64,000 nt of DNA from Croceibacter atlanticus HTCC2559 (GTDB lineage: Bacteria > Bacteroidota > Bacteroidia > Flavobacteriales > Flavobacteriaceae), in assembly GCF_000196315.1 (NCBI RefSeq), contig NC_014230.1, positions 1,054,001 through 1,118,000 on the forward strand. The letters run 5' to 3'. Shown here in pieces: positions 1 through 64,000 of this stretch (positions are counted from its first letter, which is position 1; each line of letters starts with the position of its first letter). The notes under the pieces were generated by a model. That model saw only the letters and a program-made list of their open reading frames with translations, had not been told where the DNA came from and did not search any database. Both the position numbers and the translations under genes were made by a program.

Positions 1-30
1 TAAATTAAGATAAATTAACATAAATTTGAT
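1..30. repeat. Three tandem 10-bp AT-rich direct repeats
   Basis: Three consecutive 10-mers starting TAAATT (TAAATTAAGA, TAAATTAACA, TAAATTTGAT) lie in phase with one helical turn at the very edge of the window. The third contains TAAATTTG (21-28), which fits the Bacteroidota -7 consensus TAnnTTTG. The block may continue to the left, so its full length is unknown. It could be a direct-repeat operator over a promoter, or chance AT-richness. Confidence 0.35.
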
Positions 31-105
31 GTGTTGGCGTTTAAGAAGAATTAATACACCTTCTGGCTAACTGTGAAAACTTTAATGTTTTTATATTTAA
101 AAGGT

Positions 106-136
106 AGTCTCGTTTCGTAAGATTCGAGACTTTTTT
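106..136 (+). terminator. Rho-independent terminator upstream of trmN6
   Basis: Inverted arms AGTCTCG (106-112) and CGAGACT (125-131) are followed by a T-run (131-136). It sits 11 nt before the ATG of the tRNA methyltransferase. It may end a transcript entering from the left of the window, or act as an attenuator if transcription starts at the TAAATTTG box at 21-28. Confidence 0.7.
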
Positions 137-147
137 AATTTTACACT

Positions 148-858
148 ATGTTCAAATTCAAGCACTTTAATATCGAGGATAAAAATGCCGCAATGAAAGT
201 AGGTACAGACGCTGTACTTCTCGGTGCTTGGGTTAAAATCTCAGATTCCTGTAGCTCTATTTTAGATGTTGGCGCAGGTACAGGCGTTATTGCATTACAG
301 ATGGCACAACGCAGCAATGCAGAACAGATAGATGCAGTTGAGGTAGACGGCGATGCCTATGAGCAAACTGTAGAAAATTTTGAAAACAGTGATTGGGGAG
401 ACAGGCTTTTTTGTTATCATGCAAGCTTCATTCAACTTGTGGAAGAATTAGAAGGTGATGAGTTTTATGACTTAATTATATGTAATCCACCATTCTTTTC
501 AGAAGATTATAAATCAAATACATCACAAAGAGATCAAGCTAGGTTTCAAGACGCACTACCTTTTCAAGACTTAATTTCTGGAGTTTCTAAACTATTGTCT
601 CCAAACGGACAGTTTTCAGTTATAATTCCTTTTTCAGAAGAACAAAAATTTATTGAGATTGCAAAAGAACATAACCTGTATCCGCAACATATTACTCGTG
701 TAAAAGGTCATGCCACTGCACCCATAAAACGAAGCTTACTTTCACTAAACTCTAAAAATGTTGAAGTAATAGAGGATGAGTTAATTATTGAAATTTCAAG
801 GCACAATTATACAGACGCCTATAAAAACTTAGTGAAAGATTTCTATTTAAAATTATGA
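148..858 (+). CDS. trmN6: tRNA1(Val) (adenine(37)-N6)-methyltransferase
   Basis: This 236-residue Rossmann-fold methyltransferase shows the SAM-binding motif DVGAGTG (about residues 40-46) and the amino-methyltransferase catalytic motif NPPF (113-116), the signature of N6-adenine methylation. Family knowledge: TrmN6 (YfiC) methylates A37 of tRNA1(Val) next to the anticodon. Length and the N-terminal pattern FKFKHF...D are typical of Bacteroidota members. The ATG lies just behind a terminator and no Shine-Dalgarno is seen, as is normal in this phylum. The downstream gene has its own promoter, so this one is probably monocistronic. A different small-molecule or nucleic-acid N-methyltransferase with NPPF is possible but less likely. 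Confidence 0.88.
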   Translation: MFKFKHFNIEDKNAAMKVGTDAVLLGAWVKISDSCSSILDVGAGTGVIALQMAQRSNAEQIDAVEVDGDAYEQTVENFENSDWGDRLFCYHASFIQLVEELEGDEFYDLIICNPPFFSEDYKSNTSQRDQARFQDALPFQDLISGVSKLLSPNGQFSVIIPFSEEQKFIEIAKEHNLYPQHITRVKGHATAPIKRSLLSLNSKNVEVIEDELIIEISRHNYTDAYKNLVKDFYLKL

Positions 859-867
859 AACGTTAAG

Positions 868-898
868 TTGTCTCACGAGTAAGCATTAATTACATTTG
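868..898 (+). promoter_or_regulatory. Bacteroidota-type promoter for acyl-CoA dehydrogenase
   Basis: TTG (868-870), 20 nt, then TACATTTG (891-898), which matches the TTG/TAnnTTTG consensus with ideal spacing. Transcription would start near 902, giving a leader of about 16 nt before the ATG at 918. Confidence 0.6.
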
Positions 899-917
899 TG
901 TTACTAAAACGTTTGAG

Positions 918-2096
918 ATGAAACCCGATTTATTCGAAGCTCCAGATTATTATAACCTAGATGACTTATTAACAGAGGAACACAAACTTGTTCGCAATGC
1001 AGCACGCGATTGGGTTAAGCGAGATGTTTCTCCTATAATTGAGGAGTATGCTCAAAAAGCAGAGTTTCCTAAGCAAATTATAGGTGGCCTTGCTGAAATT
1101 GGTGCATTTGGCCCGTACATACCAGAAGAATATGGTGGTGCAGGATTAGACCAAATCTCATATGGTCTTATTATGCAAGAAATAGAACGAGGTGACAGTG
1201 GTGTGCGTAGTACAGCATCTGTACAATCTAGTTTAGTTATGTATCCTATCTGGAAATATGGTTCTGAAGAGCAACGCAAAAAGTTTCTTCCTAAACTTGC
1301 TTCTGGTGAGTTTATGGGTTCATTTGGATTAACAGAGCCAGATCACGGCTCTAATCCTGGCGGAATGACTACTAACTTTAAAGACAATGGAGACCATTAT
1401 TTATTAAATGGCGCTAAACTTTGGATAAGTAACTCGCCATTTTGTGATGTAGCTGTTGTTTGGGCTAAAAACGAAGAAGGCAGAATTCATGGATTAATTG
1501 TTGAGCGTGGTATGGAAGGGTTTTCTACTCCAGAAACACATAATAAATGGTCATTACGTGCTAGTGCTACTGGCGAGTTAATTTTTCAAGACGTAAAGGT
1601 TCCAAAAGAAAATTTATTACCAGGAAAAAGTGGTTTAGGAGCTCCTCTTGGTTGCTTAGATTCTGCAAGATTTGGTATTGCTTGGGGTGCAATAGGTGCA
1701 GCTATGGATTGTTACGACACAGCTTTAAGATACTCTAAAGAACGTATCCAGTTTGGTAAGCCTATAGCTGGTTTCCAACTTCAGCAAAAGAAATTAGCAG
1801 AAATGATAACCGAAATTACTAAAGCACAATTATTAGCGTGGCGATTAGGAGTACTTCGTGAAGAAGGCAAGGCAACATCTGCACAAATATCTATGGCAAA
1901 ACGTAATAATGTAGAGGTGGCTATAAATATTGCAAGAGAGGCGAGACAAATGCTAGGTGGTATGGGTATTACTGGAGAGTATAGTATTATGAGACACTCC
2001 ATGAATTTAGAAAGTGTTATAACCTACGAAGGAACTCACGATATACACTTGCTTATAACAGGATTGGATATTACAGGAATTTCAGCTTTTAAATAA
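918..2096 (+). CDS. Acyl-CoA dehydrogenase, glutaryl-CoA dehydrogenase type
   Basis: A 392-residue FAD-dependent acyl-CoA dehydrogenase with the family's usual length. The FAD/substrate region GLTEPDHGSNPGGM and the C-terminal segment TYEGTHDIH are visible; the glutamate of the latter (about residue 371) is the catalytic base. The GVRS segment after EIERGDS and the YEGTHDIH context match glutaryl-CoA dehydrogenases, which oxidise and decarboxylate glutaryl-CoA to crotonyl-CoA in lysine and tryptophan breakdown. The substrate is inferred from these motifs; a short- or branched-chain acyl-CoA dehydrogenase is the alternative. Soluble enzyme passing electrons to ETF. It has its own promoter and is followed by a strong terminator, so it is probably transcribed alone. 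Confidence 0.85.
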   Translation: MKPDLFEAPDYYNLDDLLTEEHKLVRNAARDWVKRDVSPIIEEYAQKAEFPKQIIGGLAEIGAFGPYIPEEYGGAGLDQISYGLIMQEIERGDSGVRSTASVQSSLVMYPIWKYGSEEQRKKFLPKLASGEFMGSFGLTEPDHGSNPGGMTTNFKDNGDHYLLNGAKLWISNSPFCDVAVVWAKNEEGRIHGLIVERGMEGFSTPETHNKWSLRASATGELIFQDVKVPKENLLPGKSGLGAPLGCLDSARFGIAWGAIGAAMDCYDTALRYSKERIQFGKPIAGFQLQQKKLAEMITEITKAQLLAWRLGVLREEGKATSAQISMAKRNNVEVAINIAREARQMLGGMGITGEYSIMRHSMNLESVITYEGTHDIHLLITGLDITGISAFK

Positions 2097-2131
2097 AATA
2101 AAAGCTGTTAAACAATATATAAAGTAGAGGT

Positions 2132-2168
2132 AAGGCTTTAGCAATCACGCTAAAGCCTTTACTTTTGC
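2132..2168 (+). terminator. Terminator after acyl-CoA dehydrogenase
   Basis: Arms AAGGCTTTAGC (2132-2142) and GCTAAAGCCTT (2149-2159) with a 6-nt loop, followed by a T-rich stretch. The promoter box of the next gene (TACTTTTG, 2160-2167) overlaps its tail. Confidence 0.8.
2160..2167 (+). promoter_or_regulatory. -7 box candidate for the DUF3050 gene
   Basis: TACTTTTG matches TAnnTTTG and lies 17 nt before the ATG at 2185. No good TTG is found about 20 nt upstream because that space is taken by the terminator stem. Confidence 0.4.
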
Positions 2169-2184
2169 AAAAATTTTGCCTCAC

Positions 2185-2961
2185 ATGATTTCAACAATCG
2201 AAGAAAAAATACAACCACTTCAGGATAAGCTTCAAAACCATTCGTTGTATAATAAAATTAAGACACCAGAAGAGTTGCAGATCTTTATGCAACATCACGT
2301 ATTTGCGGTGTGGGATTTTATGTCTTTACTAAAATCATTACAATTTAAGCTTACAAAGACTAAAACACCTTGGATACCTATTGGGTCTCCAGAAATTAGA
2401 TACTTAATTAATGAAATAGTCTTAGCTGAAGAAACAGATGTAAATTTAAAAGGAGAGCGCCAAAGCCATTTTGAGATGTATATAGATGCAATGAAAAAAG
2501 CAGGTGCAGCAACAGAACCTATTGAGGAGTTTTTAAAGCATATAGAACACGGCACAGATATCTTCTTAGTTATTGCAATAAGTGAGTTGCCTATGAGTGT
2601 AAAAGAATTCCTGAAATTTACGTTTGAGGTGATTGAAGAAGATAAGCCACACAAAACCGCTGCAGCATTTACATTTGGTAGAGAAAATCTTATTCCAATG
2701 ATGTTTAATAGTATTATTGAAAAGATACAAAAGGAGTTTCCTAAAGATGATTTAGAGCTGTTTAAATATTATTTTGATCGTCATATTGAGTTAGATGAAG
2801 ATGAGCATGGACCAATGGCTCTTAAAATGATTGAAAATCTATGTGGAGATGATGAACAAAAGTGGAAAGAAGTTGAACAAGTTTCTAAAGAGGCTTTAGA
2901 AAAACGTTTAATTTTATGGAATGGTATAGAATTAGAAATAGAGCACCACGTACCAGCTTAA
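2185..2961 (+). CDS. DUF3050 family protein, haem-oxygenase-like fold
   Basis: A 258-residue soluble, mainly helical protein. The segment FMQHHVFAVWDFMSLLK and the acidic EDEHGPMA stretch near the C-terminus are characteristic of DUF3050 proteins, which belong to the haem-oxygenase/TenA-like four-helix superfamily. Conserved His and Glu residues (HHVFAVWD, EETD, HIELDEDEHG) could bind a di-metal centre, by analogy with related haem-oxygenase-like diiron oxidases. The reaction is unknown. A TTG at 2176 is in frame, but ATG at 2185 is the better start. The glutaredoxin gene follows 10 nt later on the same strand, so the two are probably co-transcribed and may share an oxidative or thiol-related role. 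Confidence 0.75.
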   Translation: MISTIEEKIQPLQDKLQNHSLYNKIKTPEELQIFMQHHVFAVWDFMSLLKSLQFKLTKTKTPWIPIGSPEIRYLINEIVLAEETDVNLKGERQSHFEMYIDAMKKAGAATEPIEEFLKHIEHGTDIFLVIAISELPMSVKEFLKFTFEVIEEDKPHKTAAAFTFGRENLIPMMFNSIIEKIQKEFPKDDLELFKYYFDRHIELDEDEHGPMALKMIENLCGDDEQKWKEVEQVSKEALEKRLILWNGIELEIEHHVPA

Positions 2962-2971
2962 TACTTAACAC

Positions 2972-3565
2972 ATGAAATATTTAGTACCCTTAATATTTAT
3001 TTTTACGTCTTTGTTGGGAATGTCTCAAAACGAAGCAATAAGTGTTGATGTTGCTAAAGATAACGATACACTTATTTTCTTTGTATCTAATAATACAGAC
3101 TTTACTCAAGATGTGATTTTTACTGTAAAAGATCTTGAAGGATTAGAAGGAAACACAAACCCTTTATTAAAACGACTAAACCCTCAGGTAACAGATATTT
3201 TTCACAAACTAAAGATTACAGGTCCTTACAATTATAATTTTGATTTTTTAAATGAGTTTCCAAAAGAACACCTCATTAATGAAGCGTTTACAGTAGGAGA
3301 TGATATCTTATTAAATAAAGGGATTGTGATTTTTGAAAAAACAGATTGCGGAAGATGCCAAACAACAATGGCCTATTTAAACGCTAAAAACAAACCTTAC
3401 GCTAAGCTTAATATTACAGACAACCCAATGTATAACCAATTAATGTGGGAGTTGTTAGAGCTTAATGGATATTTAGGAGATTCTGTAAAAACGCCAGTAA
3501 TTTTAGTTAACGGAGCAATTAGTTTTTCTCACGAAGATTTAGAAGGTTTCTTAGAGCAGCTCTAG
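2972..3565 (+). CDS. Exported glutaredoxin-domain protein
   Basis: A 197-residue protein with an N-terminal signal peptide (about residues 1-18, hydrophobic, ending near GMSQ), a roughly 90-residue domain I do not recognise, and a C-terminal glutaredoxin domain. The redox motif is CGRC (Cys126, Cys129), and the cis-proline loop KTPVILVNG follows at about 172-180. It would act as a periplasmic thiol-disulfide protein or small-electron carrier. It lies 10 nt behind the DUF3050 gene and probably shares its transcript. The stop codon overlaps that of the convergent uvrC in a shared CTAG. The function beyond thiol exchange is not readable. Confidence 0.75.
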   Translation: MKYLVPLIFIFTSLLGMSQNEAISVDVAKDNDTLIFFVSNNTDFTQDVIFTVKDLEGLEGNTNPLLKRLNPQVTDIFHKLKITGPYNYNFDFLNEFPKEHLINEAFTVGDDILLNKGIVIFEKTDCGRCQTTMAYLNAKNKPYAKLNITDNPMYNQLMWELLELNGYLGDSVKTPVILVNGAISFSHEDLEGFLEQL

Positions 3566-5358
3566 TTTTCTTTATTGTAAAATTCATAAACCAAGCTTGC
3601 CTTTGCTACACCAACAACCTGTTCAAGGTCTTCTCTTTTAGCCGATTTAATTTTTGAAATACTTCTAAAGTGTTTTAATAACTCGACTGCAGTTTTTTCA
3701 CCTATTCCAGTTATATTTTCAAGTTCAGTGCCTAAAGCAGCGCTACTTCGTTTTTGTCTGTGAAACGTAATACCGAAGCGGTGTGCTTCATTCCTAAGGT
3801 GTTGTATTATTTTTAAAGACTCAGATTTTTTGTCTAGATACAAAGGGTATTTATCTGTTGGGTAAAATATTTCCTCTAGGCGTTTAGCAATACCTACAAT
3901 AGCAATCTTTCCACGTAAACCTAAGTCGTCTAATGCTTTTACGGCAGAAGATAGTTGGCCTTTACCACCATCAATTATAATTAATTGCGGTAAGGGTTGG
4001 TCTTCATTTAAAAGACGCCTATAACGTCTAAAAACCACTTCCTCCATACTGGCAAAGTCATCTGGACCTTCAACAGTTTTAATATTAAATTTTCTATACT
4101 CGCTTTTGCTAGGTTTACCATCTTTAAACACCACACATGCTGCTACAGGATTTGTACCTTGAATGTTAGAGTTGTCAAAACATTCAATATGTCTTGGTTC
4201 TTCATTAAGTCGTAAATCTTCTTTCATTTGCGCCATAATACGCTTAACGTGCCTATCTGGGTCTACAATTTTCATTTGTTTAAAACGCTCTTGCCTAAAA
4301 TATTTAGCGTTTCTGGTAGAAAGGTCTACAATACTTTTCTTGTCTCCTAGCTTAGGAACGGTCACCTTTAAATCTTCACCTACCTCAACATGCATAGGCA
4401 CATAAATTTCTTTAGATTGAGAGTTAAAGCGTTGTCGTATTTCAATAATACCAAGCTCTAGTAACTCTTGGTCACCTTCATCTAACTTCTTTTTAAGTTC
4501 AATAGTGTGAGATCTTATTATTGAGCCGTGAGATAACTGTAAAAAATTAACGTACCCAAAGCCTTCATCACTAACAATTGAAAATACATCAACATTATTA
4601 ATTTTAGGATTTACTACTGTAGATTTGCTTTGGTACTTTTCTAAAACTTGTATCTTTTCTTTTATGCGCTGAGCATCTTCAAACTCCATACGCTCTGCGT
4701 GACCTTTCATCTGGTCTTTAAATTTAATGAGCGAATCTTTAAAATTACCTTTTACAATCTGTCTTATATGATCAATATTGCTATGGTATTCCTCTTCTGT
4801 TTGGTAACCTTCACAAGGACCTTGACAGTTTCCTAAATGATACTCTAAGCAAACTTTGTATTTACCGGCATCTATCTTTTCTTCAGCTAAATCATATTTA
4901 CAAGTCCTAAGTTGGTATAGGCCTTTAATAAGGTCAAGCAAGGTATGTACCGTTTTCATACTTGTAAAAGGACCATAATATTCGCTGCCATCTTTAATAA
5001 CACGTCGCGTAGGAAATACTCTAGGAAAGCGTTCTTTTTTAATGCAAAGCCAAGGATAGGTTTTGTCATCACGAAGCATGACATTAAAACGAGGCTTCAG
5101 TTTTTTAATTAAGTTGTTTTCTAGCAGAAGTGCATCTGTTTCAGAATTAACTACTATATGCTTTATGTTTTTAATCTTCTTTACCATCACACCAATACGA
5201 TGACTGTCGTGCTTTTTAGTAAAGTAGGAATTCACCCTTTTTTTTAAGTTTTTAGCCTTTCCAACATATAAGATTTTATCATCCTTATCAAAATATTGGT
5301 ACACGCCAGGACTGCTTGGCAAAGTCTTTACTTGTATGTCTAAAGGTGGTCTTTCCAT
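3562..5358 (-). CDS. uvrC: Excinuclease ABC subunit C
   Basis: A 598-residue protein with the full UvrC layout: N-terminal GIY-YIG nuclease (SSPGVYQYF...ILYVGKAKNLKKRV), a UVR domain around residues 200-235 (FEDAQRIKEKIQ), the RNase H-like C-terminal nuclease (ECFDNSNIQGT and IIDGGKGQL) and a helix-hairpin-helix pair (ITGIGEKTAVELLKHF). In nucleotide excision repair it cuts on both sides of a lesion after UvrA/UvrB recognition. An in-frame TTG lies at 5367, but the ATG at 5358 is preferred. A -7 box (5365-5372) ends only 6 nt upstream, so the mRNA may be nearly leaderless. Monocistronic, convergent with the glutaredoxin gene. Confidence 0.95.
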   Translation of the reverse strand: MERPPLDIQVKTLPSSPGVYQYFDKDDKILYVGKAKNLKKRVNSYFTKKHDSHRIGVMVKKIKNIKHIVVNSETDALLLENNLIKKLKPRFNVMLRDDKTYPWLCIKKERFPRVFPTRRVIKDGSEYYGPFTSMKTVHTLLDLIKGLYQLRTCKYDLAEEKIDAGKYKVCLEYHLGNCQGPCEGYQTEEEYHSNIDHIRQIVKGNFKDSLIKFKDQMKGHAERMEFEDAQRIKEKIQVLEKYQSKSTVVNPKINNVDVFSIVSDEGFGYVNFLQLSHGSIIRSHTIELKKKLDEGDQELLELGIIEIRQRFNSQSKEIYVPMHVEVGEDLKVTVPKLGDKKSIVDLSTRNAKYFRQERFKQMKIVDPDRHVKRIMAQMKEDLRLNEEPRHIECFDNSNIQGTNPVAACVVFKDGKPSKSEYRKFNIKTVEGPDDFASMEEVVFRRYRRLLNEDQPLPQLIIIDGGKGQLSSAVKALDDLGLRGKIAIVGIAKRLEEIFYPTDKYPLYLDKKSESLKIIQHLRNEAHRFGITFHRQKRSSAALGTELENITGIGEKTAVELLKHFRSISKIKSAKREDLEQVVGVAKASLVYEFYNKEN

Positions 5359-5364
5359 TACTTT

Positions 5365-5372
5365 CAAAGGTA
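5365..5372 (-). promoter_or_regulatory. -7 box of uvrC, almost on the start codon
   Basis: On the minus strand this reads TACCTTTG, an exact TAnnTTTG. Its last base is 6 nt from the first base of the uvrC ATG (5358), so the predicted leader is only a few nucleotides. No clear TTG is found at the usual upstream distance. Confidence 0.42.
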
Positions 5373-5434
5373 AAATATTTAAAGGCTGTAGTAAAATGGG
5401 TGCTACTTGAGGACGTTAAACTTTTACTAAATGT

Positions 5435-5450
5435 ATAGGAGTACCCCTAT
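5435..5450. promoter_or_regulatory. Near-palindromic operator candidate
   Basis: ATAGGAGTACCCCTAT is a 16-bp near-perfect palindrome (14 of 16 positions symmetrical) in an otherwise AT-rich region. It lies 42 nt upstream of the His-rich protein gene and 77 nt upstream of uvrC. G/C-run palindromes of this kind are typical of metal-responsive repressor sites, but the regulator is not identified here. Confidence 0.4.
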
Positions 5451-5491
5451 TTTAAAAATCTCTACACCTAATTTTATCGTTAATACTTAAG

Positions 5492-5947
5492 ATGAGTAAA
5501 AATGTACACAATGCTAACCTATCATATGTAGGACGATTTTTCGTCTTAATATTAGCTGTGTGTTATTTACTTACGCCACTGCATCAAACCTTAAAAAACA
5601 GTATTCACGACATATCTCACGCTATTACAAAGGTTGAGGCGCAGCAGCACCAACACCAACACATAGCAAACTCCAAAATGGGAAGACGTGTTATGGCGCA
5701 CAATCACAGTCATAACACCCATCAACATAAAGTTTTGTCGTTTTTTAATGCACTTTTTGATAGTGACACTTCTCCAGATCAAAATTTAAAAGACTCAGAT
5801 GTTAAAGTAGATAAGCGAGTTGTAGATATTGAAACACCTATATTTTTAAAGCCAACGTTATTTCAAGATCATAAATTTAGTTACCTACTAATATTGAAAA
5901 CTTCAGATAGAGGTTTAGACTCTCCGCCACCAGAACACCTTTCATAG
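5492..5947 (+). CDS. His-rich membrane-anchored or exported protein of unknown function
   Basis: A 151-residue protein with a short cytoplasmic N-terminus, one hydrophobic helix (about residues 14-30) and a periplasmic part. Eight histidines fall within residues 53-79 (H53, H55, H57, H70, H72, H74, H77, H79) as alternating H-x-H motifs, plus H31, H39 and H43. The tail ends in a proline-rich SPPPEHLS. I recognise no domain. The histidine clusters suggest transient binding of a divalent metal. It precedes a TonB receptor on the same strand by about 200 nt, and a near-palindromic site lies upstream. Inference: an accessory protein for metal sensing, buffering or uptake linked to the receptor. 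Real coding sequence is supported by its length, position and signal-like N-terminus. Confidence 0.65.
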   Translation: MSKNVHNANLSYVGRFFVLILAVCYLLTPLHQTLKNSIHDISHAITKVEAQQHQHQHIANSKMGRRVMAHNHSHNTHQHKVLSFFNALFDSDTSPDQNLKDSDVKVDKRVVDIETPIFLKPTLFQDHKFSYLLILKTSDRGLDSPPPEHLS

Positions 5948-6009
5948 TTAATTTTTGGGCATAATGTTAAGAAACCAAGCGTATTAAAATACGTTTTTTC
6001 TAAACATGG

Positions 6010-6031
6010 CACTAGTGTCTTAATACTAGTG
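6010..6031. repeat. Inverted repeat CACTAGT-8-ACTAGTG
   Basis: Perfect 7-bp arms CACTAGT (6010-6016) and ACTAGTG (6025-6031) separated by 8 nt, between the His-rich gene and the TonB receptor. No T-run follows on the plus strand, so it is a weak terminator. It could instead be an operator or a leader-RNA hairpin of the receptor gene. Confidence 0.4.
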
Positions 6032-6153
6032 ATTGTACTGTGTATTGCAATAATTCTGTGATACTTCAATTGTCCAAACACGTCCTTATTTTTTTTCATT
6101 TAATGTATTGCTCAGGCCTGTTTGGCTTAAGCTTTAGAAAATATAATTTAACT

Positions 6154-8376
6154 ATGAAGACACTTTTCTTCACTTTTATGCTGTGTGTGTCAGCATCACT
6201 ATTTGCACACGATTTAAACGGTACTGTAGTAAACCAAGACAATGAACGTTTAGAAGATGTTTATGTGTTTAACCAAAGAACAAGCACTGCTGTTTATACA
6301 GACCATAATGGTAATTTTAAATTAGAAGATGTAGAGGTTGGCGATATTATTATGCTATCCTATATAGGATTTAAAAACTACACATTAACCATAACAGAAA
6401 AAGATTTAAATAGAATCATAACCATATCATTAGAACAAGCCAATATTTCATTAACACAAGTACAAATTACACCAGAAGTTAATACACTTAACAAATTTGT
6501 AGATGTAGATATTAAAACTAATCCTGTAAAGTCCTCACAGGAATTAATGAGAAAAGTGCCAGGTGTTATTATTGGTCAACACGCTGGTGGTGGTAAGGCA
6601 GAGCAAATTTTCTTACGTGGTTTTGATGTAGATCACGGTACAGATGTAGCTATAGGTGTAGACGGTATGCCTGTAAATATGGTATCTCATGCACATGGGC
6701 AAGGTTATGCAGATTTACACTTTCTTATCCCAGAAACTGTAGATAACATCAATTTTGGGAAAGGGCCATATACTGCAAGTGTTGGTAACTTTAATACAGC
6801 AGGTTATTTAAACTTTAAAACCAAAAAACGTATTGAAGAAAGTAGTGTGTCTTTAGAGTATGGTCAATTTGAAACTTTAAGAACAGTAGGAGTATTTAAT
6901 GTATTAGATGATGATAATCATAGTGCTTATGTAGCAGGTTCATTAAACTTAACCGATGGTCCTTTTGAGTCTTCTCAAAACTTTAATAGGTATAATGTAA
7001 TGGCCAAGTACAATTACAGGTTGCCTCAAGATCAAGAATTAACATTAACAATGTCTCATTTTACTAGTAAGTGGGATGCTTCAGGGCAAATTCCTCAGCG
7101 CGCAGTTGACCAAGGTCTAATTGGTCGATTTGGAGCTATTGATGACACAGAAGGTGGCCAAACTAGCCGTACTAATATTAATATTGAACACACTAAGTAC
7201 TTAACAGATACAAAGACATTAAGTACCAATGCGTTTTATAGTAAATACGATTTTGAGTTGTTCTCCAACTTTACATTCTTTTTAGAAGATCCCGAAAATG
7301 GAGATCAGATTCGCCAATTTGAAGACCGTAATTTATATGGTTTTAAAACTGTGTTAAGCGATAAGTTTTATGATACCGCCACTAACTTTGAATATCAAGC
7401 AGGATTTGGTTTACGTTATGATAATGCAGATGATGTGCAGTTAAGCAGAACTAAAAACAGAAAAGAATTGCTGGAGCGTTTAGCTTTTGGAGATGTAGAC
7501 GAAACAAATATTTACGGTTTTTTAAATACTGAATTTGAGTTTGGAGACTTTAAGCTTAATCCAGGTTTACGATTAGATTACTTTAAGTTTGATTACGTAA
7601 ATAACTTAACTGAATCTTATGACAATGCATCAGAAACTAAACTAACCGCGAGCCCTAAACTTAATCTTATTTATACACCTACTAATACGGTACAGCTTTT
7701 TGCTAAAACAGGTATAGGGTTTCACTCTAATGATACAAGAGTAGTAACTGCAAATAACGGTGAGGATATATTACCATTAGCATACGGTGCAGATTTAGGA
7801 GGTATATTTAAAATTACAGACAACTTAGTATTTAATACAGCGTTGTGGTACCTGTTTCTTGAGCAAGAATTTGTTTATGTAGGAGATGCGGCAATAGTTG
7901 AGCCAAGCGGAAAAACTAGACGTTTAGGAATTGATGCTGGATTACGATATGAGCCACTTTCCTGGTTGTATTTGTACTCAGATATTAATTATACCTACGC
8001 ACGTTCTATAAATGAGCCAGAAGGCCAGGATTATATACCCTTAGCACCAGATTTTACTTCTACAGGAGGAATTACAATACAAAACCTTAATGGCTTTTCA
8101 GGTGGATTAAATTATAGGTATTTAGATGATAGAGCTGCAAATGAAGATGACAGTATTGTAGCTGAAGGTTATTTTGTTACAGATGCAAATATTAACTACA
8201 CCTATAAGAATTATACATTTGGTATCGCTATTGAAAATTTACTTGATACAGAATGGAATGAAACTCAATTTGCTACAGAAAGTAGATTGCAAAATGAAGT
8301 AGAACCAGTAGAGGAGATTCACTTTACACCAGGAACTCCATTTTTCTTAAGAGGAAAGGTTACTGTTACATTTTAA
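6154..8376 (+). CDS. TonB-dependent outer-membrane receptor with CarboxypepD_reg domain
   Basis: A 740-residue receptor. Signal peptide about 1-19 (ending SLFAHD), a carboxypeptidase-regulatory-like beta domain (about 20-100), a TonB plug (about 120-230, with MRKVPGVIIGQ and IFLRGFDVDHGTD) and a beta barrel ending in the terminal Phe of KVTVTF. The plug carries a His-rich stretch MVSHAHGQGYADLHF. The substrate cannot be read directly. The histidines in the plug and the His-rich neighbour suggest a metal ion or metal complex rather than a SusC-type glycan system, since no SusD partner follows. The reading frame runs upstream to 6040, but the ATG at 6154 starts a proper signal peptide. A bidirectional terminator follows. 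Confidence 0.88.
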   Translation: MKTLFFTFMLCVSASLFAHDLNGTVVNQDNERLEDVYVFNQRTSTAVYTDHNGNFKLEDVEVGDIIMLSYIGFKNYTLTITEKDLNRIITISLEQANISLTQVQITPEVNTLNKFVDVDIKTNPVKSSQELMRKVPGVIIGQHAGGGKAEQIFLRGFDVDHGTDVAIGVDGMPVNMVSHAHGQGYADLHFLIPETVDNINFGKGPYTASVGNFNTAGYLNFKTKKRIEESSVSLEYGQFETLRTVGVFNVLDDDNHSAYVAGSLNLTDGPFESSQNFNRYNVMAKYNYRLPQDQELTLTMSHFTSKWDASGQIPQRAVDQGLIGRFGAIDDTEGGQTSRTNINIEHTKYLTDTKTLSTNAFYSKYDFELFSNFTFFLEDPENGDQIRQFEDRNLYGFKTVLSDKFYDTATNFEYQAGFGLRYDNADDVQLSRTKNRKELLERLAFGDVDETNIYGFLNTEFEFGDFKLNPGLRLDYFKFDYVNNLTESYDNASETKLTASPKLNLIYTPTNTVQLFAKTGIGFHSNDTRVVTANNGEDILPLAYGADLGGIFKITDNLVFNTALWYLFLEQEFVYVGDAAIVEPSGKTRRLGIDAGLRYEPLSWLYLYSDINYTYARSINEPEGQDYIPLAPDFTSTGGITIQNLNGFSGGLNYRYLDDRAANEDDSIVAEGYFVTDANINYTYKNYTFGIAIENLLDTEWNETQFATESRLQNEVEPVEEIHFTPGTPFFLRGKVTVTF

Positions 8377-8398
8377 GATTTAATTAGTTATTACATTC

Positions 8399-8432
8399 AA
8401 AACCCATTTAAACACGTTTTAAATGGGTTTTT
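8399..8432. terminator. Bidirectional terminator between TonB receptor and AlbA_2 gene
   Basis: Arms AAAACCCATTTAAA (8399-8412) and TTTAAATGGGTTTT (8418-8431) around a short loop, with A-run and T-run flanks. It can work on both strands between the two convergent genes. Confidence 0.82.
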
Positions 8433-8444
8433 ATGTACGAGACA

Positions 8445-9581
8445 CTAATTGTATTTTACCTTTCTTAAAATCCTAACGCTGTCTTTAAAGTTAGAATATG
8501 CATCTGTATCATAGGATTTTAAATGATACTTAGCAGACTCTAGTTTTATCAAGGCATCTTCAAATTCATTAAAATAACAAATGAGATAGGTTTGCGGTAG
8601 TTGAAAAACATCTAATTTTTCTGCTGTAGTAAGTGGTGCTTTGTTTTTTAACTTCTCCAACAATGTATTGGCAGAATTATAAATATGATACAAGGTTTTC
8701 TTATCATATTGTGGCGGCTTAAATAGCAATTTGGTTTCTATGTCATAACTCACATTATCTTTAAACTTTATAGAAACCTCTTCAAGTGGGTAATATTTTT
8801 TTTGATGTTGCAGTCCTAAATATACATATTCAATAATTTGAAATTCATCTTCTGTAATGCTAAAACTTACTTCATCTAATTCAGAATAAAAAAGCTTTAC
8901 TTGTTCATTAATCAAAGCAATATCTACTCTGGAATAGTAAACATTTTCTTTCACTGTTTTTTTCTTTCCAGCCCAACATACTACAAAGTACTCCTTAAAT
9001 ACTTTGTATTTGGGATTAAAATCTTTACGCTTATTCAAAAAATCAAAAACACCATCTAAGGTTAGTTCTACATTGTTTTGAGCGTGATCCTCAATTGCTT
9101 TTACTATTTCTGAATTTTTGTCTTCAATCTTTAAATCATAAACCTTTGGCATAGATATGCTACCGTCTCTAAAAAATACAGAGCCTCCATAGTATTTCCA
9201 TATGTTCTTTCTAAGCGAACAAATTTTTCCTTTATTGGGTCTAATTGTTACTAATCCTACAACCTTGTCATCTGGCAAATGTGGAAAAGGTATGTTTTCA
9301 TATGCTACAATTGGAGCATTACTTAAATACGCGTTTACTAAATTTTGAATTTTTGCATCGTCATAGAAATCGACACCTGAAATACTGTTATCTTCATCTT
9401 CTACGCCAATAACTATATAGCTGTTGTTTTCTGGGTTGCTATTTGAAAGTGCACAAATATGTTTAAGAAATTTGGCTTTTCCTTCTTTGCTACCTAAGCT
9501 AATCTTACGCTTTTTGTCATAAAAGCTGTTCTCATCATTGTGAGCAAGTAGGTGCTTTATAAGAAGACGTTTATTAATCAC
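8445..9581 (-). CDS. AlbA_2-domain (divergent AAA-4/Schlafen-type) protein
   Basis: A 378-residue protein. Its N-terminal about 150 residues show the AlbA_2/Schlafen-like pattern: KAKFLKHICALSNS, SYIVIGVEDEDNSISGVDF, and VVGLVTIRPNKGKI followed by FFRDGS. Family members are often annotated as ATP-binding or transcriptional-regulator-like proteins, and some Schlafen-type domains are nucleases. The C-terminal about 220 residues are charged and not recognised. No ATG fits; the start is GTG at 9581. It lies alone between two terminators and is convergent to the TonB receptor. It may be a regulator or a stand-alone stress or defence gene; neither role is shown by the sequence. Confidence 0.68.
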   Translation of the reverse strand: MINKRLLIKHLLAHNDENSFYDKKRKISLGSKEGKAKFLKHICALSNSNPENNSYIVIGVEDEDNSISGVDFYDDAKIQNLVNAYLSNAPIVAYENIPFPHLPDDKVVGLVTIRPNKGKICSLRKNIWKYYGGSVFFRDGSISMPKVYDLKIEDKNSEIVKAIEDHAQNNVELTLDGVFDFLNKRKDFNPKYKVFKEYFVVCWAGKKKTVKENVYYSRVDIALINEQVKLFYSELDEVSFSITEDEFQIIEYVYLGLQHQKKYYPLEEVSIKFKDNVSYDIETKLLFKPPQYDKKTLYHIYNSANTLLEKLKNKAPLTTAEKLDVFQLPQTYLICYFNEFEDALIKLESAKYHLKSYDTDAYSNFKDSVRILRKVKYN

Positions 9582-9647
9582 TACTGAAGATTTTCTTCTA
9601 GAAAGATAACAAAGATTTTAGCTATTACAGTTAAGTTATTATAAAAC

Positions 9648-9683
9648 AAAAAACCTCCTACAACTTAATTGTAGGAGGTTTTA
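9648..9683 (-). terminator. Terminator of the sdhCAB operon
   Basis: Arms AAAACCTCCTACAA (9650-9663) and TTGTAGGAGGTTTT (9669-9682) with a 5-nt loop. On the minus strand the stem is followed by a T-run, so it ends the sdh transcript 20 nt after sdhB. Confidence 0.85.
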
Positions 9684-9702
9684 AATATTGTAAAATGTGT
9701 TT

Positions 9703-10452
9703 TTAAGATTCTTTTACACTTGCATTAAGATATTCGCGGTTCATACGTGCAATGTTTTCTAAAGAAATTCCTTTTGGGCATTCTATTTCACAAGCTCCAG
9801 TATTTGTACAGTTACCAAATCCTTCCTTGTCCATTTGCTCTACCATATTTAAAACTCTGCGAGTAGCTTCAACTTGACCTTGAGGTAACAATGCAAACTG
9901 GCTTACTTTAGCAGATGTAAACAACATAGCACTTGCATTTTTACAAGCTGCTACACAAGCACCACAACCAATACAAGTAGCTGCATAGAATGCATCATCT
10001 GCATTTTGCTTTTCTATAGGAATAGCATTTGCATCTTGAGTGTTACCAGATGTGTTTACAGAAACGTAACCACCTGCTTGCTGTATACGATCAAAAGATG
10101 TGCGATCTACTACTAAATCTTTAATTACAGGAAATGCCTTTGCTCTAAATGGCTCGATAGTAATTGTATCACCATCATTAAACATTCTCATGTGTAATTG
10201 ACAGGTCGTAACTAATCGGTCTGGACCGTGAGGCTCACCATTAATTTGTAAAGAGCAACTACCGCAAATTCCTTCACGACAATCGTGATCAAACTCAACA
10301 GGCTCATCACCTTTGGTTATTAATTCTTCATTAAGAACATCTAACATTTCAAGGAAAGACATATCACCGTCTATACCGTCTATATTATAGGTCTGTATAC
10401 CACCTTTGGTATCAGCATTCTTTTGTCTCCAGATTTTAAGTGTCAACTTCAT
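9703..10452 (-). CDS. sdhB: Succinate dehydrogenase/fumarate reductase iron-sulfur subunit
   Basis: A 249-residue electron-transfer subunit with all three clusters: [2Fe-2S] ligands Cys58, Cys63, Cys66 and Cys84; the CxxCxxCxxxC set at 160-170 ([11 protein letters not shown]); and a final set at 215, 221 and 225 ([14 protein letters not shown]). It passes electrons from the FAD in SdhA to the membrane haem/quinone subunit SdhC. It is last in sdhC-sdhA-sdhB, 6 nt after sdhA. The complex belongs to the class with one diheme-type cytochrome b subunit and no separate SdhD, as in Bacteroides and Wolinella. In this aerobic-looking organism it probably works as succinate:menaquinone oxidoreductase. 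Confidence 0.95.
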
Positions 10453-10458
10453 AGTATC

Positions 10459-12462
10459 TTATTTGTAACTTCTGGTTTTAACTTCAATATTTTCGTACTC
10501 CAAGTTCTCTTTATGTAGTACTGCGGCGCTTGGTTCACCTTTGTACTCCCAAGCAGCTACGTACATGAAGTTTTCATCATCACGCATTGCTTCACCTTCT
10601 TCTGTTTGGTACTCTTCTCTAAAGTGACCTCCACAAGATTCATTTCTATGTAGTGCATCTTTAGCAAAAAGCTCTCCTAGCTCTAAGAAGTCTGCTACTC
10701 TTCCAGCTTTTTCAAGCTCTTGATTCATTTCATTTGCATCTCCAGGAACTTTTACATCTCTATAAAATTCTTCACGCAACTCCTTAATTTCGGAGATTGC
10801 AGACTCAAGATCTTTAGCATTTCTGCTCATCCCACACTTGTTCCACATAATAAGCCCAAGCTTTTTATGAAAGTGGTCTACAGATTTTGTTCCATTGTTG
10901 TTTGCTAATTTATTTAAACGGTCAACTTGTAGTTTTTCAGCTTCATCAAACTCCTTAGTGTCTGTAGGAATTGGTCCCGTACGAATATCATCTGCTAAAT
11001 AATTACCAATTGTATATGGCAATACAAAATAACCATCTGCCAAACCTTGCATTAAGGCACTTGCACCTAATCTGTTTGCACCGTGATCACTAAAGTTAGC
11101 TTCACCTGTAGCAAATAATCCTGGCACTGTAGTTTGTAAGTTATAATCTACCCAAATACCACCCATAGTGTAATGAACAGCTGGATAAATTTTCATTGGA
11201 GTTTCATATGGATTCTCATCTACAATCTTCTCATACATTTGGAATAAGTTACCGTACTTGTTCTCGATAACTTCTTTTCCTAATTCTTTTATTTTAGCTT
11301 CAGAAGGGTTGCTTATTTTTTGAGTAGCTGCAGCTTCTTTACCATAACGTTGTATTGCAGAAGCAAAATCTAGGTATACTGCTTGTCCAGTTTTATTAAC
11401 ACCATAACCAGCATCACAACGTTCTTTAGCGGCACGAGAAGCAACATCTCTAGGAACTAAGTTACCAAAAGATGGGTAACGACGCTCTAAGTAATAGTCA
11501 CGATCTTCTTGCTTTAAATCTGTTGGTTTTAATTTACCTTCTCTAATCTTCTTAACATCTTCAATATGTTTTGGTACCCAGATACGACCATCGTTTCTAA
11601 GAGACTCAGACATTAATGTTAATTTTGATTGGTGATCTCCAGAAACAGGAATACACGTTGGGTGTATTTGTGTGTAGCAAGGGTTTGCAAAGAATGCACC
11701 ACGCTTGTGAGCTTTCCAAGCAGCTGTTACGTTACTACCCATTGCGTTTGTAGATAGGAAAAATACGTTACCGTAACCACCAGAAGCAATTACTACAGCA
11801 TGTGCTGAGTGGCGTTCAATTTTTCCTGTCTTTAAATCACGAGCAATAATACCACGTGCTTTGCCATCAATTTTTACAACGTCAAGCATTTCATGACGTG
11901 TGTAAGATTTTATTTTACCGCGGTTTATTTGTCTGTTCATTGCTGCGTATGCACCAAGAAGCAATTGTTGTCCTGTTTGTCCTTTAGCATAAAACGTACG
12001 CGATACTAATACACCACCAAAAGAACGGTTGTCCAAAAGACCTCCATACTCACGTGCAAAAGGAACACCTTGTGCAACACATTGGTCAATAATATTAGCA
12101 GAAACTTCAGCTAATCGGTATACATTCTCTTCACGAGAACGGTAATCGCCACCTTTTACAGTGTCATAAAATAAACGGTAGGTAGAGTCACCATCTCCTT
12201 GATAGTTTTTGGCAGCATTAATACCACCTTGTGCAGCAATAGAGTGCGCACGTCTTGGAGAATCCTGGTAACAAAATGTTTTTACATTATAGCCTAATTC
12301 AGCTAAAGTAGCAGCAGCAGATCCACCTGCTAAACCAGTACCTATGATGATAACATCTATATTACGTTTGTTAGCTGGGTTAACTAGGTTAATGCTATTC
12401 TTATGATTGGTCCACTTTTTGGCAAGTTCGCCTTGTGGTAATTTTGAATCTAATATTGACAT
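10459..12462 (-). CDS. sdhA: Succinate dehydrogenase/fumarate reductase flavoprotein subunit
   Basis: A 667-residue catalytic subunit. The N-terminal dinucleotide fold [19 protein letters not shown], the flavin-attachment region with [12 protein letters not shown], and the C-terminal [11 protein letters not shown] and RSYK-type ends are typical of the Bacteroidota SdhA group, whose members are longer than the E. coli form. It oxidises succinate to fumarate with covalently bound FAD. It lies between sdhC (7 nt upstream) and sdhB (6 nt downstream) in one transcript. Confidence 0.95.
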
Positions 12463-12469
12463 ACTTCTG

Positions 12470-13189
12470 CTATATTAATGATTGAAACGCTTGCTGAATT
12501 AATAATACAACCTCATTGTCGTGTAGGTTAGGCACAGAAACCAAATGATGGTAAAGTGCTATAAACACAAATCCTGCAGGTATTACAATGGCGTAAGCTT
12601 TGGCAAATTTGCTAAATGCACCTCTGTATCCTTTTGTCCAGCCTAAAGATTGCATAGAAGATGCAAAGCCGTGGAAAAGGTGAAGTGCTAAAAACACAAA
12701 TGAAATAACATATAGTCCTGTTCTTACTGGACTTTCAAATTTGTGTACCAGCTCTGGGAAATAACGATCCTCTACAGCTTCAGACACATCTACATATTTA
12801 TAGATAATCTCTGGAACCCAAAAATCATAAAAGTGCAAGCCTAAAAAAGCTAATACTACTAATCCTGAATATATCATATTACGAGATACCCAAGTAGAAT
12901 TTTCGTTGCCTTTAAAACTTACATAACTAATACCACGTGCATTTCTGTTTCTATATTCTAAAATGAAGCCCATTATAAAATGAAAGAGCACACCGAATAT
13001 TAATACAGGCTGTAGTAAAAATTGAACAACAAAGTTTGTACCCATAAAATGAGAGGTTTCGTTAAATAAGTCTGGACTTATAACGGACATCATATTAATA
13101 GTAAAATGTTGAGCTAGGAAAAAAACAAGAAACAAACCAGAAAGTGCCATAGCAACTTTTCTAGCGATAGAAGAGGAATTAACTCCCAT
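12470..13189 (-). CDS. sdhC: Succinate dehydrogenase cytochrome b subunit
   Basis: A 239-residue integral membrane protein with five predicted helices, the single-subunit type B anchor (SdhC/FrdC of Bacteroides, Wolinella and Bacillus). Histidines suited to haem ligation occur in helices ([41 protein letters not shown]). It anchors SdhAB and reduces menaquinone. First gene of the sdh operon; a consensus promoter lies 25 nt upstream. Confidence 0.93.
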
Positions 13190-13213
13190 TGGTTACGTTT
13201 TAAATTAGGAACA

Positions 13214-13245
13214 CAAAAATACGGCGCAAATAGCTGTTTCACAAA
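13214..13245 (-). promoter_or_regulatory. Promoter of the sdhCAB operon
   Basis: On the minus strand: TTTG (13242-13245), 20 nt, TATTTTTG (13214-13221). This is a full match to the Bacteroidota housekeeping consensus, with about 20 nt of leader before sdhC. Confidence 0.62.
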
Positions 13246-13311
13246 TATTGAAACCTACAATGCGCCTTATTTAGATTGTTTATAAGTTGTTTAACCTTTA
13301 AAGCTATTAAA

Positions 13312-16170
13312 CTATTTCACTTTAAAGAGATTAGTTTGTGTTTTACCATTCCCAGAAATTTCGATAGTATAGGTTCCTTTAGGTAAATAGTAATTTCCAT
13401 TAGATGCTTTTTCAAGATTTAGATCTTTGTCTTCTTTGCGTAAATGTTTTACACCAGAATCTGATAAGGTTAGATTATAATTAGCATAGTTAAACCCTTT
13501 TGAAGCATTTATAGCTTTAGAGAATAGTGTCTTATCATCTTTAGAAAGAACCTTTAAGGTATAATCACCATTAGCATTGGTATAAAATTTAATTGGTAAG
13601 CTAGGCTCATAGGCATCTAACCAAGAGCTCCAAGAGCTTCCCCAACGTGATGACTTTCTAATATCTTCTATTTCATAGACAATTAAAGTATTGTCTTTAT
13701 TACTGTCAAAACTTTGTAAAGGTTCAATGTTTGTTTTGTAAATACTACGACCGTGAGTACCTAAAAGCAAATCTTTAGCTTCGGTTTGTATTTTAATATC
13801 GTGTACTGCGACATTTGGTAAACCTTCTGAAAAAGCTTCCCACTTTTCGCCATTATTAAAACTAACATAAGCACCATTGTCTGTTCCTAGATATAACACG
13901 TCTTCATTTTCTGGATCCTCAACAATGACATTTATAGGAGATGCAGGTAGGTTGCTGCTTATGTCTTCCCATGTAGTTCCGTAGTCATTGCTCATATATA
14001 CATAAGCTCCAAAATCATCAAACCTATACCCGTTAAGTGTTACATAAACACGTTCTTTTTTATGTGAAGAAGCTTCAACTCTGCTAACCCATAAATCTTG
14101 AGGTAAAGTTTTAGAAATATTTCTCCAGTTGCCACCAGCGTTATTGCTAACATGAACTAATCCATCATCGCTACCAGTATAAAGTAATCCAAATTGAAAT
14201 TCAGACTCATCTATAGTTGTTAATGTTCCGTAAGCAACATTACCTTTCTTGCCGCCATTAGTAAGATCTCCAGATATAGCAGTAAAATCTTTACCTTGAT
14301 TCATAGAGCGCATTAGTTTGTTGCCTCCTAAATATAAAATATCTTGATTGTGGGAACTTAACAAAATAGGTGTTTGCCAATTAAACCTGTAAGGTGTTTC
14401 TCCTAGTTCATGTTTAGGTTGAATATAAGCTTGCTCACCAGTTTCTCTGTTTATTCTAAAATAATTTCCAAATTGGAAACCTGTGTAAACTATATTGTGA
14501 TCTCTGTTATCTACTTGTATTTGCATACCATCGCCACCCATTATACTCTTCCAAGGATATTGTCCTTCTTGGTGCCAAGATTTATCTTCTGGAGCATTAT
14601 GAGCACCAACCCATACACCATTATCCTGTAAGCCACCATATACATTGTATGGTGTTTCATTATCTACCTGTATAGCATAAAATTGACCAACAGATGGTTG
14701 GTTGGCTTTAATCCAATTTTCACCATCATCATATGTAATGTTTACACCACCATCATTACCATTAATTAGGTGGTTAGGATTGTTTGGGTTTATCCAAAGT
14801 GCATGATGATCTGCGTGTACATTTTCTGCACTTATGCTTATAAATGTTTTACCACCATCTTTAGATTTTAGTATTGGTACGCCAGATATATAAATATGGT
14901 CTTTGTTTTTTGGATTTACTTGTATTTGCGCAAAGTAGTAACCATAGCTGTAAAAGAGATCATCAATATAATCTTCATTCATTTTAGTCCAACTCTTTCC
15001 GCCATCATTGCTTCTGTATACTTCTGCTCCAACCACTGGTGTGTCAAATAATAATGAATTTGCATCTTCTAAATACTTAGCAAGATCTACAGGTTTTACA
15101 GAGCCTGTACGTACCATTTGTTTTACATTTTCTGCTCTGTATTTTTCTTGAAACCCATTTTCTTTAAGGTAAGCATTTAGTTTCTTGTCTTCTAAAGATA
15201 AGAAGGTTTGTGCGGTCATTGCTTTAAAGTCATCCTTCTTAAGTTTCCCAGAAGTGTTGTCTTCATTTTTAGATGTCTTTTCTCTTCGGAATTGACTATC
15301 GTGTACAGCATAAACTGTATTGTCATCGTAAACAGCAAGGCCTATCCTTCCTACACCTTGTCCTGTTGGAAATCCAGAGCCTTTAAGGGAAATCTTCTCC
15401 CAAGTGTTTCCTGCATCGGTACTTTTATAAATTCCAGAACCTTCACCGCTTCCGTCAAAATTCCAAGCTTTTCTGTCTTTATCCCAAGACGCAGCAAATT
15501 GAATATTAAAATTTTCTGGAGATACAGCCAGGTCAATGATGCCACTTTCAGAATTAACGTATAAGGTTTTATTCCAAGTTGTACCGCCATCGGTTGTTTT
15601 GTATACACCACGCTCTTCATTTTCTGAATATAAATGTCCTACTGCAGCAACCACAACTTCATCTGGATTATTAGGGTTTATACGTATTCGGCCTATGTGA
15701 TGTGAGTCTAATAAGCCTTTGTTAACCCAAGTTTCACCTTTGTCTGTACTTTTTAAAATACCTATACCAGCATAACTGGAGCGAGAAGAGTTATTTTCTC
15801 CTGTACCAACCCATATTGTTCCGTTTTTCCAGTCTACTGCAATATCACCTAGGTTTTGAGTATCACTATTATCCATAATTGGCGTGAATGTGGTGCCATT
15901 ATTATGCGTATACCAAAGACCGCCACTAGCATAGGCTACATAAAACTCAGACGGCATATTTGGATTAACATCTACATCTACAACACGGCCACTCATAACT
16001 GTTGGTCCTATGTTTTCAAAAGGAACATTTTTTACGATGGAAGTTTCCATCATAGTTGCTTTTTGCTGTAAAGATTCTTTAATTGTTTGAGCAGATGTTG
16101 CTTTGGTTTGTGCAAAACTTGTAAGTGCGAGACCAATACAAGCTATCGTGGTAAGATATGGTTTAATCAT
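13312..16170 (-). CDS. Exported sortilin/VPS10-like BNR-repeat protein
   Basis: A 952-residue protein with a signal peptide (MIKPYLTTIACIGLALTSFAQ). It is filled with BNR/Asp-box and VPS10-like repeats of the form STDxGxTW/SNDGGKSW (STDKGETW, TTDGGTTW, STDAGNTW, SNDGGKSW), forming one or two beta propellers. An inserted helical, lysine-rich segment lies around residues 300-350. Such proteins are widespread in Bacteroidota as glycosyl-hydrolase-like propellers, but catalytic activity is usually unproven. The C-terminus (GTYTIEISGNGKTQ...) resembles the end of a beta-sandwich and might be a sorting or carbohydrate-binding tail. The start at 16170 is preferred because it opens the signal peptide. 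Monocistronic, with its own weak promoter. Confidence 0.8.
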   Translation of the reverse strand: MIKPYLTTIACIGLALTSFAQTKATSAQTIKESLQQKATMMETSIVKNVPFENIGPTVMSGRVVDVDVNPNMPSEFYVAYASGGLWYTHNNGTTFTPIMDNSDTQNLGDIAVDWKNGTIWVGTGENNSSRSSYAGIGILKSTDKGETWVNKGLLDSHHIGRIRINPNNPDEVVVAAVGHLYSENEERGVYKTTDGGTTWNKTLYVNSESGIIDLAVSPENFNIQFAASWDKDRKAWNFDGSGEGSGIYKSTDAGNTWEKISLKGSGFPTGQGVGRIGLAVYDDNTVYAVHDSQFRREKTSKNEDNTSGKLKKDDFKAMTAQTFLSLEDKKLNAYLKENGFQEKYRAENVKQMVRTGSVKPVDLAKYLEDANSLLFDTPVVGAEVYRSNDGGKSWTKMNEDYIDDLFYSYGYYFAQIQVNPKNKDHIYISGVPILKSKDGGKTFISISAENVHADHHALWINPNNPNHLINGNDGGVNITYDDGENWIKANQPSVGQFYAIQVDNETPYNVYGGLQDNGVWVGAHNAPEDKSWHQEGQYPWKSIMGGDGMQIQVDNRDHNIVYTGFQFGNYFRINRETGEQAYIQPKHELGETPYRFNWQTPILLSSHNQDILYLGGNKLMRSMNQGKDFTAISGDLTNGGKKGNVAYGTLTTIDESEFQFGLLYTGSDDGLVHVSNNAGGNWRNISKTLPQDLWVSRVEASSHKKERVYVTLNGYRFDDFGAYVYMSNDYGTTWEDISSNLPASPINVIVEDPENEDVLYLGTDNGAYVSFNNGEKWEAFSEGLPNVAVHDIKIQTEAKDLLLGTHGRSIYKTNIEPLQSFDSNKDNTLIVYEIEDIRKSSRWGSSWSSWLDAYEPSLPIKFYTNANGDYTLKVLSKDDKTLFSKAINASKGFNYANYNLTLSDSGVKHLRKEDKDLNLEKASNGNYYLPKGTYTIEISGNGKTQTNLFKVK

Positions 16171-16208
16171 TATAGTGGTTGTTTTTAGAAGGCTCAAATT
16201 ACAAAATA

Positions 16209-16216
16209 CAAATCTA
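16209..16216 (-). promoter_or_regulatory. -7 box candidate for the VPS10-like gene
   Basis: Minus-strand TAGATTTG matches TAnnTTTG, 38 nt upstream of the preferred ATG. No consensus TTG partner is evident. A second match (TAAATTTG) lies at 16297-16304. The rest of the 16171-16435 gap between the divergent genes shows no other feature. Confidence 0.33.
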
Positions 16217-16435
16217 ATTTTTATCATTTTTTACCCTATTGAAAGTGTCTTTAGGTGCATGATTAAGATTTTAACTTCAAAAGATTGCAAAAACTTCAAA
16301 TTTACACTCAGTTTAACACGCATTGATTGTCAATTTCTTAATTTTGAAAGACTAGCAAATTAGTACCAGTTATTGCATTTTTAGCATACTGGATAATCTT
16401 TATTTTTTAACCTAAAACGATCTGCATAGCAGAGA

Positions 16436-17734
16436 ATGAGTATGAAGTACGACCCAATTAATCCGAAATTATTTATTAAGAACCGTAAAAATTTTATGGC
16501 TCAGATGAAACCATCTAGCCTTGCAATTTTTAATTCTAATGATATATATCCTGTAGGTGCAGATAGTACCATGCCCTTTAACCAAGCAAGAGATATCTTT
16601 TACTTGAGTGGTGTAGACCAAGAAGAAAGTATTTTAGTATTATTTCCAGATGCTCCAAAAGAAAAACATAGAGAAATATTATTTCTAAAAGAAACTAACG
16701 AGCACATTGCTGTTTGGGAAGGAGAAAAGCTAACAAAAGAAAAAGCCTTAGAGACTACAGGCATAAAAACGGTGTATTGGCTTAAAGAGTTTGATAAAAT
16801 TCTTTTTGAAGTTATGACTCAATGTGATACTGTATATATAAATACAAATGAGCATTACCGCGCAAATATTGAAACAGAAACTCGAGAAGCACGATTTGTA
16901 AAAGGATTATTAGAAAAATATCCAGCACATAGTGTTGCTAAAAGTAATCCTATCTTACAACGATTACGCTCTGTGAAAGACCAGATAGAGTTAGATATAA
17001 TGCAACAGGCATGTAATATCACAGAAAAAGGATTCCGTAGGTTATTAAACTTTGTGAAGCCTGGTGTTTGGGAATATAATATAGAGGCAGAGCTTATGCA
17101 TGAGTTCTTAAACAATCGCTCTAAAGGGTTTGCATACACACCAATTGTTGCCAGTGGTAATAATGCTAATGTTTTACATTATATAGAAAATAACCAACAG
17201 TGTAAAGATGGCGATTTAATACTTTTAGATGTAGGAGCAGAGTATGCTAATTACAGTAGTGATATGTCTCGTACAATTCCTGTAGGTGGTAAATTTACCA
17301 AGCGCCAAAAAGAAGTTTACAATGCAGTAAATAAAGTAAAAAATGATGCAACTAAACTATTGGTGCCAGGAGCATATTGGGAAGAGTATCACGTAGAAGT
17401 TGGTAAGATGATGACATCTGCATTGATTGATTTAGGTTTGTTAAATAAAGCCGATGTGAAAAATGAAAACCCAGACTGGCCAGCATACAAAAAGTATTTT
17501 ATGCACGGTACCTCTCACCACATAGGGTTAGATACGCATGATTATGGTTTACTTCATGAGCCAATGCAGGCAAATAATGTATTTACTGTAGAGCCAGGAA
17601 TTTATATTCCAGAAGAAGGATTTGGTATTCGATTAGAAGATGATTTGGTTATACAAGAAAATGGCGAACCATTTAATTTAATGGGCAACATTCCTATTGA
17701 AGCAGATGAGATTGAAGAGATAATGAATAGCTAA
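16436..17734 (+). CDS. pepP: Xaa-Pro aminopeptidase (aminopeptidase P, M24B)
   Basis: A 432-residue cytosolic peptidase with an N-terminal aminopeptidase P domain (about 1-170) and the C-terminal pita-bread metallopeptidase domain. The five dinuclear-metal ligands are visible: two Asp in LLDVGAEYANYSSDMSRTIP, His in HGTSHHIGLD, Glu in VEPGIY and Glu in GIRLEDD. It removes an N-terminal residue that precedes proline. No signal peptide. Either ATG at 16436 or 16442 could start it. A terminator follows. It fits with the other peptide-using enzymes of this window (dipeptidyl peptidase IV, POT transporter, M28). Confidence 0.92.
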   Translation: MSMKYDPINPKLFIKNRKNFMAQMKPSSLAIFNSNDIYPVGADSTMPFNQARDIFYLSGVDQEESILVLFPDAPKEKHREILFLKETNEHIAVWEGEKLTKEKALETTGIKTVYWLKEFDKILFEVMTQCDTVYINTNEHYRANIETETREARFVKGLLEKYPAHSVAKSNPILQRLRSVKDQIELDIMQQACNITEKGFRRLLNFVKPGVWEYNIEAELMHEFLNNRSKGFAYTPIVASGNNANVLHYIENNQQCKDGDLILLDVGAEYANYSSDMSRTIPVGGKFTKRQKEVYNAVNKVKNDATKLLVPGAYWEEYHVEVGKMMTSALIDLGLLNKADVKNENPDWPAYKKYFMHGTSHHIGLDTHDYGLLHEPMQANNVFTVEPGIYIPEEGFGIRLEDDLVIQENGEPFNLMGNIPIEADEIEEIMNS

Positions 17735-17767
17735 TAAAGTTAAAATACTTTTAAGTTGATTATATTT

Positions 17768-17810
17768 ATTCTGGTGATAGCGTTTTAGGACACATCACCA
17801 GAATTTTTTT
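17768..17810 (+). terminator. Terminator after pepP
   Basis: Arms ATTCTGGTGAT (17768-17778) and ATCACCAGAAT (17794-17804) with a 15-nt loop, followed by seven to eight T. Confidence 0.82.
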
Positions 17811-17857
17811 ATAATAACATTGGCTAATTAACGTAGTATAGGACTATTAATATAATT

Positions 17858-18607
17858 ATGAAAACAGCATTAATAACAGGCGCAAGTAGTGGTATTGGGC
17901 GCGCAACAGCAATCGCATTGGCAAAAGCAGGATTTAGCTTAATTCTTTGCGGAAGACGACAAGAACGCTTAGATGAATTAAAAAATAAATTGAGCACATT
18001 GGGCAGAATGCATACGCTTAATTTTGACATAAGAGATAAAGAAGCCGTCTTTAAGGCTATTGATAGTTTGCCTTCAGATATTAAAGCTATAGATGTGCTT
18101 ATAAACAATGCGGGAAATGCGCACGGTCTAGATCCTATTGAAAAAGGAAGTTTAGAAGATTGGGATGCCATGTTAGATATTAATGTAAAAGGCTTGTTGT
18201 ATGTAAGTAAAGCTATTTTACCAGGAATGCTACATAGAGAATCAGGTCATATTATTAATGTAGGATCTACTGCAGGAAAAGAAGTATACCCCAATGGAAA
18301 TGTGTATTGTGCCAGTAAACATGCTGTAGATGCACTAAACCAAGCAATGCGAATTGATCTTAATGGAAAAGGTATAAGAGTTGGTGCCATTAATCCTGGA
18401 ATGGTAGAAACTGAGTTTAGTAAAGTGCGTTTTAAAGATGATGTAGAGAGAGCAGAAAAAGTATATCAAGGTTTTCAGCCATTAAAACCAGAAGATGTTG
18501 CAGATATTATAACGTTTATGGTAACAAGACCTTATCACGTAAATATTGCAGATCTTACAGTAATGTGCACTGCACAGGCTTCTAGTACCATAGTAAATAA
18601 AGCCTAA
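17858..18607 (+). CDS. SDR-family NAD(P)-dependent oxidoreductase (YdfG-like)
   Basis: A 249-residue classical short-chain dehydrogenase: cofactor motif TGASSGIGRA near residue 7, NNAG (about 87-90), a catalytic Ser in VGSTAGKE, and the YxxxK pair in VYCASKHAV. The basic residues CGRRQERL after beta-2 favour NADP. Close to the YdfG/serine 3-dehydrogenase group, which oxidises 3-hydroxy acids such as L-allo-threonine and serine. The exact substrate is inferred only. It lies 17 nt upstream of the aminotransferase gene on the same strand; the pair may be an operon in amino-acid metabolism. Confidence 0.85.
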   Translation: MKTALITGASSGIGRATAIALAKAGFSLILCGRRQERLDELKNKLSTLGRMHTLNFDIRDKEAVFKAIDSLPSDIKAIDVLINNAGNAHGLDPIEKGSLEDWDAMLDINVKGLLYVSKAILPGMLHRESGHIINVGSTAGKEVYPNGNVYCASKHAVDALNQAMRIDLNGKGIRVGAINPGMVETEFSKVRFKDDVERAEKVYQGFQPLKPEDVADIITFMVTRPYHVNIADLTVMCTAQASSTIVNKA

Positions 18608-18624
18608 CTTTAAAAATTTCAATA

Positions 18625-19770
18625 ATGTCTTTAGTTCATACCAAACTACCAAATACAGAAACTTCAATCTTCTCAGTAATGAGTAAGATGGCTAATGAAT
18701 ATAATGCATTAAATCTTTCTCAAGGGTTTCCAAATTTCGAAAGTGATCCAGAGCTTATTGCATTAGTTGAGCGCGCTATGATAAATGGCCATAACCAATA
18801 TGCGCCAATGCCAGGCGATATTTTCTTAAGAGAACGTATTATTGAGAAAACAAATACGTTACATAACAGCAACTATACTTCAGAAGAAAACATTACTGTT
18901 ACAGCTGGTGCAACCCAAGCTATTTTTACAGCAATTGCAGCAACAATACATAGAAACGACGAGGTAATTATATTTACGCCTGCATATGATTGTTACGCAC
19001 CATCTGTAGAGTTGTTTGGTGGTGTGGTTAAAGCAATACAGTTGAAAGCTCCTCATTTTACACCAGACTGGAATATAGTTAAAGATACCATTACAGATAA
19101 AACTAAGATGGTTATCATAAATACACCTCATAATCCTACTGGTACTATTTGGAGTGAAGAAGATATGCTCACTTTACAATCATTACTGAAAAATACAAAC
19201 ATACTTTTATTGAGTGATGAGGTGTATGAGCATTTAATTTATGATAATGCTATACATTATAGCGCTGCAAAATTTGAAGATTTAAGACAACGTAGTTTTA
19301 TAACAGCTTCTTTTGGAAAAACATTTCATAACACTGGCTGGAAAATGGGCTACTGTATAGCGCCTAAAGAGTTAACTAAAGAGTTTCAAAAAGTACACCA
19401 GTACAATGTTTTTTCAGTAAACGCACCTATACAGAAAGCACTAGCAACGTATTTAAATGATGCATCACATTACTTGAAGCTGAGTGACTTTTATCAGCAA
19501 AAAAGAGACTTTTTCTTAAAGCAAATACAATCATCTCGATTTAAATTTACACCTGCTAAAGGCACGTATTTTCAATCATTAGATTTTTCTGAGATAACAA
19601 CTGAAAGTGATGTTGTGTTTGCCGAGCGCTTAACAAAAGACTACGGTTTGGCAACAATACCAACTTCAGTCTTCAATAAAAATAAAGAAGATTTTAAATT
19701 GTTAAGAGTATGTTTTGCCAAAACTGATAACACGTTAGAAAAAGCAGCCAGCATACTTAATAGTATTTAA
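18625..19770 (+). CDS. Class I/II PLP aminotransferase, methionine aminotransferase type
   Basis: A 381-residue fold-type I aminotransferase. Visible landmarks are NLSQGFPNFESDP at the N-terminus, the substrate loop ending HNPTG, and the PLP-binding lysine in SFGKTFHNTGWK. The SQGFPNF opening and the TFHNTGWKMGY block match the YbdL/KAT group, which transaminates methionine and aromatic amino acids. It probably returns methionine from its 2-oxo acid or degrades amino acids. It follows the SDR by 17 nt, so co-transcription is likely. Other class I specificities (aspartate, kynurenine) cannot be excluded. Confidence 0.86.
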   Translation: MSLVHTKLPNTETSIFSVMSKMANEYNALNLSQGFPNFESDPELIALVERAMINGHNQYAPMPGDIFLRERIIEKTNTLHNSNYTSEENITVTAGATQAIFTAIAATIHRNDEVIIFTPAYDCYAPSVELFGGVVKAIQLKAPHFTPDWNIVKDTITDKTKMVIINTPHNPTGTIWSEEDMLTLQSLLKNTNILLLSDEVYEHLIYDNAIHYSAAKFEDLRQRSFITASFGKTFHNTGWKMGYCIAPKELTKEFQKVHQYNVFSVNAPIQKALATYLNDASHYLKLSDFYQQKRDFFLKQIQSSRFKFTPAKGTYFQSLDFSEITTESDVVFAERLTKDYGLATIPTSVFNKNKEDFKLLRVCFAKTDNTLEKAASILNSI

Positions 19771-19857
19771 CATACTTTAAAACTAACTAACAGTATTTTA
19801 ATAGTTGTTCTTATAGTATAACCTATTTCATTTTTAGTTTTATAAAAAAAAACAATT

Positions 19858-20295
19858 ATGAATTATACACTCAAGAACATTTATAAAATACTAACTATTG
19901 TAACCTTAGCTTTGTTTGGTTTTACAACCCAAGCACAAGCAGACTTAACAATTAATGGTTATTTAGAATCTGGCGATGAGGTTGCTAATGCAGGAGATAG
20001 AGTTTCATTAGAGTACGTTATGCGTAATTTAGGAAATTATGATGTTGAAGATCCTGTAGTAAGCTTTTACCTTTCTGAAGATCCTATCGTAGGAGGCAAT
20101 GATTATTTCTTAGAATCTGAAGATGGTTCAGACCTTGAAGCTTATGAGGTTGAAGATGAAAGTGAACAAGTTCCACTACCTTACAATATTCCTAGAGGAC
20201 AATATTATGTGCTGTTAGTTATAGATCCTTACGATTACGTGTCAGAGCGCAACGAAGGAAATAATGTTGAAGCTGTACCAATCACAATTCAATAA
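19858..20295 (+). CDS. Small exported CARDB-domain protein
   Basis: A 145-residue acidic exported protein. Signal peptide about 1-28 (ending FTTQAQA), then one CARDB immunoglobulin-like domain: DLTINGYLESGDEV, NAGDRVSLEYVMRNLGN, a glutamate-rich middle, and the terminal DPYDYVSERNEGNNVEAVPI, which is the typical DPxNxVxExNExNN ending. CARDB domains act as adhesion or spacer modules, usually in long surface proteins; here one stands alone. No sorting domain is seen. It is probably periplasmic or secreted. Gene flanked by its own gap upstream and a bidirectional terminator downstream. Confidence 0.75.
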   Translation: MNYTLKNIYKILTIVTLALFGFTTQAQADLTINGYLESGDEVANAGDRVSLEYVMRNLGNYDVEDPVVSFYLSEDPIVGGNDYFLESEDGSDLEAYEVEDESEQVPLPYNIPRGQYYVLLVIDPYDYVSERNEGNNVEAVPITIQ

Positions 20296-20315
20296 TAACA
20301 AGACATTTAAGTATT

Positions 20316-20348
20316 AAAAAAAGACGAACTATTTAGTTCGTCTTTTTT
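20316..20348. terminator. Bidirectional terminator between CARDB gene and tdh
   Basis: Arms AAAAAAGACGAACT (20317-20330) and AGTTCGTCTTTTTT (20335-20348) with a 4-nt loop. A-run and T-run flanks serve both convergent genes. Confidence 0.88.
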
Positions 20349-20360
20349 ATTCAGTTTGTT

Positions 20361-21305
20361 TTAAGATTCTTTAAGTCCGTTTAGCATAGCCTTACTTGTC
20401 TTTTCAAGATCAAATTCTGTTTTCCAGTTCCAATCTTTTCGAGCGGCGCTGTCATCTATCGAGCTAGGCCAAGAGTCTGCTATTGCTTGGCGGTAATCTG
20501 GGTTGTAGGTGATTTCAAATTCTGGGATATGAGACTTAATAATTTTTGAAATGTCTTTAGGCGTAAAGCTTAATCCGGCAAGATTATAGGCGCTTCTTAT
20601 AGTAAGGTTTTCTGCTGGCGCTTGCATTAACTCTAATGTGGCACGAATAGCATCATCCATATACATCATAGGTAGCGCTGTATTTTCAGATAGGAAACAC
20701 TCATACTTTTGTTCTTTAAGCGCTTCAATATATATATCTACAGCATAGTCTGTTGTGCCGCCACCTGGTAAAGTTTTGTAGCTTATTAAACCAGGATACC
20801 TTATACTTCTTACATCTACCCCATATTTATTAAAGTAGTACTCACACCAACGTTCTCCTGTTTGTTTACTTATACCATAAACAGTGCTAGGCTCCATTAT
20901 TGTCGTTTGTGGTGTGTCGTTTTGTGGTGTTGTAGTACCAAATACAGCAATACTAGATGGCCAGAATATGCGCTCTATCTTTTTTTCTTTTGCAAGATTT
21001 AAAACATTGAATAAAGAATTCATGTTAAGGTTCCAGGCACGCATAGGGAATTTTTCTGCAGTGGCACTAAGCATAGCAGCCATAAGGTAAACAGTGTCTA
21101 CTTCGTAATGCATGACAACCTCTTCAATAGCTTTTAAATCTGTAGCGTCTAACTGCTCAAAAGGACCAGAAGCCATAAGAGTTTCGTTACCTTCTCTAAT
21201 ATCTCCGGCAATAACATTATCAGGACCATAAAGGTCTCTCAGCTTCATTGTGAGTTCAGTTCCAATTTGTCCGCAGGCACCAATAACAAGAATAGTTTCA
21301 GGCAT
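20361..21305 (-). CDS. L-threonine 3-dehydrogenase, SDR/epimerase type
   Basis: A 314-residue extended SDR. It shows the NAD motif GACGQIG (about 9-15), the catalytic Ser/Thr region SSIAVFG, and Tyr-Lys in VYGISKQTGE. The sequence around SIRYPGLISY and GGGTTDYAV is typical of the UDP-galactose-4-epimerase-like threonine dehydrogenases known from Flavobacterium and Cytophaga. It oxidises L-threonine to 2-amino-3-oxobutyrate, the first step to glycine and acetyl-CoA. The frame runs upstream to 21407, but ATG 21305 directly precedes the nucleotide-binding strand. A generic NAD-dependent epimerase is the fallback call. Confidence 0.87.
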   Translation of the reverse strand: MPETILVIGACGQIGTELTMKLRDLYGPDNVIAGDIREGNETLMASGPFEQLDATDLKAIEEVVMHYEVDTVYLMAAMLSATAEKFPMRAWNLNMNSLFNVLNLAKEKKIERIFWPSSIAVFGTTTPQNDTPQTTIMEPSTVYGISKQTGERWCEYYFNKYGVDVRSIRYPGLISYKTLPGGGTTDYAVDIYIEALKEQKYECFLSENTALPMMYMDDAIRATLELMQAPAENLTIRSAYNLAGLSFTPKDISKIIKSHIPEFEITYNPDYRQAIADSWPSSIDDSAARKDWNWKTEFDLEKTSKAMLNGLKES

Positions 21306-21331
21306 AATAGTTGTAATTTTTTTTGAGGTTT

Positions 21332-21339
21332 CAAAGGTA
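21332..21339 (-). promoter_or_regulatory. -7 box candidate for threonine dehydrogenase
   Basis: Minus-strand TACCTTTG, the same octamer as at uvrC and the queuosine-precursor transporter gene, 27 nt upstream of ATG 21305. Confidence 0.42.
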
Positions 21340-21472
21340 TTTAATTTTAATACAGAAAGAGAACTCTTTTTAATAATCTCAGTATTTTTAAGAGCACAAC
21401 GTGTCAACCGATGCTTATATTAAATGATATTGAAGGGTTTGTGGTTTAAAAGCGATAATTTACTTTTACCAA

Positions 21473-22093
21473 ATGAAGTTATTAAGAATTTTAGGTATAG
21501 CAATATTTGTATTTACTGCTTGTGAAGATAATACCACTGTAACAGAAAATGCTGCAGTTGGGCAAGACTCTATAGTACTTAATCAAAAAGTTAAGTCTGG
21601 CAAAACAATACAAGTTACCTTGCAAAGCGAACCAAATGAGATTGTGGTAAATTGGTTGGCATATATTACAGCACAAGATGAAATACGTAATTTAGAGAAT
21701 GCAAGCTTGCAAAATGTAGTAGAAAAAGCAGTGCCATTATCTAAAATAATGACAGAGCTAAGAAGTACTGTGCCAGAGCAATTATCCTCTAAGGCAGTTA
21801 TGTCTAGGCTTGTTGTGTTAGAGACAAAAACAAAAATCTTAGAGCAGTTAACCAGAAGACAAACCTTAGATGCAGACAAGGTTTTAGTTATAGCTAAAGA
21901 ATTACCACAGGATTTTGAGAACTTTAAGCTTCAGCTAAATGAATTATTTTTAAAGACACCAGATCAATTCGAGATAGAATTAGATGATAGGTTAGATTCA
22001 ATTCAAAAAGCAAATGAAGAAAATTCTCAATTACAATTAACTCCAAAAGAGTTGGAGCCTAATGAATTTAAAGTTTTAGGATCAGACAATTAA
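21473..22093 (+). CDS. Lipoprotein of unknown function
   Basis: A 206-residue protein with a lipoprotein signal (MKLLRILGIAIFVFTAC, Cys17). The mature part is charged, mostly helical, and I recognise no domain. A second lipoprotein gene begins 2 nt after its stop, so they form an operon. A weak promoter-like TTTG-19-TACTTTTA sits immediately upstream of the start. The role is unknown; anchoring to the inner face of the outer membrane is the usual fate in this phylum. Confidence 0.7.
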   Translation: MKLLRILGIAIFVFTACEDNTTVTENAAVGQDSIVLNQKVKSGKTIQVTLQSEPNEIVVNWLAYITAQDEIRNLENASLQNVVEKAVPLSKIMTELRSTVPEQLSSKAVMSRLVVLETKTKILEQLTRRQTLDADKVLVIAKELPQDFENFKLQLNELFLKTPDQFEIELDDRLDSIQKANEENSQLQLTPKELEPNEFKVLGSDN

Positions 22094-22095
22094 TT

Positions 22096-22638
22096 ATGAA
22101 ACAACTATTTACCTTACTTATAGCTATTGCACTTTTAAGTTGTAATGACCATCCACATGATCATGATACATTAACAGAACCTGTTTTACAGCCTAAAACA
22201 GAGGTGAAGAAAGAAATTAACTCCAGATTAGATGCTTGGCATAAGGCTGCTGCTGAAACCAATTTTGACATCTATTTTAATATAATGACAGATGACGGTG
22301 TTTTTATAGGAACAGATGCTACAGAAAATTGGCAAAACTCTGATTTTAAAGAATTTTCAAAACCTTATTTTGATAAAGGTAAAGCGTGGAATTTTACAGC
22401 ATTAGACAGAAATATTTATCTAGGAGAATACCAAGATGTTGCTTGGTTTGATGAACTTTTAGATACTCAAATGGGCATCTGTAGAGGTAGTGGTGTTTTG
22501 GTAAAAGACAGTTTAAATTGGAAAATAAAACATTACGTATTATCCATAGCGATACCTAATGAAAATGTAAAAGAAGTTACAGCTCTTAAAAAAGAGTTTG
22601 ATAATGCGCTTATAAAACGCCTTTCACAAGACAATTAA
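22096..22638 (+). CDS. Lipoprotein with SnoaL/NTF2-like domain
   Basis: A 180-residue lipoprotein (MKQLFTLLIAIALLSC, Cys16) with a short His/Asp-rich linker (NDHPHDHD) and then a single NTF2/SnoaL-like cone fold, seen from the pattern SRLDAWHKAAAETNFDIYFNIMTDDGVFIGTD ... WNFTALDRNIYLGEYQDVAWFDE ... GSGVLVKD..WKIKHYVLS. Such DUF4440/SnoaL_3 proteins are often non-catalytic ligand binders or of unknown function. It lies 2 nt behind the other lipoprotein gene. It converges on the epimerase-like gene with only 3 nt between stop codons. Confidence 0.78.
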   Translation: MKQLFTLLIAIALLSCNDHPHDHDTLTEPVLQPKTEVKKEINSRLDAWHKAAAETNFDIYFNIMTDDGVFIGTDATENWQNSDFKEFSKPYFDKGKAWNFTALDRNIYLGEYQDVAWFDELLDTQMGICRGSGVLVKDSLNWKIKHYVLSIAIPNENVKEVTALKKEFDNALIKRLSQDN

Positions 22639-22641
22639 AAT

Positions 22642-23463
22642 TTAAAGCTCCTTATTAAACTCAAACCCCAATAGAGTGTTTAATTTTTGAGAGTAAATTA
22701 CTTTACCCTTAGACACAGACTCTTCATCAAATTGAGGTTTTACCAAATCCATAGCTTCTGCTTTAAATTGATAGTAATTTTTACGGGTTTGGTGTATAGG
22801 GTTTACAGCATGAAATGTTTCTCCAAAAACGCCTTTGTTAATTATAAGGTTTAAAATGTTAACTGCATCTTCTTGATGAATCAAGTTTACTGGAGCTTCT
22901 GGGTTTTTAAGGTCTGTTTTACCAGACAATGAAATAGCAGGATGTCTGTCGCCTCCAATTAAACCTCCAAATCTTACTATTGTAGTATTAAATTCTTTGG
23001 CTTGTTTTACTAAAGTTTCACCTTCAATTAGTTTTCTGGCTTTTTTTGAGATTCCGTTAGGTTCAGTTTCTTCTGTAATAACTTTAAAACCATCTTCGTC
23101 TGCTTCCTCATCCTCAAATACAGATGTGGTGCTTACATAAAGTAAGTTCTTTACATCAGACTCTTTTAATACAGACATGAAATGAGCAATTTTAGATGCA
23201 TAATTTAACTCTGGCTGTTTTCTTAAACGTGGCGGAAAAGCCATAACTAATGTCTCTGTATCTTTAAGGAATTCTAAAATATCACCATCTATATTGTGTT
23301 CATTAAGCTCTATATTAAATGGTACGATACCAACTTCAGACAACAGTTTAAGGTTCTCTTTTGTTGTTGTACTTCCTTTTACAGTGTAGCCTTGGTCTAA
23401 AAGTTTTTTTCCTAGAGGTAGTCCTAGCCAACCAGTGCCTAATATTGAAATTGTTTTATTCAT
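22642..23463 (-). CDS. NAD(P)-binding epimerase-like protein (YeeZ type)
   Basis: A 273-residue atypical SDR with N-terminal Rossmann motif ILGTGWLGLPLG and a mid-region STTSVFED. The GxGWLG form and overall shape match the YeeZ-like proteins annotated as NAD(P)-dependent epimerases. Substrate unknown. A catalytic YxxxK is not clearly seen, so it may be a non-canonical reductase or a binding protein. Its start overlaps the stop of the upstream M28 peptidase gene by 8 nt, so the two are translationally coupled in one minus-strand transcript. Confidence 0.75.
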   Translation of the reverse strand: MNKTISILGTGWLGLPLGKKLLDQGYTVKGSTTTKENLKLLSEVGIVPFNIELNEHNIDGDILEFLKDTETLVMAFPPRLRKQPELNYASKIAHFMSVLKESDVKNLLYVSTTSVFEDEEADEDGFKVITEETEPNGISKKARKLIEGETLVKQAKEFNTTIVRFGGLIGGDRHPAISLSGKTDLKNPEAPVNLIHQEDAVNILNLIINKGVFGETFHAVNPIHQTRKNYYQFKAEAMDLVKPQFDEESVSKGKVIYSQKLNTLLGFEFNKEL

Positions 23464-25807
23464 AAACGTTTATAGGTTTAGGTATTGGAGTAAAATCCCA
23501 AGTATTTAAGTTAATTGTTTTTTTAGAAATTATAGCGTCATTAAGTACAAATGGCTTTGGTATCATAGTGTTATTACGTTGTTGTAATGGCACTTCAGGA
23601 TTAGTTAATAAATCATTAGACGCTTCATAAAGCACAAATTCTGGTTTATGATTTTTGTCTAATTCAATACTCAATCTTAGTGTATCCATATCTGTAACAT
23701 AATACGTTAGTACATGATTACTATTGCGTTTCTTGTATTTATGAGGCCCTTCATTTTCTTTATCTGTATTTCCTACAGTAAGATTATTAGCAGAAAACGA
23801 CTTAAAACTTATGGTGTCTTTTGTATATAGCTCCATACGATTTAGTCTTCTGTTAGGAGCTATTTTAAAATGATAGGTTGTTGTGGCGGCAGAAGAGCTA
23901 TCATTTCTAATAATTTCTATACTAGGTTCTGGTACACTAACTGGCGGTGCAATTTTAGAAAATGTGTATCCAGTATTGTATTTGCTTTTAAACGTTACCT
24001 CAGGCTTATACTCAATAGGGTCATCTCCTAAAACACTCTTTGTCCAATCATCTAAAATTGAATCATAAGTATACCAATGTGCTTTTAAATCGTCTTGATT
24101 AAAACTATAAACCAAACTATTTGGTTTTGGTTGTTCCTCACTAAATTGAGCATTAAGATGTGCTTTTATAAAGAATACAGCGCTTAACAAAAGAAATACA
24201 CTTCCAAATATATATTTGCGTTTATAAAAGCCGAATACAGGTAATAATAAACCAAAAAGTAATACGGTAAATAAAGAACTTACCATGAGCATTTTTAAAC
24301 CTAGACCTACTGGAAAAAATTGAATAAGTGGCGCTAATATTATAATACTTAAGCCATTTATAAGAGCTAAAAGTAAAGGCATTGGCTTTCGTTGTCTTAT
24401 ACAAAGCCAAAAAGACAATAATCCTAAAAATACAGGAATTATAAAAAACGAAACTCCTTTTAAACCAATGGCAATTGCTATACATACAATGAGCCATATA
24501 GTAATTGGCGCAATTAAAAGATTAACTGTGGTAAGTGTTTTTGCCAAGCGAGCGTAAACAAACCAAATAATACCAAGAGTAAGACAAACAAAAGCTGCTA
24601 TATAGAAGTGACCGTTGTAAGTGAAACCCTGTAAAATTTCTTGATATTGAGGATATATAGCCAACAAGGCTTTCCATCCTAAAAAAGAAATTAATGGTGC
24701 GCCTATAAGAACTACTAAAAAAGGAATAAACCCTAAAAACAACTCTTTACTTTTTAATCTTCTTTTTTTGAAACCATATAACAAAAGCCCAATAAACAAA
24801 AGTATAGCAAGTATTAACATAGGTGTTACCCAAGCAAAAGGGTAATGCACTAAAGTAGAAAACGGTAAATCAAAATAAACATCGTCATTTTCTGTGTGTA
24901 AATTATCAAGGTTAGTGTTGCTAAAGTGTTTAAGCAATGGCATTAAGTAACTGGCTTGATGTGCCAAGGAAGTTTTATCTAAACGTTGTGGGCTGTCTAA
25001 AGCAGTGTGGTAATCATAATGATCATCAATAAAAGCAAAAAAGAAAGAGTTTATATTCTTGTCTTCTCTAAATATAGTTGAGTCTGTATCATTAGGTAAA
25101 AGTTTATAAACACTATACATTAAGGATGTTGCCACAGGAAACTCAACATTTGCTTGATTAAACGAAGCTATTAAGCCGGAGTTTCCACCATTTGTTTCAA
25201 CAATCATATTACTTGGTCCGCCACTACCGCGAGCTTCAAAATTTAAAACGAGACCTACATCATTAGCCCAATCATGTTCATTAACAAAAAGTTTTGCGCC
25301 ATTTAATCCTAGCTCTTCAGCATCTGTAAATAATATAATGATATCATTTTCATGTGAAGTTTGGTTGCTTAAAAACGCTCTAATACTTTCAAGAATTGTA
25401 GCAACACCACTTCCAGCGTCGCTAGCACCTTTAGCAGAATGAGGATTACTATCATAGTGAGACATAAGCACCAGAGCTTTAGCATCTGGATTAGTGCCAG
25501 GTATTCTGGATAAAATATTTATAGGCTTTACCAAGATGCCATCATCAGATAAGCAATAGCCTTCTTGAGTTTGAACTTCTAACCCCATTTTTTGCAACTG
25601 CTGTACAATATAGTTTCTTACAAATGCATGTTTAGTTGTGCCAACAGCATGAGGATTTTGCCCTATCTGCTCTACATGACTAAATGCTCTATCCATACTA
25701 AAGCCAGAAGTGGTGTAATTGGCGTCTGGCAGCAATCTTGCGAAACTAAAATATAGTAGAGCAAGAATTAAAAATAGACTTGTAAGTGTAGAAAATAAGT
25801 TTTTCAT
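23456..25807 (-). CDS. Membrane-bound M28 family metallopeptidase
   Basis: A 783-residue protein. One N-terminal helix (about 5-25) is followed by an M28 zinc aminopeptidase domain (about 35-300). The visible zinc ligands are His and Asp in VLMSHYDSNPHSAKGASDAGSG, Glu-Glu in FTDAEELGLNGAK, and further Asp/His (NDTDSTIF, HYDYHTALD). About eight membrane helices follow (about 310-560), then a beta-rich C-terminal domain on the outside. The layout resembles endoplasmic-reticulum-type aminopeptidases (Fxna/ERMP1) and Bacteroidota homologues. It probably trims peptides in the periplasm. Upstream partner of the YeeZ-like gene. Confidence 0.85.
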   Translation of the reverse strand: MKNLFSTLTSLFLILALLYFSFARLLPDANYTTSGFSMDRAFSHVEQIGQNPHAVGTTKHAFVRNYIVQQLQKMGLEVQTQEGYCLSDDGILVKPINILSRIPGTNPDAKALVLMSHYDSNPHSAKGASDAGSGVATILESIRAFLSNQTSHENDIIILFTDAEELGLNGAKLFVNEHDWANDVGLVLNFEARGSGGPSNMIVETNGGNSGLIASFNQANVEFPVATSLMYSVYKLLPNDTDSTIFREDKNINSFFFAFIDDHYDYHTALDSPQRLDKTSLAHQASYLMPLLKHFSNTNLDNLHTENDDVYFDLPFSTLVHYPFAWVTPMLILAILLFIGLLLYGFKKRRLKSKELFLGFIPFLVVLIGAPLISFLGWKALLAIYPQYQEILQGFTYNGHFYIAAFVCLTLGIIWFVYARLAKTLTTVNLLIAPITIWLIVCIAIAIGLKGVSFFIIPVFLGLLSFWLCIRQRKPMPLLLALINGLSIIILAPLIQFFPVGLGLKMLMVSSLFTVLLFGLLLPVFGFYKRKYIFGSVFLLLSAVFFIKAHLNAQFSEEQPKPNSLVYSFNQDDLKAHWYTYDSILDDWTKSVLGDDPIEYKPEVTFKSKYNTGYTFSKIAPPVSVPEPSIEIIRNDSSSAATTTYHFKIAPNRRLNRMELYTKDTISFKSFSANNLTVGNTDKENEGPHKYKKRNSNHVLTYYVTDMDTLRLSIELDKNHKPEFVLYEASNDLLTNPEVPLQQRNNTMIPKPFVLNDAIISKKTINLNTWDFTPIPKPINVYE

Positions 25808-25886
25808 AATACGAAATCGTAAAACTTAAATTTATGAAATAATAGTGTCAATATATAAATTCTAGTCAAGTGGTTTTGTATGTCAT

Positions 25887-25930
25887 GAAAAAAGCCTCTA
25901 TAACTTAAAAGAGATAAGTTGTAGAGGCTT
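25887..25930 (-). terminator. Terminator of alaS
   Basis: Arms AAAGCCTCTATAACTTA (25891-25907) and TAAGTTGTAGAGGCTT (25915-25930); on the minus strand the stem is followed by a T-run (25887-25892). It ends alaS 20 nt after its stop and separates it from the M28 gene. Confidence 0.83.
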
Positions 25931-25950
25931 GATAATTAAGTTACTCAATA

Positions 25951-28563
25951 TTATTTTATAATATCTTTAGAAGCTTGAAGCGCTGCAGAGATACCATCTG
26001 GCTTTTTGCCACCTGCAGTAGCAAAAAATGGTTGACCGCCACCGCCACCTTGTATGTGTTTCCCAAGATCTCTAATAATTTTACCAGCATTTAAATCTTT
26101 TTCGGCTACTAAATTTTTAGATATATAACAACTTAATAAAGCTTTGCCATTATGATTAGAGCCAAATACTAAAAATAAATTATCTACCTCACCGCCAATT
26201 TCAAAAGCTAAATCTTTCATACTGCCAGCATCTAAATCTATTTCTTTAGCAAGAACATTAATACCATTTATGGTTTCAAGTTCTTGTTTAAGCTCTGCTT
26301 TTAAATGTTTTGCTTTATCTTTTAATAATTGCTCTACCTGCTTTTTAAGCTCAGAGTTTTCTTCCTGTAATGAGCTTACTGCTTTTACAGTATCTTGAGG
26401 ATTTTTAAGAATACTCTTTACATCTTCTAAAATCTGATTTTGTTTTGCGTAGTAAGTATCAACAGCATCATTACTAATAGCTTCAATACGTCTTATGCCA
26501 GATGCTACAGCACCTTCAGAAATTATTTTAAAGTGTCTTATTTCAGAGGTATTGTTAACGTGTGTACCGCCACAAAGCTCCATAGATTTACCAAAGCGAA
26601 TTGTTCTAACTGCATCGCCATATTTTTCGCCAAACAATGCAATTGCGCCTTCGTCTAATGCTTTTTGATGAGGTATGTTTCGTTGTTCTTCCAGAGGAAG
26701 TTGTTCTCTTATACGAGCGTTTACAAAATCTTCAACTTGAGTTAGCTCTTCTGCTGAAACCTTCGAGAAATGTGAGAAATCAAACCTTAAATTTCCACTA
26801 TGAACCATAGATCCTTTTTGCTCAACGTGAGTTCCTAAGACAGATCTTAATGCTTGGTGTAATAAGTGTGTGGCAGTGTGGTTAGAAGCAGAGCGCATAC
26901 GTTGCTTGCTGTCTACAACTGCTTTAAAAGTAGCTTCTGGGTGTTTTGGAAGGTTTTTAGTAAAATGTACAACTAAGTTGTTTTCCTTTTTTGTATCTAC
27001 AATATAAACAACATCGCCGTCTGGAGATTCTAAATATCCTTTGTCTCCAACTTGACCACCACCTTCTGCGTAAAACGGAGTTAAGTTAAACACAAGCTGA
27101 TACATTTCTCCATCTTTCTTATTTTCTACTTTACGGTAACGCGTTAGTTTAACCTGAGCTTCTAAATGGTCATAACCAATAAACTCTTGTTCAGCATCAT
27201 CAATTAATGTAACCCAATCTCCTGTTTCTGTTTTAGTAGCTTCTCGAGAACGGTCACGTTGCTTTTTTAATTCAGCGTCAAATTCAGCTTCATTTAAAGA
27301 AAAACCACGTTCTCTTAAAATTAGGGAAGTTAAATCTATAGGGAATCCATAAGTATCGTAAAGCTCAAAAGCTTTCTTGCCAGAAATTTCTTTGCTTTTA
27401 GATTTTTCGATAATGTTATCTAATAAAACAAGACCTTGATCTAATGTTCTTAAAAATGAGCTTTCTTCTTCTTTTATAACATTGTAAATAAGGTTTTCCT
27501 GCTTAACCAACTCTGGGTAAGCATCTCCCATTTGTTTAGTAAGCGTCTTTACCAATTTATAAATAAATGGTTCTTTAGTGTTTAAGAATGTAAAGCCATA
27601 ACGTATACCACGACGTAAAATACGGCGTATAACATAACCTGCTCCAGTGTTACTAGGAAGTTGGCCATCTGCAATTGAAAAAGCAACTGCGCGTACGTGG
27701 TCAGATATTACTCTTATGGCAATGTCTGTTTTTTCAGAAGATCCATAGGTTGTAGCTGTAATGGTTTCTATTTCCTTAATAAGTGGCGTAAAAGCATCTG
27801 TATCATAATTAGAGGTTTTATCCTGTAATACCATACACAAACGCTCAAAGCCCATACCTGTGTCTACATGTTGTGCAGGTAGTTTTTCTAAAGAGCCATC
27901 TGCTTTTCTGTTGAATTGCATGAAGACTAAATTCCAAATCTCTACTACTTGAGGATGATCTTCATTTACAAGCTCTGCACCAGATACTTTATCTTTTTCT
28001 TCTTTGCTACGTAAATCTACGTGTATTTCTGAGCAAGGACCACAAGGACCTTGAGCACCCATTTCCCAGAAGTTGTCTTTTTTGTTTCCATTTAAAATAC
28101 GATCTTCAGAAATATGATTCTTCCAAAAATCATAAGCTTCTGTATCACGTTCTAAACTTTCAGAAGCATCACCTTCAAAAATTGTAACGTATAAGTTGTC
28201 TTTATTTACCTTGTAAACTTCTGTAAGCAACTCCCAAGCCCAAGCAATAGCTTCTTCTTTAAAGTAATCTCCAAAACTCCAGTTTCCTAACATTTCGAAC
28301 ATTGTATGGTGATAGGTGTCTATACCAACTTCCTCTAAATCGTTGTGCTTACCACTAACGCGCAAACATTTTTGCGTGTCTGTAACTCTACTACTTTTAG
28401 GATCTCCATTACCTAAGAAAAACTCTTTAAACTGGTTCATCCCAGCATTTGTAAACATTAGCGTAGGGTCATCTTTAATGACCATTGGGGCAGAAGTGAC
28501 AATGCTGTGTTTTTTAGATTTAAAAAACTCGAGGAATGTTTTACGAATATCTTGAGACGTCAT
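25951..28563 (-). CDS. alaS: Alanyl-tRNA synthetase
   Basis: An 870-residue class II synthetase with the full layout: catalytic core from [10 protein letters not shown] and [10 protein letters not shown], a tRNA-recognition helical region, the editing domain with [12 protein letters not shown] and the zinc motif CGGTHV, and a C-terminal C-Ala domain with a coiled coil (about 710-770) and a glycine-rich [14 protein letters not shown] block. It charges tRNA(Ala) and clears Ser/Gly mischarging. It is divergent from the M23 peptidase gene. No fault in key motifs is seen. Confidence 0.96.
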
Positions 28564-28602
28564 TAGTCAAATGTTAATTACTTTAAGAAAAATTTATTTT
28601 TT

Positions 28603-28610
28603 TATATTTG
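28603..28610 (+). promoter_or_regulatory. -7 box candidate for the M23 peptidase gene
   Basis: TATATTTG matches TAnnTTTG and lies 70 nt upstream of the ATG at 28681. The -33 partner is weak. On the other strand TATTTTTG (28659-28666) could serve alaS. Confidence 0.4.
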
Positions 28611-28680
28611 TCACTTCCGCTTAGTTTTTTCGTCGTTAAGGGCGTACAGATATATCGGCAAAAATAACATATTTAAACGA

Positions 28681-29658
28681 ATGAGTAAGGTAAAATACTA
28701 TTATGACAGTGACACACTTTCCTATCGAAAGATAGAACGAAAGAAGGGTCGTCGTTTTGGGTTTACATTCCTTATAGTTATTGGTGTTGCTCTAGCGGGT
28801 TTTCTATTTCATATTCTTTATTTAAACCTTCCTCAGATTGAAACGCCAAAGGAAAAAGCTTTAAAACGAGAGTTGGCTAATATGGAAATACAGTATGATA
28901 TCCTTAATAAAAAAATGGATCAAGTAAATGCTGTACTTACAGATATTGAAGATAGAGACAACAATATATACAGGCTTTATTTTGAAGCAAATCCAATTCC
29001 TGAAGAGGTGCGCCGTGCAGGTTTTGGAGGTATAAACAGATATAAGGATTTAGAAGGTTACGATAACTCAGAATTAATTATAAAGAGTAACAAACGTATG
29101 GATGTTATTACCAAACAATTGGTAGTACAGTCTAGATCTCTTGATGAAATTGCAGTGTTGGCAGAAGACAAGGAAAAACTTCTTGCTGCAATACCTGCAA
29201 TACAACCTGTAAGAAACAAAGACTTAAGTAGAATTGCTTCTGGATATGGCTGGCGAAGCGATCCTTTTACTAAGGCTAGAAAATTTCATTACGGTATGGA
29301 TTTTACCTCACCAAGAGGTACACCAATTTATGCAACAGGAGATGGTGTTATTGAGCGCGCCGATAGCAGATCTACCGGTTATGGAAATCATATTAGGATA
29401 GATCACGGTTATGGTTATACCAGTTTATATGCGCACTTATATAAATACAATGTAAAAAAAGGCCAACGTGTTAAACGTGGCGATGTTATTGGCTTTGTAG
29501 GAAGTACGGGAAGATCTCAAGCACCACACCTGCACTACGAGATATTTAAAGATGGAGAACGTATTAACCCAATTAATTTTTACTACGGGAATTTATCTCC
29601 AGCAGAGTTTAATGAAATTCTACAAAAATCTCAGCAAGAAAATCAATCTCTGGATTAA
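28681..29658 (+). CDS. M23/LytM family metallopeptidase
   Basis: A 325-residue bitopic envelope protein: basic N-terminus, one membrane helix (about 28-50), a periplasmic coiled coil (about 58-100), then a LytM domain (about 180-310). The LytM motifs HYGMDF (HxxxD), SLYAHL and HLHYE (HxH) provide the zinc ligands, so it should be catalytically competent against peptidoglycan cross-links. It precedes merR-type, lemA and TPM genes on the same strand, a recurrent order in this family as I recall it. It probably acts in cell-wall remodelling or division. Confidence 0.9.
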   Translation: MSKVKYYYDSDTLSYRKIERKKGRRFGFTFLIVIGVALAGFLFHILYLNLPQIETPKEKALKRELANMEIQYDILNKKMDQVNAVLTDIEDRDNNIYRLYFEANPIPEEVRRAGFGGINRYKDLEGYDNSELIIKSNKRMDVITKQLVVQSRSLDEIAVLAEDKEKLLAAIPAIQPVRNKDLSRIASGYGWRSDPFTKARKFHYGMDFTSPRGTPIYATGDGVIERADSRSTGYGNHIRIDHGYGYTSLYAHLYKYNVKKGQRVKRGDVIGFVGSTGRSQAPHLHYEIFKDGERINPINFYYGNLSPAEFNEILQKSQQENQSLD

Positions 29659-29780
29659 TATTCTTCCTCATGTAACATAACAGTTGCAAATCATACTAAT
29701 AGATTGTAATACTATGTTAATAGGCACTTAGAGTGTGTATTTTGCAATAATGGTATTTAAAAAATGTCTAATTTAGCAGT

Positions 29781-30110
29781 ATGCATATATCGCTTCCACA
29801 GAAATTATATTACAGTATTGGAGAAGTGGCAGAAGCCTTTGGTGTAAATGCCTCTTTAATACGATTTTGGGAAAAAGAATTTGATGTTCTGAAGCCCAAG
29901 AAAAATGCAAAGGGAAACAGGAAGTTTACACCTGAAGATATTAAGAATCTTCAATTTATCTATCATTTGGTTAAAGAAAGAGGCTTTACTTTAGAGGGCG
30001 CAAAAACTCATTTAAAGGAGCAAAAACACCAATCTTTAAAAACATTTGAGATAATTAGAAAATTGGAGGCTATTAGAGCAGAATTAAACGAATTAAAAAA
30101 CAACCTTTAA
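29781..30110 (+). CDS. MerR-family transcriptional regulator
   Basis: A 109-residue protein carrying only the MerR winged-helix DNA-binding domain (YYSIGEVAEAFGVNASLIRFWEKEF ... RKFTPEDIKNLQFIYHLVKERGFTLEGAKTHL) and a short C-terminal coiled coil for dimerisation. No cysteine-containing metal loop or ligand domain follows, so it is not a classical metal-sensing MerR. It sits between the M23 peptidase and lemA. Target genes are unknown; the neighbours are possible targets. Confidence 0.87.
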   Translation: MHISLPQKLYYSIGEVAEAFGVNASLIRFWEKEFDVLKPKKNAKGNRKFTPEDIKNLQFIYHLVKERGFTLEGAKTHLKEQKHQSLKTFEIIRKLEAIRAELNELKNNL

Positions 30111-30136
30111 ACAAATACCAACCTAAACTCACTATC

Positions 30137-30736
30137 ATGAAAAAGTGGCTTATACCCGTAATTATTATTGTTGTATTAGGATTTGTAATCTATAATATGA
30201 CTGTTGGCTTTAACAACAATGCTGTAGAGATGCGAGAAGACGCAAAAACAGCTTGGAGTAATGTAGAAAGCTCTTACCAAAGACGAAATGACCTTATCGG
30301 TAATTTAGTTAAAACTGTGCAAGGTGCAGCAGATTTTGAACGTACAACTTTAACCGAAGTTATTGAGGCACGTGCAAAAGCAACATCTGTTAATATAGAT
30401 GCAAACAATCTTACGCCAGAAGCAATCTCTAACTTCCAACAAGCTCAAAGTGGTTTGTCTGGGGCACTATCTAGATTGTTAGTAACTGTTGAGCGTTATC
30501 CAGACCTAAAAGCAAATCAAAATTTCCTAAATCTGCAATCTCAATTAGAAGGCACAGAGAATAGAATTAATGTTGCAAGAGATCGTTACAATGCTCAAGT
30601 AGGTGAATATGAAAAATACACCAACAAATTTCCGAACTCAATCTTTGCAGGTTGGTTTGGCTTTGAAGAAATGACGCGTTATGAAGCAGATGCAGGTAGT
30701 GAAAATGCGCCAGATGTAGATTTCGATTTTAATTAA
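30137..30736 (+). CDS. lemA: LemA family protein
   Basis: A 199-residue protein with an N-terminal membrane anchor (about 4-24, MKKWLIPVIIIVVLGFVIYNM) and a helical LemA domain. Visible are WSNVESSYQRRNDLIGNLVKTV, the A-rich helix around EARAKATS and RDRYNAQVGEYEKYTNKFPNSIFAGWFGF, the signature ending. LemA proteins form an outward-facing four-helix bundle of uncertain function and usually sit next to TPM-domain genes, as here. Start of a tight lemA-TPM-TPM operon (4 nt to the next gene). Confidence 0.93.
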   Translation: MKKWLIPVIIIVVLGFVIYNMTVGFNNNAVEMREDAKTAWSNVESSYQRRNDLIGNLVKTVQGAADFERTTLTEVIEARAKATSVNIDANNLTPEAISNFQQAQSGLSGALSRLLVTVERYPDLKANQNFLNLQSQLEGTENRINVARDRYNAQVGEYEKYTNKFPNSIFAGWFGFEEMTRYEADAGSENAPDVDFDFN

Positions 30737-30740
30737 GCCT

Positions 30741-31178
30741 ATGTCTAAAGTTGAAGATTTTCTTACTAAAAACGACGAAGCAGAAATTGTTGAAGCTATT
30801 CGTGTAGCAGAAAAACAAACGTCTGGTGAAATACGCGTGCATTTAGAAAAAACCTATGATGGTGATCATTTTGATCGTGCGTTAGAGTTATTTCATCAAT
30901 TAAAGATGGATAATACAAAGCAGGAAAATGGTGTGCTAATATACGTGGCTGTAGAGGATAAAAGCTTTGTTATTTATGGCGATAAAGGTATTAACGATGT
31001 TGTGCCTAATAATTTTTGGGAAAGCACTAGAGATGCCATGCAAGCCGAATTTAAAAAAGGTGATTTTAAACAAGGGTTAATTAATGGAGTATTGAGTGCA
31101 GGACAACAATTGCAAGCCCATTTTCCTTGGGATGCAGATGATGTAAATGAGCTTTCTGATGAAATCTCTAAAAGCTAA
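30741..31178 (+). CDS. TPM-domain protein, signal-less form
   Basis: A 145-residue protein made of one TPM (TLP18.3/Psb32/MOLO-1) domain: EIVEAIRVAEKQTSGEIRVHLE, NGVLIYVAVEDKSFVIYGDKGIN and the FKKGDFKQGLINGVLSAG end. It has no signal peptide and no membrane helix, unlike its downstream neighbour, so it would stay in the cytosol or be membrane-associated through partners. Its stop codon overlaps the next start (TAATG context). Function unknown; TPM proteins have been linked to membrane-protein turnover and to phosphatase activity in plants. Confidence 0.85.
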   Translation: MSKVEDFLTKNDEAEIVEAIRVAEKQTSGEIRVHLEKTYDGDHFDRALELFHQLKMDNTKQENGVLIYVAVEDKSFVIYGDKGINDVVPNNFWESTRDAMQAEFKKGDFKQGLINGVLSAGQQLQAHFPWDADDVNELSDEISKS

Positions 31179-31981
31179 TGCATAAATTAACAAACATATT
31201 ACTTGTTTTAAGCTTAGCTATTGGTCAAATGGTTGTTGCGCAGCGCGATATACCAGAAAAACCAAGTGGCGCAGATAATCAAAAACCAGTATTTGATTAT
31301 GCTGAAATTTTATCTGATGCTGAAGAAGCGCAACTTAATACTAAGCTAATAAGTTATGCAGACACTACATCTACGCAAATTGTAATTGCCACTATTGAGT
31401 CTTTAGAAGGAGAATATATTGGTTTATATGCGCCTAAATGGGCTCAAGAATGGGGTATTGGTCAATCTCAAGAAGATAATGGTCTCTTTATCTTACTTTC
31501 AGAAAGTGATCGCAAAATTTGGATAACTACAGGTTATGGTCTGGAAGAATATATGACAGACTATAGAACAAAAGAGATTATAGATAAAATTATAATACCA
31601 GAATTTAAATCTGGTAGCTATTATAGAGGTTTAGATAAAGGAACCACTGCAATATTTCAAGTTCTCGACGGAACCTTTAAAGGTACACGCCAATCTAATA
31701 GTAATGATGGCTTACCTATGGGTGTTATACTTTTCATTATTTTCATAATTATATTTATTGCACTTGCTAGCAAACGTGGCGGAAAAGGCGGCGGTTCTGG
31801 AACAAGACGTGCTGGAGACTCCTTGTTAGATGTTATAATCCTTAGCAGTATGGGTCGCGGCAGTTTTGGCGGCGGCGGTGGCTTTGGTGGCTCTTCTGGC
31901 GGCGGCTTCGGCGGTGGCGGTTTTGGTGGTGGCTTTGGTGGCGGTGGCTTTGGCGGCGGCGGCGCTGGTGGTGGCTGGTAA
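31178..31981 (+). CDS. TPM-domain membrane protein with Gly-rich tail (YgcG-like)
   Basis: A 267-residue protein: signal peptide (about 1-21, ending VVAQ), a TPM domain (about 37-160, with FDYAEILSDAEEAQLNTKL and GLFILLSESDRKIWITTGYGLEEY), a membrane helix (about 185-200), a basic cytosolic stretch, and a C-terminal tail of about 50 residues consisting almost only of Gly, Phe and Ser. The tail is encoded by GC-rich repeats (about 31855-31978) unlike the surrounding AT-rich DNA. The domain order matches YgcG-like proteins that end in GGGxxGGGGxxGxW. It is last in the lemA operon. Confidence 0.9.
   Translation: MHKLTNILLVLSLAIGQMVVAQRDIPEKPSGADNQKPVFDYAEILSDAEEAQLNTKLISYADTTSTQIVIATIESLEGEYIGLYAPKWAQEWGIGQSQEDNGLFILLSESDRKIWITTGYGLEEYMTDYRTKEIIDKIIIPEFKSGSYYRGLDKGTTAIFQVLDGTFKGTRQSNSNDGLPMGVILFIIFIIIFIALASKRGGKGGGSGTRRAGDSLLDVIILSSMGRGSFGGGGGFGGSSGGGFGGGGFGGGFGGGGFGGGGAGGGW
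31855..31978 (+). repeat. GC-rich GGT/GGC repeat tract encoding the Gly-rich tail
   Basis: Imperfect repeats of GGTGGCTTTGGCGGC type inside the 3' end of the second TPM gene. The tract is a local G+C island and a likely site of length variation by slippage. Confidence 0.7.
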
Positions 31982-32033
31982 TCTGCAGAGCATATATTTA
32001 ACCAGAACCTTTTAAGATCCATTACCCTATTTT

Positions 32034-32834
32034 ATGTCTTCAAAAACTAATTATTTAGAAATAAACAGAACATCATGGAATGCTCGTACAACACATCATA
32101 TTACTTCAGAGTTTTATGATGTTAAAGGGTTTTTAGAAGGCAATACTTCACTTAAGTCTATAGAGTTAGAATTGCTAGGAGATGTAAAAGGAAAATCTAT
32201 TCTTCATTTGCAATGCCACTTTGGTCAAGACACTATTTCTTTAGCTCGTTTAGGTGCCGAATGCACAGGTGTAGATTTGTCTGACAAAGCAATTGAGGCT
32301 GCAGAGCAATTGGCAGATAAAGCTAATATTGAAGCGTCTTTTATATGCTCAGATGTTTATGATTTGCCAAATAATTTAGAATCGAAATTTGATATTGTTT
32401 ATACAAGTTATGGTGTTATAGGTTGGCTACCAGATTTAGATGCTTGGGCAAGAGTGATATCTAAGTTTTTGAAGCCTTCAGGAAAATTAGTTTTTGTAGA
32501 GTTTCATCCTGTAGTCTGGATGTTTGATGATGATTTTAAACATATTAACTATTCTTATTTTAATAAGGGTGAAATTGTAGAGACAGAAACGGGTACATAT
32601 GCTCAAAAAGACGCGGATATTACAAACGATTATGTTTGTTGGAACCATAGTATGAGTGAAGTTGTAAATAGTTTAATTAAAAACGGATTGCAAATAAGTA
32701 CTTTAAATGAGTATGACTACTCACCTTATAACTGTTTTAATAATACCGTGGAGTTTGTTTCAGGTAAATTTAGAATACAATCATTAGAAGAAAAAATACC
32801 AATGGTTTTTGCTATAAAAGCTACAAAAATATAA
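32034..32834 (+). CDS. Class I SAM-dependent methyltransferase
   Basis: A 266-residue methyltransferase. Motif I ILHLQCHFGQDTISLARLGAECTGVDLSDKAIEAA and the post-motif FDIVYTSYGVIGWLPDLDAWARVI are typical of the Methyltransf_11/25 class. The His-Phe in place of the usual glycine after HLQC is common in a widely distributed bacterial subgroup. Substrate unknown; a small molecule is likely. It is convergent with the GNAT gene, with only 8 nt between stops, and no clear terminator. Confidence 0.8.
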   Translation: MSSKTNYLEINRTSWNARTTHHITSEFYDVKGFLEGNTSLKSIELELLGDVKGKSILHLQCHFGQDTISLARLGAECTGVDLSDKAIEAAEQLADKANIEASFICSDVYDLPNNLESKFDIVYTSYGVIGWLPDLDAWARVISKFLKPSGKLVFVEFHPVVWMFDDDFKHINYSYFNKGEIVETETGTYAQKDADITNDYVCWNHSMSEVVNSLIKNGLQISTLNEYDYSPYNCFNNTVEFVSGKFRIQSLEEKIPMVFAIKATKI

Positions 32835-32842
32835 AGTGTGTG

Positions 32843-33301
32843 TTACTTAATATTATGCTTAAAACATAAGCTGTTTTCAACGTTTTTATATTGCCCATAA
32901 TTAGGAATACGTTGGTAACCATATGAAGTGTAAAATGAAATAGCTGCTTTTTGTTTCTTGCCGGTTTCTAAAACACAGTTAAAATACCCTAATTCCTTAG
33001 CCCAATTTTCAAGAGCATCTAATAGTTTACTAGCAACAGATTTGCCTCTCTCATCTTGTAATACAAACATGCGTTTAATCTCGACCGTATTGTCATCAAA
33101 ATGTTTAATAACACCACAGCCTATAGGTTTTTCATCGCTATAGGCTACAATAATATGGTTGTACTTGTTTGTATGATTAAATTGTTTGTAGAAAGCATGA
33201 AGAATCTCGCCATCTGCTTCAGCTAAATCCTTATTTAAAAGCGTTACTAAATAATTAAAATCTGAATCTTGAGATGTTGTTCTTTTTAAAGTCACCATCA
33301 T
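32843..33301 (-). CDS. GNAT-family N-acetyltransferase
   Basis: A 152-residue single-domain acetyltransferase. The acetyl-CoA-binding motif is seen as RMFVLQDERGKSVASKLLDALENWA, followed by FNCVLETGKKQKAAISFYTSYGYQRI. The substrate is unknown. It lies 14 nt downstream of der on the same strand and may be co-transcribed with it. Confidence 0.85.
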   Translation of the reverse strand: MMVTLKRTTSQDSDFNYLVTLLNKDLAEADGEILHAFYKQFNHTNKYNHIIVAYSDEKPIGCGVIKHFDDNTVEIKRMFVLQDERGKSVASKLLDALENWAKELGYFNCVLETGKKQKAAISFYTSYGYQRIPNYGQYKNVENSLCFKHNIK

Positions 33302-33315
33302 TCAGCAGAGTCTAG

Positions 33316-34620
33316 TTATTTTTTTCTAAAGTAAATGCTAATAGGAACACCAGAAAAATCAAAGTTTTCTCTAAACTTGTTTTCAATAAAGCGCTTATAT
33401 GGCTCTTTTATGTATTGCGGTAAGTTAGCAAAGAACGCAAATTGTGGTTGCGGTGTTGGTAACTGCATACAATACTTAATTTTAATATACTTTCCTTTAG
33501 TTGCTGGTGGTGGTTGGTTTTCTATAATAGGAAGCATTAAATCATTAAGTTTACTAGTCTTAATTTTTTGATTTCTTGCTTCGTATACTTCAACAGCAGT
33601 TTCAATAGCTTTGAAAATACGTTGTTTTGTTAAGGCAGATATAAAGATAATTGGCACATCTGTAAATGGTGCAATCTGTTCGTGAATATGCTTTGTAAAC
33701 TCCTTTACGCTTTTGTGGTCTTTTTCAACTAAATCCCATTTGTTAACTAAGATCACTATTCCTTTTCGGTTACGTTCTGCTAGCCAGAAAATATTCTGTA
33801 CTTGGTTATCAAAACCACGAGTAGCATCCATTACTAATAAACATACATCTGCATGTTCAATAGCGCGCACACTGCGCATTACAGAGTAAAATTCTAAATC
33901 TTCTTTAACTTTGGTTTTACGGCGTATTCCTGCAGTATCAACTAAATTAAACTCAAATCCAAAACGGTTGTATTTAGTGTCAATAGAGTCTCTTGTAGTG
34001 CCTGCAATGTCTGTTACGATATAACGGTCTTCGCCAATTAATGCATTTATAAATGAAGATTTACCCGCATTTGGTCTTCCTACAACAGCAAACCTAGGTA
34101 AGCTATCTTCTTCGCGTTCTTCTTTCTCTGGAAGAATCTTTACAAGCTCATCTAATAAATCACCTGTTCCTGCACCATTCATACTTCCAATAGCATGATA
34201 TTCTCCTAAGCCAAGGTTGTAAAACTCCACAGCATCTGCGTGACGCTCTGCATTATCAACCTTATTTACAACAAGCATCATCGGCTTATTGCTACGGCGT
34301 AATAGTTTAGCAACATCTTCATCCATTCCAGTAATTCCAGATGTAACATCGACCATAAATAGGATGACATCTGCTTCATCTATAGCTAGCTCTACTTGCT
34401 TGTCTATTTCCTGTTCAAAAATATCATCAGACCCTACAACATATCCGCCAGTATCAATAAGTGTAAATTCTTTACCGTTCCAATCTGCCTTTCCGTAATG
34501 GCGATCACGTGTCACACCACTAATGGCGTCTGTAATGGCTTCTCGGCGTTGAATCATCCTGTTAAAGAATGTCGATTTACCTACATTTGGTCGTCCTACA
34601 ATAGCTACAATAGCACTCAT
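33316..34620 (-). CDS. der: Ribosome-biogenesis GTPase Der (EngA)
   Basis: A 434-residue protein with two tandem GTPase domains and a KH-like C-terminal domain. G1 motifs GRPNVGKS and GRPNAGKS, G3 DTGG and DTAG, and G4 NKVD and NKWD are all present. It assists 50S subunit maturation. An upstream in-frame start at 34641 exists, but ATG at 34620 (MSAIVAIVG) matches the family. A -7 box lies 19 nt before it. GNAT gene follows. Confidence 0.96.
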
Positions 34621-34638
34621 AATCTGTTTAATTTTGTG

Positions 34639-34646
34639 CAAAAATA
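34639..34646 (-). promoter_or_regulatory. -7 box candidate for der
   Basis: Minus-strand TATTTTTG matches TAnnTTTG, the same octamer as at sdhC, 19 nt upstream of ATG 34620. No clear -33 element at the usual distance. Confidence 0.42.
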
Positions 34647-34686
34647 CGCTATTTGAGTTACGAATAACAGATATGAAACAACTAAG

Positions 34687-34719
34687 TTTGAGAGTGATTT
34701 AAAGTTACTTGCACCTTTG
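34687..34719 (+). promoter_or_regulatory. Promoter candidate for the dipeptidyl peptidase-POT operon
   Basis: TTTG (34687-34690), 21 nt, CACCTTTG (34712-34719). One mismatch from TAnnTTTG. It lies about 95 nt upstream of the ATG at 34815. Confidence 0.38.
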
Positions 34720-34814
34720 GTGTGGTGTTTAGCATAGTATTTATGGTCGTAAATTGAGAATATTCGCTTATTTTTCACTAAACTTGGCGTTCAATTTAAT
34801 TTTTCTTTCCATAT

Positions 34815-36980
34815 ATGAGAATTATATATAGCTTTTTAGCCCTATTGCTATTTGTTGGTCCTACAACATTTGCACAAAAAGAAATTACACTAGAATCTAT
34901 TTATGACGGTACGTTTAGACAAGAACGTTTACAATCTTTAAGATCATTAAATAATGGCGATGAGTATGTTGTACAGAATTACGACAGAGCAGCCAATACT
35001 ATGACGGTAGATGTTTACAGTTATAAAACAGGTGAAAAAACACGAACGCTTATTAACTCTGCCGCTATTGAAGGATTACAGTATTTTCAAGGCTATGAAC
35101 TTTCTAATAATGAAACCAAGGCTTTACTTTCAACCAATAACGAACAGATTTTTCGTAGATCCTCAAGAGGAATATATTATGTGTATGATTTAAACAATAA
35201 GGCAATTGTAAAAGTTAGTGAAAATAAAATACAAGAACCAACTTTATCTCCAGACGGCACAATGGTAGCCTATGTGTTTGAAAATAATATTTATATAAAG
35301 CACCTTGAATCTGGTGATACAGAACAGATTACTACAGATGGTGAAATTAATAGTATTATTAATGGTGTGACAGATTGGGTTTATGAAGAAGAATTTGCTT
35401 TTGTAAGAGCTTTTGATTGGAATGCAGACAGTAATAAGATTGCTTTTTTACAATTTGATGAATCTGAAGTTCCAGAATTCTCGATGGATCTTTTTAAGAA
35501 AGACCTTTATCCAACACAGGATGTATTTAAATACCCAAAAGCTGGAGAGAAGAATGCAGATGTAAGTTTACATATTTATGATCTAAATACTAAGCAAAGT
35601 ATGCCGGTAAATCTTGGGAAAGAATATGAGTATCTGCCAAGATTAGAGTGGACAAAGAAAGCAAACATATTAAGTGTACAAGCGTTAAACAGATATCAAA
35701 ACGATTTAGATTTAATTTTTGTTGATGCCGCTGCAAATACTTCAAAAGTTGTTCTTAATGAGAAGGATGAAGCATATATTGATATCACAGACAACCTTAC
35801 ATTTCTAAACGATAACAGTTTTATTTGGACATCAGAAAAAGATAACTGGAACCATATTTACCATTACTCTAAAGAAGGAAAATTAATTAATCAGGTTACA
35901 AAAGGAAATTGGGATGTGACAGATTACTATGGTTTTGACCAAAGAACAGGGCGCATCTATTTTCAAAGCACAGAAAATGGTAGCATAAATCGCGATGTAT
36001 TTTCAATTAAGATGAATGGGAAAAACAAAGCTCAGCTAACTCAGAAAAGAGGAACCAACAGTGCAGACTTTAGTAGTGATTTTAGCTATTTCATTAATTC
36101 TTATACGAGCGCAAGAACACCTTACGAGTTTACTCTCATAGATTCTAAAACTGGAAAGAAAGTAAGAGATATAAAAGACAACAAAGCTTTGTTAGAGCAG
36201 TTGAAACCTTACAACTTGTCTTCTAAAGAATTTTCGACACTTAATGTTAATGGGAATGATTTAAATATGTGGATGATAAAACCACAAAATTTTGACCCTA
36301 CAAAATCATATCCATTATTAATGTTTCAATATTCTGGTCCAGGTTCTCAATCTGTAACCAATTCATTTTATGGAACAAACGACTATTGGCACCAAATGCT
36401 TGCACAACAAGGTTACATAGTAGCTTGTGTAGATGGACGTGGTACAGGTTATAAAGGCGCAGATTTTAAGAAAGTGACTCAAAAAGAGTTAGGAAAGTAT
36501 GAAGTTGAAGATCAAATACAGGCAGCAAAACAATTAGGAGCAGAGTCTTATATAGATGCTGAACGTATAGGTATTTGGGGTTGGAGCTATGGTGGCTTTA
36601 TGTCTTCTAACTGTTTATTTAAAGGAAACGACACCTTTGCAATGGCTATTGCAGTAGCACCTGTAACAAGCTGGAGATTTTATGACAGTATATATACAGA
36701 ACGTTATATGACAACACCACAAGAAAATGCAAGTGGTTATGATGATAACTCACCAATAAATCATGTTGATAAATTAAAAGGAGATTTCTTATTGGTACAC
36801 GGTAGTGCAGATGATAATGTACACGTACAAAATACAATGCAAATGATTGAAGCCTTGATACAAGCCAACAAACAATTTGACTGGGCAATTTATCCAGATA
36901 AAAATCACGGCATTTATGGTGGAAATACCAGGTTACACTTGTATACTAAGATGACAAACTTTATTAAAGAGAACTTATAA
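34815..36980 (+). CDS. Dipeptidyl peptidase IV, S9B family
   Basis: A 721-residue exported serine peptidase. Signal peptide about 1-20, N-terminal beta-propeller (about 40-480, with the substrate-clamping Glu-Glu in WVYEEEFAF), and an alpha/beta-hydrolase domain at the end. The catalytic triad is readable: Ser in GWSYGGFM (about residue 593), Asp in GSADDNVH (about 665) and His in KNHGIYG (about 698). It releases X-Pro or X-Ala dipeptides from peptide N-termini in the periplasm. The POT transporter follows 16 nt later, so released di- and tripeptides can be imported by the same operon. Confidence 0.94.
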   Translation: MRIIYSFLALLLFVGPTTFAQKEITLESIYDGTFRQERLQSLRSLNNGDEYVVQNYDRAANTMTVDVYSYKTGEKTRTLINSAAIEGLQYFQGYELSNNETKALLSTNNEQIFRRSSRGIYYVYDLNNKAIVKVSENKIQEPTLSPDGTMVAYVFENNIYIKHLESGDTEQITTDGEINSIINGVTDWVYEEEFAFVRAFDWNADSNKIAFLQFDESEVPEFSMDLFKKDLYPTQDVFKYPKAGEKNADVSLHIYDLNTKQSMPVNLGKEYEYLPRLEWTKKANILSVQALNRYQNDLDLIFVDAAANTSKVVLNEKDEAYIDITDNLTFLNDNSFIWTSEKDNWNHIYHYSKEGKLINQVTKGNWDVTDYYGFDQRTGRIYFQSTENGSINRDVFSIKMNGKNKAQLTQKRGTNSADFSSDFSYFINSYTSARTPYEFTLIDSKTGKKVRDIKDNKALLEQLKPYNLSSKEFSTLNVNGNDLNMWMIKPQNFDPTKSYPLLMFQYSGPGSQSVTNSFYGTNDYWHQMLAQQGYIVACVDGRGTGYKGADFKKVTQKELGKYEVEDQIQAAKQLGAESYIDAERIGIWGWSYGGFMSSNCLFKGNDTFAMAIAVAPVTSWRFYDSIYTERYMTTPQENASGYDDNSPINHVDKLKGDFLLVHGSADDNVHVQNTMQMIEALIQANKQFDWAIYPDKNHGIYGGNTRLHLYTKMTNFIKENL

Positions 36981-36996
36981 CTAACACAAAATAGAT

Positions 36997-38598
36997 ATGG
37001 AATATAGATTTGGAGGTTCAGCAACCAACCAGAAAACTGTTTTAGGACAACCATCAGGATTATTTGTCCTGTTTTTCACTGAAATGTGGGAGCGCTTTTC
37101 GTATTACGGAATGCGTGCTTTATTAGTACTTTTCTTAATAACAAATGTATTAGGAGATGCCGAAAAGGGCTATGCTCCAGGTTGGGGTTGGGAACGTGCA
37201 GATGCAGTAATACTTTATGGATGGTATATAGGATTAGTTTACTTAACACCTATAATTGGTGGTCTTATTGCAGATAAGTTTACAGGATACAGAAAAGCTG
37301 TTATTATTGGAGCAGTAATTATGACTGTAGGACATGCATCAATGGCTTTCGAGGTTTTTGCAGATTGGTTTTTCTACATCGGGCTAGTGCTATTGATTTT
37401 AGGAAATGGAATGTTTAAGCCAAATATTTCTTCAATGGTAGGACAACTATACAAATCACAAGGTGAAGAAAAAGATGCAGGATATACTATATTTTATATG
37501 GGTATTAACGCTGGAGCTTTCTTAGGAATTTTACTATGTGGTTACATAGGAGAGAATATAGGATGGCATTACGGATTTGGTTTAGCTGGTATTTTTATGT
37601 TCTTCGGAATGTTACAATTTTACTTTGGTCAAAAGATTTTCGGAAAAATTGGATTAAGTGCTAAGGCAGAAACAGATTTTATTGATGAACGCGGCATACA
37701 AGCAGAGGAAGATTTATTAGAAAATAAGCCAGAAGAAGTTCCGGCAAATGTGACTCGTGACCGTATTATTGTTATTTCAATATTCGCATTGTTTACTACA
37801 TTCTTTTGGTGGGCATTTGAGCAAGCTGGATCTTCAATGACCATTTTTGCAAGTGATTATACAGACCGCGCATTAACAGGAGATTCTGCCCTAATATTTA
37901 AAATAATTAATACAATTATAACAGTAGTGCCATTGTTGGTAATTACATATGTATTGGGAATGCTGTTCAAACAGACATTTAAAAAGTTTGCTTTATCTAA
38001 TTTTTGGCTCGGATTAAGTTTTGCTATTATTTGGGGAATCGTAATTTGGATGTTAGTGAGAGAATTTCAATCTGATACTACAGAAGTAGCAGCATCTTGG
38101 TTCTCAGTTTTAAACTCATTATTTATCATTTTGTTTGCACCGCTATTTGCAAAATTTTGGCAGTCTAGATTTAATCCTACAGGTCCAATTAAGTTTGCTA
38201 TGGGATTAATCCTTGTAGGTATAGGTTTTGCAGCTTTAGCTTATGGCTCTATGGATATACCATTAGGTGCTAAAACAGCTTCAGTAAGTATGATATGGTT
38301 AGTATTAGCGTTCTTACTACATACACTAGGCGAGCTTTGTTTATCTCCAGTAGGTTTATCTTATGTAAGTAAATTAGCGCCTGTAAGATTAGTAGGTCTT
38401 ATGTTTGGTATCTGGTTTATCTCTAACTTCTTGGCAGGAGTTATAGGTGGATGGACAGCAAGTTTTATGGATCCTATATTAGACGAACATGGACTTTCAA
38501 CATTCTTTTTAATCTTTACACTTATTCCAATTGGAGCTGGTATCATTATGGTACTTATTTCTCCTATTATTAAGAGAATGATGCACGGTATTAGATAA
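36997..38598 (+). CDS. Proton-coupled oligopeptide transporter (POT/PTR2)
   Basis: A 533-residue membrane protein with about 12-14 helices. The family signature is visible: proton-coupling EMWERFSYYGMRALL in helix 1 (ExxER), the second conserved stretch GMFKPNISSMVGQLY, and FYMGINAGAFLG. It imports di- and tripeptides with protons across the inner membrane. It is 16 nt downstream of the dipeptidyl peptidase and ends at a strong terminator. Confidence 0.94.
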   Translation: MEYRFGGSATNQKTVLGQPSGLFVLFFTEMWERFSYYGMRALLVLFLITNVLGDAEKGYAPGWGWERADAVILYGWYIGLVYLTPIIGGLIADKFTGYRKAVIIGAVIMTVGHASMAFEVFADWFFYIGLVLLILGNGMFKPNISSMVGQLYKSQGEEKDAGYTIFYMGINAGAFLGILLCGYIGENIGWHYGFGLAGIFMFFGMLQFYFGQKIFGKIGLSAKAETDFIDERGIQAEEDLLENKPEEVPANVTRDRIIVISIFALFTTFFWWAFEQAGSSMTIFASDYTDRALTGDSALIFKIINTIITVVPLLVITYVLGMLFKQTFKKFALSNFWLGLSFAIIWGIVIWMLVREFQSDTTEVAASWFSVLNSLFIILFAPLFAKFWQSRFNPTGPIKFAMGLILVGIGFAALAYGSMDIPLGAKTASVSMIWLVLAFLLHTLGELCLSPVGLSYVSKLAPVRLVGLMFGIWFISNFLAGVIGGWTASFMDPILDEHGLSTFFLIFTLIPIGAGIIMVLISPIIKRMMHGIR

Positions 38599-38623
38599 TT
38601 AAAAACTTATTATAACATTTTAT

Positions 38624-38661
38624 ACTAATCCTATAACATTTACGTTATAGGATTAGTTTTT
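38624..38661 (+). terminator. Terminator of the dipeptidyl peptidase-POT operon
   Basis: Arms ACTAATCCTATAAC (38624-38637) and GTTATAGGATTAGT (38644-38657) with a 6-nt loop and following T-run. Perfect 14-bp stem. Confidence 0.86.
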
Positions 38662-38716
38662 AAATGGAAACATTCTAAATAACGGAATGATTTTTGTTTA
38701 ATAAACATTACATATT

Positions 38717-39256
38717 ATGAAATACACACTACTCTTAGTTCTTTTAATATTTACTACAACGCTATCTGCTCAAGAAGTAGAATGGATGAGTATGAATGAT
38801 GCATTAGAAGCACAAAAAGAAAATCCTAAGAAGATTTTTGTTGATGTTTATACAGATTGGTGTGGTCCTTGTAAATTAATGGATAAGAAAACGCTGCAGA
38901 ATAAAGATGTGGCTAAGTATATTTCAAATAACTATTATGCAGTAAAATTTAATGCAGAAGGTACAGAAGAGGTTAATTATAACGACTTTACTTATACAAA
39001 CCCAAATTATAATCCAGACAGAAAAGGCAGGAACAGTCAGCATTTATTTGCTCACGCTTTAAAAATTACTGGATACCCAAGTATTGTGTTTTTTGATGAA
39101 ACAGGAAAGGTTATAGCTCCTGTAGTTGGTTATCAAAGCCCAACTCAACTGGAAGTTTACCTTAAAATGATTAACAATGACGACTATAAACGTTTAAATA
39201 CTGCTGAAGCTTGGAATGCCTATAAAGACAATTTCAACTATAAATTTAAAAATTAA
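38717..39256 (+). CDS. Exported thioredoxin-fold protein
   Basis: A 179-residue protein with signal peptide (about 1-18, ending LSAQ) and a thioredoxin domain with active site WCGPCK (Cys near 51 and 54) and the cis-proline loop ITGYPSIVFFD. Similar to the thioredoxin_7/DUF255-like periplasmic reductases of this phylum. It likely keeps exported protein thiols reduced. Single gene after a terminator, convergent with comEC. Confidence 0.88.
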   Translation: MKYTLLLVLLIFTTTLSAQEVEWMSMNDALEAQKENPKKIFVDVYTDWCGPCKLMDKKTLQNKDVAKYISNNYYAVKFNAEGTEEVNYNDFTYTNPNYNPDRKGRNSQHLFAHALKITGYPSIVFFDETGKVIAPVVGYQSPTQLEVYLKMINNDDYKRLNTAEAWNAYKDNFNYKFKN

Positions 39257-39293
39257 TTACCCAAGCTAACCAGCTTACGGTAAGTGTTAGTAG

Positions 39294-39326
39294 GACTGAA
39301 TAGTGCTAAGATGTTCAGTCTTTTAT
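39294..39326 (+). terminator. Terminator after thioredoxin gene
   Basis: Arms GACTGAA (39294-39300) and TTCAGTC (39314-39320) with a 13-nt loop, followed by TTTTATT. The 3' arm overlaps the end of convergent comEC. Confidence 0.55.
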
Positions 39327-41354
39327 TAGGAAAGCTCCTTTTTCTCCAGTTGGATGAAAAGGGAGTTTTTTATGTTTTGCAGTAGCTTTCCAACGTTTTA
39401 CATAGCTTTTATAATTATTTCCATCTGCTATAATACGTTCTGGAGAAATAGAGTCTATAAGTCTATTTAAATTAATTTTTGGAGAATTGCTAAGTATGAT
39501 GGTAGCGTTATTAAAAGCAGAACTATAAACACCTAAACTATCAATCACGTAAATACGATTACCCTTAAATTGATAAACATTTTTTAAGGGAACTGTAGAA
39601 ACTGAATCTAAGTGACTACCAACAATATAATTTGAAACTAACTGCTGAGTAAATGAAGTGCTACTTGAATCTTTAAGCGACACTTCAAAATGTTCTCCTT
39701 TTTTTAAACCAATAACGGTTTGAGCAGTTTGCTGAAAAACTACAAACTCCTCAGTAGTCTTTGCAGTGTAGGACTCATACATAAACCCAAGTTGAAAAAT
39801 AACTACAGCACAAAGTATATAAATGAAGTTTGTAGGCTTAAAACGTTGTATGGATATTAAAATAGTACCAATTAAAACATAAGTAACTATAGTTTGAATT
39901 TCTGAAAATGGGATCTCCTTAAATACAAAAGAATTTTGTTGTGCAACCCAACTTATAACAGAATTCATAAACCCGATTACTAGCCTGAAGCCTTCAGCTA
40001 TAAACGAAGGTAGAATACCCAAAAGGGCTAATGAGATACAAAGAAGCCCATACCCTAAAATGATGCCTAAAAAGGGAATTATGATAAGATTTGTAACAAA
40101 AAACAACCCTGGAAATTGATGGAAATAAAATAAACTTAAAGGCAATACGCCAATCTGTGCAGCAATAGTTACAGTAAAAACACCCCATAAGATTCTTGAA
40201 ATATAATATTTAGGTCTAGGAATGAGTTTAGATAATTTAGGCTGCAATAGTATTATAGAAAATACAGCCAGATAACTTAATTGAAAGCCCACTGAAAATA
40301 AAAATTGGGGTTCCACTAATAGTATTACAAGTGCAGATAAAAACAAGGTGTTCAAAGTACTAGTTTTTCTTTTCAGATTTAGTGCAACAGCTAAAAATGA
40401 AAACATTGTAACTGCTCTAATAACCGATGGAGATAAACCTGCAATTATTGCAAAACACCATAAAAAGAGTACAATTAAAACAGTTTTAAAGACATTGCCG
40501 TGTTTAAACCTGAAAAGTGGTGATAGTATAAGTTGAAGTAGCATTAGTATAATACCAACATGCAAACCAGAAACAGCTAAAATATGTATAACACCAGCAG
40601 ATGCGTAGTCGTCATACATATCTTTTGAAATGTCTTTTTTTTGCCCTAATAATAATGCCTTTATAACAGCAAGTTCGTCACCTTTAAAACCATTGTCAAT
40701 TAACGCTATTTCTATGTTGTTTCTCAACGTGTTCGCAATACTATACATTGAAATTTTAACCTCTGAAAATTGAAATATCTCTCGGTTGCTAATACTTACC
40801 TGTGCTAATATATTTTGATGCTCAAGATATTTAGCATAGTTAAATTGATATGGGTTTTTGGGTTCTGTAACTTTAGATAGTGTACTCTTAAAGGCTAAGT
40901 ATTCTCCAATATTATACGTAGGTTTTAAAGAGTCTTCTATGCGAACCTTAAGTAGAATTTTACCAGTAATGGGCTTATTGTTTATACGCTCAATATTGAA
41001 AATATAATTTTCTGAATAACTATAAGGCTTAAGCTGTTCTAAAACATGTCCTTTTAAAGTTAATGTGTTTTCATATGAAATTGAGTTTGTAAAATGATTC
41101 GGGTTGTTTTTAGGTTGGTTAATTTCCCAAGAAAACATTCCTATACAAACAAATAAGAAAAGTGCAGCTACACCAAATAAGGCATCTTGTTTCTTGCTTC
41201 GTTTAGACTTTATAAATAAAATAGTGAAAAATAGGACAGTACTACAAAGTAAAGTAATGACAGGCTTAAAGCTAATGGTAAACGTGTAGGCTATTAAAAT
41301 ACCAGCAATAATAGCTAAGGTGAGCTTTATGATACTGAAATTGAGCACTTTCAT
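39315..41354 (-). CDS. comEC: ComEC/Rec2 family DNA-uptake membrane protein
   Basis: A 679-residue polytopic protein with N-terminal helices, a DUF4131 OB-like domain (about 40-190) and the Competence core (about 220-490, with HILAVSGLHVGIILMLL and AGLSPSVIRAVTMFSFLAVAL). The C-terminal about 120 residues are soluble. The full metallo-beta-lactamase domain of long ComEC proteins is absent, as in many Bacteroidota. It forms the inner-membrane channel for single-stranded DNA in transformation. Last gene of the minus-strand surE-lpxB cluster. Confidence 0.9.
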   Translation of the reverse strand: MKVLNFSIIKLTLAIIAGILIAYTFTISFKPVITLLCSTVLFFTILFIKSKRSKKQDALFGVAALFLFVCIGMFSWEINQPKNNPNHFTNSISYENTLTLKGHVLEQLKPYSYSENYIFNIERINNKPITGKILLKVRIEDSLKPTYNIGEYLAFKSTLSKVTEPKNPYQFNYAKYLEHQNILAQVSISNREIFQFSEVKISMYSIANTLRNNIEIALIDNGFKGDELAVIKALLLGQKKDISKDMYDDYASAGVIHILAVSGLHVGIILMLLQLILSPLFRFKHGNVFKTVLIVLFLWCFAIIAGLSPSVIRAVTMFSFLAVALNLKRKTSTLNTLFLSALVILLVEPQFLFSVGFQLSYLAVFSIILLQPKLSKLIPRPKYYISRILWGVFTVTIAAQIGVLPLSLFYFHQFPGLFFVTNLIIIPFLGIILGYGLLCISLALLGILPSFIAEGFRLVIGFMNSVISWVAQQNSFVFKEIPFSEIQTIVTYVLIGTILISIQRFKPTNFIYILCAVVIFQLGFMYESYTAKTTEEFVVFQQTAQTVIGLKKGEHFEVSLKDSSSTSFTQQLVSNYIVGSHLDSVSTVPLKNVYQFKGNRIYVIDSLGVYSSAFNNATIILSNSPKINLNRLIDSISPERIIADGNNYKSYVKRWKATAKHKKLPFHPTGEKGAFLIKD

Positions 41355-41390
41355 ATTGAAAAGTAATCAATTTATTTTAATTTAGGTTAT

Positions 41391-41951
41391 CTATAAAACG
41401 CGTCTAGCCATTACAAAAGCATTTTGCCAGTAAGCTTCGCTAAAATTAGATACAATTACACCTCTTGAACTTGTTGAGTGTATAAATAAAATATCTTCAT
41501 CATTAAACCCTACAACTAATCCAACATGGTTTATAACCTTTCTATTTTTATTTGTTTCAAAAAATAATAAATCACCTTCATTAACTTCATCTAATTTTAA
41601 GCGAGTGCCTTGTAGAGACATTGCTCGTGAGGTTCTCGGCAACTCTACATCTTCAGTTTTAAAAGAAGTATAGACAAGACCGCTACAATCCATTCCGCGT
41701 TTTGTGGTGCCACCAAATTTATATGGCGTGCCTTTAAAATCTAATGCGTAGTTGGTGATTTTAGAAGCGCGCTTGTCTTCTTCGGTTTTTTCGACAAACA
41801 CAACGTGTTCACTTTTTTTTGCATCCTTTTTGGTTCTTATAACAGGCTTGATCTTTTCTTGTTCTTTTACAGTAGTTACAACTCGAGGTTTAGAGCTACC
41901 GCAAGATGAAAACAAAACAAGAGCTAAAACAGAGATTAAAATTAAGCGCAT
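41391..41951 (-). CDS. NlpC/P60 (C40) lipoprotein peptidase
   Basis: A 186-residue lipoprotein (lipobox VLFSSC, Cys17). A charged linker is followed by an NlpC/P60 domain (about 65-186) with catalytic Cys in GMDCSGLVY, His in INHVGLVVG and a following polar residue in FIHSTSSRG. It should cut D-gamma-Glu-diaminopimelate bonds in peptidoglycan (endopeptidase, Spr/MepS-like). It lies between lpxB and comEC, 36 nt upstream of the latter. No separate promoter seen. Confidence 0.9.
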   Translation of the reverse strand: MRLILISVLALVLFSSCGSSKPRVVTTVKEQEKIKPVIRTKKDAKKSEHVVFVEKTEEDKRASKITNYALDFKGTPYKFGGTTKRGMDCSGLVYTSFKTEDVELPRTSRAMSLQGTRLKLDEVNEGDLLFFETNKNRKVINHVGLVVGFNDEDILFIHSTSSRGVIVSNFSEAYWQNAFVMARRVL

Positions 41952-41999
41952 TAAGAGTGGTGTAAAGTGAGTGTGAAATGTAATAAAAATATAAATTGA

Positions 42000-43112
42000 T
42001 TATGAAATTGCATCAACAATTAGTTGTGCCGTTTTATCACTAGCTCCTGCACCGCCCAATTTCTTTTCCAAATCATAATAGTCTAAAAACAAGTTTTGTC
42101 TGTTTGTATCGTCTAAAATTATACTCAACTCTTTTTTTAATGTTTTGGTATTAAAATCACCTTGTATTAATTCTTTTACTACGGATTTATCCATAATTAA
42201 ATTAACGAGCGAAATATATTCTAGGTTAATAACACGCTTAGCAATTTGATAAGAGATGGTACTACCTTTATAACAAACCACTTCAGGTACTTTAAATAAT
42301 GCTGTTTCTAAAGTAGCTGTTCCAGATGTTACCAAAGCAGCTGTTGCAAGACTTAAAATATCGTAAGTCCTGTTCATTACTAAATTTACATTTTGCTTTT
42401 TAGTGAATTTAGAGTAGAACGCCGCATCTTGGCTAGGTGCTCCAGCAATTACAAATTGATAGTCTTTAAAATCTTTAGTAACGCTAAGCATAACCTCTAA
42501 CATTTTAGATATTTCCTGCTTTCTGCTACCAGGTAATAATGCAATGATAGGGCGGTTGTCTAAATTGAATTCAGCTTTAAAATCAGATGGGTTTATAAGT
42601 TGTTTTTGCGCAATTGCATCAATAAGTGGATGTCCTACAAAATGCACCGGAAAATTATGTTTATCTTCATAAAACTCTTTTTCGAAAGGCAGTATAACGT
42701 ACATAGCATCTACATCACGCTTAATATCTTTAATACGTCCTTCTTTCCAAGCCCAAATTTGTGGAGAAATGTAATAGTGTGTTTTGTAACCTTCAGTTTT
42801 AGCCCATTTGGCAATTCGTAAATTAAAGCCAGGATAGTCTACAAAAATAATAACATCTGGGTTGTAATTTGTTATGTCTTTTTTACAAAGCGTTATATTT
42901 TTAAGAATGGTTCTTAAGTTCATCACCACCTCAATAAACCCCATAAAAGCCAATTCTTTATAATGCTTTACCTGTGTGCCGCCTACATCTTGCATTAAAT
43001 CGCCACCCCAAAACCTAAAATCGGCTTGAGGATCTTTTTTCTTTAAAGCTTTCATTAGGTTAGCAGCGTGCAAATCGCCACTGGCTTCACCAGCAATTAT
43101 ATAATATTTCAT
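42000..43112 (-). CDS. lpxB: Lipid-A-disaccharide synthase
   Basis: A 370-residue GT19 glycosyltransferase. It begins YYIIAGEASGDLHAANLM, the LpxB hallmark, and has the PQIWAWKEGR and LLPGSRKQEI blocks. It condenses UDP-2,3-diacylglucosamine with lipid X to lipid A disaccharide at the inner membrane. In a minus-strand cluster with surE upstream and the C40 peptidase and comEC downstream; a promoter candidate of its own lies upstream. Confidence 0.95.
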   Translation of the reverse strand: MKYYIIAGEASGDLHAANLMKALKKKDPQADFRFWGGDLMQDVGGTQVKHYKELAFMGFIEVVMNLRTILKNITLCKKDITNYNPDVIIFVDYPGFNLRIAKWAKTEGYKTHYYISPQIWAWKEGRIKDIKRDVDAMYVILPFEKEFYEDKHNFPVHFVGHPLIDAIAQKQLINPSDFKAEFNLDNRPIIALLPGSRKQEISKMLEVMLSVTKDFKDYQFVIAGAPSQDAAFYSKFTKKQNVNLVMNRTYDILSLATAALVTSGTATLETALFKVPEVVCYKGSTISYQIAKRVINLEYISLVNLIMDKSVVKELIQGDFNTKTLKKELSIILDDTNRQNLFLDYYDLEKKLGGAGASDKTAQLIVDAIS

Positions 43113-43148
43113 AGGGTATGTCGTATGGTGAAAATCACCTTAAAATTA

Positions 43149-43183
43149 CAAAATTAACAACTAGTGATGGTTAATTAACCAAA
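43149..43183 (-). promoter_or_regulatory. Promoter candidate for lpxB
   Basis: Minus strand TTTG (43180-43183), 23 nt, TAATTTTG (43149-43156). The -33 element overlaps the end of the 97-residue membrane protein gene. Leader of about 33 nt to lpxB. A perfect palindrome GGTTAATTAACC covers 43169-43180. Confidence 0.35.
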
Positions 43184-43468
43184 CTTCAGGATAGCAATAG
43201 CAATAGCCGTCATTAATGATACAATTAAAACGCCTTTAGCACGATGGTCTTTTTTCTTTTTGAGAAATACAAAAAATGGAAAGAAGTTAGCTACTGCTCC
43301 AAGTGCAATAAGGCTACCTAGAAATTCATTTTCTACAGCAGCATTAAAAGTGCTGTCTAAAGACTCATTAGAAAATATAAGGATGTATAAGATAGTTCCT
43401 ATACAAGTTGCTATTAAACCAGTTACAAAACCAATTAATAATTCTTTTTTAATATCTATACTAGTCAT
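43175..43468 (-). CDS. Small membrane protein of unknown function
   Basis: A 97-residue protein with three predicted membrane helices (about 10-30, 48-68 and 78-96) separated by a basic KKKKDHRAK loop. I recognise no named family, although small proteins of this kind are seen between surE and lpxB in related genomes. Its start overlaps surE's stop by 8 nt, so it is translationally coupled to surE. The position suggests an envelope role but this is inference. Confidence 0.7.
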   Translation of the reverse strand: MTSIDIKKELLIGFVTGLIATCIGTILYILIFSNESLDSTFNAAVENEFLGSLIALGAVANFFPFFVFLKKKKDHRAKGVLIVSLMTAIAIAILKFG

Positions 43469-44243
43469 TTAATTCCCAGCTATTTAAATCTTGAATAAAG
43501 TGATGTGCAGTTAAATCAAATTGAACAGGTACTACGCTCACGTAGCCGTTGCTAAGTGCCCATTCATCTGTATCTTCACCTTTATCTTCGTTAATAAATT
43601 CTCCAGTAAGCCAATAGTAATCTCTGCCTTGAGGGCTTTTTCGTTTATCAAAATCTTCTACCCAATGCGCTTTGGCCTGGCGGCATACTTTAATGCCCTT
43701 AATTTCTTTCTCTTTTAGTTTTGGAAGGTTTACATTTAAAACAACACCTTTGGGTAGGCCTTTGTCTAAGACATGTTCAGTAATCGCTTTTATGTATTTT
43801 TTACACGGTTCAAAGTCTGCTTCTAACGAATAATCTAATAAAGAAAATCCAATTGCCGGAATACCTTCTACACCAGCTTCAACAGCAGCACTCATTGTTC
43901 CGCTATAAATAACGTTGATTGATGAGTTTGAGCCGTGATTTACACCGCTTACACATAAATCTGGCTTTCTGTGTAAAATTTCTTGTGTTGCTAATTTAAC
44001 ACAGTCTGCAGGAGTTCCAGAGCAGCTATATTCCTTATGGTCAGCATCTTCTGTCATTTTAACGGGGTCGCAATATAGGGTGTCGTTAATTGTTATTGCG
44101 TGTCCCATAGCACTTTGTGGGCTATCTGGTGCAACAACCACTACGTTTCCTATGTCTTTCATGACAGATATAAGAGCTCGTATTCCAGGTGCTGTTATAC
44201 CGTCATCATTGGTAACTAATATTAAAGGTTTTTTGTTAGCCAT
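43461..44243 (-). CDS. surE: 5'/3'-nucleotidase SurE
   Basis: A 260-residue phosphatase starting KKPLILVTNDDGITAPGI, with the metal-binding DD and further motifs SGTPADCV and VSGVNHGSN. SurE dephosphorylates nucleoside monophosphates and related compounds and is linked to stationary-phase survival. The start at 44243 is chosen over a TTG at 44267. First gene of the minus-strand cluster. Confidence 0.94.
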   Translation of the reverse strand: MANKKPLILVTNDDGITAPGIRALISVMKDIGNVVVVAPDSPQSAMGHAITINDTLYCDPVKMTEDADHKEYSCSGTPADCVKLATQEILHRKPDLCVSGVNHGSNSSINVIYSGTMSAAVEAGVEGIPAIGFSLLDYSLEADFEPCKKYIKAITEHVLDKGLPKGVVLNVNLPKLKEKEIKGIKVCRQAKAHWVEDFDKRKSPQGRDYYWLTGEFINEDKGEDTDEWALSNGYVSVVPVQFDLTAHHFIQDLNSWELND

Positions 44244-44264
44244 AAGTTGTAAGTTATAAAGCTG

Positions 44265-44272
44265 CAAAACTA
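44265..44272 (-). promoter_or_regulatory. -7 box candidate for surE
   Basis: Minus-strand TAGTTTTG matches TAnnTTTG, 22 nt upstream of ATG 44243. The -33 partner is not clear. Confidence 0.4.
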
Positions 44273-44393
44273 CTGAATTAATAATACCTAAAACTTATGA
44301 GTTAGTTAACAAATAATTGGCTAGCTTAGCAGATGTTGGCACGGTTTTTACCGTATATAAAATGAAAACGAAACAATGACCATAATCAGGATT

Positions 44394-46514
44394 ATGAAAA
44401 GGAATTATAAAATATTAATAATAGGCTTGGTCTTTGCCATAGCCTCTTGCAGTTTCACAACTAAAAATTTTGAAAACGATAATAAAGATAAATTACTCAT
44501 AGATCTTATTTCTTATGTGCTTAGCAAAGCCCATTATGATGCAAAAGATATAGATGATAATTTTTCTAAAGCAGTGTTTAATGATTATATAAATGCGTTA
44601 GACCCTTTAAAACGTTATTTCTTAGCTTCAGATATTGAAGAGTTTAAGGCTTATGAAGACCAAATTGACGATCAGGTAAATAATTTAGAAGTATCCTTTT
44701 TTTCATTAACTCATGAAAGATTGGTAGAGCGTATGAAAGATGCTAAGGCATTTTATCCAGAACTTTTAGAGAAGCCATTCAATTTTAATGAAGATGAAAC
44801 CATTAATACAGATTATGATAACTTACCTTATGCAACCAGTAAGGAAGAACTAAAAGATAGATGGCGTAAGCAACTTAAATTTTCTACATTATCTACATAT
44901 TTAGAAAAGCAGGAAGATCAAGAAAGAAGCGAAGATGAAGTTGCTAAAACAGATGAAGAATTAGAAGTTGAAGCTAGAGAAGTTACACGAACATCTTACC
45001 AAGAATATTTCGATTTTAATGATGATTTAGAGCGTAAGGACTGGTTTTCAATCTACATAAATGCTATTGTTGAAGAGTTTGATCCTCACTCGTTTTACTT
45101 TGCTCCTAGTGATAAAGATAGGTTTGATATACAAATGTCTGGAAAGCTAGAAGGTATTGGAGCGCGTTTACAACGTAAAAGTGATAATATTAAAATTGTT
45201 GAAATTATATCTGGCGGTCCAGCTTGGAGAGGTGAAGAGATTGAGGTAGGTGACCAAATTCTTAAAGTAAAACAGGAAGATGAAAAAGAACCTGTAAGTA
45301 TTGTAGGAATGCGCTTAGATGATGCTGTTAGCTTAATTAAAGGTCCTAAAGGCACAAAAGTAGTATTAACCGTTAAAAAAGTTGATGGTACAATTGAAGA
45401 TATCGCAATTATTAGAGATGTTGTAGAGCTTGAAGAAACTTACGCAAAATCTGCAATTGTAGATAAAGATGAACAACGATTTGGGGTTATTAACCTTCCA
45501 AAGTTTTACTTTGATATGCAAAATTACAAAGAACGTAATGCTGCTAAAGATGTAAAAGAAGAAATTATTCGTCTTAAGAAAGAAGGTATGGAAGGTCTAG
45601 TTTTAGACTTACGTAACAATGGTGGTGGCTCATTACAAACTGTTGTAGATATTGCAGGTATGTTTATAGAAGAAGGACCTGTTGTACAAGTTAAAACAAA
45701 AGAAGCTGGCCAAGAAGTTCTAAAAGACAAAGACAAGAGCATTCTTTGGGATGGTCCTTTGGTAATTTTAGTAAATGAGTTGTCTGCATCTGCATCAGAG
45801 ATTTTAGCTGCTGCAATGCAAGATTACAAACGCGCTATTATTATTGGAAGTAAGCAAACATATGGTAAGGGTACAGTACAAAATGTAATGGATTTAAACC
45901 GTTGGTTACGCCAAAACGAATATGGAGATATGGGTGCTTTAAAAGTAACAACTCAAAAGTTTTATAGAGTTAATGGAGGATCAACACAATTAGAAGGAGT
46001 AAAGAGTGATGTTGTAGTTGTAGATCGTTATAGCTTTATAGATATAGGAGAAAAAGATTTAGAAAATCCGCTACCTTGGGATAAGATAGACTCTGCAGAT
46101 TATACACCTTGGGAAGGTTATATAGATTTTGAAGAAACAATTTCAAGCAGTAAAGATCGTATGGCTGCAAACGAGCAGTTAAAGCTAATTGAAGAAAATG
46201 CTAAATGGGTAAGTGCCCAACGTGAAGACAATGAGTTTTCTTTAAATTATTCAACATATAAAGCTGAGGTAGAAAAAGATGAAGCTGAAGCTAAAAAATA
46301 CGATGCTATTTCTAAATACAAATCAGATCTTACGTATAAGTCTTTACCTTACGAAGAAGAGTTATTTGTAAATGATACAATACTTAAGGAAAAGCGCTCA
46401 AGATGGCACGAAAACTTAAGCAAGGATGTTTATATGGAAGAAGCAATAAGCGTTCTTAAAGATTTAAAGCTTAATAACATTAAGCGCAGTAAAGTAGCAA
46501 ACATTAAGAACTAA
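44394..46514 (+). CDS. prc: Carboxy-terminal processing (tail-specific) protease, S41A
   Basis: A 706-residue lipoprotein (MKRNYKILIIGLVFAIASC, Cys19). N-terminal helical domain (about 30-230), PDZ domain (about 240-330, GKLEGIGARLQ), S41 protease domain with catalytic Ser in SASASEILAAAMQ and Lys in GSKQTYGKGTVQ, and a C-terminal charged DUF3340-like domain. This is the Prc/Tsp layout. It cleaves protein C-termini in the periplasm. ATG 44394 is chosen over 44376 because it starts the signal peptide. The ABC permease begins 8 nt after its stop. Confidence 0.93.
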   Translation: MKRNYKILIIGLVFAIASCSFTTKNFENDNKDKLLIDLISYVLSKAHYDAKDIDDNFSKAVFNDYINALDPLKRYFLASDIEEFKAYEDQIDDQVNNLEVSFFSLTHERLVERMKDAKAFYPELLEKPFNFNEDETINTDYDNLPYATSKEELKDRWRKQLKFSTLSTYLEKQEDQERSEDEVAKTDEELEVEAREVTRTSYQEYFDFNDDLERKDWFSIYINAIVEEFDPHSFYFAPSDKDRFDIQMSGKLEGIGARLQRKSDNIKIVEIISGGPAWRGEEIEVGDQILKVKQEDEKEPVSIVGMRLDDAVSLIKGPKGTKVVLTVKKVDGTIEDIAIIRDVVELEETYAKSAIVDKDEQRFGVINLPKFYFDMQNYKERNAAKDVKEEIIRLKKEGMEGLVLDLRNNGGGSLQTVVDIAGMFIEEGPVVQVKTKEAGQEVLKDKDKSILWDGPLVILVNELSASASEILAAAMQDYKRAIIIGSKQTYGKGTVQNVMDLNRWLRQNEYGDMGALKVTTQKFYRVNGGSTQLEGVKSDVVVVDRYSFIDIGEKDLENPLPWDKIDSADYTPWEGYIDFEETISSSKDRMAANEQLKLIEENAKWVSAQREDNEFSLNYSTYKAEVEKDEAEAKKYDAISKYKSDLTYKSLPYEEELFVNDTILKEKRSRWHENLSKDVYMEEAISVLKDLKLNNIKRSKVANIKN

Positions 46515-46522
46515 TAAATAGA

Positions 46523-47629
46523 ATGGCAAACGCCAATTCATTATCTCAACTCGCGCTCCAAAAATTTAAAAAAAACTTTTGGGGCGTTTTGAGTTTCTGG
46601 TTTGTTGTCTTGGGAGTATTACTTGCAATATTTGCTTATGCATTAGCACCAGATAATTCTCAAAATGCTAATCAACAACATATTTCAATTCACTCTAAGA
46701 AGCCAGGATTTAAGGCTACTATTCTTACCATACCATCAAAATTAGAGCAAGAACAATCTTTTTTGGATAAACTCTTATTTGGTAAGGAAGACAATTCTAC
46801 AGAGTTACCTATTGTAGATTATAAGTTTGAGGGAGAATCAATAATTGTAACACCTTATACAGATGAAAGCATTAAAGGTTTGCCTAAAACCTATTCTTTT
46901 GCATCTTTTCCCAAAGGCTTAACTAAAACCGAAATCGAATCTCAATTTATAAATGAACAAACATTTTTATTAGGAACAGATAAGTATGGTAGAGATTTAC
47001 TAAGCAGAATGCTAGTAGGTATTCGTATTTCACTATCTATTGGTTTTGTAGCAGTATTTATCTCGTTGTTAATAGGAATAAGTTTGGGAGCACTTGCAGG
47101 GTTTTACGGTGGTAAGATAGATGCAGCTATCATGTGGCTTATAAATGTAACGTGGTCTATACCTACTTTACTATTAGTAATAGCCATTACATTGGCTTTA
47201 GGTAAGGGATTTTGGCAAGTGTTTATTGCAGTAGGTTTAACTATGTGGGTAGAGGTTGCAAGAGTTGTTCGTGGCCAAGTAATGAGCGTAAAAAATATGC
47301 AATATGTAACTGCAGCACGTGCTTTAGGTTTTACAAATGGTAGAATAATTGTAAAACACATCTTACCAAATATTTTAGCACCAGTAATTGTAATCTCTGC
47401 AGCTAATTTTGCTGCTGCAATATTAATTGAAAGTGGTCTTAGTTTTTTAGGTATAGGAGCACAACCTCCAATGCCAAGTTGGGGAGCAATGATAAAAGAC
47501 CATTACAGTTATATAATTTTAGGTAAAGCTTACCTGGCAATTATACCTGGCTTGGGTATAATGAGCTTAGTAATGGCATTTATGCTAATAGGTAACGCTC
47601 TTAGAGATGCGTTAGACGTTAAGAGTTAA
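46523..47629 (+). CDS. OppC/DppC-like ABC transporter permease
   Basis: A 368-residue permease with an N-terminal helix (about 20-42), an extracytoplasmic insertion of about 100 residues, then the five-helix BPD_transp_1 domain. The EAA loop contacting the ATPase is visible (EVARVVRGQVMSVKNMQYVTAARALG...). FLLGTDKYGRDLLSRMLVGIRISL is the OppC hallmark. Partner OppB, ATPase and binding protein are not in the window. It is 8 nt behind the prc protease gene. Its end overlaps the end of convergent lysE-type gene by 11 nt. Confidence 0.88.
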   Translation: MANANSLSQLALQKFKKNFWGVLSFWFVVLGVLLAIFAYALAPDNSQNANQQHISIHSKKPGFKATILTIPSKLEQEQSFLDKLLFGKEDNSTELPIVDYKFEGESIIVTPYTDESIKGLPKTYSFASFPKGLTKTEIESQFINEQTFLLGTDKYGRDLLSRMLVGIRISLSIGFVAVFISLLIGISLGALAGFYGGKIDAAIMWLINVTWSIPTLLLVIAITLALGKGFWQVFIAVGLTMWVEVARVVRGQVMSVKNMQYVTAARALGFTNGRIIVKHILPNILAPVIVISAANFAAAILIESGLSFLGIGAQPPMPSWGAMIKDHYSYIILGKAYLAIIPGLGIMSLVMAFMLIGNALRDALDVKS

Positions 47630-48251
47630 CTAAAAATTTTATGCCTTGAAAAATTGCTAAACCTAGCAATACGACACCTAAGAATCGAGATACTTTTTTT
47701 TGTACAGTTTTGGTGTCACCTTTAACTGTATTACTCCATTTAGAATAACCATAAAGGGTTAAGACTTTACCCAAATAAACGCCAATAAAAAACACTAACA
47801 AATCTAATGGAGATGAGTTAGAGGTAATCATTATAAGATGTTTATTTATAATACTGAATGCTACCAACCAATAAATCATCACTGGCGGATTTAACAACGA
47901 TAGTACAAAACCTTTAAGGTACTTAGAGGTTCCCATGTCATACCAGTGGCTGCGGTCATCATTTTTTGAAGGCTTTTTAACCAGGAAATATATACCAGCT
48001 ATAAAAAACAAAAGAATGATAGTAAGATGAAGCCACATATTACGCTCAAAGAATGAAGCTATCATCATATTAAAATTAAGTGCTAGCAACGCTAATAAAA
48101 TTTCTCCAAAACCAGCACCAAGAGCAATTTTAAATGCTGTTTTTTCACCAGACTTAAGAGTGGTCTGTATTACAGAGATATTTACCGCACCTAAGGGAAT
48201 TGCAGAAAGTATGGTGGCAAGAACACCTACAAACAGGTAAAGTATTATCAT
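47619..48251 (-). CDS. LysE-family exporter
   Basis: A 210-residue protein with about six membrane helices. The N-terminal VGVLATILSAIPLGAVNISVI (with the PGP/LGA-like bend), GAGFGEILLALLAL and the SLLNPPVMIYWLVAF stretch match LysE/RhtB translocators, which export amino acids or small solutes. Substrate not readable. Convergent and overlapping the OppC-like gene by 11 nt. Confidence 0.83.
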   Translation of the reverse strand: MIILYLFVGVLATILSAIPLGAVNISVIQTTLKSGEKTAFKIALGAGFGEILLALLALNFNMMIASFFERNMWLHLTIILLFFIAGIYFLVKKPSKNDDRSHWYDMGTSKYLKGFVLSLLNPPVMIYWLVAFSIINKHLIMITSNSSPLDLLVFFIGVYLGKVLTLYGYSKWSNTVKGDTKTVQKKVSRFLGVVLLGLAIFQGIKFLVNS

Positions 48252-48276
48252 AACAGTTTCGTTGAAAAACGAATGG

Positions 48277-48284
48277 CAAACTTA
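48277..48284 (-). promoter_or_regulatory. -7 box candidate for the LysE-family gene
   Basis: Minus-strand TAAGTTTG, 26 nt upstream of ATG 48251 and immediately after the terminator of the AsmA-like gene. No clear -33 element. Confidence 0.35.
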
Positions 48285-48288
48285 CATG

Positions 48289-48327
48289 AAAAAAGCCAAT
48301 AACATTTTTAAAAAATGTTATTGGCTT
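48289..48327 (-). terminator. Terminator of the AsmA-like gene
   Basis: Arms AAGCCAATAACATTTTT (48293-48309) and AAAAATGTTATTGGCTT (48311-48327); a T-run follows on the minus strand. Confidence 0.85.
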
Positions 48328-48353
48328 AGTATTAAGTGCGTTATTTATACTCT

Positions 48354-51008
48354 TTAGTTTACAGAATCTTTGGCTTTTGTTTTCTTCTTACCAAAGAGAC
48401 CACCTAAAATATCTTTTGCTGCATCTTTTATCGCATCCTCATTAGTTTTAGGTGTACCTGCTTTAACACTATCTTGTTGTACTGTGGTACTATCCTTAGG
48501 CTTATTACCACCTAAAATATTTCCTAAAAGGTCTTTTCCTTTATCCTTAAGATCATCTTTCTGCTTATCTATTATACGTTGTGTTAAACTGTTTACTGCA
48601 GCTTGTGTATTTAAGTTTACTTTAGGGCTATTAAATGTTCCTGTAAGTCCTATAGGTAAAGCAACTGTCATTGTTTCTCGTTCCTGTGCACTAAGCTTAG
48701 AAAGCAAGCCACTAACCTCACTACCCATATACTTAGCAGGGACATCTAAAGTAACATTATAATTCATATTTTGATCTAAACCGTGTGTGCCTCCAGCAGT
48801 TACTTTAATTCCTTTTATATTAAAATCGAATGGTTTTACTTGTATGTTTCCATTATCAAAAGTAAGGTAGGTTTCTAAGTTGTTTAGATTAAGATTGTCA
48901 AGATTTAAAAAGGCTACATTTTCAGACAACCGTGCTAACAATGGAGATTGTTCTGCATTTACTTTAGCGGTTAATACTTTTGCAAATGCATTTCCGGCAA
49001 TGGTTTGTAATTGCGGCGTTAGGTCACCATTAAGATTACCATTTAATTTAATGTTTGTGTTTAAGGCGCCTTGTAAAGCTTTTGCAATTGGAGCTAAACC
49101 TTGAAGTAAATCTAAACCTTTAAATGATTGGTCTATGTCTATGGAGTTTAAATCCAAATCCATTGTAAATGTTGGTGTGTTTCCTTTTGTATTTACATTT
49201 CCATTTAAGGCAATGTTTCCTCCAAAAAGACTAGATTTTACATTGGTTAAAGATGCTTTTTCATCTTCAATAGCAATAGTTCCTGTAGCATTAGATAACT
49301 CAATGTCATCATAAATTACTTTCTTAACATTAAAATTCATTGTTGCAGCTAAGAAATCTGGAATTTTAATTGCTTCATTGTTATTAGGAGTAGTAACTGT
49401 ATTTTCTGAAGTTGTCTTGGTAGCGGCAGTATTGTCTTCAGCTACCATAAAATCACTAACCTTAAACGTATTTGAGTTTACATTAAAATTACCTTTTAGA
49501 TCTTGCTTAGACATTAAAAAAGGAATAAGGTTTTGAATACTTCCTGTTGCCGAAATATCTGTTTGGCCACTTGTTGCAGCAAAGCTGTTTAAAGAAATAT
49601 TTCCAGGTTTAAAGCTTACATCGGCATTAGCAACTTTCAATTCGTTAGGAATGTCTGGAGATTTATAGCTGAAGTTTTTTAAGCTTGCTGTACCATTACT
49701 TTTAATGTTCTGATATTGCTCACGCTCTACAGAATTCATATCAAAGATTGTGGTTAAGTCTGTAGTAAACCTTCCATTTAAATCTTGTTCAAGATTAAGA
49801 GGATAAACTTTCTCAATATTTGCTAAATCTAGAGAACCTTTAAGCGATAGGTTAACCAACATATTCTCAGTTAAATTTCTAAAGCTTCCTTTTGCGGCAA
49901 ACACATCTTGATCTATCTTAAATGTTAGGTTACCTATGTTTATATAAGTGTCTTCAACAATACCAGTTTCATTTTTAATATCTGCATTTATTGTAATGTT
50001 GTTTACACGTTTAGGTAGCTCTGCATATTTAAATGAGGCATTGCTTGAGCGTATCTTTATGTCTAATGTAGGAATGTGTGTATCGTCTACAATACCTTTA
50101 ATTTTTCCATCTACTATAAAATCTCCAGTTGTATCTACACCATCTAAGTTTTTAGAATAGGTTTTGGGTATAATAGCTAAGAAGTTTTTAAAGTCTGAAG
50201 ATGGTGTTTTAAAGGTAATGTCAATATCATTGTTATCTTCATTTACCTGTACAAACCCATTAAATGTTAATGGGAGTTCATTAATTTTTGCTTCATTTTC
50301 TAAAAACGTATACTTCTGTTTGTCTAGGTCTAGCTCAAAATTAGCATCTAATGTAATGGTATGGTCTTCTAGATAGTTTACGCCATCTAAATCTAAAGAG
50401 ACCAAAGCATTAGTCTGTGTTTCTAAAGTAGATTTAGACACAGATAAATCTCCGTTACCTACGTGATTTACATCTTTTAGCTTGAAAAATGTTTTGGTAG
50501 ATTCATCTAAATAATTAATTCGAGAATCTTTTATCTCATAATGAGATAAATCAAAAGTAAAACCTGAACTTGTTGTATCTGTAGGCGTTTCAATAGTTTG
50601 GGGTTGCTCTTTTGCTATATCATAGTTGGCATTACCTAAAGAATCTACTTTAATATTAATGTATGCTTTCTCCAGATTAAGCTCATCTACTTTAATTTGT
50701 TCATTCTCCTTTTTTAAAAGTTGCTTTATACCCATTTGTAACTCTAAGCGCTCACCACTTGCTAAGGTGTCGCCTTTAAAAGGATCGTTATTTACTACGC
50801 TAAAGTCTTTAATAACAACGGTAGCATCTGGAAAAGAGCTAAACAAAGTTAAATCTAGGTCGCGCCACTCCACTTGAGCATTTACGTTATTATTTATAGT
50901 CTTCTTGATAAGTTTTTCTATAGTGCCTTTAAAAAGAAAAGGTGCTGCAATTAATCCTATGACTAGGATTAGAACAAAAATCCCGAATATTTTAAGTATT
51001 TTTTTCAT
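48354..51008 (-). CDS. AsmA-family outer-membrane biogenesis protein
   Basis: An 884-residue protein with an N-terminal membrane helix (about 4-25) and a long periplasmic beta-rich repeat region typical of AsmA/TamB-like lipid-transfer proteins, ending in a Lys/Asp-rich tail (GKKKTKAKD). The start ILKIFGIFVLILVIGLIAAPFLFKG and the DLDLTLFSSFPDATVVIKDFSV block are the AsmA N-terminal signature. It probably helps phospholipid or envelope homeostasis between the membranes. It lies 35 nt downstream of the queuosine-precursor transporter gene on the same strand and ends in a terminator. Confidence 0.88.
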   Translation of the reverse strand: MKKILKIFGIFVLILVIGLIAAPFLFKGTIEKLIKKTINNNVNAQVEWRDLDLTLFSSFPDATVVIKDFSVVNNDPFKGDTLASGERLELQMGIKQLLKKENEQIKVDELNLEKAYINIKVDSLGNANYDIAKEQPQTIETPTDTTSSGFTFDLSHYEIKDSRINYLDESTKTFFKLKDVNHVGNGDLSVSKSTLETQTNALVSLDLDGVNYLEDHTITLDANFELDLDKQKYTFLENEAKINELPLTFNGFVQVNEDNNDIDITFKTPSSDFKNFLAIIPKTYSKNLDGVDTTGDFIVDGKIKGIVDDTHIPTLDIKIRSSNASFKYAELPKRVNNITINADIKNETGIVEDTYINIGNLTFKIDQDVFAAKGSFRNLTENMLVNLSLKGSLDLANIEKVYPLNLEQDLNGRFTTDLTTIFDMNSVEREQYQNIKSNGTASLKNFSYKSPDIPNELKVANADVSFKPGNISLNSFAATSGQTDISATGSIQNLIPFLMSKQDLKGNFNVNSNTFKVSDFMVAEDNTAATKTTSENTVTTPNNNEAIKIPDFLAATMNFNVKKVIYDDIELSNATGTIAIEDEKASLTNVKSSLFGGNIALNGNVNTKGNTPTFTMDLDLNSIDIDQSFKGLDLLQGLAPIAKALQGALNTNIKLNGNLNGDLTPQLQTIAGNAFAKVLTAKVNAEQSPLLARLSENVAFLNLDNLNLNNLETYLTFDNGNIQVKPFDFNIKGIKVTAGGTHGLDQNMNYNVTLDVPAKYMGSEVSGLLSKLSAQERETMTVALPIGLTGTFNSPKVNLNTQAAVNSLTQRIIDKQKDDLKDKGKDLLGNILGGNKPKDSTTVQQDSVKAGTPKTNEDAIKDAAKDILGGLFGKKKTKAKDSVN

Positions 51009-51043
51009 ATAAATGGTCTAATATTTTAGACTGCTTTTTTTAA

Positions 51044-51739
51044 TTAAATTTCTAACTCTTTTGTAGGTGTTAAGTTAAAGTACTTACGCATTGCAAAGAC
51101 GGCTGCATAAAGCAAAGGTGTATCTAAAGCAGCAATTAATACTTTAAATAAAAATCCGCTAATTAGTAATTCTGTGAAAATATCCCAAGGCAAAATCTCG
51201 AAAGAACATAACAAGAATAGCACACTAAACGTATCTACAAATTGAGATAAGAACGTTGAAAAGTTATTTCGCAACCAAAGGTGTTTTCCTTTAGTAAGGC
51301 GCTTCCAAAAATGGAAGATCTGTATATCAATATATTGCGCCAATAAGTATGCCATCATCGAGGCAAAAACAGCTATTGCAGAGTTTCCGAATACTTTTAA
51401 GAATAATTTATCATTTATAGGCGAATCTGTCAGTGCTGGTACACTGGCTGCCACCCAAATAATGAGTAATGAAAATACAGAAGCAAATATGCCAGTGGTC
51501 ACTACTTGGTTAGCCCGCTTTTTTCCATAAATTTCTGATACAATATCTGTTATAAGAAATGTAATAGGATAGGGTAATATACCTACTGAAATCTTAAAGG
51601 TATAAATGCCAAAAAAGTCCCAAGAGAAAAACTTCTGAAATATTAGATTAGAAACCACCAAAGAAGTGATAAATAATGCTGCCAATATAAAATATATTCT
51701 CTGAGCTAATAAGCGTTGTGATAAAGATAATTCTGTCAT
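51044..51739 (-). CDS. Queuosine-precursor transporter (YhhQ/VUT family)
   Basis: A 231-residue protein with about six helices. YFILAALFITSLVVSNLIFQKFF, PYPITFLITDIVSEIYGKKRAN and the FLSQFVDTFSVLFLLC segment are signatures of the VUT_1/YhhQ family, which imports queuine precursors (preQ0/preQ1) for tRNA modification. The preferred start is ATG 51739 (a TTG at 51760 is in frame). A -7 box lies 6 nt before it. Likely co-transcribed with the AsmA-like gene. Confidence 0.88.
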   Translation of the reverse strand: MTELSLSQRLLAQRIYFILAALFITSLVVSNLIFQKFFSWDFFGIYTFKISVGILPYPITFLITDIVSEIYGKKRANQVVTTGIFASVFSLLIIWVAASVPALTDSPINDKLFLKVFGNSAIAVFASMMAYLLAQYIDIQIFHFWKRLTKGKHLWLRNNFSTFLSQFVDTFSVLFLLCSFEILPWDIFTELLISGFLFKVLIAALDTPLLYAAVFAMRKYFNLTPTKELEI

Positions 51740-51744
51740 TACCA

Positions 51745-51752
51745 CAAAGGTA
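51745..51752 (-). promoter_or_regulatory. -7 box of the YhhQ-type gene, almost on the start codon
   Basis: Minus-strand TACCTTTG, identical to the uvrC and threonine dehydrogenase boxes. Its last base is 6 nt from ATG 51739, so the leader would be only a few nucleotides. Confidence 0.42.
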
Positions 51753-51879
51753 AATTTCAAAACCTCAAGGTTATATTAAAATTGTGTGAATAATGGAGGG
51801 CAACTGTTATAAAAAATCTGGTAATTTTAGGTTTGTTCTCTAAACTTGCATTGGTTGTAATTGGTATCTTCGCAATTTC

Positions 51880-53031
51880 ATGGCATTACCAGAACAACAT
51901 CTTGTATACTTGTCTTTGGGCAGTAATTTGGGCAATAGATTTGAGCACATGCAATACGCATTAGATGCTCTTTTTGAAACTGTTGGTCACGTTTTAAAAG
52001 TCTCGTCGGTATATGAAACACCAGCTTTTGGTTTTAAAGGAGATGCCTTTTTAAATATTGCGGTGTCTTTGCAAACTATATTGTCTCCTAAAGATTTAAT
52101 GGCTGAAATACTCTCTATTGAAACACATTTAGGGCGCATAAGAACCAAAACTAAAGGTTTTGCATCTAGACCAATAGATATTGATATCCTCTTTTACGAA
52201 GATTTGGTAATAGAAACAGAATTGCTCACAGTGCCACATCCTCATATGGCCAATCGTAAATTTGTGTTACAGCCATTACTAGATATAGGTGCAGAAAAAG
52301 TACATCCTAAACTTAATAAAACAGTTACTACACTGTTTCAAGAATGTAATGACGACTCTGTTTTAGACAAGCAACCAAAATGGTTGAAAAACCCTAGTTT
52401 ACAATTTAACTTCAAGGCATTTAATTATCTTGCTATCGAAGGTAATATTGGTGCTGGAAAGACAAGTTTAGCAACAAAAATTTCAGAAGACTTTAATGCT
52501 AAACTTATTTTAGAACGCTTTAAGGACAACCCTTTTCTACCAAAGTTTTATGAAGATAAAACACGTTATGCATTTCCTTTAGAGATGAGTTTTTTGGCAG
52601 ATAGATATCAGCAATTAGCAGATGATATTGCTCAATATGATTTGTTTACAGATTTTATAGTTAGCGATTATGATGTTTTTAAATCTTTAATTTTTGCTCA
52701 AGTAACTTTACAGGAAGATGAGTATAAATTATACAGTAAGCTGTTTTATATGATGTATAAGGAATTGGCAAAGCCAGATGCTTACATATACCTTTACCAA
52801 AATACAGATCGTTTATTAGCAAATATAAAGGAACGTGGTCGTGAGTATGAACAAAGTATAGACGCTAATTATCTATTAAACATAAATAAGAGTTACTTAA
52901 ACTTTATTAAAAGCCAACCTCAAATGAATGTTAAGGTAATTGACATATCAGAGCTTGACTTTGTAAATAACAGAGCAGATTATTTAAGAGTTTTACGTGA
53001 GATTTTGAGTACTACTCAAAGTGCGGTTTAA
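51880..53031 (+). CDS. folK: Fusion: HPPK (FolK) and deoxynucleoside kinase
   Basis: A 383-residue two-domain protein. Residues about 1-160 are 6-hydroxymethyl-7,8-dihydropterin pyrophosphokinase: YLSLGSNLGNR at the start and SRPIDIDILFYED (96-108). Residues about 180-383 are a deoxynucleoside kinase: P-loop EGNIGAGKTS (187-196), DRYQQLADD and the lid-type arginines in ERGREYEQ. The first half makes a folate precursor; the second phosphorylates deoxynucleosides such as dA or dG for nucleotide salvage. The two join in one frame without a stop or frameshift. The fusion is known in Bacteroidota; here it is intact with both active sites visible. Convergent with the YdjM-like gene, 5 nt apart. Confidence 0.92.
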   Translation: MALPEQHLVYLSLGSNLGNRFEHMQYALDALFETVGHVLKVSSVYETPAFGFKGDAFLNIAVSLQTILSPKDLMAEILSIETHLGRIRTKTKGFASRPIDIDILFYEDLVIETELLTVPHPHMANRKFVLQPLLDIGAEKVHPKLNKTVTTLFQECNDDSVLDKQPKWLKNPSLQFNFKAFNYLAIEGNIGAGKTSLATKISEDFNAKLILERFKDNPFLPKFYEDKTRYAFPLEMSFLADRYQQLADDIAQYDLFTDFIVSDYDVFKSLIFAQVTLQEDEYKLYSKLFYMMYKELAKPDAYIYLYQNTDRLLANIKERGREYEQSIDANYLLNINKSYLNFIKSQPQMNVKVIDISELDFVNNRADYLRVLREILSTTQSAV

Positions 53032-53036
53032 TTATA

Positions 53037-54041
53037 TTAATTTCCCCAAATTCGATTCCAAAGATTGCCTAAAACAGTCTTCATTTCTTCAGAGTTTCGT
53101 TGTGGCTCTTCAATGGTTAATCCATTTTTAGTTTCTACGAGTTTGTAAGAAAACGCAAAATTAAGAGTGTCTGCATAAATATCATAAGCACCAAAACGCA
53201 AATCGTTAAAGTAGAGTTGTTCTCCTTTTTTAGAAACAGCATACCAACCTTCAGAAATAGTTATTAAACGACTCAGTGCTTTTTTGTCTTCAACTTTATC
53301 TAATAGTTGATGCTGTTTAGGGACTTTAATAAAAGAAATAGACTGAGTGTCAAAGATTGAATAATCTGCTAATAGATAATGGTTGCTGGCATCTATATTA
53401 GCAGACCATAACAAACTATTAAACGGTGCTGGCCTAGTGTCTATCTTAGTGTAGTTAATATTTTGATTGTCAAGTGCAGTGGTGAACTTAAAGTAAGTAA
53501 CACCTTTTAAAAGTAATGTAATTACTAGATAGCTAGAGCTTAATATTAAACCGAGTGTGTTAACACGCTTTCGTTTTTCTGAGGTTCTTGGCAGTCGCAT
53601 TGCTAAAATTACACAGACTAAAAAGGGTAAAGTGTATAAAGGGTCTATCACAAATATATTCTGATAAGCTAACCTTAAATCGAAAGGCCAAAATAATTGT
53701 GTTCCCCAAGTTGTATGTGCATCTAAAAGTGGGTGTGTAACTAATCCCCAAAAAAATAACCAAGACCATTGTTGCCAAGTTGCCTCTTTGGTTTTGTAAT
53801 AGAGTTTTGAAATTAACCAACCCAATAAAGGAGCCATACCAATACTAAATAATATGGAGTGACTTATACCACGATGTATTTCAATTGCAGTAATAGGATC
53901 TAAAAAGTTACCTGCTAATGTATCTAAATCTGGAATTGTACCTGCAATAGCACCCCAAAGCATAGCTTTGTTTCCTACTTTCTTACCAAGAACAGCTTCG
54001 CCTACAGCGGCACCTAAAACAATTTGGGTTAAACTATCCAT
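53037..54041 (-). CDS. YdjM-type membrane-bound metal-dependent hydrolase
   Basis: A 334-residue protein of the YdjM/LexA-regulated inner-membrane hydrolase family: it starts MDSLTQIVLGAAVGEAV and has conserved histidines in HRGISHSILF and THPLLDAHTTWGT, followed by several membrane helices and a C-terminal soluble part. Catalysis is predicted for the family but not proven. It immediately follows the MutS-like gene (no gap), so it is the last gene of a five-gene minus-strand operon. In E. coli ydjM is an SOS gene, which fits a DNA-damage theme, but no LexA box was found here. Confidence 0.82.
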   Translation of the reverse strand: MDSLTQIVLGAAVGEAVLGKKVGNKAMLWGAIAGTIPDLDTLAGNFLDPITAIEIHRGISHSILFSIGMAPLLGWLISKLYYKTKEATWQQWSWLFFWGLVTHPLLDAHTTWGTQLFWPFDLRLAYQNIFVIDPLYTLPFLVCVILAMRLPRTSEKRKRVNTLGLILSSSYLVITLLLKGVTYFKFTTALDNQNINYTKIDTRPAPFNSLLWSANIDASNHYLLADYSIFDTQSISFIKVPKQHQLLDKVEDKKALSRLITISEGWYAVSKKGEQLYFNDLRFGAYDIYADTLNFAFSYKLVETKNGLTIEEPQRNSEEMKTVLGNLWNRIWGN

Positions 54042-55817
54042 TTATGAGTCTATAATCTGCATTTTCTTTAATAAGAACGAGGCATTCATGTTTTGACAAA
54101 TTCCGTTTTTTAAGGTGTAATCAAAATGCAACTCGTTATCTTTAATTTCTGCGTCGAAATAGTAATTATGTACTTCGGGTAAGTTATTGGCAACCTCACA
54201 TAGACTTAAGTCGTGTGTAGCAATTATACCTGTGGAGTTTGTGCCATTTAATTTTTCAATAAACTTTTTAGAACCTATGGCTTTGTCTGTTGAGTTTGTT
54301 CCTTTTAAGATTTCATCTAAAATTATGAAATAATCATCCTTAGCAATTTCATCTACAATAAACTTAAGACGTTTTAATTCTGAAAAGAAGTATGAGGCAT
54401 CATCACTAAGTGAGTCTGTAGTTCTCATACTCGTAATAAGCTTAATAGGATTGTAGGTGCAGGTTTTTGCACAAACAGGTAAACCACAGTTAGCCATAAC
54501 AACCATAAGAGATACGGTTCTTAAAAATGTACTTTTTCCGGCCATATTTGCACCTGTAATGATAAAGAAATGACCGTTTTCTATATGAAACGAATTCTTT
54601 ACAGCCACCTCACTAGCCATTAATGGGTGCGCAGCATCTTCTACATTAAATACAGAAGGTTGCTCTGTTATTTTTGGGAAAGTAAACTCTTTATGGTTAA
54701 AGCTAAAATTACCTAGGCTGTTGTAAGCATCAAACACAGCAACAACCTCAAACCAATCTGAAACTTGGTGTTTGTGGGCTTTTATCCATTGCTCAATTTT
54801 GTAAGATTGAAAATTATCCCATTGTAAAAAGCCGTTGCCAAAAATGCCAAAAAGCATATTGTTACGTTGGTCTAAAGCACTTAATAGTTTTGAGAAACGA
54901 GATAATACTAGTGATGCTTGCTCTTTCTCGGTTACTATTTTAGCTTTTTGTTCTTTTAAAAATTCAGAAGAAAATTCTGTAGCTTCAATTTGCTGAATAA
55001 GTTGATAGTATTGCTCAAATAAGCCTTGTATCTTAGAAGTGTGAGAAGAAAGCAGGTTTACTTTCTTTACAAATAATCCTGTTATTGCTAAACCAACAAA
55101 GAACCAAAAGCCTACAAGATAAACTGAAACAATATCAAAAAAATAAAGCGCAATTAAAGTAATTGAGATTCCGCTAAAAACAAATGGTAGCCAAGTAAAC
55201 AATTTTGGGATTGCGGGTTTGTAGTTTGCAAGCCATGTCTTTACAGTTTGTGTGGTAATTTCAGTCTTTACCAAGCTTGCGGTTGCAGAAAAGTTTTGGC
55301 GCCATTCTGGTTTTTCAGCAAGTTCTTTTATAGCTTCTTGTTTTATTGAGATTCTATGTGTCTCGTTAGCTTTAAGATACTCTGCTAACTTGCGTGCTCC
55401 TTCTGTTAACGCAGCTCTGTTTAAATATTGAAAAAACGATTGTGGTCCAAATAAATCTATATCGTGACTATAATGGTGAGCAGGATCTATATATTCTGAA
55501 CCGTTTGGAAGCTTAGAGTAATTACGGTTAAGTACTTCTAATTCAATTTCATTTAAAGCCACTAATTGTCTTAGCTTGTCGCGTTTTGCCTGTAAATTTG
55601 AGTGACGCGACACCAAAAATAAAAACACAGCTATAATCACAAAAATGCTTAATAAAATAGCTTGAGTGTTTGGGTAAGACGCATATACTACATAGGCGCC
55701 AACTATAAATACAGCGAGTCTTAACATACTAGACCATAAAAGCTTGGTCTTTAATTGAGATAAGGCTGAGTTATGGGTCTCTAATTGACCTTTGTAAAAT
55801 TTTTTAGCTTCTTGCAT
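54042..55817 (-). CDS. Membrane-anchored MutS-family ATPase
   Basis: A 591-residue protein with two pairs of predicted membrane helices near the N-terminus (about 30-75 and 205-250), then MutS core and ATPase domains. Walker A GANMAGKST and Walker B FIILDEILKGTNS are intact, with the MRTTDSLSDDASYFFSEL signal loop. It lacks the mismatch-recognition domain (no FxE motif) of canonical MutS. It resembles the short MutS-like proteins common in Bacteroidota whose role is unknown. The start at 55817 is an ATG; an upstream TTG at 55847 is rejected. Its operon neighbours are an MmcQ/YjbR protein (upstream) and YdjM-like (downstream). Confidence 0.85.
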   Translation of the reverse strand: MQEAKKFYKGQLETHNSALSQLKTKLLWSSMLRLAVFIVGAYVVYASYPNTQAILLSIFVIIAVFLFLVSRHSNLQAKRDKLRQLVALNEIELEVLNRNYSKLPNGSEYIDPAHHYSHDIDLFGPQSFFQYLNRAALTEGARKLAEYLKANETHRISIKQEAIKELAEKPEWRQNFSATASLVKTEITTQTVKTWLANYKPAIPKLFTWLPFVFSGISITLIALYFFDIVSVYLVGFWFFVGLAITGLFVKKVNLLSSHTSKIQGLFEQYYQLIQQIEATEFSSEFLKEQKAKIVTEKEQASLVLSRFSKLLSALDQRNNMLFGIFGNGFLQWDNFQSYKIEQWIKAHKHQVSDWFEVVAVFDAYNSLGNFSFNHKEFTFPKITEQPSVFNVEDAAHPLMASEVAVKNSFHIENGHFFIITGANMAGKSTFLRTVSLMVVMANCGLPVCAKTCTYNPIKLITSMRTTDSLSDDASYFFSELKRLKFIVDEIAKDDYFIILDEILKGTNSTDKAIGSKKFIEKLNGTNSTGIIATHDLSLCEVANNLPEVHNYYFDAEIKDNELHFDYTLKNGICQNMNASFLLKKMQIIDS

Positions 55818-55879
55818 AGCTGCAAAAGTAAGGAATTGAAAGCTCAAAACTCACCTAATTAAATCTGCTGAATAGGGTT

Positions 55880-56254
55880 TTAAGAATCTAGATTGTTAAG
55901 CGATTCTTTTTGTTTTTTTGTGAGGTTGGCTACAACTAAATCGTAACTGTAATCTATTAGAGTAATGAGACGTTTTGCAGGGACATTGCTATTAACATTT
56001 ACACTGTTCCAGTGCTTTTTGCTCATATGGTAAGCTCCGTAAATATCATCAGGAAACTCATCTCTCAACTCTAAAGCTTTATCTGGTTCGCACTTTAAAT
56101 TTATAAATTGATTTCCAGACTCCCATTTTTCTAAACCTACTAACGCAAACATTTTATTCATCACTTTAAATACAAGCGTATGCTCATCAAAAGGAAACTC
56201 TGCGGTGGTTCCTTTTTTAGATAGACAATAGTTTTGTAGCGCTTCAATATTCAT
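55880..56254 (-). CDS. MmcQ/YjbR family protein
   Basis: A 124-residue single-domain protein. The pattern CLSKKGTTAEFPFDEHTLVFKVMNKMFALVGLE ... HMSKKHWNSVNV is typical of MmcQ/YjbR (CyaY-like fold), predicted to bind DNA. Its genetic role is not established. It sits 2 nt downstream of the YcxB-like gene and 62 nt upstream of the MutS-like gene, so is in the same operon. Confidence 0.88.
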   Translation of the reverse strand: MNIEALQNYCLSKKGTTAEFPFDEHTLVFKVMNKMFALVGLEKWESGNQFINLKCEPDKALELRDEFPDDIYGAYHMSKKHWNSVNVNSNVPAKRLITLIDYSYDLVVANLTKKQKESLNNLDS

Positions 56255-56256
56255 AA

Positions 56257-56724
56257 CTAATAGGTTGTAATTAAGTTATTTAATTGAGAGGCTTCTTGTG
56301 ATGTAATTTGCGCTTTGGGTAAATGCAAGACTTCATTTTTAGAAGTTCTTAATGCATAGTGTGTTTCATTTTGCTGAACACTTTTAAAAAATTGGTGTTC
56401 TAATTCTGAAACAGCATCATCTTCTTGTAAAATAATTTTGTCTGGTGTTATTTGAAATTGAAAGGTATACCCTTCAAACAAACGTGGTTTTAAAAACGGA
56501 ATTATAATAGGTTTTAAGGTATAATAAATACCGAAAACTAAAGTGAAACCAGATAACGATTGTATGAAGCTAGACTCTACAAAATAGTAATTGTACAAAC
56601 TTAGCGCTATAATAAAGAGACCACCAAAACGTCTCATAATCTTAAGGTATGGCTTGCCTACTTTATAATAGTTGTTTCTATAAATTGAAATACGTTCTGC
56701 TTTAGTAAGTGTAATGGTGCTCAT
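56257..56724 (-). CDS. YcxB-like membrane protein
   Basis: A 155-residue protein with two membrane helices (about 30-75) and a C-terminal soluble domain of PH-like/YcxB type (TFQFQITPDKIILQEDDAVSELEHQFFKSVQQNETHYALRTSKNEVLHLPK). Function unknown. Its ATG overlaps the stop of the upstream DUF4230 gene (1 nt overlap), so translation is coupled. Confidence 0.72.
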   Translation of the reverse strand: MSTITLTKAERISIYRNNYYKVGKPYLKIMRRFGGLFIIALSLYNYYFVESSFIQSLSGFTLVFGIYYTLKPIIIPFLKPRLFEGYTFQFQITPDKIILQEDDAVSELEHQFFKSVQQNETHYALRTSKNEVLHLPKAQITSQEASQLNNLITTY

Positions 56725-57341
56725 TAATGTAGTTTTTTAATGTCTCCTTTTTCGCCATCTATAGCTAATGCAGAGTAATCTAATTTCCAACCTATAGTTT
56801 CAGCTAAGCTTTCCATTAATAAGATGCTATTTAAGGCTTCTTTCTTGGCTTGCTCTAACAATCCACTTTCTGGAACTTTATCAATTATATGTTGTTTGGC
56901 CTCGCGGTTCATTTCTGTGAGATCGTGGCTTGTAAAAGGGTTTGCCCAACCTTCACGCTTGTCGTAAAATTTCACATCACTATCTATAGTTAAAATTTCA
57001 GGTTGTGGAAAGTTTGAAATTTTAACCAGTTTTTGTTCTGGATCGCTTGTAAGTTCAATCTTATTTAAATCGAACCCAACGTGTGCCTTTGCATTAATAA
57101 GTATAATTGCTTTTTTTCTGCCAATAAAGTAATCTACCCATTTGTCTTTTAGGCTTTTGTAATGGTAAATTTCGGCAAAATCACCTTCTACAGTTACCAA
57201 TTTACAAACACGCTTCATCTTCTCTAAAAGTACAACGCTTTGTGTGTCTGTACGTTTACGAGAATTGCGTTTAGAAAATGCATTAAAAATAAAATAGGCG
57301 ACAATTGCGCCACCAGCTAAACCGAGGAAAAGTAACTCCAT
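56724..57341 (-). CDS. DUF4230 family protein
   Basis: A 205-residue protein with an N-terminal membrane helix (about 2-20) followed by a soluble domain with the DUF4230 pattern (VCKLVTVEGDFAEIYHYKS ... KAIILINAKAHVGFDLNKIEL ... LPQPEIL-like FPQPEILTIDSD). First gene of the operon with YcxB-like, MmcQ/YjbR, MutS-like and YdjM-like genes. A -7 box lies 7 nt upstream of its ATG. Role unknown. Confidence 0.83.
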   Translation of the reverse strand: MELLFLGLAGGAIVAYFIFNAFSKRNSRKRTDTQSVVLLEKMKRVCKLVTVEGDFAEIYHYKSLKDKWVDYFIGRKKAIILINAKAHVGFDLNKIELTSDPEQKLVKISNFPQPEILTIDSDVKFYDKREGWANPFTSHDLTEMNREAKQHIIDKVPESGLLEQAKKEALNSILLMESLAETIGWKLDYSALAIDGEKGDIKKLH

Positions 57342-57347
57342 AGACTA

Positions 57348-57355
57348 CAAAGTTA
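57348..57355 (-). promoter_or_regulatory. -7 box of the DUF4230 operon, almost on the start codon
   Basis: Minus-strand TAACTTTG matches TAnnTTTG and ends 7 nt before ATG 57341. The five-gene operon would have a leader of only a few nucleotides. Confidence 0.42.
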
Positions 57356-57466
57356 GTAGTTTTTTAAATATCATGGCAGTATCTATAAGCTTCAACAAGT
57401 ACGAGATGCAAAAATAACTTCTTATCTCTAAAAATTTAAATGGATGAGTTTGTGGTATAGTCTGTT

Positions 57467-58213
57467 TTATAAAATTCTATAAAGAACAGGTTTGCTTGGT
57501 GAGGCATCATTCTCAAAAGAGGCAATTTGTAAATTGAGAATATAGTCTCCATCTTTTACAGCATTTGGTACATAGATTAGTTCTGTGATAGTGGCATTAA
57601 ACCTTGTGTCATTAGGATAATTCCAGAATGCATGATGTGCCAATAACTCTCCACCATCTTTTTCTTTATCCACACTTGGTAAATCTATAAGCAAGTGCTG
57701 TACACCACAACGCCTAATATATGCTGCTGCTTTTTCTGTGAGATACGGCCAATTGGTATTGGAGTATTGGCGTGTTTTCTTTTTAGAGGTATTGGGCAGC
57801 GTTCTTATAATAAGTGCTTCGGCTTGATGTGGTTTAAAAAATGTTTTTATCTGTTTCTTAGACAACACAAAGTCTTCGTTACGTTGTTCTGGAACTATAG
57901 AAATTACTTTAGCTTTAAACATATATGTTTTTAAGCTGTTGTTAATGCTATGAAACTGTTCTGTAATATGGCCAACACATTCTGTATGTGTTCCGTGCGC
58001 GTGAGGATTAAACCAAATGTTGTTAAAGTTTACATCTGCGCCCTCAGAAACTTTACCAACCCATTTTTTATCTGAAACAGGCTCTATTTTTGGGGCTTTT
58101 AAATACCAAGCTTCTGGATTGTTATTACCATCTTTAAGAGGTAAAGAAATATCTATAGGTGCATTAAAATCGACAGTGTAAAGTGATTCTTTATGTTTTA
58201 TGGTGGCGCGCAC
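57467..58213 (-). CDS. Cyclase-family (kynurenine formamidase-like) hydrolase
   Basis: A 248-residue protein of the cyclase/KynB fold. The metal-binding motif HxGTHxE-like is visible as HAHGTHTECVGH, with further His in HHAFWNYP and the DLPSVDKEKDGG segment. KynB enzymes hydrolyse N-formylkynurenine; relatives act on other cyclic amides or esters, so the substrate is uncertain. No ATG fits; the start is GTG at 58213. Monocistronic downstream of the ExbB-like gene, separated by a terminator. Confidence 0.82.
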   Translation of the reverse strand: MRATIKHKESLYTVDFNAPIDISLPLKDGNNNPEAWYLKAPKIEPVSDKKWVGKVSEGADVNFNNIWFNPHAHGTHTECVGHITEQFHSINNSLKTYMFKAKVISIVPEQRNEDFVLSKKQIKTFFKPHQAEALIIRTLPNTSKKKTRQYSNTNWPYLTEKAAAYIRRCGVQHLLIDLPSVDKEKDGGELLAHHAFWNYPNDTRFNATITELIYVPNAVKDGDYILNLQIASFENDASPSKPVLYRIL

Positions 58214-58249
58214 AGCGAGTATATTTTTTAGAGTTCAGCTAAAGTTACA

Positions 58250-58287
58250 TGAAATAAAATAAGCTCGCTATGTGAAATAGCGAGCTT
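58250..58287 (-). terminator. Terminator after the ExbB-like gene
   Basis: Arms AAGCTCGCTAT (58261-58271) and ATAGCGAGCTT (58277-58287), followed on the minus strand by a T-rich run. It separates the ExbB-like gene from the cyclase. Confidence 0.8.
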
Positions 58288-58309
58288 TATTAAATTTTTA
58301 ACCCTAACC

Positions 58310-58654
58310 TTATTTCTTAAGGTTTAGTATAATGATAAACAATCTTCCAAATATAAAAGTAAACAATCCGAAAACGGTTGTAAGAAAAGCAATTTTTAAG
58401 CCGCCTGCCATTACGCCTTGCGATACACTGCCAGCACCTTCTATAGCATCAAAAGCTTGTATAAGGCCAATAACACTACCTAAAATTCCCCAAGCTAGAA
58501 TAAATAATGAGATATTACTAAGCAATGTGATAGTATGATCCTTATTTGCTTTTGTAACAAGTTGCCTAACAAATAGAGCAACAAGAATTATGAAAATGAA
58601 TACTATTGGCCACATGAAGAAAGGACCACCTTCGTTAATACGATCTAAAAGCAT
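58310..58654 (-). CDS. Small MotA/TolQ/ExbB-type proton-channel protein
   Basis: A 114-residue protein with three predicted membrane helices, matching only the core of MotA/TolQ/ExbB channels (GGPFFMWPIVFIFIILVALF, LAWGILGSVIGLIQAFDAIEGAGSVSQGVMAGGLKIAFLTTVFGL). It is about half the usual ExbB length and has no ExbD/TolR gene beside it. It may form a pentameric proton channel or a stand-alone membrane oligomer; the partner is unknown. Flanked by the LytS/LytTR pair on the divergent side. Confidence 0.8.
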   Translation of the reverse strand: MLLDRINEGGPFFMWPIVFIFIILVALFVRQLVTKANKDHTITLLSNISLFILAWGILGSVIGLIQAFDAIEGAGSVSQGVMAGGLKIAFLTTVFGLFTFIFGRLFIIILNLKK

Positions 58655-58865
58655 AATACTGTGTTTTAATGATTAATAGGTGTCTAAACTAGGCACTATA
58701 AAGCTACATTATTTTTATTTGCGACCAACAACCAATTTATGAGTGGTTTTTACAGCATCTTGTATAAATTAATTATTAATAAACTTGTTATGACTGAAAA
58801 CCTTGTTAAACCAGTCATTCGTCTCAAAAGTTATAAGTATTGCTCAATTTTTAGCATCTTGCAGT

Positions 58866-59918
58866 GTGGATATATTAAAATTCAATCAAACTAAATTTTT
58901 AGCATCTCATATTCTTTTATGGGTAGGTGTTTGGTTCTTTTTTGTGTATTTCTTTAGTTACAACTCTTCAAACTCACTTTACGTTACTTGGTTTTCTAGT
59001 ATTTTGTTACCCTTAACAATGGCAACAACCTATACTACTGTTTACTACCTTATTCCTAAATATCTATTAACTAGAAATTATGGGTTATTTGTACTATACT
59101 CTACCTACACATTAATCTTTACATCTTATATAGTTATCCTTACAATGTTTGGCAGCTTTATGCTTTTGTCTAATTTTAATGTAGTGGATATGCCGCCTAT
59201 GAGTAGAAACTTTGTGTTTATACTTATTTTAGTATACCTCATAGTAGGTCTTGTAAGCTTTGTAAGCATACTTAATTATAATTTTAAGACGCTATCAAAA
59301 AATAAAGCCTTAGAGAATAAGATATTAGATGCACAGCTAAAAATTAAAGACCAAGAATTACATTATTTAAAGAAGCAAATTCATCCTCACTTTCTGTTTA
59401 ATTCTTTAAATACCATTTATGGATTTTCACTGAAGAAATCTGAACAAACTCCAGATGTTATACTGAAGCTATCTAATTTGCTAGATTATATTTTATACCA
59501 AGTACAACAACCTAAGGTAGCTTTAAAACAAGAGATTATACATATTGAAGATTATATTAGTCTTGAGCAAATTCGTTTTCAGGATACCTTAAAAACTAAG
59601 GTAAACTACAACACCTTTAATCCTAATCTTGAAATACCACCTATGCTGTTTTTACCATTTGTTGAAAATGCATTTAAGCATGGCGCAATCCTCAATGGTT
59701 TCTTACAGATAGAGATGACAGTAAATGTGCAGACAGCTAGCATTGAGTTTGAGATAAAAAATACAGTAAAATCTAAAACACCAGCTAACGGTAATGGCTT
59801 AGGATTACCAACCATTAGAAAGCGATTAGACTTGTTATACCAAGATAATTATGAGTTAAACTCTAGCTTAGTGAATAACTGGTATACTGTTAACTTAAAA
59901 TTAAACACCAATGTCTAA
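58866..59918 (+). CDS. LytS/YehU-type sensor histidine kinase
   Basis: A kinase of about 350 residues. Four membrane helices (first about 150 residues from FLASHILLWVGVWFFFVYFF), a coiled-coil linker (LENKILDAQLKIKDQELHYLKKQ), then a His_kinase domain with phospho-acceptor His in HPHFLFNSLNT and an HATPase region (FVENAFKHGA, GNGLGLPTIRKRL). The start is unclear: no ATG fits; GTG 58866 gives DILKFNQTKFLASH and is preferred, TTG 58803 is an alternative. Its last 8 nt overlap the response-regulator start, so the two are translated together. It senses an unknown membrane signal. Confidence 0.88.
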   Translation: MDILKFNQTKFLASHILLWVGVWFFFVYFFSYNSSNSLYVTWFSSILLPLTMATTYTTVYYLIPKYLLTRNYGLFVLYSTYTLIFTSYIVILTMFGSFMLLSNFNVVDMPPMSRNFVFILILVYLIVGLVSFVSILNYNFKTLSKNKALENKILDAQLKIKDQELHYLKKQIHPHFLFNSLNTIYGFSLKKSEQTPDVILKLSNLLDYILYQVQQPKVALKQEIIHIEDYISLEQIRFQDTLKTKVNYNTFNPNLEIPPMLFLPFVENAFKHGAILNGFLQIEMTVNVQTASIEFEIKNTVKSKTPANGNGLGLPTIRKRLDLLYQDNYELNSSLVNNWYTVNLKLNTNV

Positions 59919-60621
59919 AACATTTAATGCTATAATAGTAGATGATGAGCCTATTGCTAGAGACATTATACGAACGCATTTAGAAAAGCTACCACAACTA
60001 CTAGTTATGGCAGAATGTAAAAATGCTATCGATGCTTTGGCAGTCTTAAAAGCAGAACATATTGATGTTGTTTTTTTAGATATTAATATGCCCGAAGTGT
60101 CTGGTTTATCTTTTGGGAAACTCATAAATAAAGATGTGAAAATAATTTTTACAACGGCACATAGAGAATATGCTGTTGAAGGCTTTGAGCTTCAGGCTGT
60201 AGATTACCTTTTAAAACCAATTTCCTTTGAGCGCTTAAAAAAAGCTACAGATAAATTAACAGGGTTTGTACAAGAAACAGAACAAGAAATTAGGGTTAAA
60301 ACAGATACACCTTCAGATTTTACTTTTGTAAGAGCCGATCGAAAAATGGTTAAAGTAAATTTTGATGATATTAGCTATGTAGAAAGTTTGAGTGACTATA
60401 TAAAAATACATACTAATACAGATACAGTAGTTACTAGAGAGACAATTTCAAACTTTGAAGCCAAGTTGCCTAAGCTTCAGTTTATAAGAACACATAGGTC
60501 TTTTATTGTTTCAATCTCAAATATAGTGTCTTTTACAAATGAGTATGTTGAGGTGCCAAATAAAGCGATTCCTATAAGTAGAAGCTATAAAGAAGAGGTA
60601 TTGTTAAGATTGCAGAATTAA
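59911..60621 (+). CDS. LytTR-family response regulator
   Basis: A 236-residue regulator with an N-terminal receiver domain (acidic D11, D12; phospho-acceptor D57 in VFLDINMPEVSG; Lys in YLLKPISFERL) and a C-terminal LytTR DNA-binding domain (about 135-236, FTFVRADRKMVKVNFDDISYVESLSDYIKIHT). Cognate partner of the overlapping LytS-type kinase. Targets are unknown; the divergent ExbB-like gene is the nearest candidate outside the pair. Convergent with hemW, 6 nt apart. Confidence 0.93.
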   Translation: MSKTFNAIIVDDEPIARDIIRTHLEKLPQLLVMAECKNAIDALAVLKAEHIDVVFLDINMPEVSGLSFGKLINKDVKIIFTTAHREYAVEGFELQAVDYLLKPISFERLKKATDKLTGFVQETEQEIRVKTDTPSDFTFVRADRKMVKVNFDDISYVESLSDYIKIHTNTDTVVTRETISNFEAKLPKLQFIRTHRSFIVSISNIVSFTNEYVEVPNKAIPISRSYKEEVLLRLQN

Positions 60622-60627
60622 TAAGTG

Positions 60628-61758
60628 CTATTTTAAATTCAGCATAAATAATTCTGAAGCAATTCCGTCACTTAAAAATTTACCTTTTTTTGTTACAATA
60701 ATGGTATCTCCGTCTAAAAATAAAAGATGATCTTCTATAAAATATTTGGCCTGTTGTAAGACGTAAGTTTTAAAATTTAGGCCAAATTCCTTTTCAATTT
60801 TACTAAGTGAAATTCCCCAAATGGTGCGTAAGCCTGTCATGACATATTCATTGTACCTGTCTGTAACAGATAACGTTTCAACCTCATTAGGGATAATTCC
60901 TTGTTGTATACTTTTAATGTATTTTGGATTGTTATTTATATTCCAACTTCGTTGTTTGCCATTATAGCTATGTGCAGAAGGACCTATGCCAAGATAAGAT
61001 TTACCTGTCCAGTATGCCGTATTGTTGTTAGAGTGATATCCTTGTTTTCCAAAGTTTGAAAACTCATAATTACTATAGCCTGCTTGTTGCAGTGTTTCAA
61101 CAAGAATATCAAAATGTTGTTTTGCTAAATCATCATCAACTGGAGGCACAACACCTTTTTCTATAAAGCGTTTAAGTGCAGTATTGGGCTCAACAGTAAG
61201 CGCATAACTAGAAATATGTGGTATATCAAGTTGTAGAGCAATGTTGAGATTCTCTTTCCATTTTTGGGTTGTCATTCCTGGAACCCCATAAATGAGATCT
61301 ATTGAGATGTTATCAAATTCAGTTTTTGAAAATTCAATACATTGTAAGGCTTCTTTAGCATTATGAGCACGATTCATCAGTTTTAAATCGTCTTCAAAAA
61401 AAGATTGAATGCCAATACTAAGCCTATTAATTTTAGATTTTCCTAACTCTGTAATTTTGTCTTTGGTTAAATCATCTGGATTTGCTTCAAGCGTAATTTC
61501 AGGAGTTTCAGAAACGTTGTAATTAGTATAAACAGTTTCAATAAGGCTATTTAACTCTTCAGCAGAAAGTAGAGAAGGTGTGCCGCCGCCAAAATATATG
61601 CACTCCACAGTATTGGTAAGCTCAACTTTACGAAGTGATAATTCTGTTTTAAGAGTATTTACAAGCTCATCTTTTTTCTTTAATGAGGTAGAAAAATGAA
61701 AGTCGCAGTAATGACAGGCTTGTTTGCAGAATGGAATATGTATATATATGCTAGACAA
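60628..61758 (-). CDS. hemW: Radical SAM haem chaperone HemW
   Basis: A 376-residue radical SAM protein. It begins SSIYIHIPFCKQACHYCDFHFS, with the Fe-S/SAM motif CxxxCxxC, and contains YFGGGTPSLL, RLSIGIQSF and GYSNYEFSNF, all typical of HemW (formerly called oxygen-independent coproporphyrinogen oxidase-like), which binds haem rather than making it. The only start that fits the family N-terminus is a TTG at 61758; no ATG lies nearby. It lies 48 nt downstream of ruvC on the same strand. Confidence 0.92.
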   Translation of the reverse strand: MSSIYIHIPFCKQACHYCDFHFSTSLKKKDELVNTLKTELSLRKVELTNTVECIYFGGGTPSLLSAEELNSLIETVYTNYNVSETPEITLEANPDDLTKDKITELGKSKINRLSIGIQSFFEDDLKLMNRAHNAKEALQCIEFSKTEFDNISIDLIYGVPGMTTQKWKENLNIALQLDIPHISSYALTVEPNTALKRFIEKGVVPPVDDDLAKQHFDILVETLQQAGYSNYEFSNFGKQGYHSNNNTAYWTGKSYLGIGPSAHSYNGKQRSWNINNNPKYIKSIQQGIIPNEVETLSVTDRYNEYVMTGLRTIWGISLSKIEKEFGLNFKTYVLQQAKYFIEDHLLFLDGDTIIVTKKGKFLSDGIASELFMLNLK

Positions 61759-61806
61759 TGAAAGTAATTAATGTTATTAGTTAGCTATTTTATGTAAACT
61801 CAGATG

Positions 61807-62361
61807 TTATTTTACAATTCGCTTTTCATTCTGTTTTACAAAGGCATCCCAGCCAGAGTAACTTTTACCAACTTCAATACGGCCAGTGTTATAAAAATGG
61901 CAAACTGCTGCTGCAAGGCCATCTGTACTGTCTAGGTTTTTAGGTAAGGTCTTAAGTTTTAAAACACTTTGTAGCATTTTGGCAACCTGTTCTTTACTAG
62001 CATTTCCGTTTCCTGTTATTGCCATCTTTATTTTTTTTGGCAAATACTCTGTTACAGGAACTTCTCTGCTTAATCCTGCAGCCATAGCTACGCCTTGGGC
62101 ACGACCAAGTTTAAGCATACTCTGTACATTCTTTCCAAAAAAAGGCGCTTCAATAGCTATTTCATCTGGATTAAACGTGTCTATCAACTCAATTGTACGT
62201 TCAAAAATTAGTTTAAGTTTAATATAAGGATCGGTATATTTTTTAAGCTGAAGTTCATTTAACTGAAGACACTCCATTTTTTTATTTACCACTTTAATTA
62301 CTCCAAAACCCATAATTGTGGTACCTGGATCTATGCCTAATATGATGCGTTCTTTGCTCAA
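61807..62361 (-). CDS. ruvC: Crossover junction endodeoxyribonuclease RuvC
   Basis: A 184-residue Holliday-junction resolvase. The acidic active site is visible: Asp in ILGIDPGTTIMGFGV, Glu in EIAIEAPFFGKN, and Asp pair in DSTDGLAAAVCHF. It cuts four-way junctions with RuvAB. It is divergent from the flippase-like gene with only 29 nt between the two start codons, and precedes hemW. Confidence 0.95.
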   Translation of the reverse strand: MSKERIILGIDPGTTIMGFGVIKVVNKKMECLQLNELQLKKYTDPYIKLKLIFERTIELIDTFNPDEIAIEAPFFGKNVQSMLKLGRAQGVAMAAGLSREVPVTEYLPKKIKMAITGNGNASKEQVAKMLQSVLKLKTLPKNLDSTDGLAAAVCHFYNTGRIEVGKSYSGWDAFVKQNEKRIVK

Positions 62362-62387
62362 AACTTTAGTGTAAAACGTTACTTTTG
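62353..62387 (+). promoter_or_regulatory. Promoter of the flippase-like gene, overlapping ruvC start
   Basis: TTTG (62353-62356), 23 nt, TACTTTTG (62380-62387). The -7 box ends 3 nt before ATG 62391, predicting a leaderless transcript. The -33 element lies within the first codons of the divergent ruvC. Confidence 0.45.
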
Positions 62388-62390
62388 GAT

Positions 62391-63326
62391 ATGCCGAAGT
62401 TGCCTCACAAACTTACACAATTCTTAACTGCTTTCTTTAAAGTAGCTGTGGTGATTTGCGTGTGCATATTTATTTACAAGCGATTACTAGATGAAACGGA
62501 GTTTAAAATTGAAAATTGGCTGCAGTTTCTTATAAACAGTAAAATCTTCACGCTTAAAGTGATGATTGTTTTGGTGAGTTTCACACTATTAAATTGGTTT
62601 CTTGAATTAAAAAAATGGAAAAGATTAGTTTATCCATTTTCTAAAATAACTCTCAAAGATGCATTTAAACAATGCTTATCTGCTCACGTATTGGCTATAA
62701 TCACACCTTTTAGGACTGGAGAATACGGTGTAAAAGCCGTGTATTTTCCAAAATTTATGAGAGGTGCCATAATTAAACAAAACGGCTTAGGGCATTTTAT
62801 GCAATTGGCAGTTACTGGTTTTTTTGGTGTAATTGGGTGTATTAGTATTGCTTTGTCGCAATATCCTGATAAAGCAATTCTCATAATCTTTGGTGTAACG
62901 CTATTAATAGCATCTATAATTTTAATAGTGAGAAAGCTAATTAATCGATTTAAACTAGATGTTATTTTGATTACTCAAGTTCTTAAATTATCTATACTTA
63001 GGTATCTTGTATTTGCACATCAATTTTATTTCATATTGCTAATTTTTAATATTCAAATAGGGTATGTTTTAGGGATGTCGGTAATTTCTGCAACGTATTT
63101 AATTGCTTCAGTAATACCAATTCTTAATCTCTTTGATGCAGCATTAAAAGGGAGTATTGCCATAACATTATTTTCGTTATTTGGTGTAAGTGCTATGCCT
63201 ATATTTTGTGCAACATTGTTAATGTGGATGCTAAATTTTGTGTTTCCAGCAGGTGTAGGAAGTATATATTTTCTGAAATTAAAGACTCATGATAGGTTAA
63301 CCACAAAACTAGTGCAGGATGTTTAG
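62391..63326 (+). CDS. LPG-synthase-TM/flippase-like membrane protein
   Basis: A 311-residue protein with about eight membrane helices. The motif LAIITPFRTGEYGVKAVYF in the third/fourth helix region is typical of the lysylphosphatidylglycerol-synthase TM (UPF0104/flippase-like) family (TPxRxGE). It probably moves or supports a glycolipid or polyprenyl-linked intermediate. A GT2 glycosyltransferase gene overlaps its end by 8 nt, so the two work as a translationally coupled pair. ATG 62391 is preferred over an upstream TTG at 62385. Confidence 0.82.
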   Translation: MPKLPHKLTQFLTAFFKVAVVICVCIFIYKRLLDETEFKIENWLQFLINSKIFTLKVMIVLVSFTLLNWFLELKKWKRLVYPFSKITLKDAFKQCLSAHVLAIITPFRTGEYGVKAVYFPKFMRGAIIKQNGLGHFMQLAVTGFFGVIGCISIALSQYPDKAILIIFGVTLLIASIILIVRKLINRFKLDVILITQVLKLSILRYLVFAHQFYFILLIFNIQIGYVLGMSVISATYLIASVIPILNLFDAALKGSIAITLFSLFGVSAMPIFCATLLMWMLNFVFPAGVGSIYFLKLKTHDRLTTKLVQDV

Positions 63327-64000
63327 CATTGTACTAATAGTTACTTGTTGCTATGTATTGCTGCTTGGTCTTTTTCTTGTTGGTGCCTTAAGGTTACCTG
63401 AGTTTAAAGCCACAAACGCTTCTCATTTTACTAAATTTTCTATAATAGTTCCTTTTAGAAATGAAGTCGAGCATTTAAATGAATTGCTAACCTCATTTGA
63501 AAATCTAGATTATCCAAGGTCACACTTTGAAATCATACTTATCAATGATTCATCTGAAGATGGCTCTGTCTCTTTAGTTAAGTCGTTTACTTACACAACT
63601 AATTTAGAAATTAAGTTGATGCACTCTTATGGAATCACAAAATCACCTAAGAAAGAAGCACTTTTAAAAGGAATAAACAAATCGAATAATAATTGGATAG
63701 TAACCACAGATGCAGATTGTGCAGTACCAAGGTTATGGCTAAAGACACTAAATGCTTTTATCATAACCAAAACGCCTAATATGGTAGTTATGCCAGTCTT
63801 TATAACAAATGGACATAAAAAAACTTTAGAATGTCTTGAAACCTTGTGCTTGCAGACTGTTACAATGGGATCATTTGGTGTTGGTAAACCTATTATGAAT
63901 AATGGCGCTAATTTGGCTTACCAAAAATCTGATTTTTTTCATGTAAAAGGATTTATAGGTAATGAACAAATTGCCAGTGGAGACGATATGTTTTTATTTG
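63319..64000 (+). CDS. GT2-family glycosyltransferase (partial, runs off the window)
   Basis: An open frame of 227 residues up to the window edge; the C-terminus is outside. It has an N-terminal membrane helix (about 2-25), then a GT-A domain: SIIVPFRNEVEHLNELL, the nucleotide-sugar pocket with DADC (DxD-like), MNNGANLAY and the acceptor-binding SGDDMFL. This is the pattern of membrane-attached flavobacterial GT2 enzymes with a single hydrophobic anchor. Sugar and acceptor are unknown. It overlaps the flippase-like gene by 8 nt, so translation is coupled. Confidence 0.85.
   Translation, partial: MFSIVLIVTCCYVLLLGLFLVGALRLPEFKATNASHFTKFSIIVPFRNEVEHLNELLTSFENLDYPRSHFEIILINDSSEDGSVSLVKSFTYTTNLEIKLMHSYGITKSPKKEALLKGINKSNNNWIVTTDADCAVPRLWLKTLNAFIITKTPNMVVMPVFITNGHKKTLECLETLCLQTVTMGSFGVGKPIMNNGANLAYQKSDFFHVKGFIGNEQIASGDDMFLF

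Follow-up and report, generated by a model that had tools for sequence, protein, structure and literature searches.

The analysed DNA, a 64,000-nt stretch of the Croceibacter atlanticus HTCC2559 genome (NC_014230.1, positions 1,054,001–1,118,000; hereafter “the window”), carries two genes that are real and belong together: one encodes a 151-aa histidine-rich protein, for which we use the working name HISR, and the other a TonB-dependent receptor. We suggest, at a probability of roughly 55%, that this locus provides the uptake side of a system for acquiring a metal other than iron, in which HISR serves as the periplasmic receiver, with the nickel/cobalt class favoured. The pair probably carries a scarce metal, for example nickel or cobalt, into the cell.

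HISR (5492–5947, plus strand) has uvrC upstream of it (3562–5367, minus strand) and is separated by 207 nt from the receptor gene (6154–8376, plus strand), the product of which comprises 740 aa when counted from the ATG at 6154; GTG 6040 is a possible start of the mechanically called ORF. The gap between the two genes contains a hairpin with a trailing T run (about 5977–5998, plus strand, z −3.8). This possible terminator or attenuator is absent from the terminator-scan list; its location within the gap makes simple co-transcription uncertain in the window genome, and HISR and the receptor are possibly expressed in unequal amounts. A terminator-like hairpin with a perfect 14-bp stem (8399–8431, plus strand, z −6.3) is located 3′ of the receptor, and the gene that follows (8445–9581, minus strand) is unrelated.

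The original prediction placed a 16-bp near-palindrome, treated as a candidate operator, in front of this pair. The near-palindrome does exist (5435–5450, no strand assigned), but it does not exceed chance. The window contains 47 16-mers that are palindromic at 14 or more of the 16 positions, versus 29–62 in 15 dinucleotide shuffles, and nine palindromic 16-mers with at least seven G/C, versus 2–10 in the shuffles. A genome scan gave one occurrence of the exact 14-bp core in the genome and 15 sites with up to two mismatches, versus nine for the reversed control. Nor was the near-palindrome seen in the uvrC–HISR intergenic region of six relatives. On the strength of these shuffle counts, the genome scan and the comparison with relatives, the operator role was rejected, and the near-palindrome is a chance feature outside the system.

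The adjacency of HISR and the receptor is conserved wherever HISR was found. With a single-sequence query (E ≤ 0.01), HISR was detected in 24 of 149 family genomes, the Croceibacter genome included, and all 24 matches are on the same strand as the receptor and just 5′ of it. The refuting condition named in the original prediction, a lack of adjacency in relatives, therefore did not hold. The receptor itself is present in 58 of the 149 genomes (E ≤ 1e-60). At the level of the phylum, four of 296 genomes match a 27-sequence HISR profile, all of them beside a receptor, and one of these genomes is from another family of the class. The whole-genome searches are the fair test of adjacency, since the profile behind our locus-context labels was built from receptor-adjacent ORFs and favours it.

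The genomic contexts were compared in two sets of loci, one of 80 (the best 80 of 478 relatives, with distant contexts under-sampled) and one of 58, in which HISR occurs at 58 and 26 loci, respectively; because these sets partly overlap, distinct proteins were counted. Among the 133 distinct receptors, 31 have a peptide synthetase together with HISR, 18 show the window-like arrangement of uvrC and HISR, 30 have HISR in a different setting, four have uvrC without HISR and 24 fall into other contexts. The remaining 26 (sister receptors L097–L119 and L228–L236) stand behind two DUF4331 proteins and/or a TPR protein and never have HISR. In total, no HISR was detected next to 54 of the 133 receptors (some at contig ends, which may account for missing features at a few loci), including five Maribacter-like loci, which suggests that HISR is not essential to transport.

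HISR contains 14 His residues, eight of which (53, 55, 57, 70, 72, 74, 77, and 79) fall within 27 residues (5648–5728, plus strand), exactly as predicted. Given 14 His, this clustering is just mildly unusual, because it was equalled in 333 of 20,000 composition-preserving shuffles. The unusual feature of HISR is the high His content itself, more than its clustering: His makes up 5–15% (median 8.5%) of 79 distinct HISR relatives and has a median of 2.0% in their receptors. Cys, which is absent from 25 of the 79 proteins, is not conserved as His is. All 79 have Pro-Pro near the C-terminus and 68 have a DKH motif, in place of which the window HISR has DKR (Arg at residue 109). In the alignment of 57 sequences (A3: 56 of the 58 HISR proteins of the 80-locus set plus the window, L177 and L185 omitted), H39, H79, P146, and P147 are invariant, and Y25, H43, H55, H77, D107, K108, and H109 nearly so, which means that H55, H77, and H79 of the His cluster are conserved across the family. 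The other alignments comprised upstream ORFs (A1: 2 of 29, the unrelated proteins of L124 and L125, omitted), 27 members of the 58-locus set with the window (A2) and 37 of 80 receptors with the window (A4).

The window HISR has no recognised domain in domain-library searches, again as predicted. For the family as a whole, Pfam, NCBIfam and PDB gave no match beyond composition-like ones and no convincing PDB relative, and a fold search with the HISR model matched nothing. A weak UreE match in two of 57 members (best E 8e-4) probably reflects His composition. The HYC_CC_PP model of NCBIfam did not match the window HISR at E ≤ 5 and was not among the NCBIfam families found for the 57 members (best 25 of 32 families). 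In its own genome the HISR profile has a single match (E 1.1e-32), and the window protein fits the proposed family by this match, by its His-richness, by the PP tail and by its place next to the receptor, the DKR variant being the one departure. Judged from these sequence comparisons, HISR is a new, undescribed family of small proteins, uncatalogued in the libraries searched. Among the titles and abstract beginnings retrieved, no publication was recognised as describing HISR or the peptide-synthetase cluster considered below, and a term search within PMC12971057 was empty.

The AlphaFold2 model of HISR (mean pLDDT 70.6) shows little apart from three helices, at residues 8–27, at 31–52 (where H39 and H43 are located) and, a short one, at 80–89. 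The first of them (5513–5572, plus strand; pLDDT about 90) is the predicted membrane helix, apart from which the protein is modelled as mostly unstructured. Presumably this helix crosses the inner membrane and the remainder of HISR is periplasmic. A short, disordered protein with one helix, the conserved C-terminal PP and DKH of which are outside the His cluster, might also respond to the metal load from the membrane and hand nothing over, acting as a sensor or as a brake on, for instance, TonB or a regulator. We consider this quite improbable, as the loci read show no linkage of HISR to a sigma/anti-sigma or two-component gene.

The second gene of the pair, correctly predicted as a TonB receptor, encodes CarbopepD_reg_2 and Plug (PF07715, 51.0 bits versus a cut-off of 23.9) domains and a C-terminal barrel, which is many-stranded in a model with an overall pLDDT of just 73 and a low-scoring plug region. 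The model has 308 PDB matches at E ≤ 0.001, and all 50 among the matches listed are TonB receptors, many of which it resembles at 11–17% identity; the best Foldseek match is PqqU (16% identity, amid many siderophore receptors), and OprC also matches. The PDB search with the receptor sequence recovered only plugs, those of BtuB, the colicin I receptor and a SusC homolog. The receptor thus belongs to the TonB-dependent class, and its membership of a named metal-receptor family is only putative. It scores below the cut-offs of the models for siderophore receptors (TIGR01783, 69.6 bits versus 223.5), BtuB (TIGR01779, 48 versus 599.7) and SusC/RagA (TIGR04056, 52.2 versus 368.25); no cobalamin riboswitch was found in the window, and no SusD adjoins the receptor gene. 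No second full-length copy was found in the 2.95-Mb genome, where five other matches are short, N-terminal and weak (E 8e-8 or weaker). The His stretch noticed earlier in the plug (SHAHGQGYADLH, residues 178–189; 6685–6720, plus strand) is present, but it has no special link to HISR: SHAHGQGY occurs in 58 of the 59 receptors examined, SQAHGQGY in the remaining one, and receptors without HISR have the motif too, on which ground it was rejected as a mark of the HISR link.

Since no curated metal-receptor model is above its cut-off, the receptor might instead import an organic compound (a peptide, a vitamin-like molecule or a synthetase product acting as a signal or antibiotic), HISR being a handling protein with His serving another purpose. 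The PqqU match, the 26 relatives in the DUF4331/TPR context of unknown function and the cobalamin-linked receptor copies described below, which could take up corrinoids instead of cobalt, are compatible with such a role, the first with the proviso that it stands at 16% identity among many siderophore receptors. However, the His content of HISR, the occurrence of HupE in 31 of 33 synthetase loci and the urease context of one relative speak against an organic ligand, which we regard as unlikely.

The HISR–receptor pair ends, on the 3′ side, a peptide-synthetase cluster in 31 of the 133 distinct receptor loci, always with HISR; this linkage is a new observation. All 20 synthetase loci of the 80-locus set and all 13 of the 58-locus set have HISR, and a gene for a long HupE_UreJ_2 protein accompanies 18 and 13 of them, respectively, and was found at no other receptor locus examined. 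In locus L095, the cluster runs from an ornithine-cyclodeaminase-like protein through an acyl-CoA dehydrogenase (closest to PigA among the NCBIfam models, at 408.9 bits, under the cut-off of 500), an AMP-ligase, a carrier and a condensation–adenylation–carrier protein to HISR and the receptor. The adenylation domain of this synthetase (8526–12656) is split by a domain resembling WbuX, an N-acetyl sugar amidotransferase (896–1212; 121.1 bits, under the model cut-off of 203.2). Such an insert is present in 26 of 33 synthetases and is missing from the forms of 1033–1051 aa. The long HupE_UreJ_2 gene and a second synthetase (condensation–adenylation–carrier, plus a thioesterase in L077) are divergent in the cluster. 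Its composition varies: by the locus-context labels, 11 of 33 loci have the dehydrogenase, which suggests a starter of the pyrrole type.

The adenylation code of the first synthetase, read by motif, is DL[TS]SIGE[VI]G in 28 of 33 and resembles what we take to be the asparagine code; the motif DSA.[IM]AEVW, found in all 15 second synthetases read, is presumably a His-like code, although this resemblance is weak. The cluster looks like a “metal-chelator factory”, and its product may chelate metal. No such synthetase was found in the window genome, in which the adenylation region of the synthetase of a relative gave only weak matches (best E 1.9e-9, 24% identity); a synthetase linked to the receptor, as in a metallophore biosynthetic cluster, occurs in relatives only. 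The earlier statement that genes for SusD, siderophores, corrinoids and CzcA are absent next to the pair is true of the window, but a nested clade of relatives does have the synthetase cluster there.

The order of events can be read from a FastTree phylogeny of 133 of 139 receptors (six identical ones removed), rooted on L123–L125. All synthetase loci fall into a single clade (39 leaves, of which 31 have the synthetase; support 0.91), which is nested inside the HISR-bearing part of the tree, and the branch of the window receptor splits off before this clade (support 0.91–0.99). This topology implies that the receptor and HISR came first and the synthetase later; the window organism would accordingly represent the earlier state of the system, here termed “uptake-only”. 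Loss of the synthetase in the window lineage (a “cheater” by loss) is less likely for the same reason.

The favoured Ni(II)/Co(II) class, like the putative ligand, is suggested by gene neighbourhoods of relatives, and evidence from receptor copies that are 35–50% identical may not apply to the window receptor. One hint at these metals is the HupE/UreJ family to which the cluster permease belongs. Cobalamin riboswitches lie directly upstream of all three receptors at 37–40% identity (L123:2920–3107, L124:12949–13139, and L125:13218–13415); the L125 receptor sits in a cobalamin-synthesis operon, and the neighbours of L124 are similar in size and order. Locus L126 (G013:C8:201000–220000) has a complete-looking urease operon (UreC, E, F, G, and D by Pfam), with a degraded receptor copy containing several stops no more than about 1 kb behind it; the library searches matched nothing to the 233-aa ORF that separates the two, and this wide copy, having no intact receptor, was not counted among the receptor loci.

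The demand for these metals is less apparent. Urease exceeds the cut-off in one of the 149 family genomes, namely G013, and in one of the 13 synthetase genomes of that sample; the corrin marker CbiC was found in nine of the 149 and in none of the 13, and the window genome was found to have neither. No obvious need for nickel or cobalt was therefore found in these organisms. HupE_UreJ_2 in some form matches 136 of the 149 genomes, so HupE alone is no proof of nickel.

The low frequency of urease and CbiC among the synthetase genomes suits a module of the same kind that is specific to zinc (or copper), with a ZnuD- or OprC-like receptor and HISR as the zinc (copper) receiver. Every flavobacterium needs zinc, and a His-rich sequence without conserved Cys suits Zn(II) and Ni(II) equally. 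In one relative (L186:8771–9629), genes for a Fur-family regulator and MerC lie upstream of the receptor, with a TGCAAC-TTA-GTTGCA repeat between them, which could indicate zinc or another metal. However, this context is seen beside the receptor once: at none of 30 other MerC loci among the matches listed (PF03203, 149 genomes) is a receptor located within about 1.5 kb, and the Fur/MerC route to zinc was set aside on this account. An operator-like site of the L186 type has five near matches per strand in the Croceibacter genome, versus four in the reversed control. Since the other metal contexts of the relatives are the HupE/UreJ permease, the cobalamin riboswitches and the urease operon, we find zinc or copper a possible but clearly less probable choice than nickel or cobalt.

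Two observations concern the surrounding gene families. MerC genes of Flavobacteriaceae (L249–L278) often adjoin a Fur-family regulator, 16 of the 30 loci matching the regulator of L186. A link of the DUF4331 loci to HupE was rejected, as no DUF4331 or TPR match was found in the 30 HupE loci read.

For the favoured non-iron metal uptake, we propose the following scheme. The receptor, as is known for its class, would bring a substrate, here a metal or a metal chelate, to the periplasm. HISR, tethered by its one inner-membrane helix, would take the metal on its flexible His-rich arm and hand it to an inner-membrane permease, which in the cluster-bearing strains may be HupE/UreJ. In the derived clade, the pair was joined by the peptide-synthetase cluster, which would make the chelator, and by the long HupE/UreJ permease, which would take the metal into the cell. 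Free metal, or chelators produced by others, would serve the window organism. In this way the original idea of a metal-capture module with a His-rich receiver is partly supported: it is still the best reading and is strengthened in kind by the conserved adjacency, but not in the metal, and it loses the palindromic operator and the link to the plug His stretch. A broader proposal, which we advance tentatively and with less confidence, is that marine Flavobacteriaceae possess an undescribed peptide-metallophore system for nickel/cobalt (or another divalent metal), composed of a dedicated receptor, membrane-tethered HISR as a novel type of periplasmic metal acceptor, HupE/UreJ and a synthetase with an amidotransferase-like insert, in which the pair is older than the synthetase and the window-like lineages are “uptake-only”, possibly living on the chelators of their neighbours.

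Little is known of how marine Bacteroidota acquire non-iron trace metals. A conserved pair that occurs alone or with a putative chelator factory opens two questions to testing, namely the identity of the scarce metal and the possible reliance on foreign chelators where the factory is absent, and a small family absent from the libraries searched gains a role to test.

TonB-dependent receptors for non-iron metals include ZnuD (zinc), OprC (copper), and FrpB4 (nickel). The window receptor is likewise a TonB-dependent outer-membrane barrel with a proposed role in non-iron metal import, and OprC is among its structural matches; in contrast to these receptors, to which the PDB search gave no sequence match, it has an N-terminal CarbopepD domain and HISR as a partner. 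To our knowledge, the ZnuD, OprC, and FrpB4 systems have neither. The metallophore loci of pseudopaline and methanobactin combine biosynthesis, a TonB receptor and an inner permease, and in the 31 relatives the genes for putative chelator synthesis are similarly clustered with those for the outer-membrane receptor and for a permease that may carry metal; they differ in the WbuX-like insert of the synthetase (26 of 33), in HupE/UreJ and in HISR, and the window has just the receptor and HISR. The HYC_CC_PP-type proteins of Bacteroidota are small and anchored and have metal-ligand residues and a Pro-Pro tail. HISR shares this layout, with His where HYC_CC_PP has Cys. Finally, the flexible His-rich segment of HISR recalls the His-rich nickel-handling proteins, such as the UreE tails, HypB, and Hpn, from which HISR differs in being membrane anchored and linked to an outer-membrane receptor.
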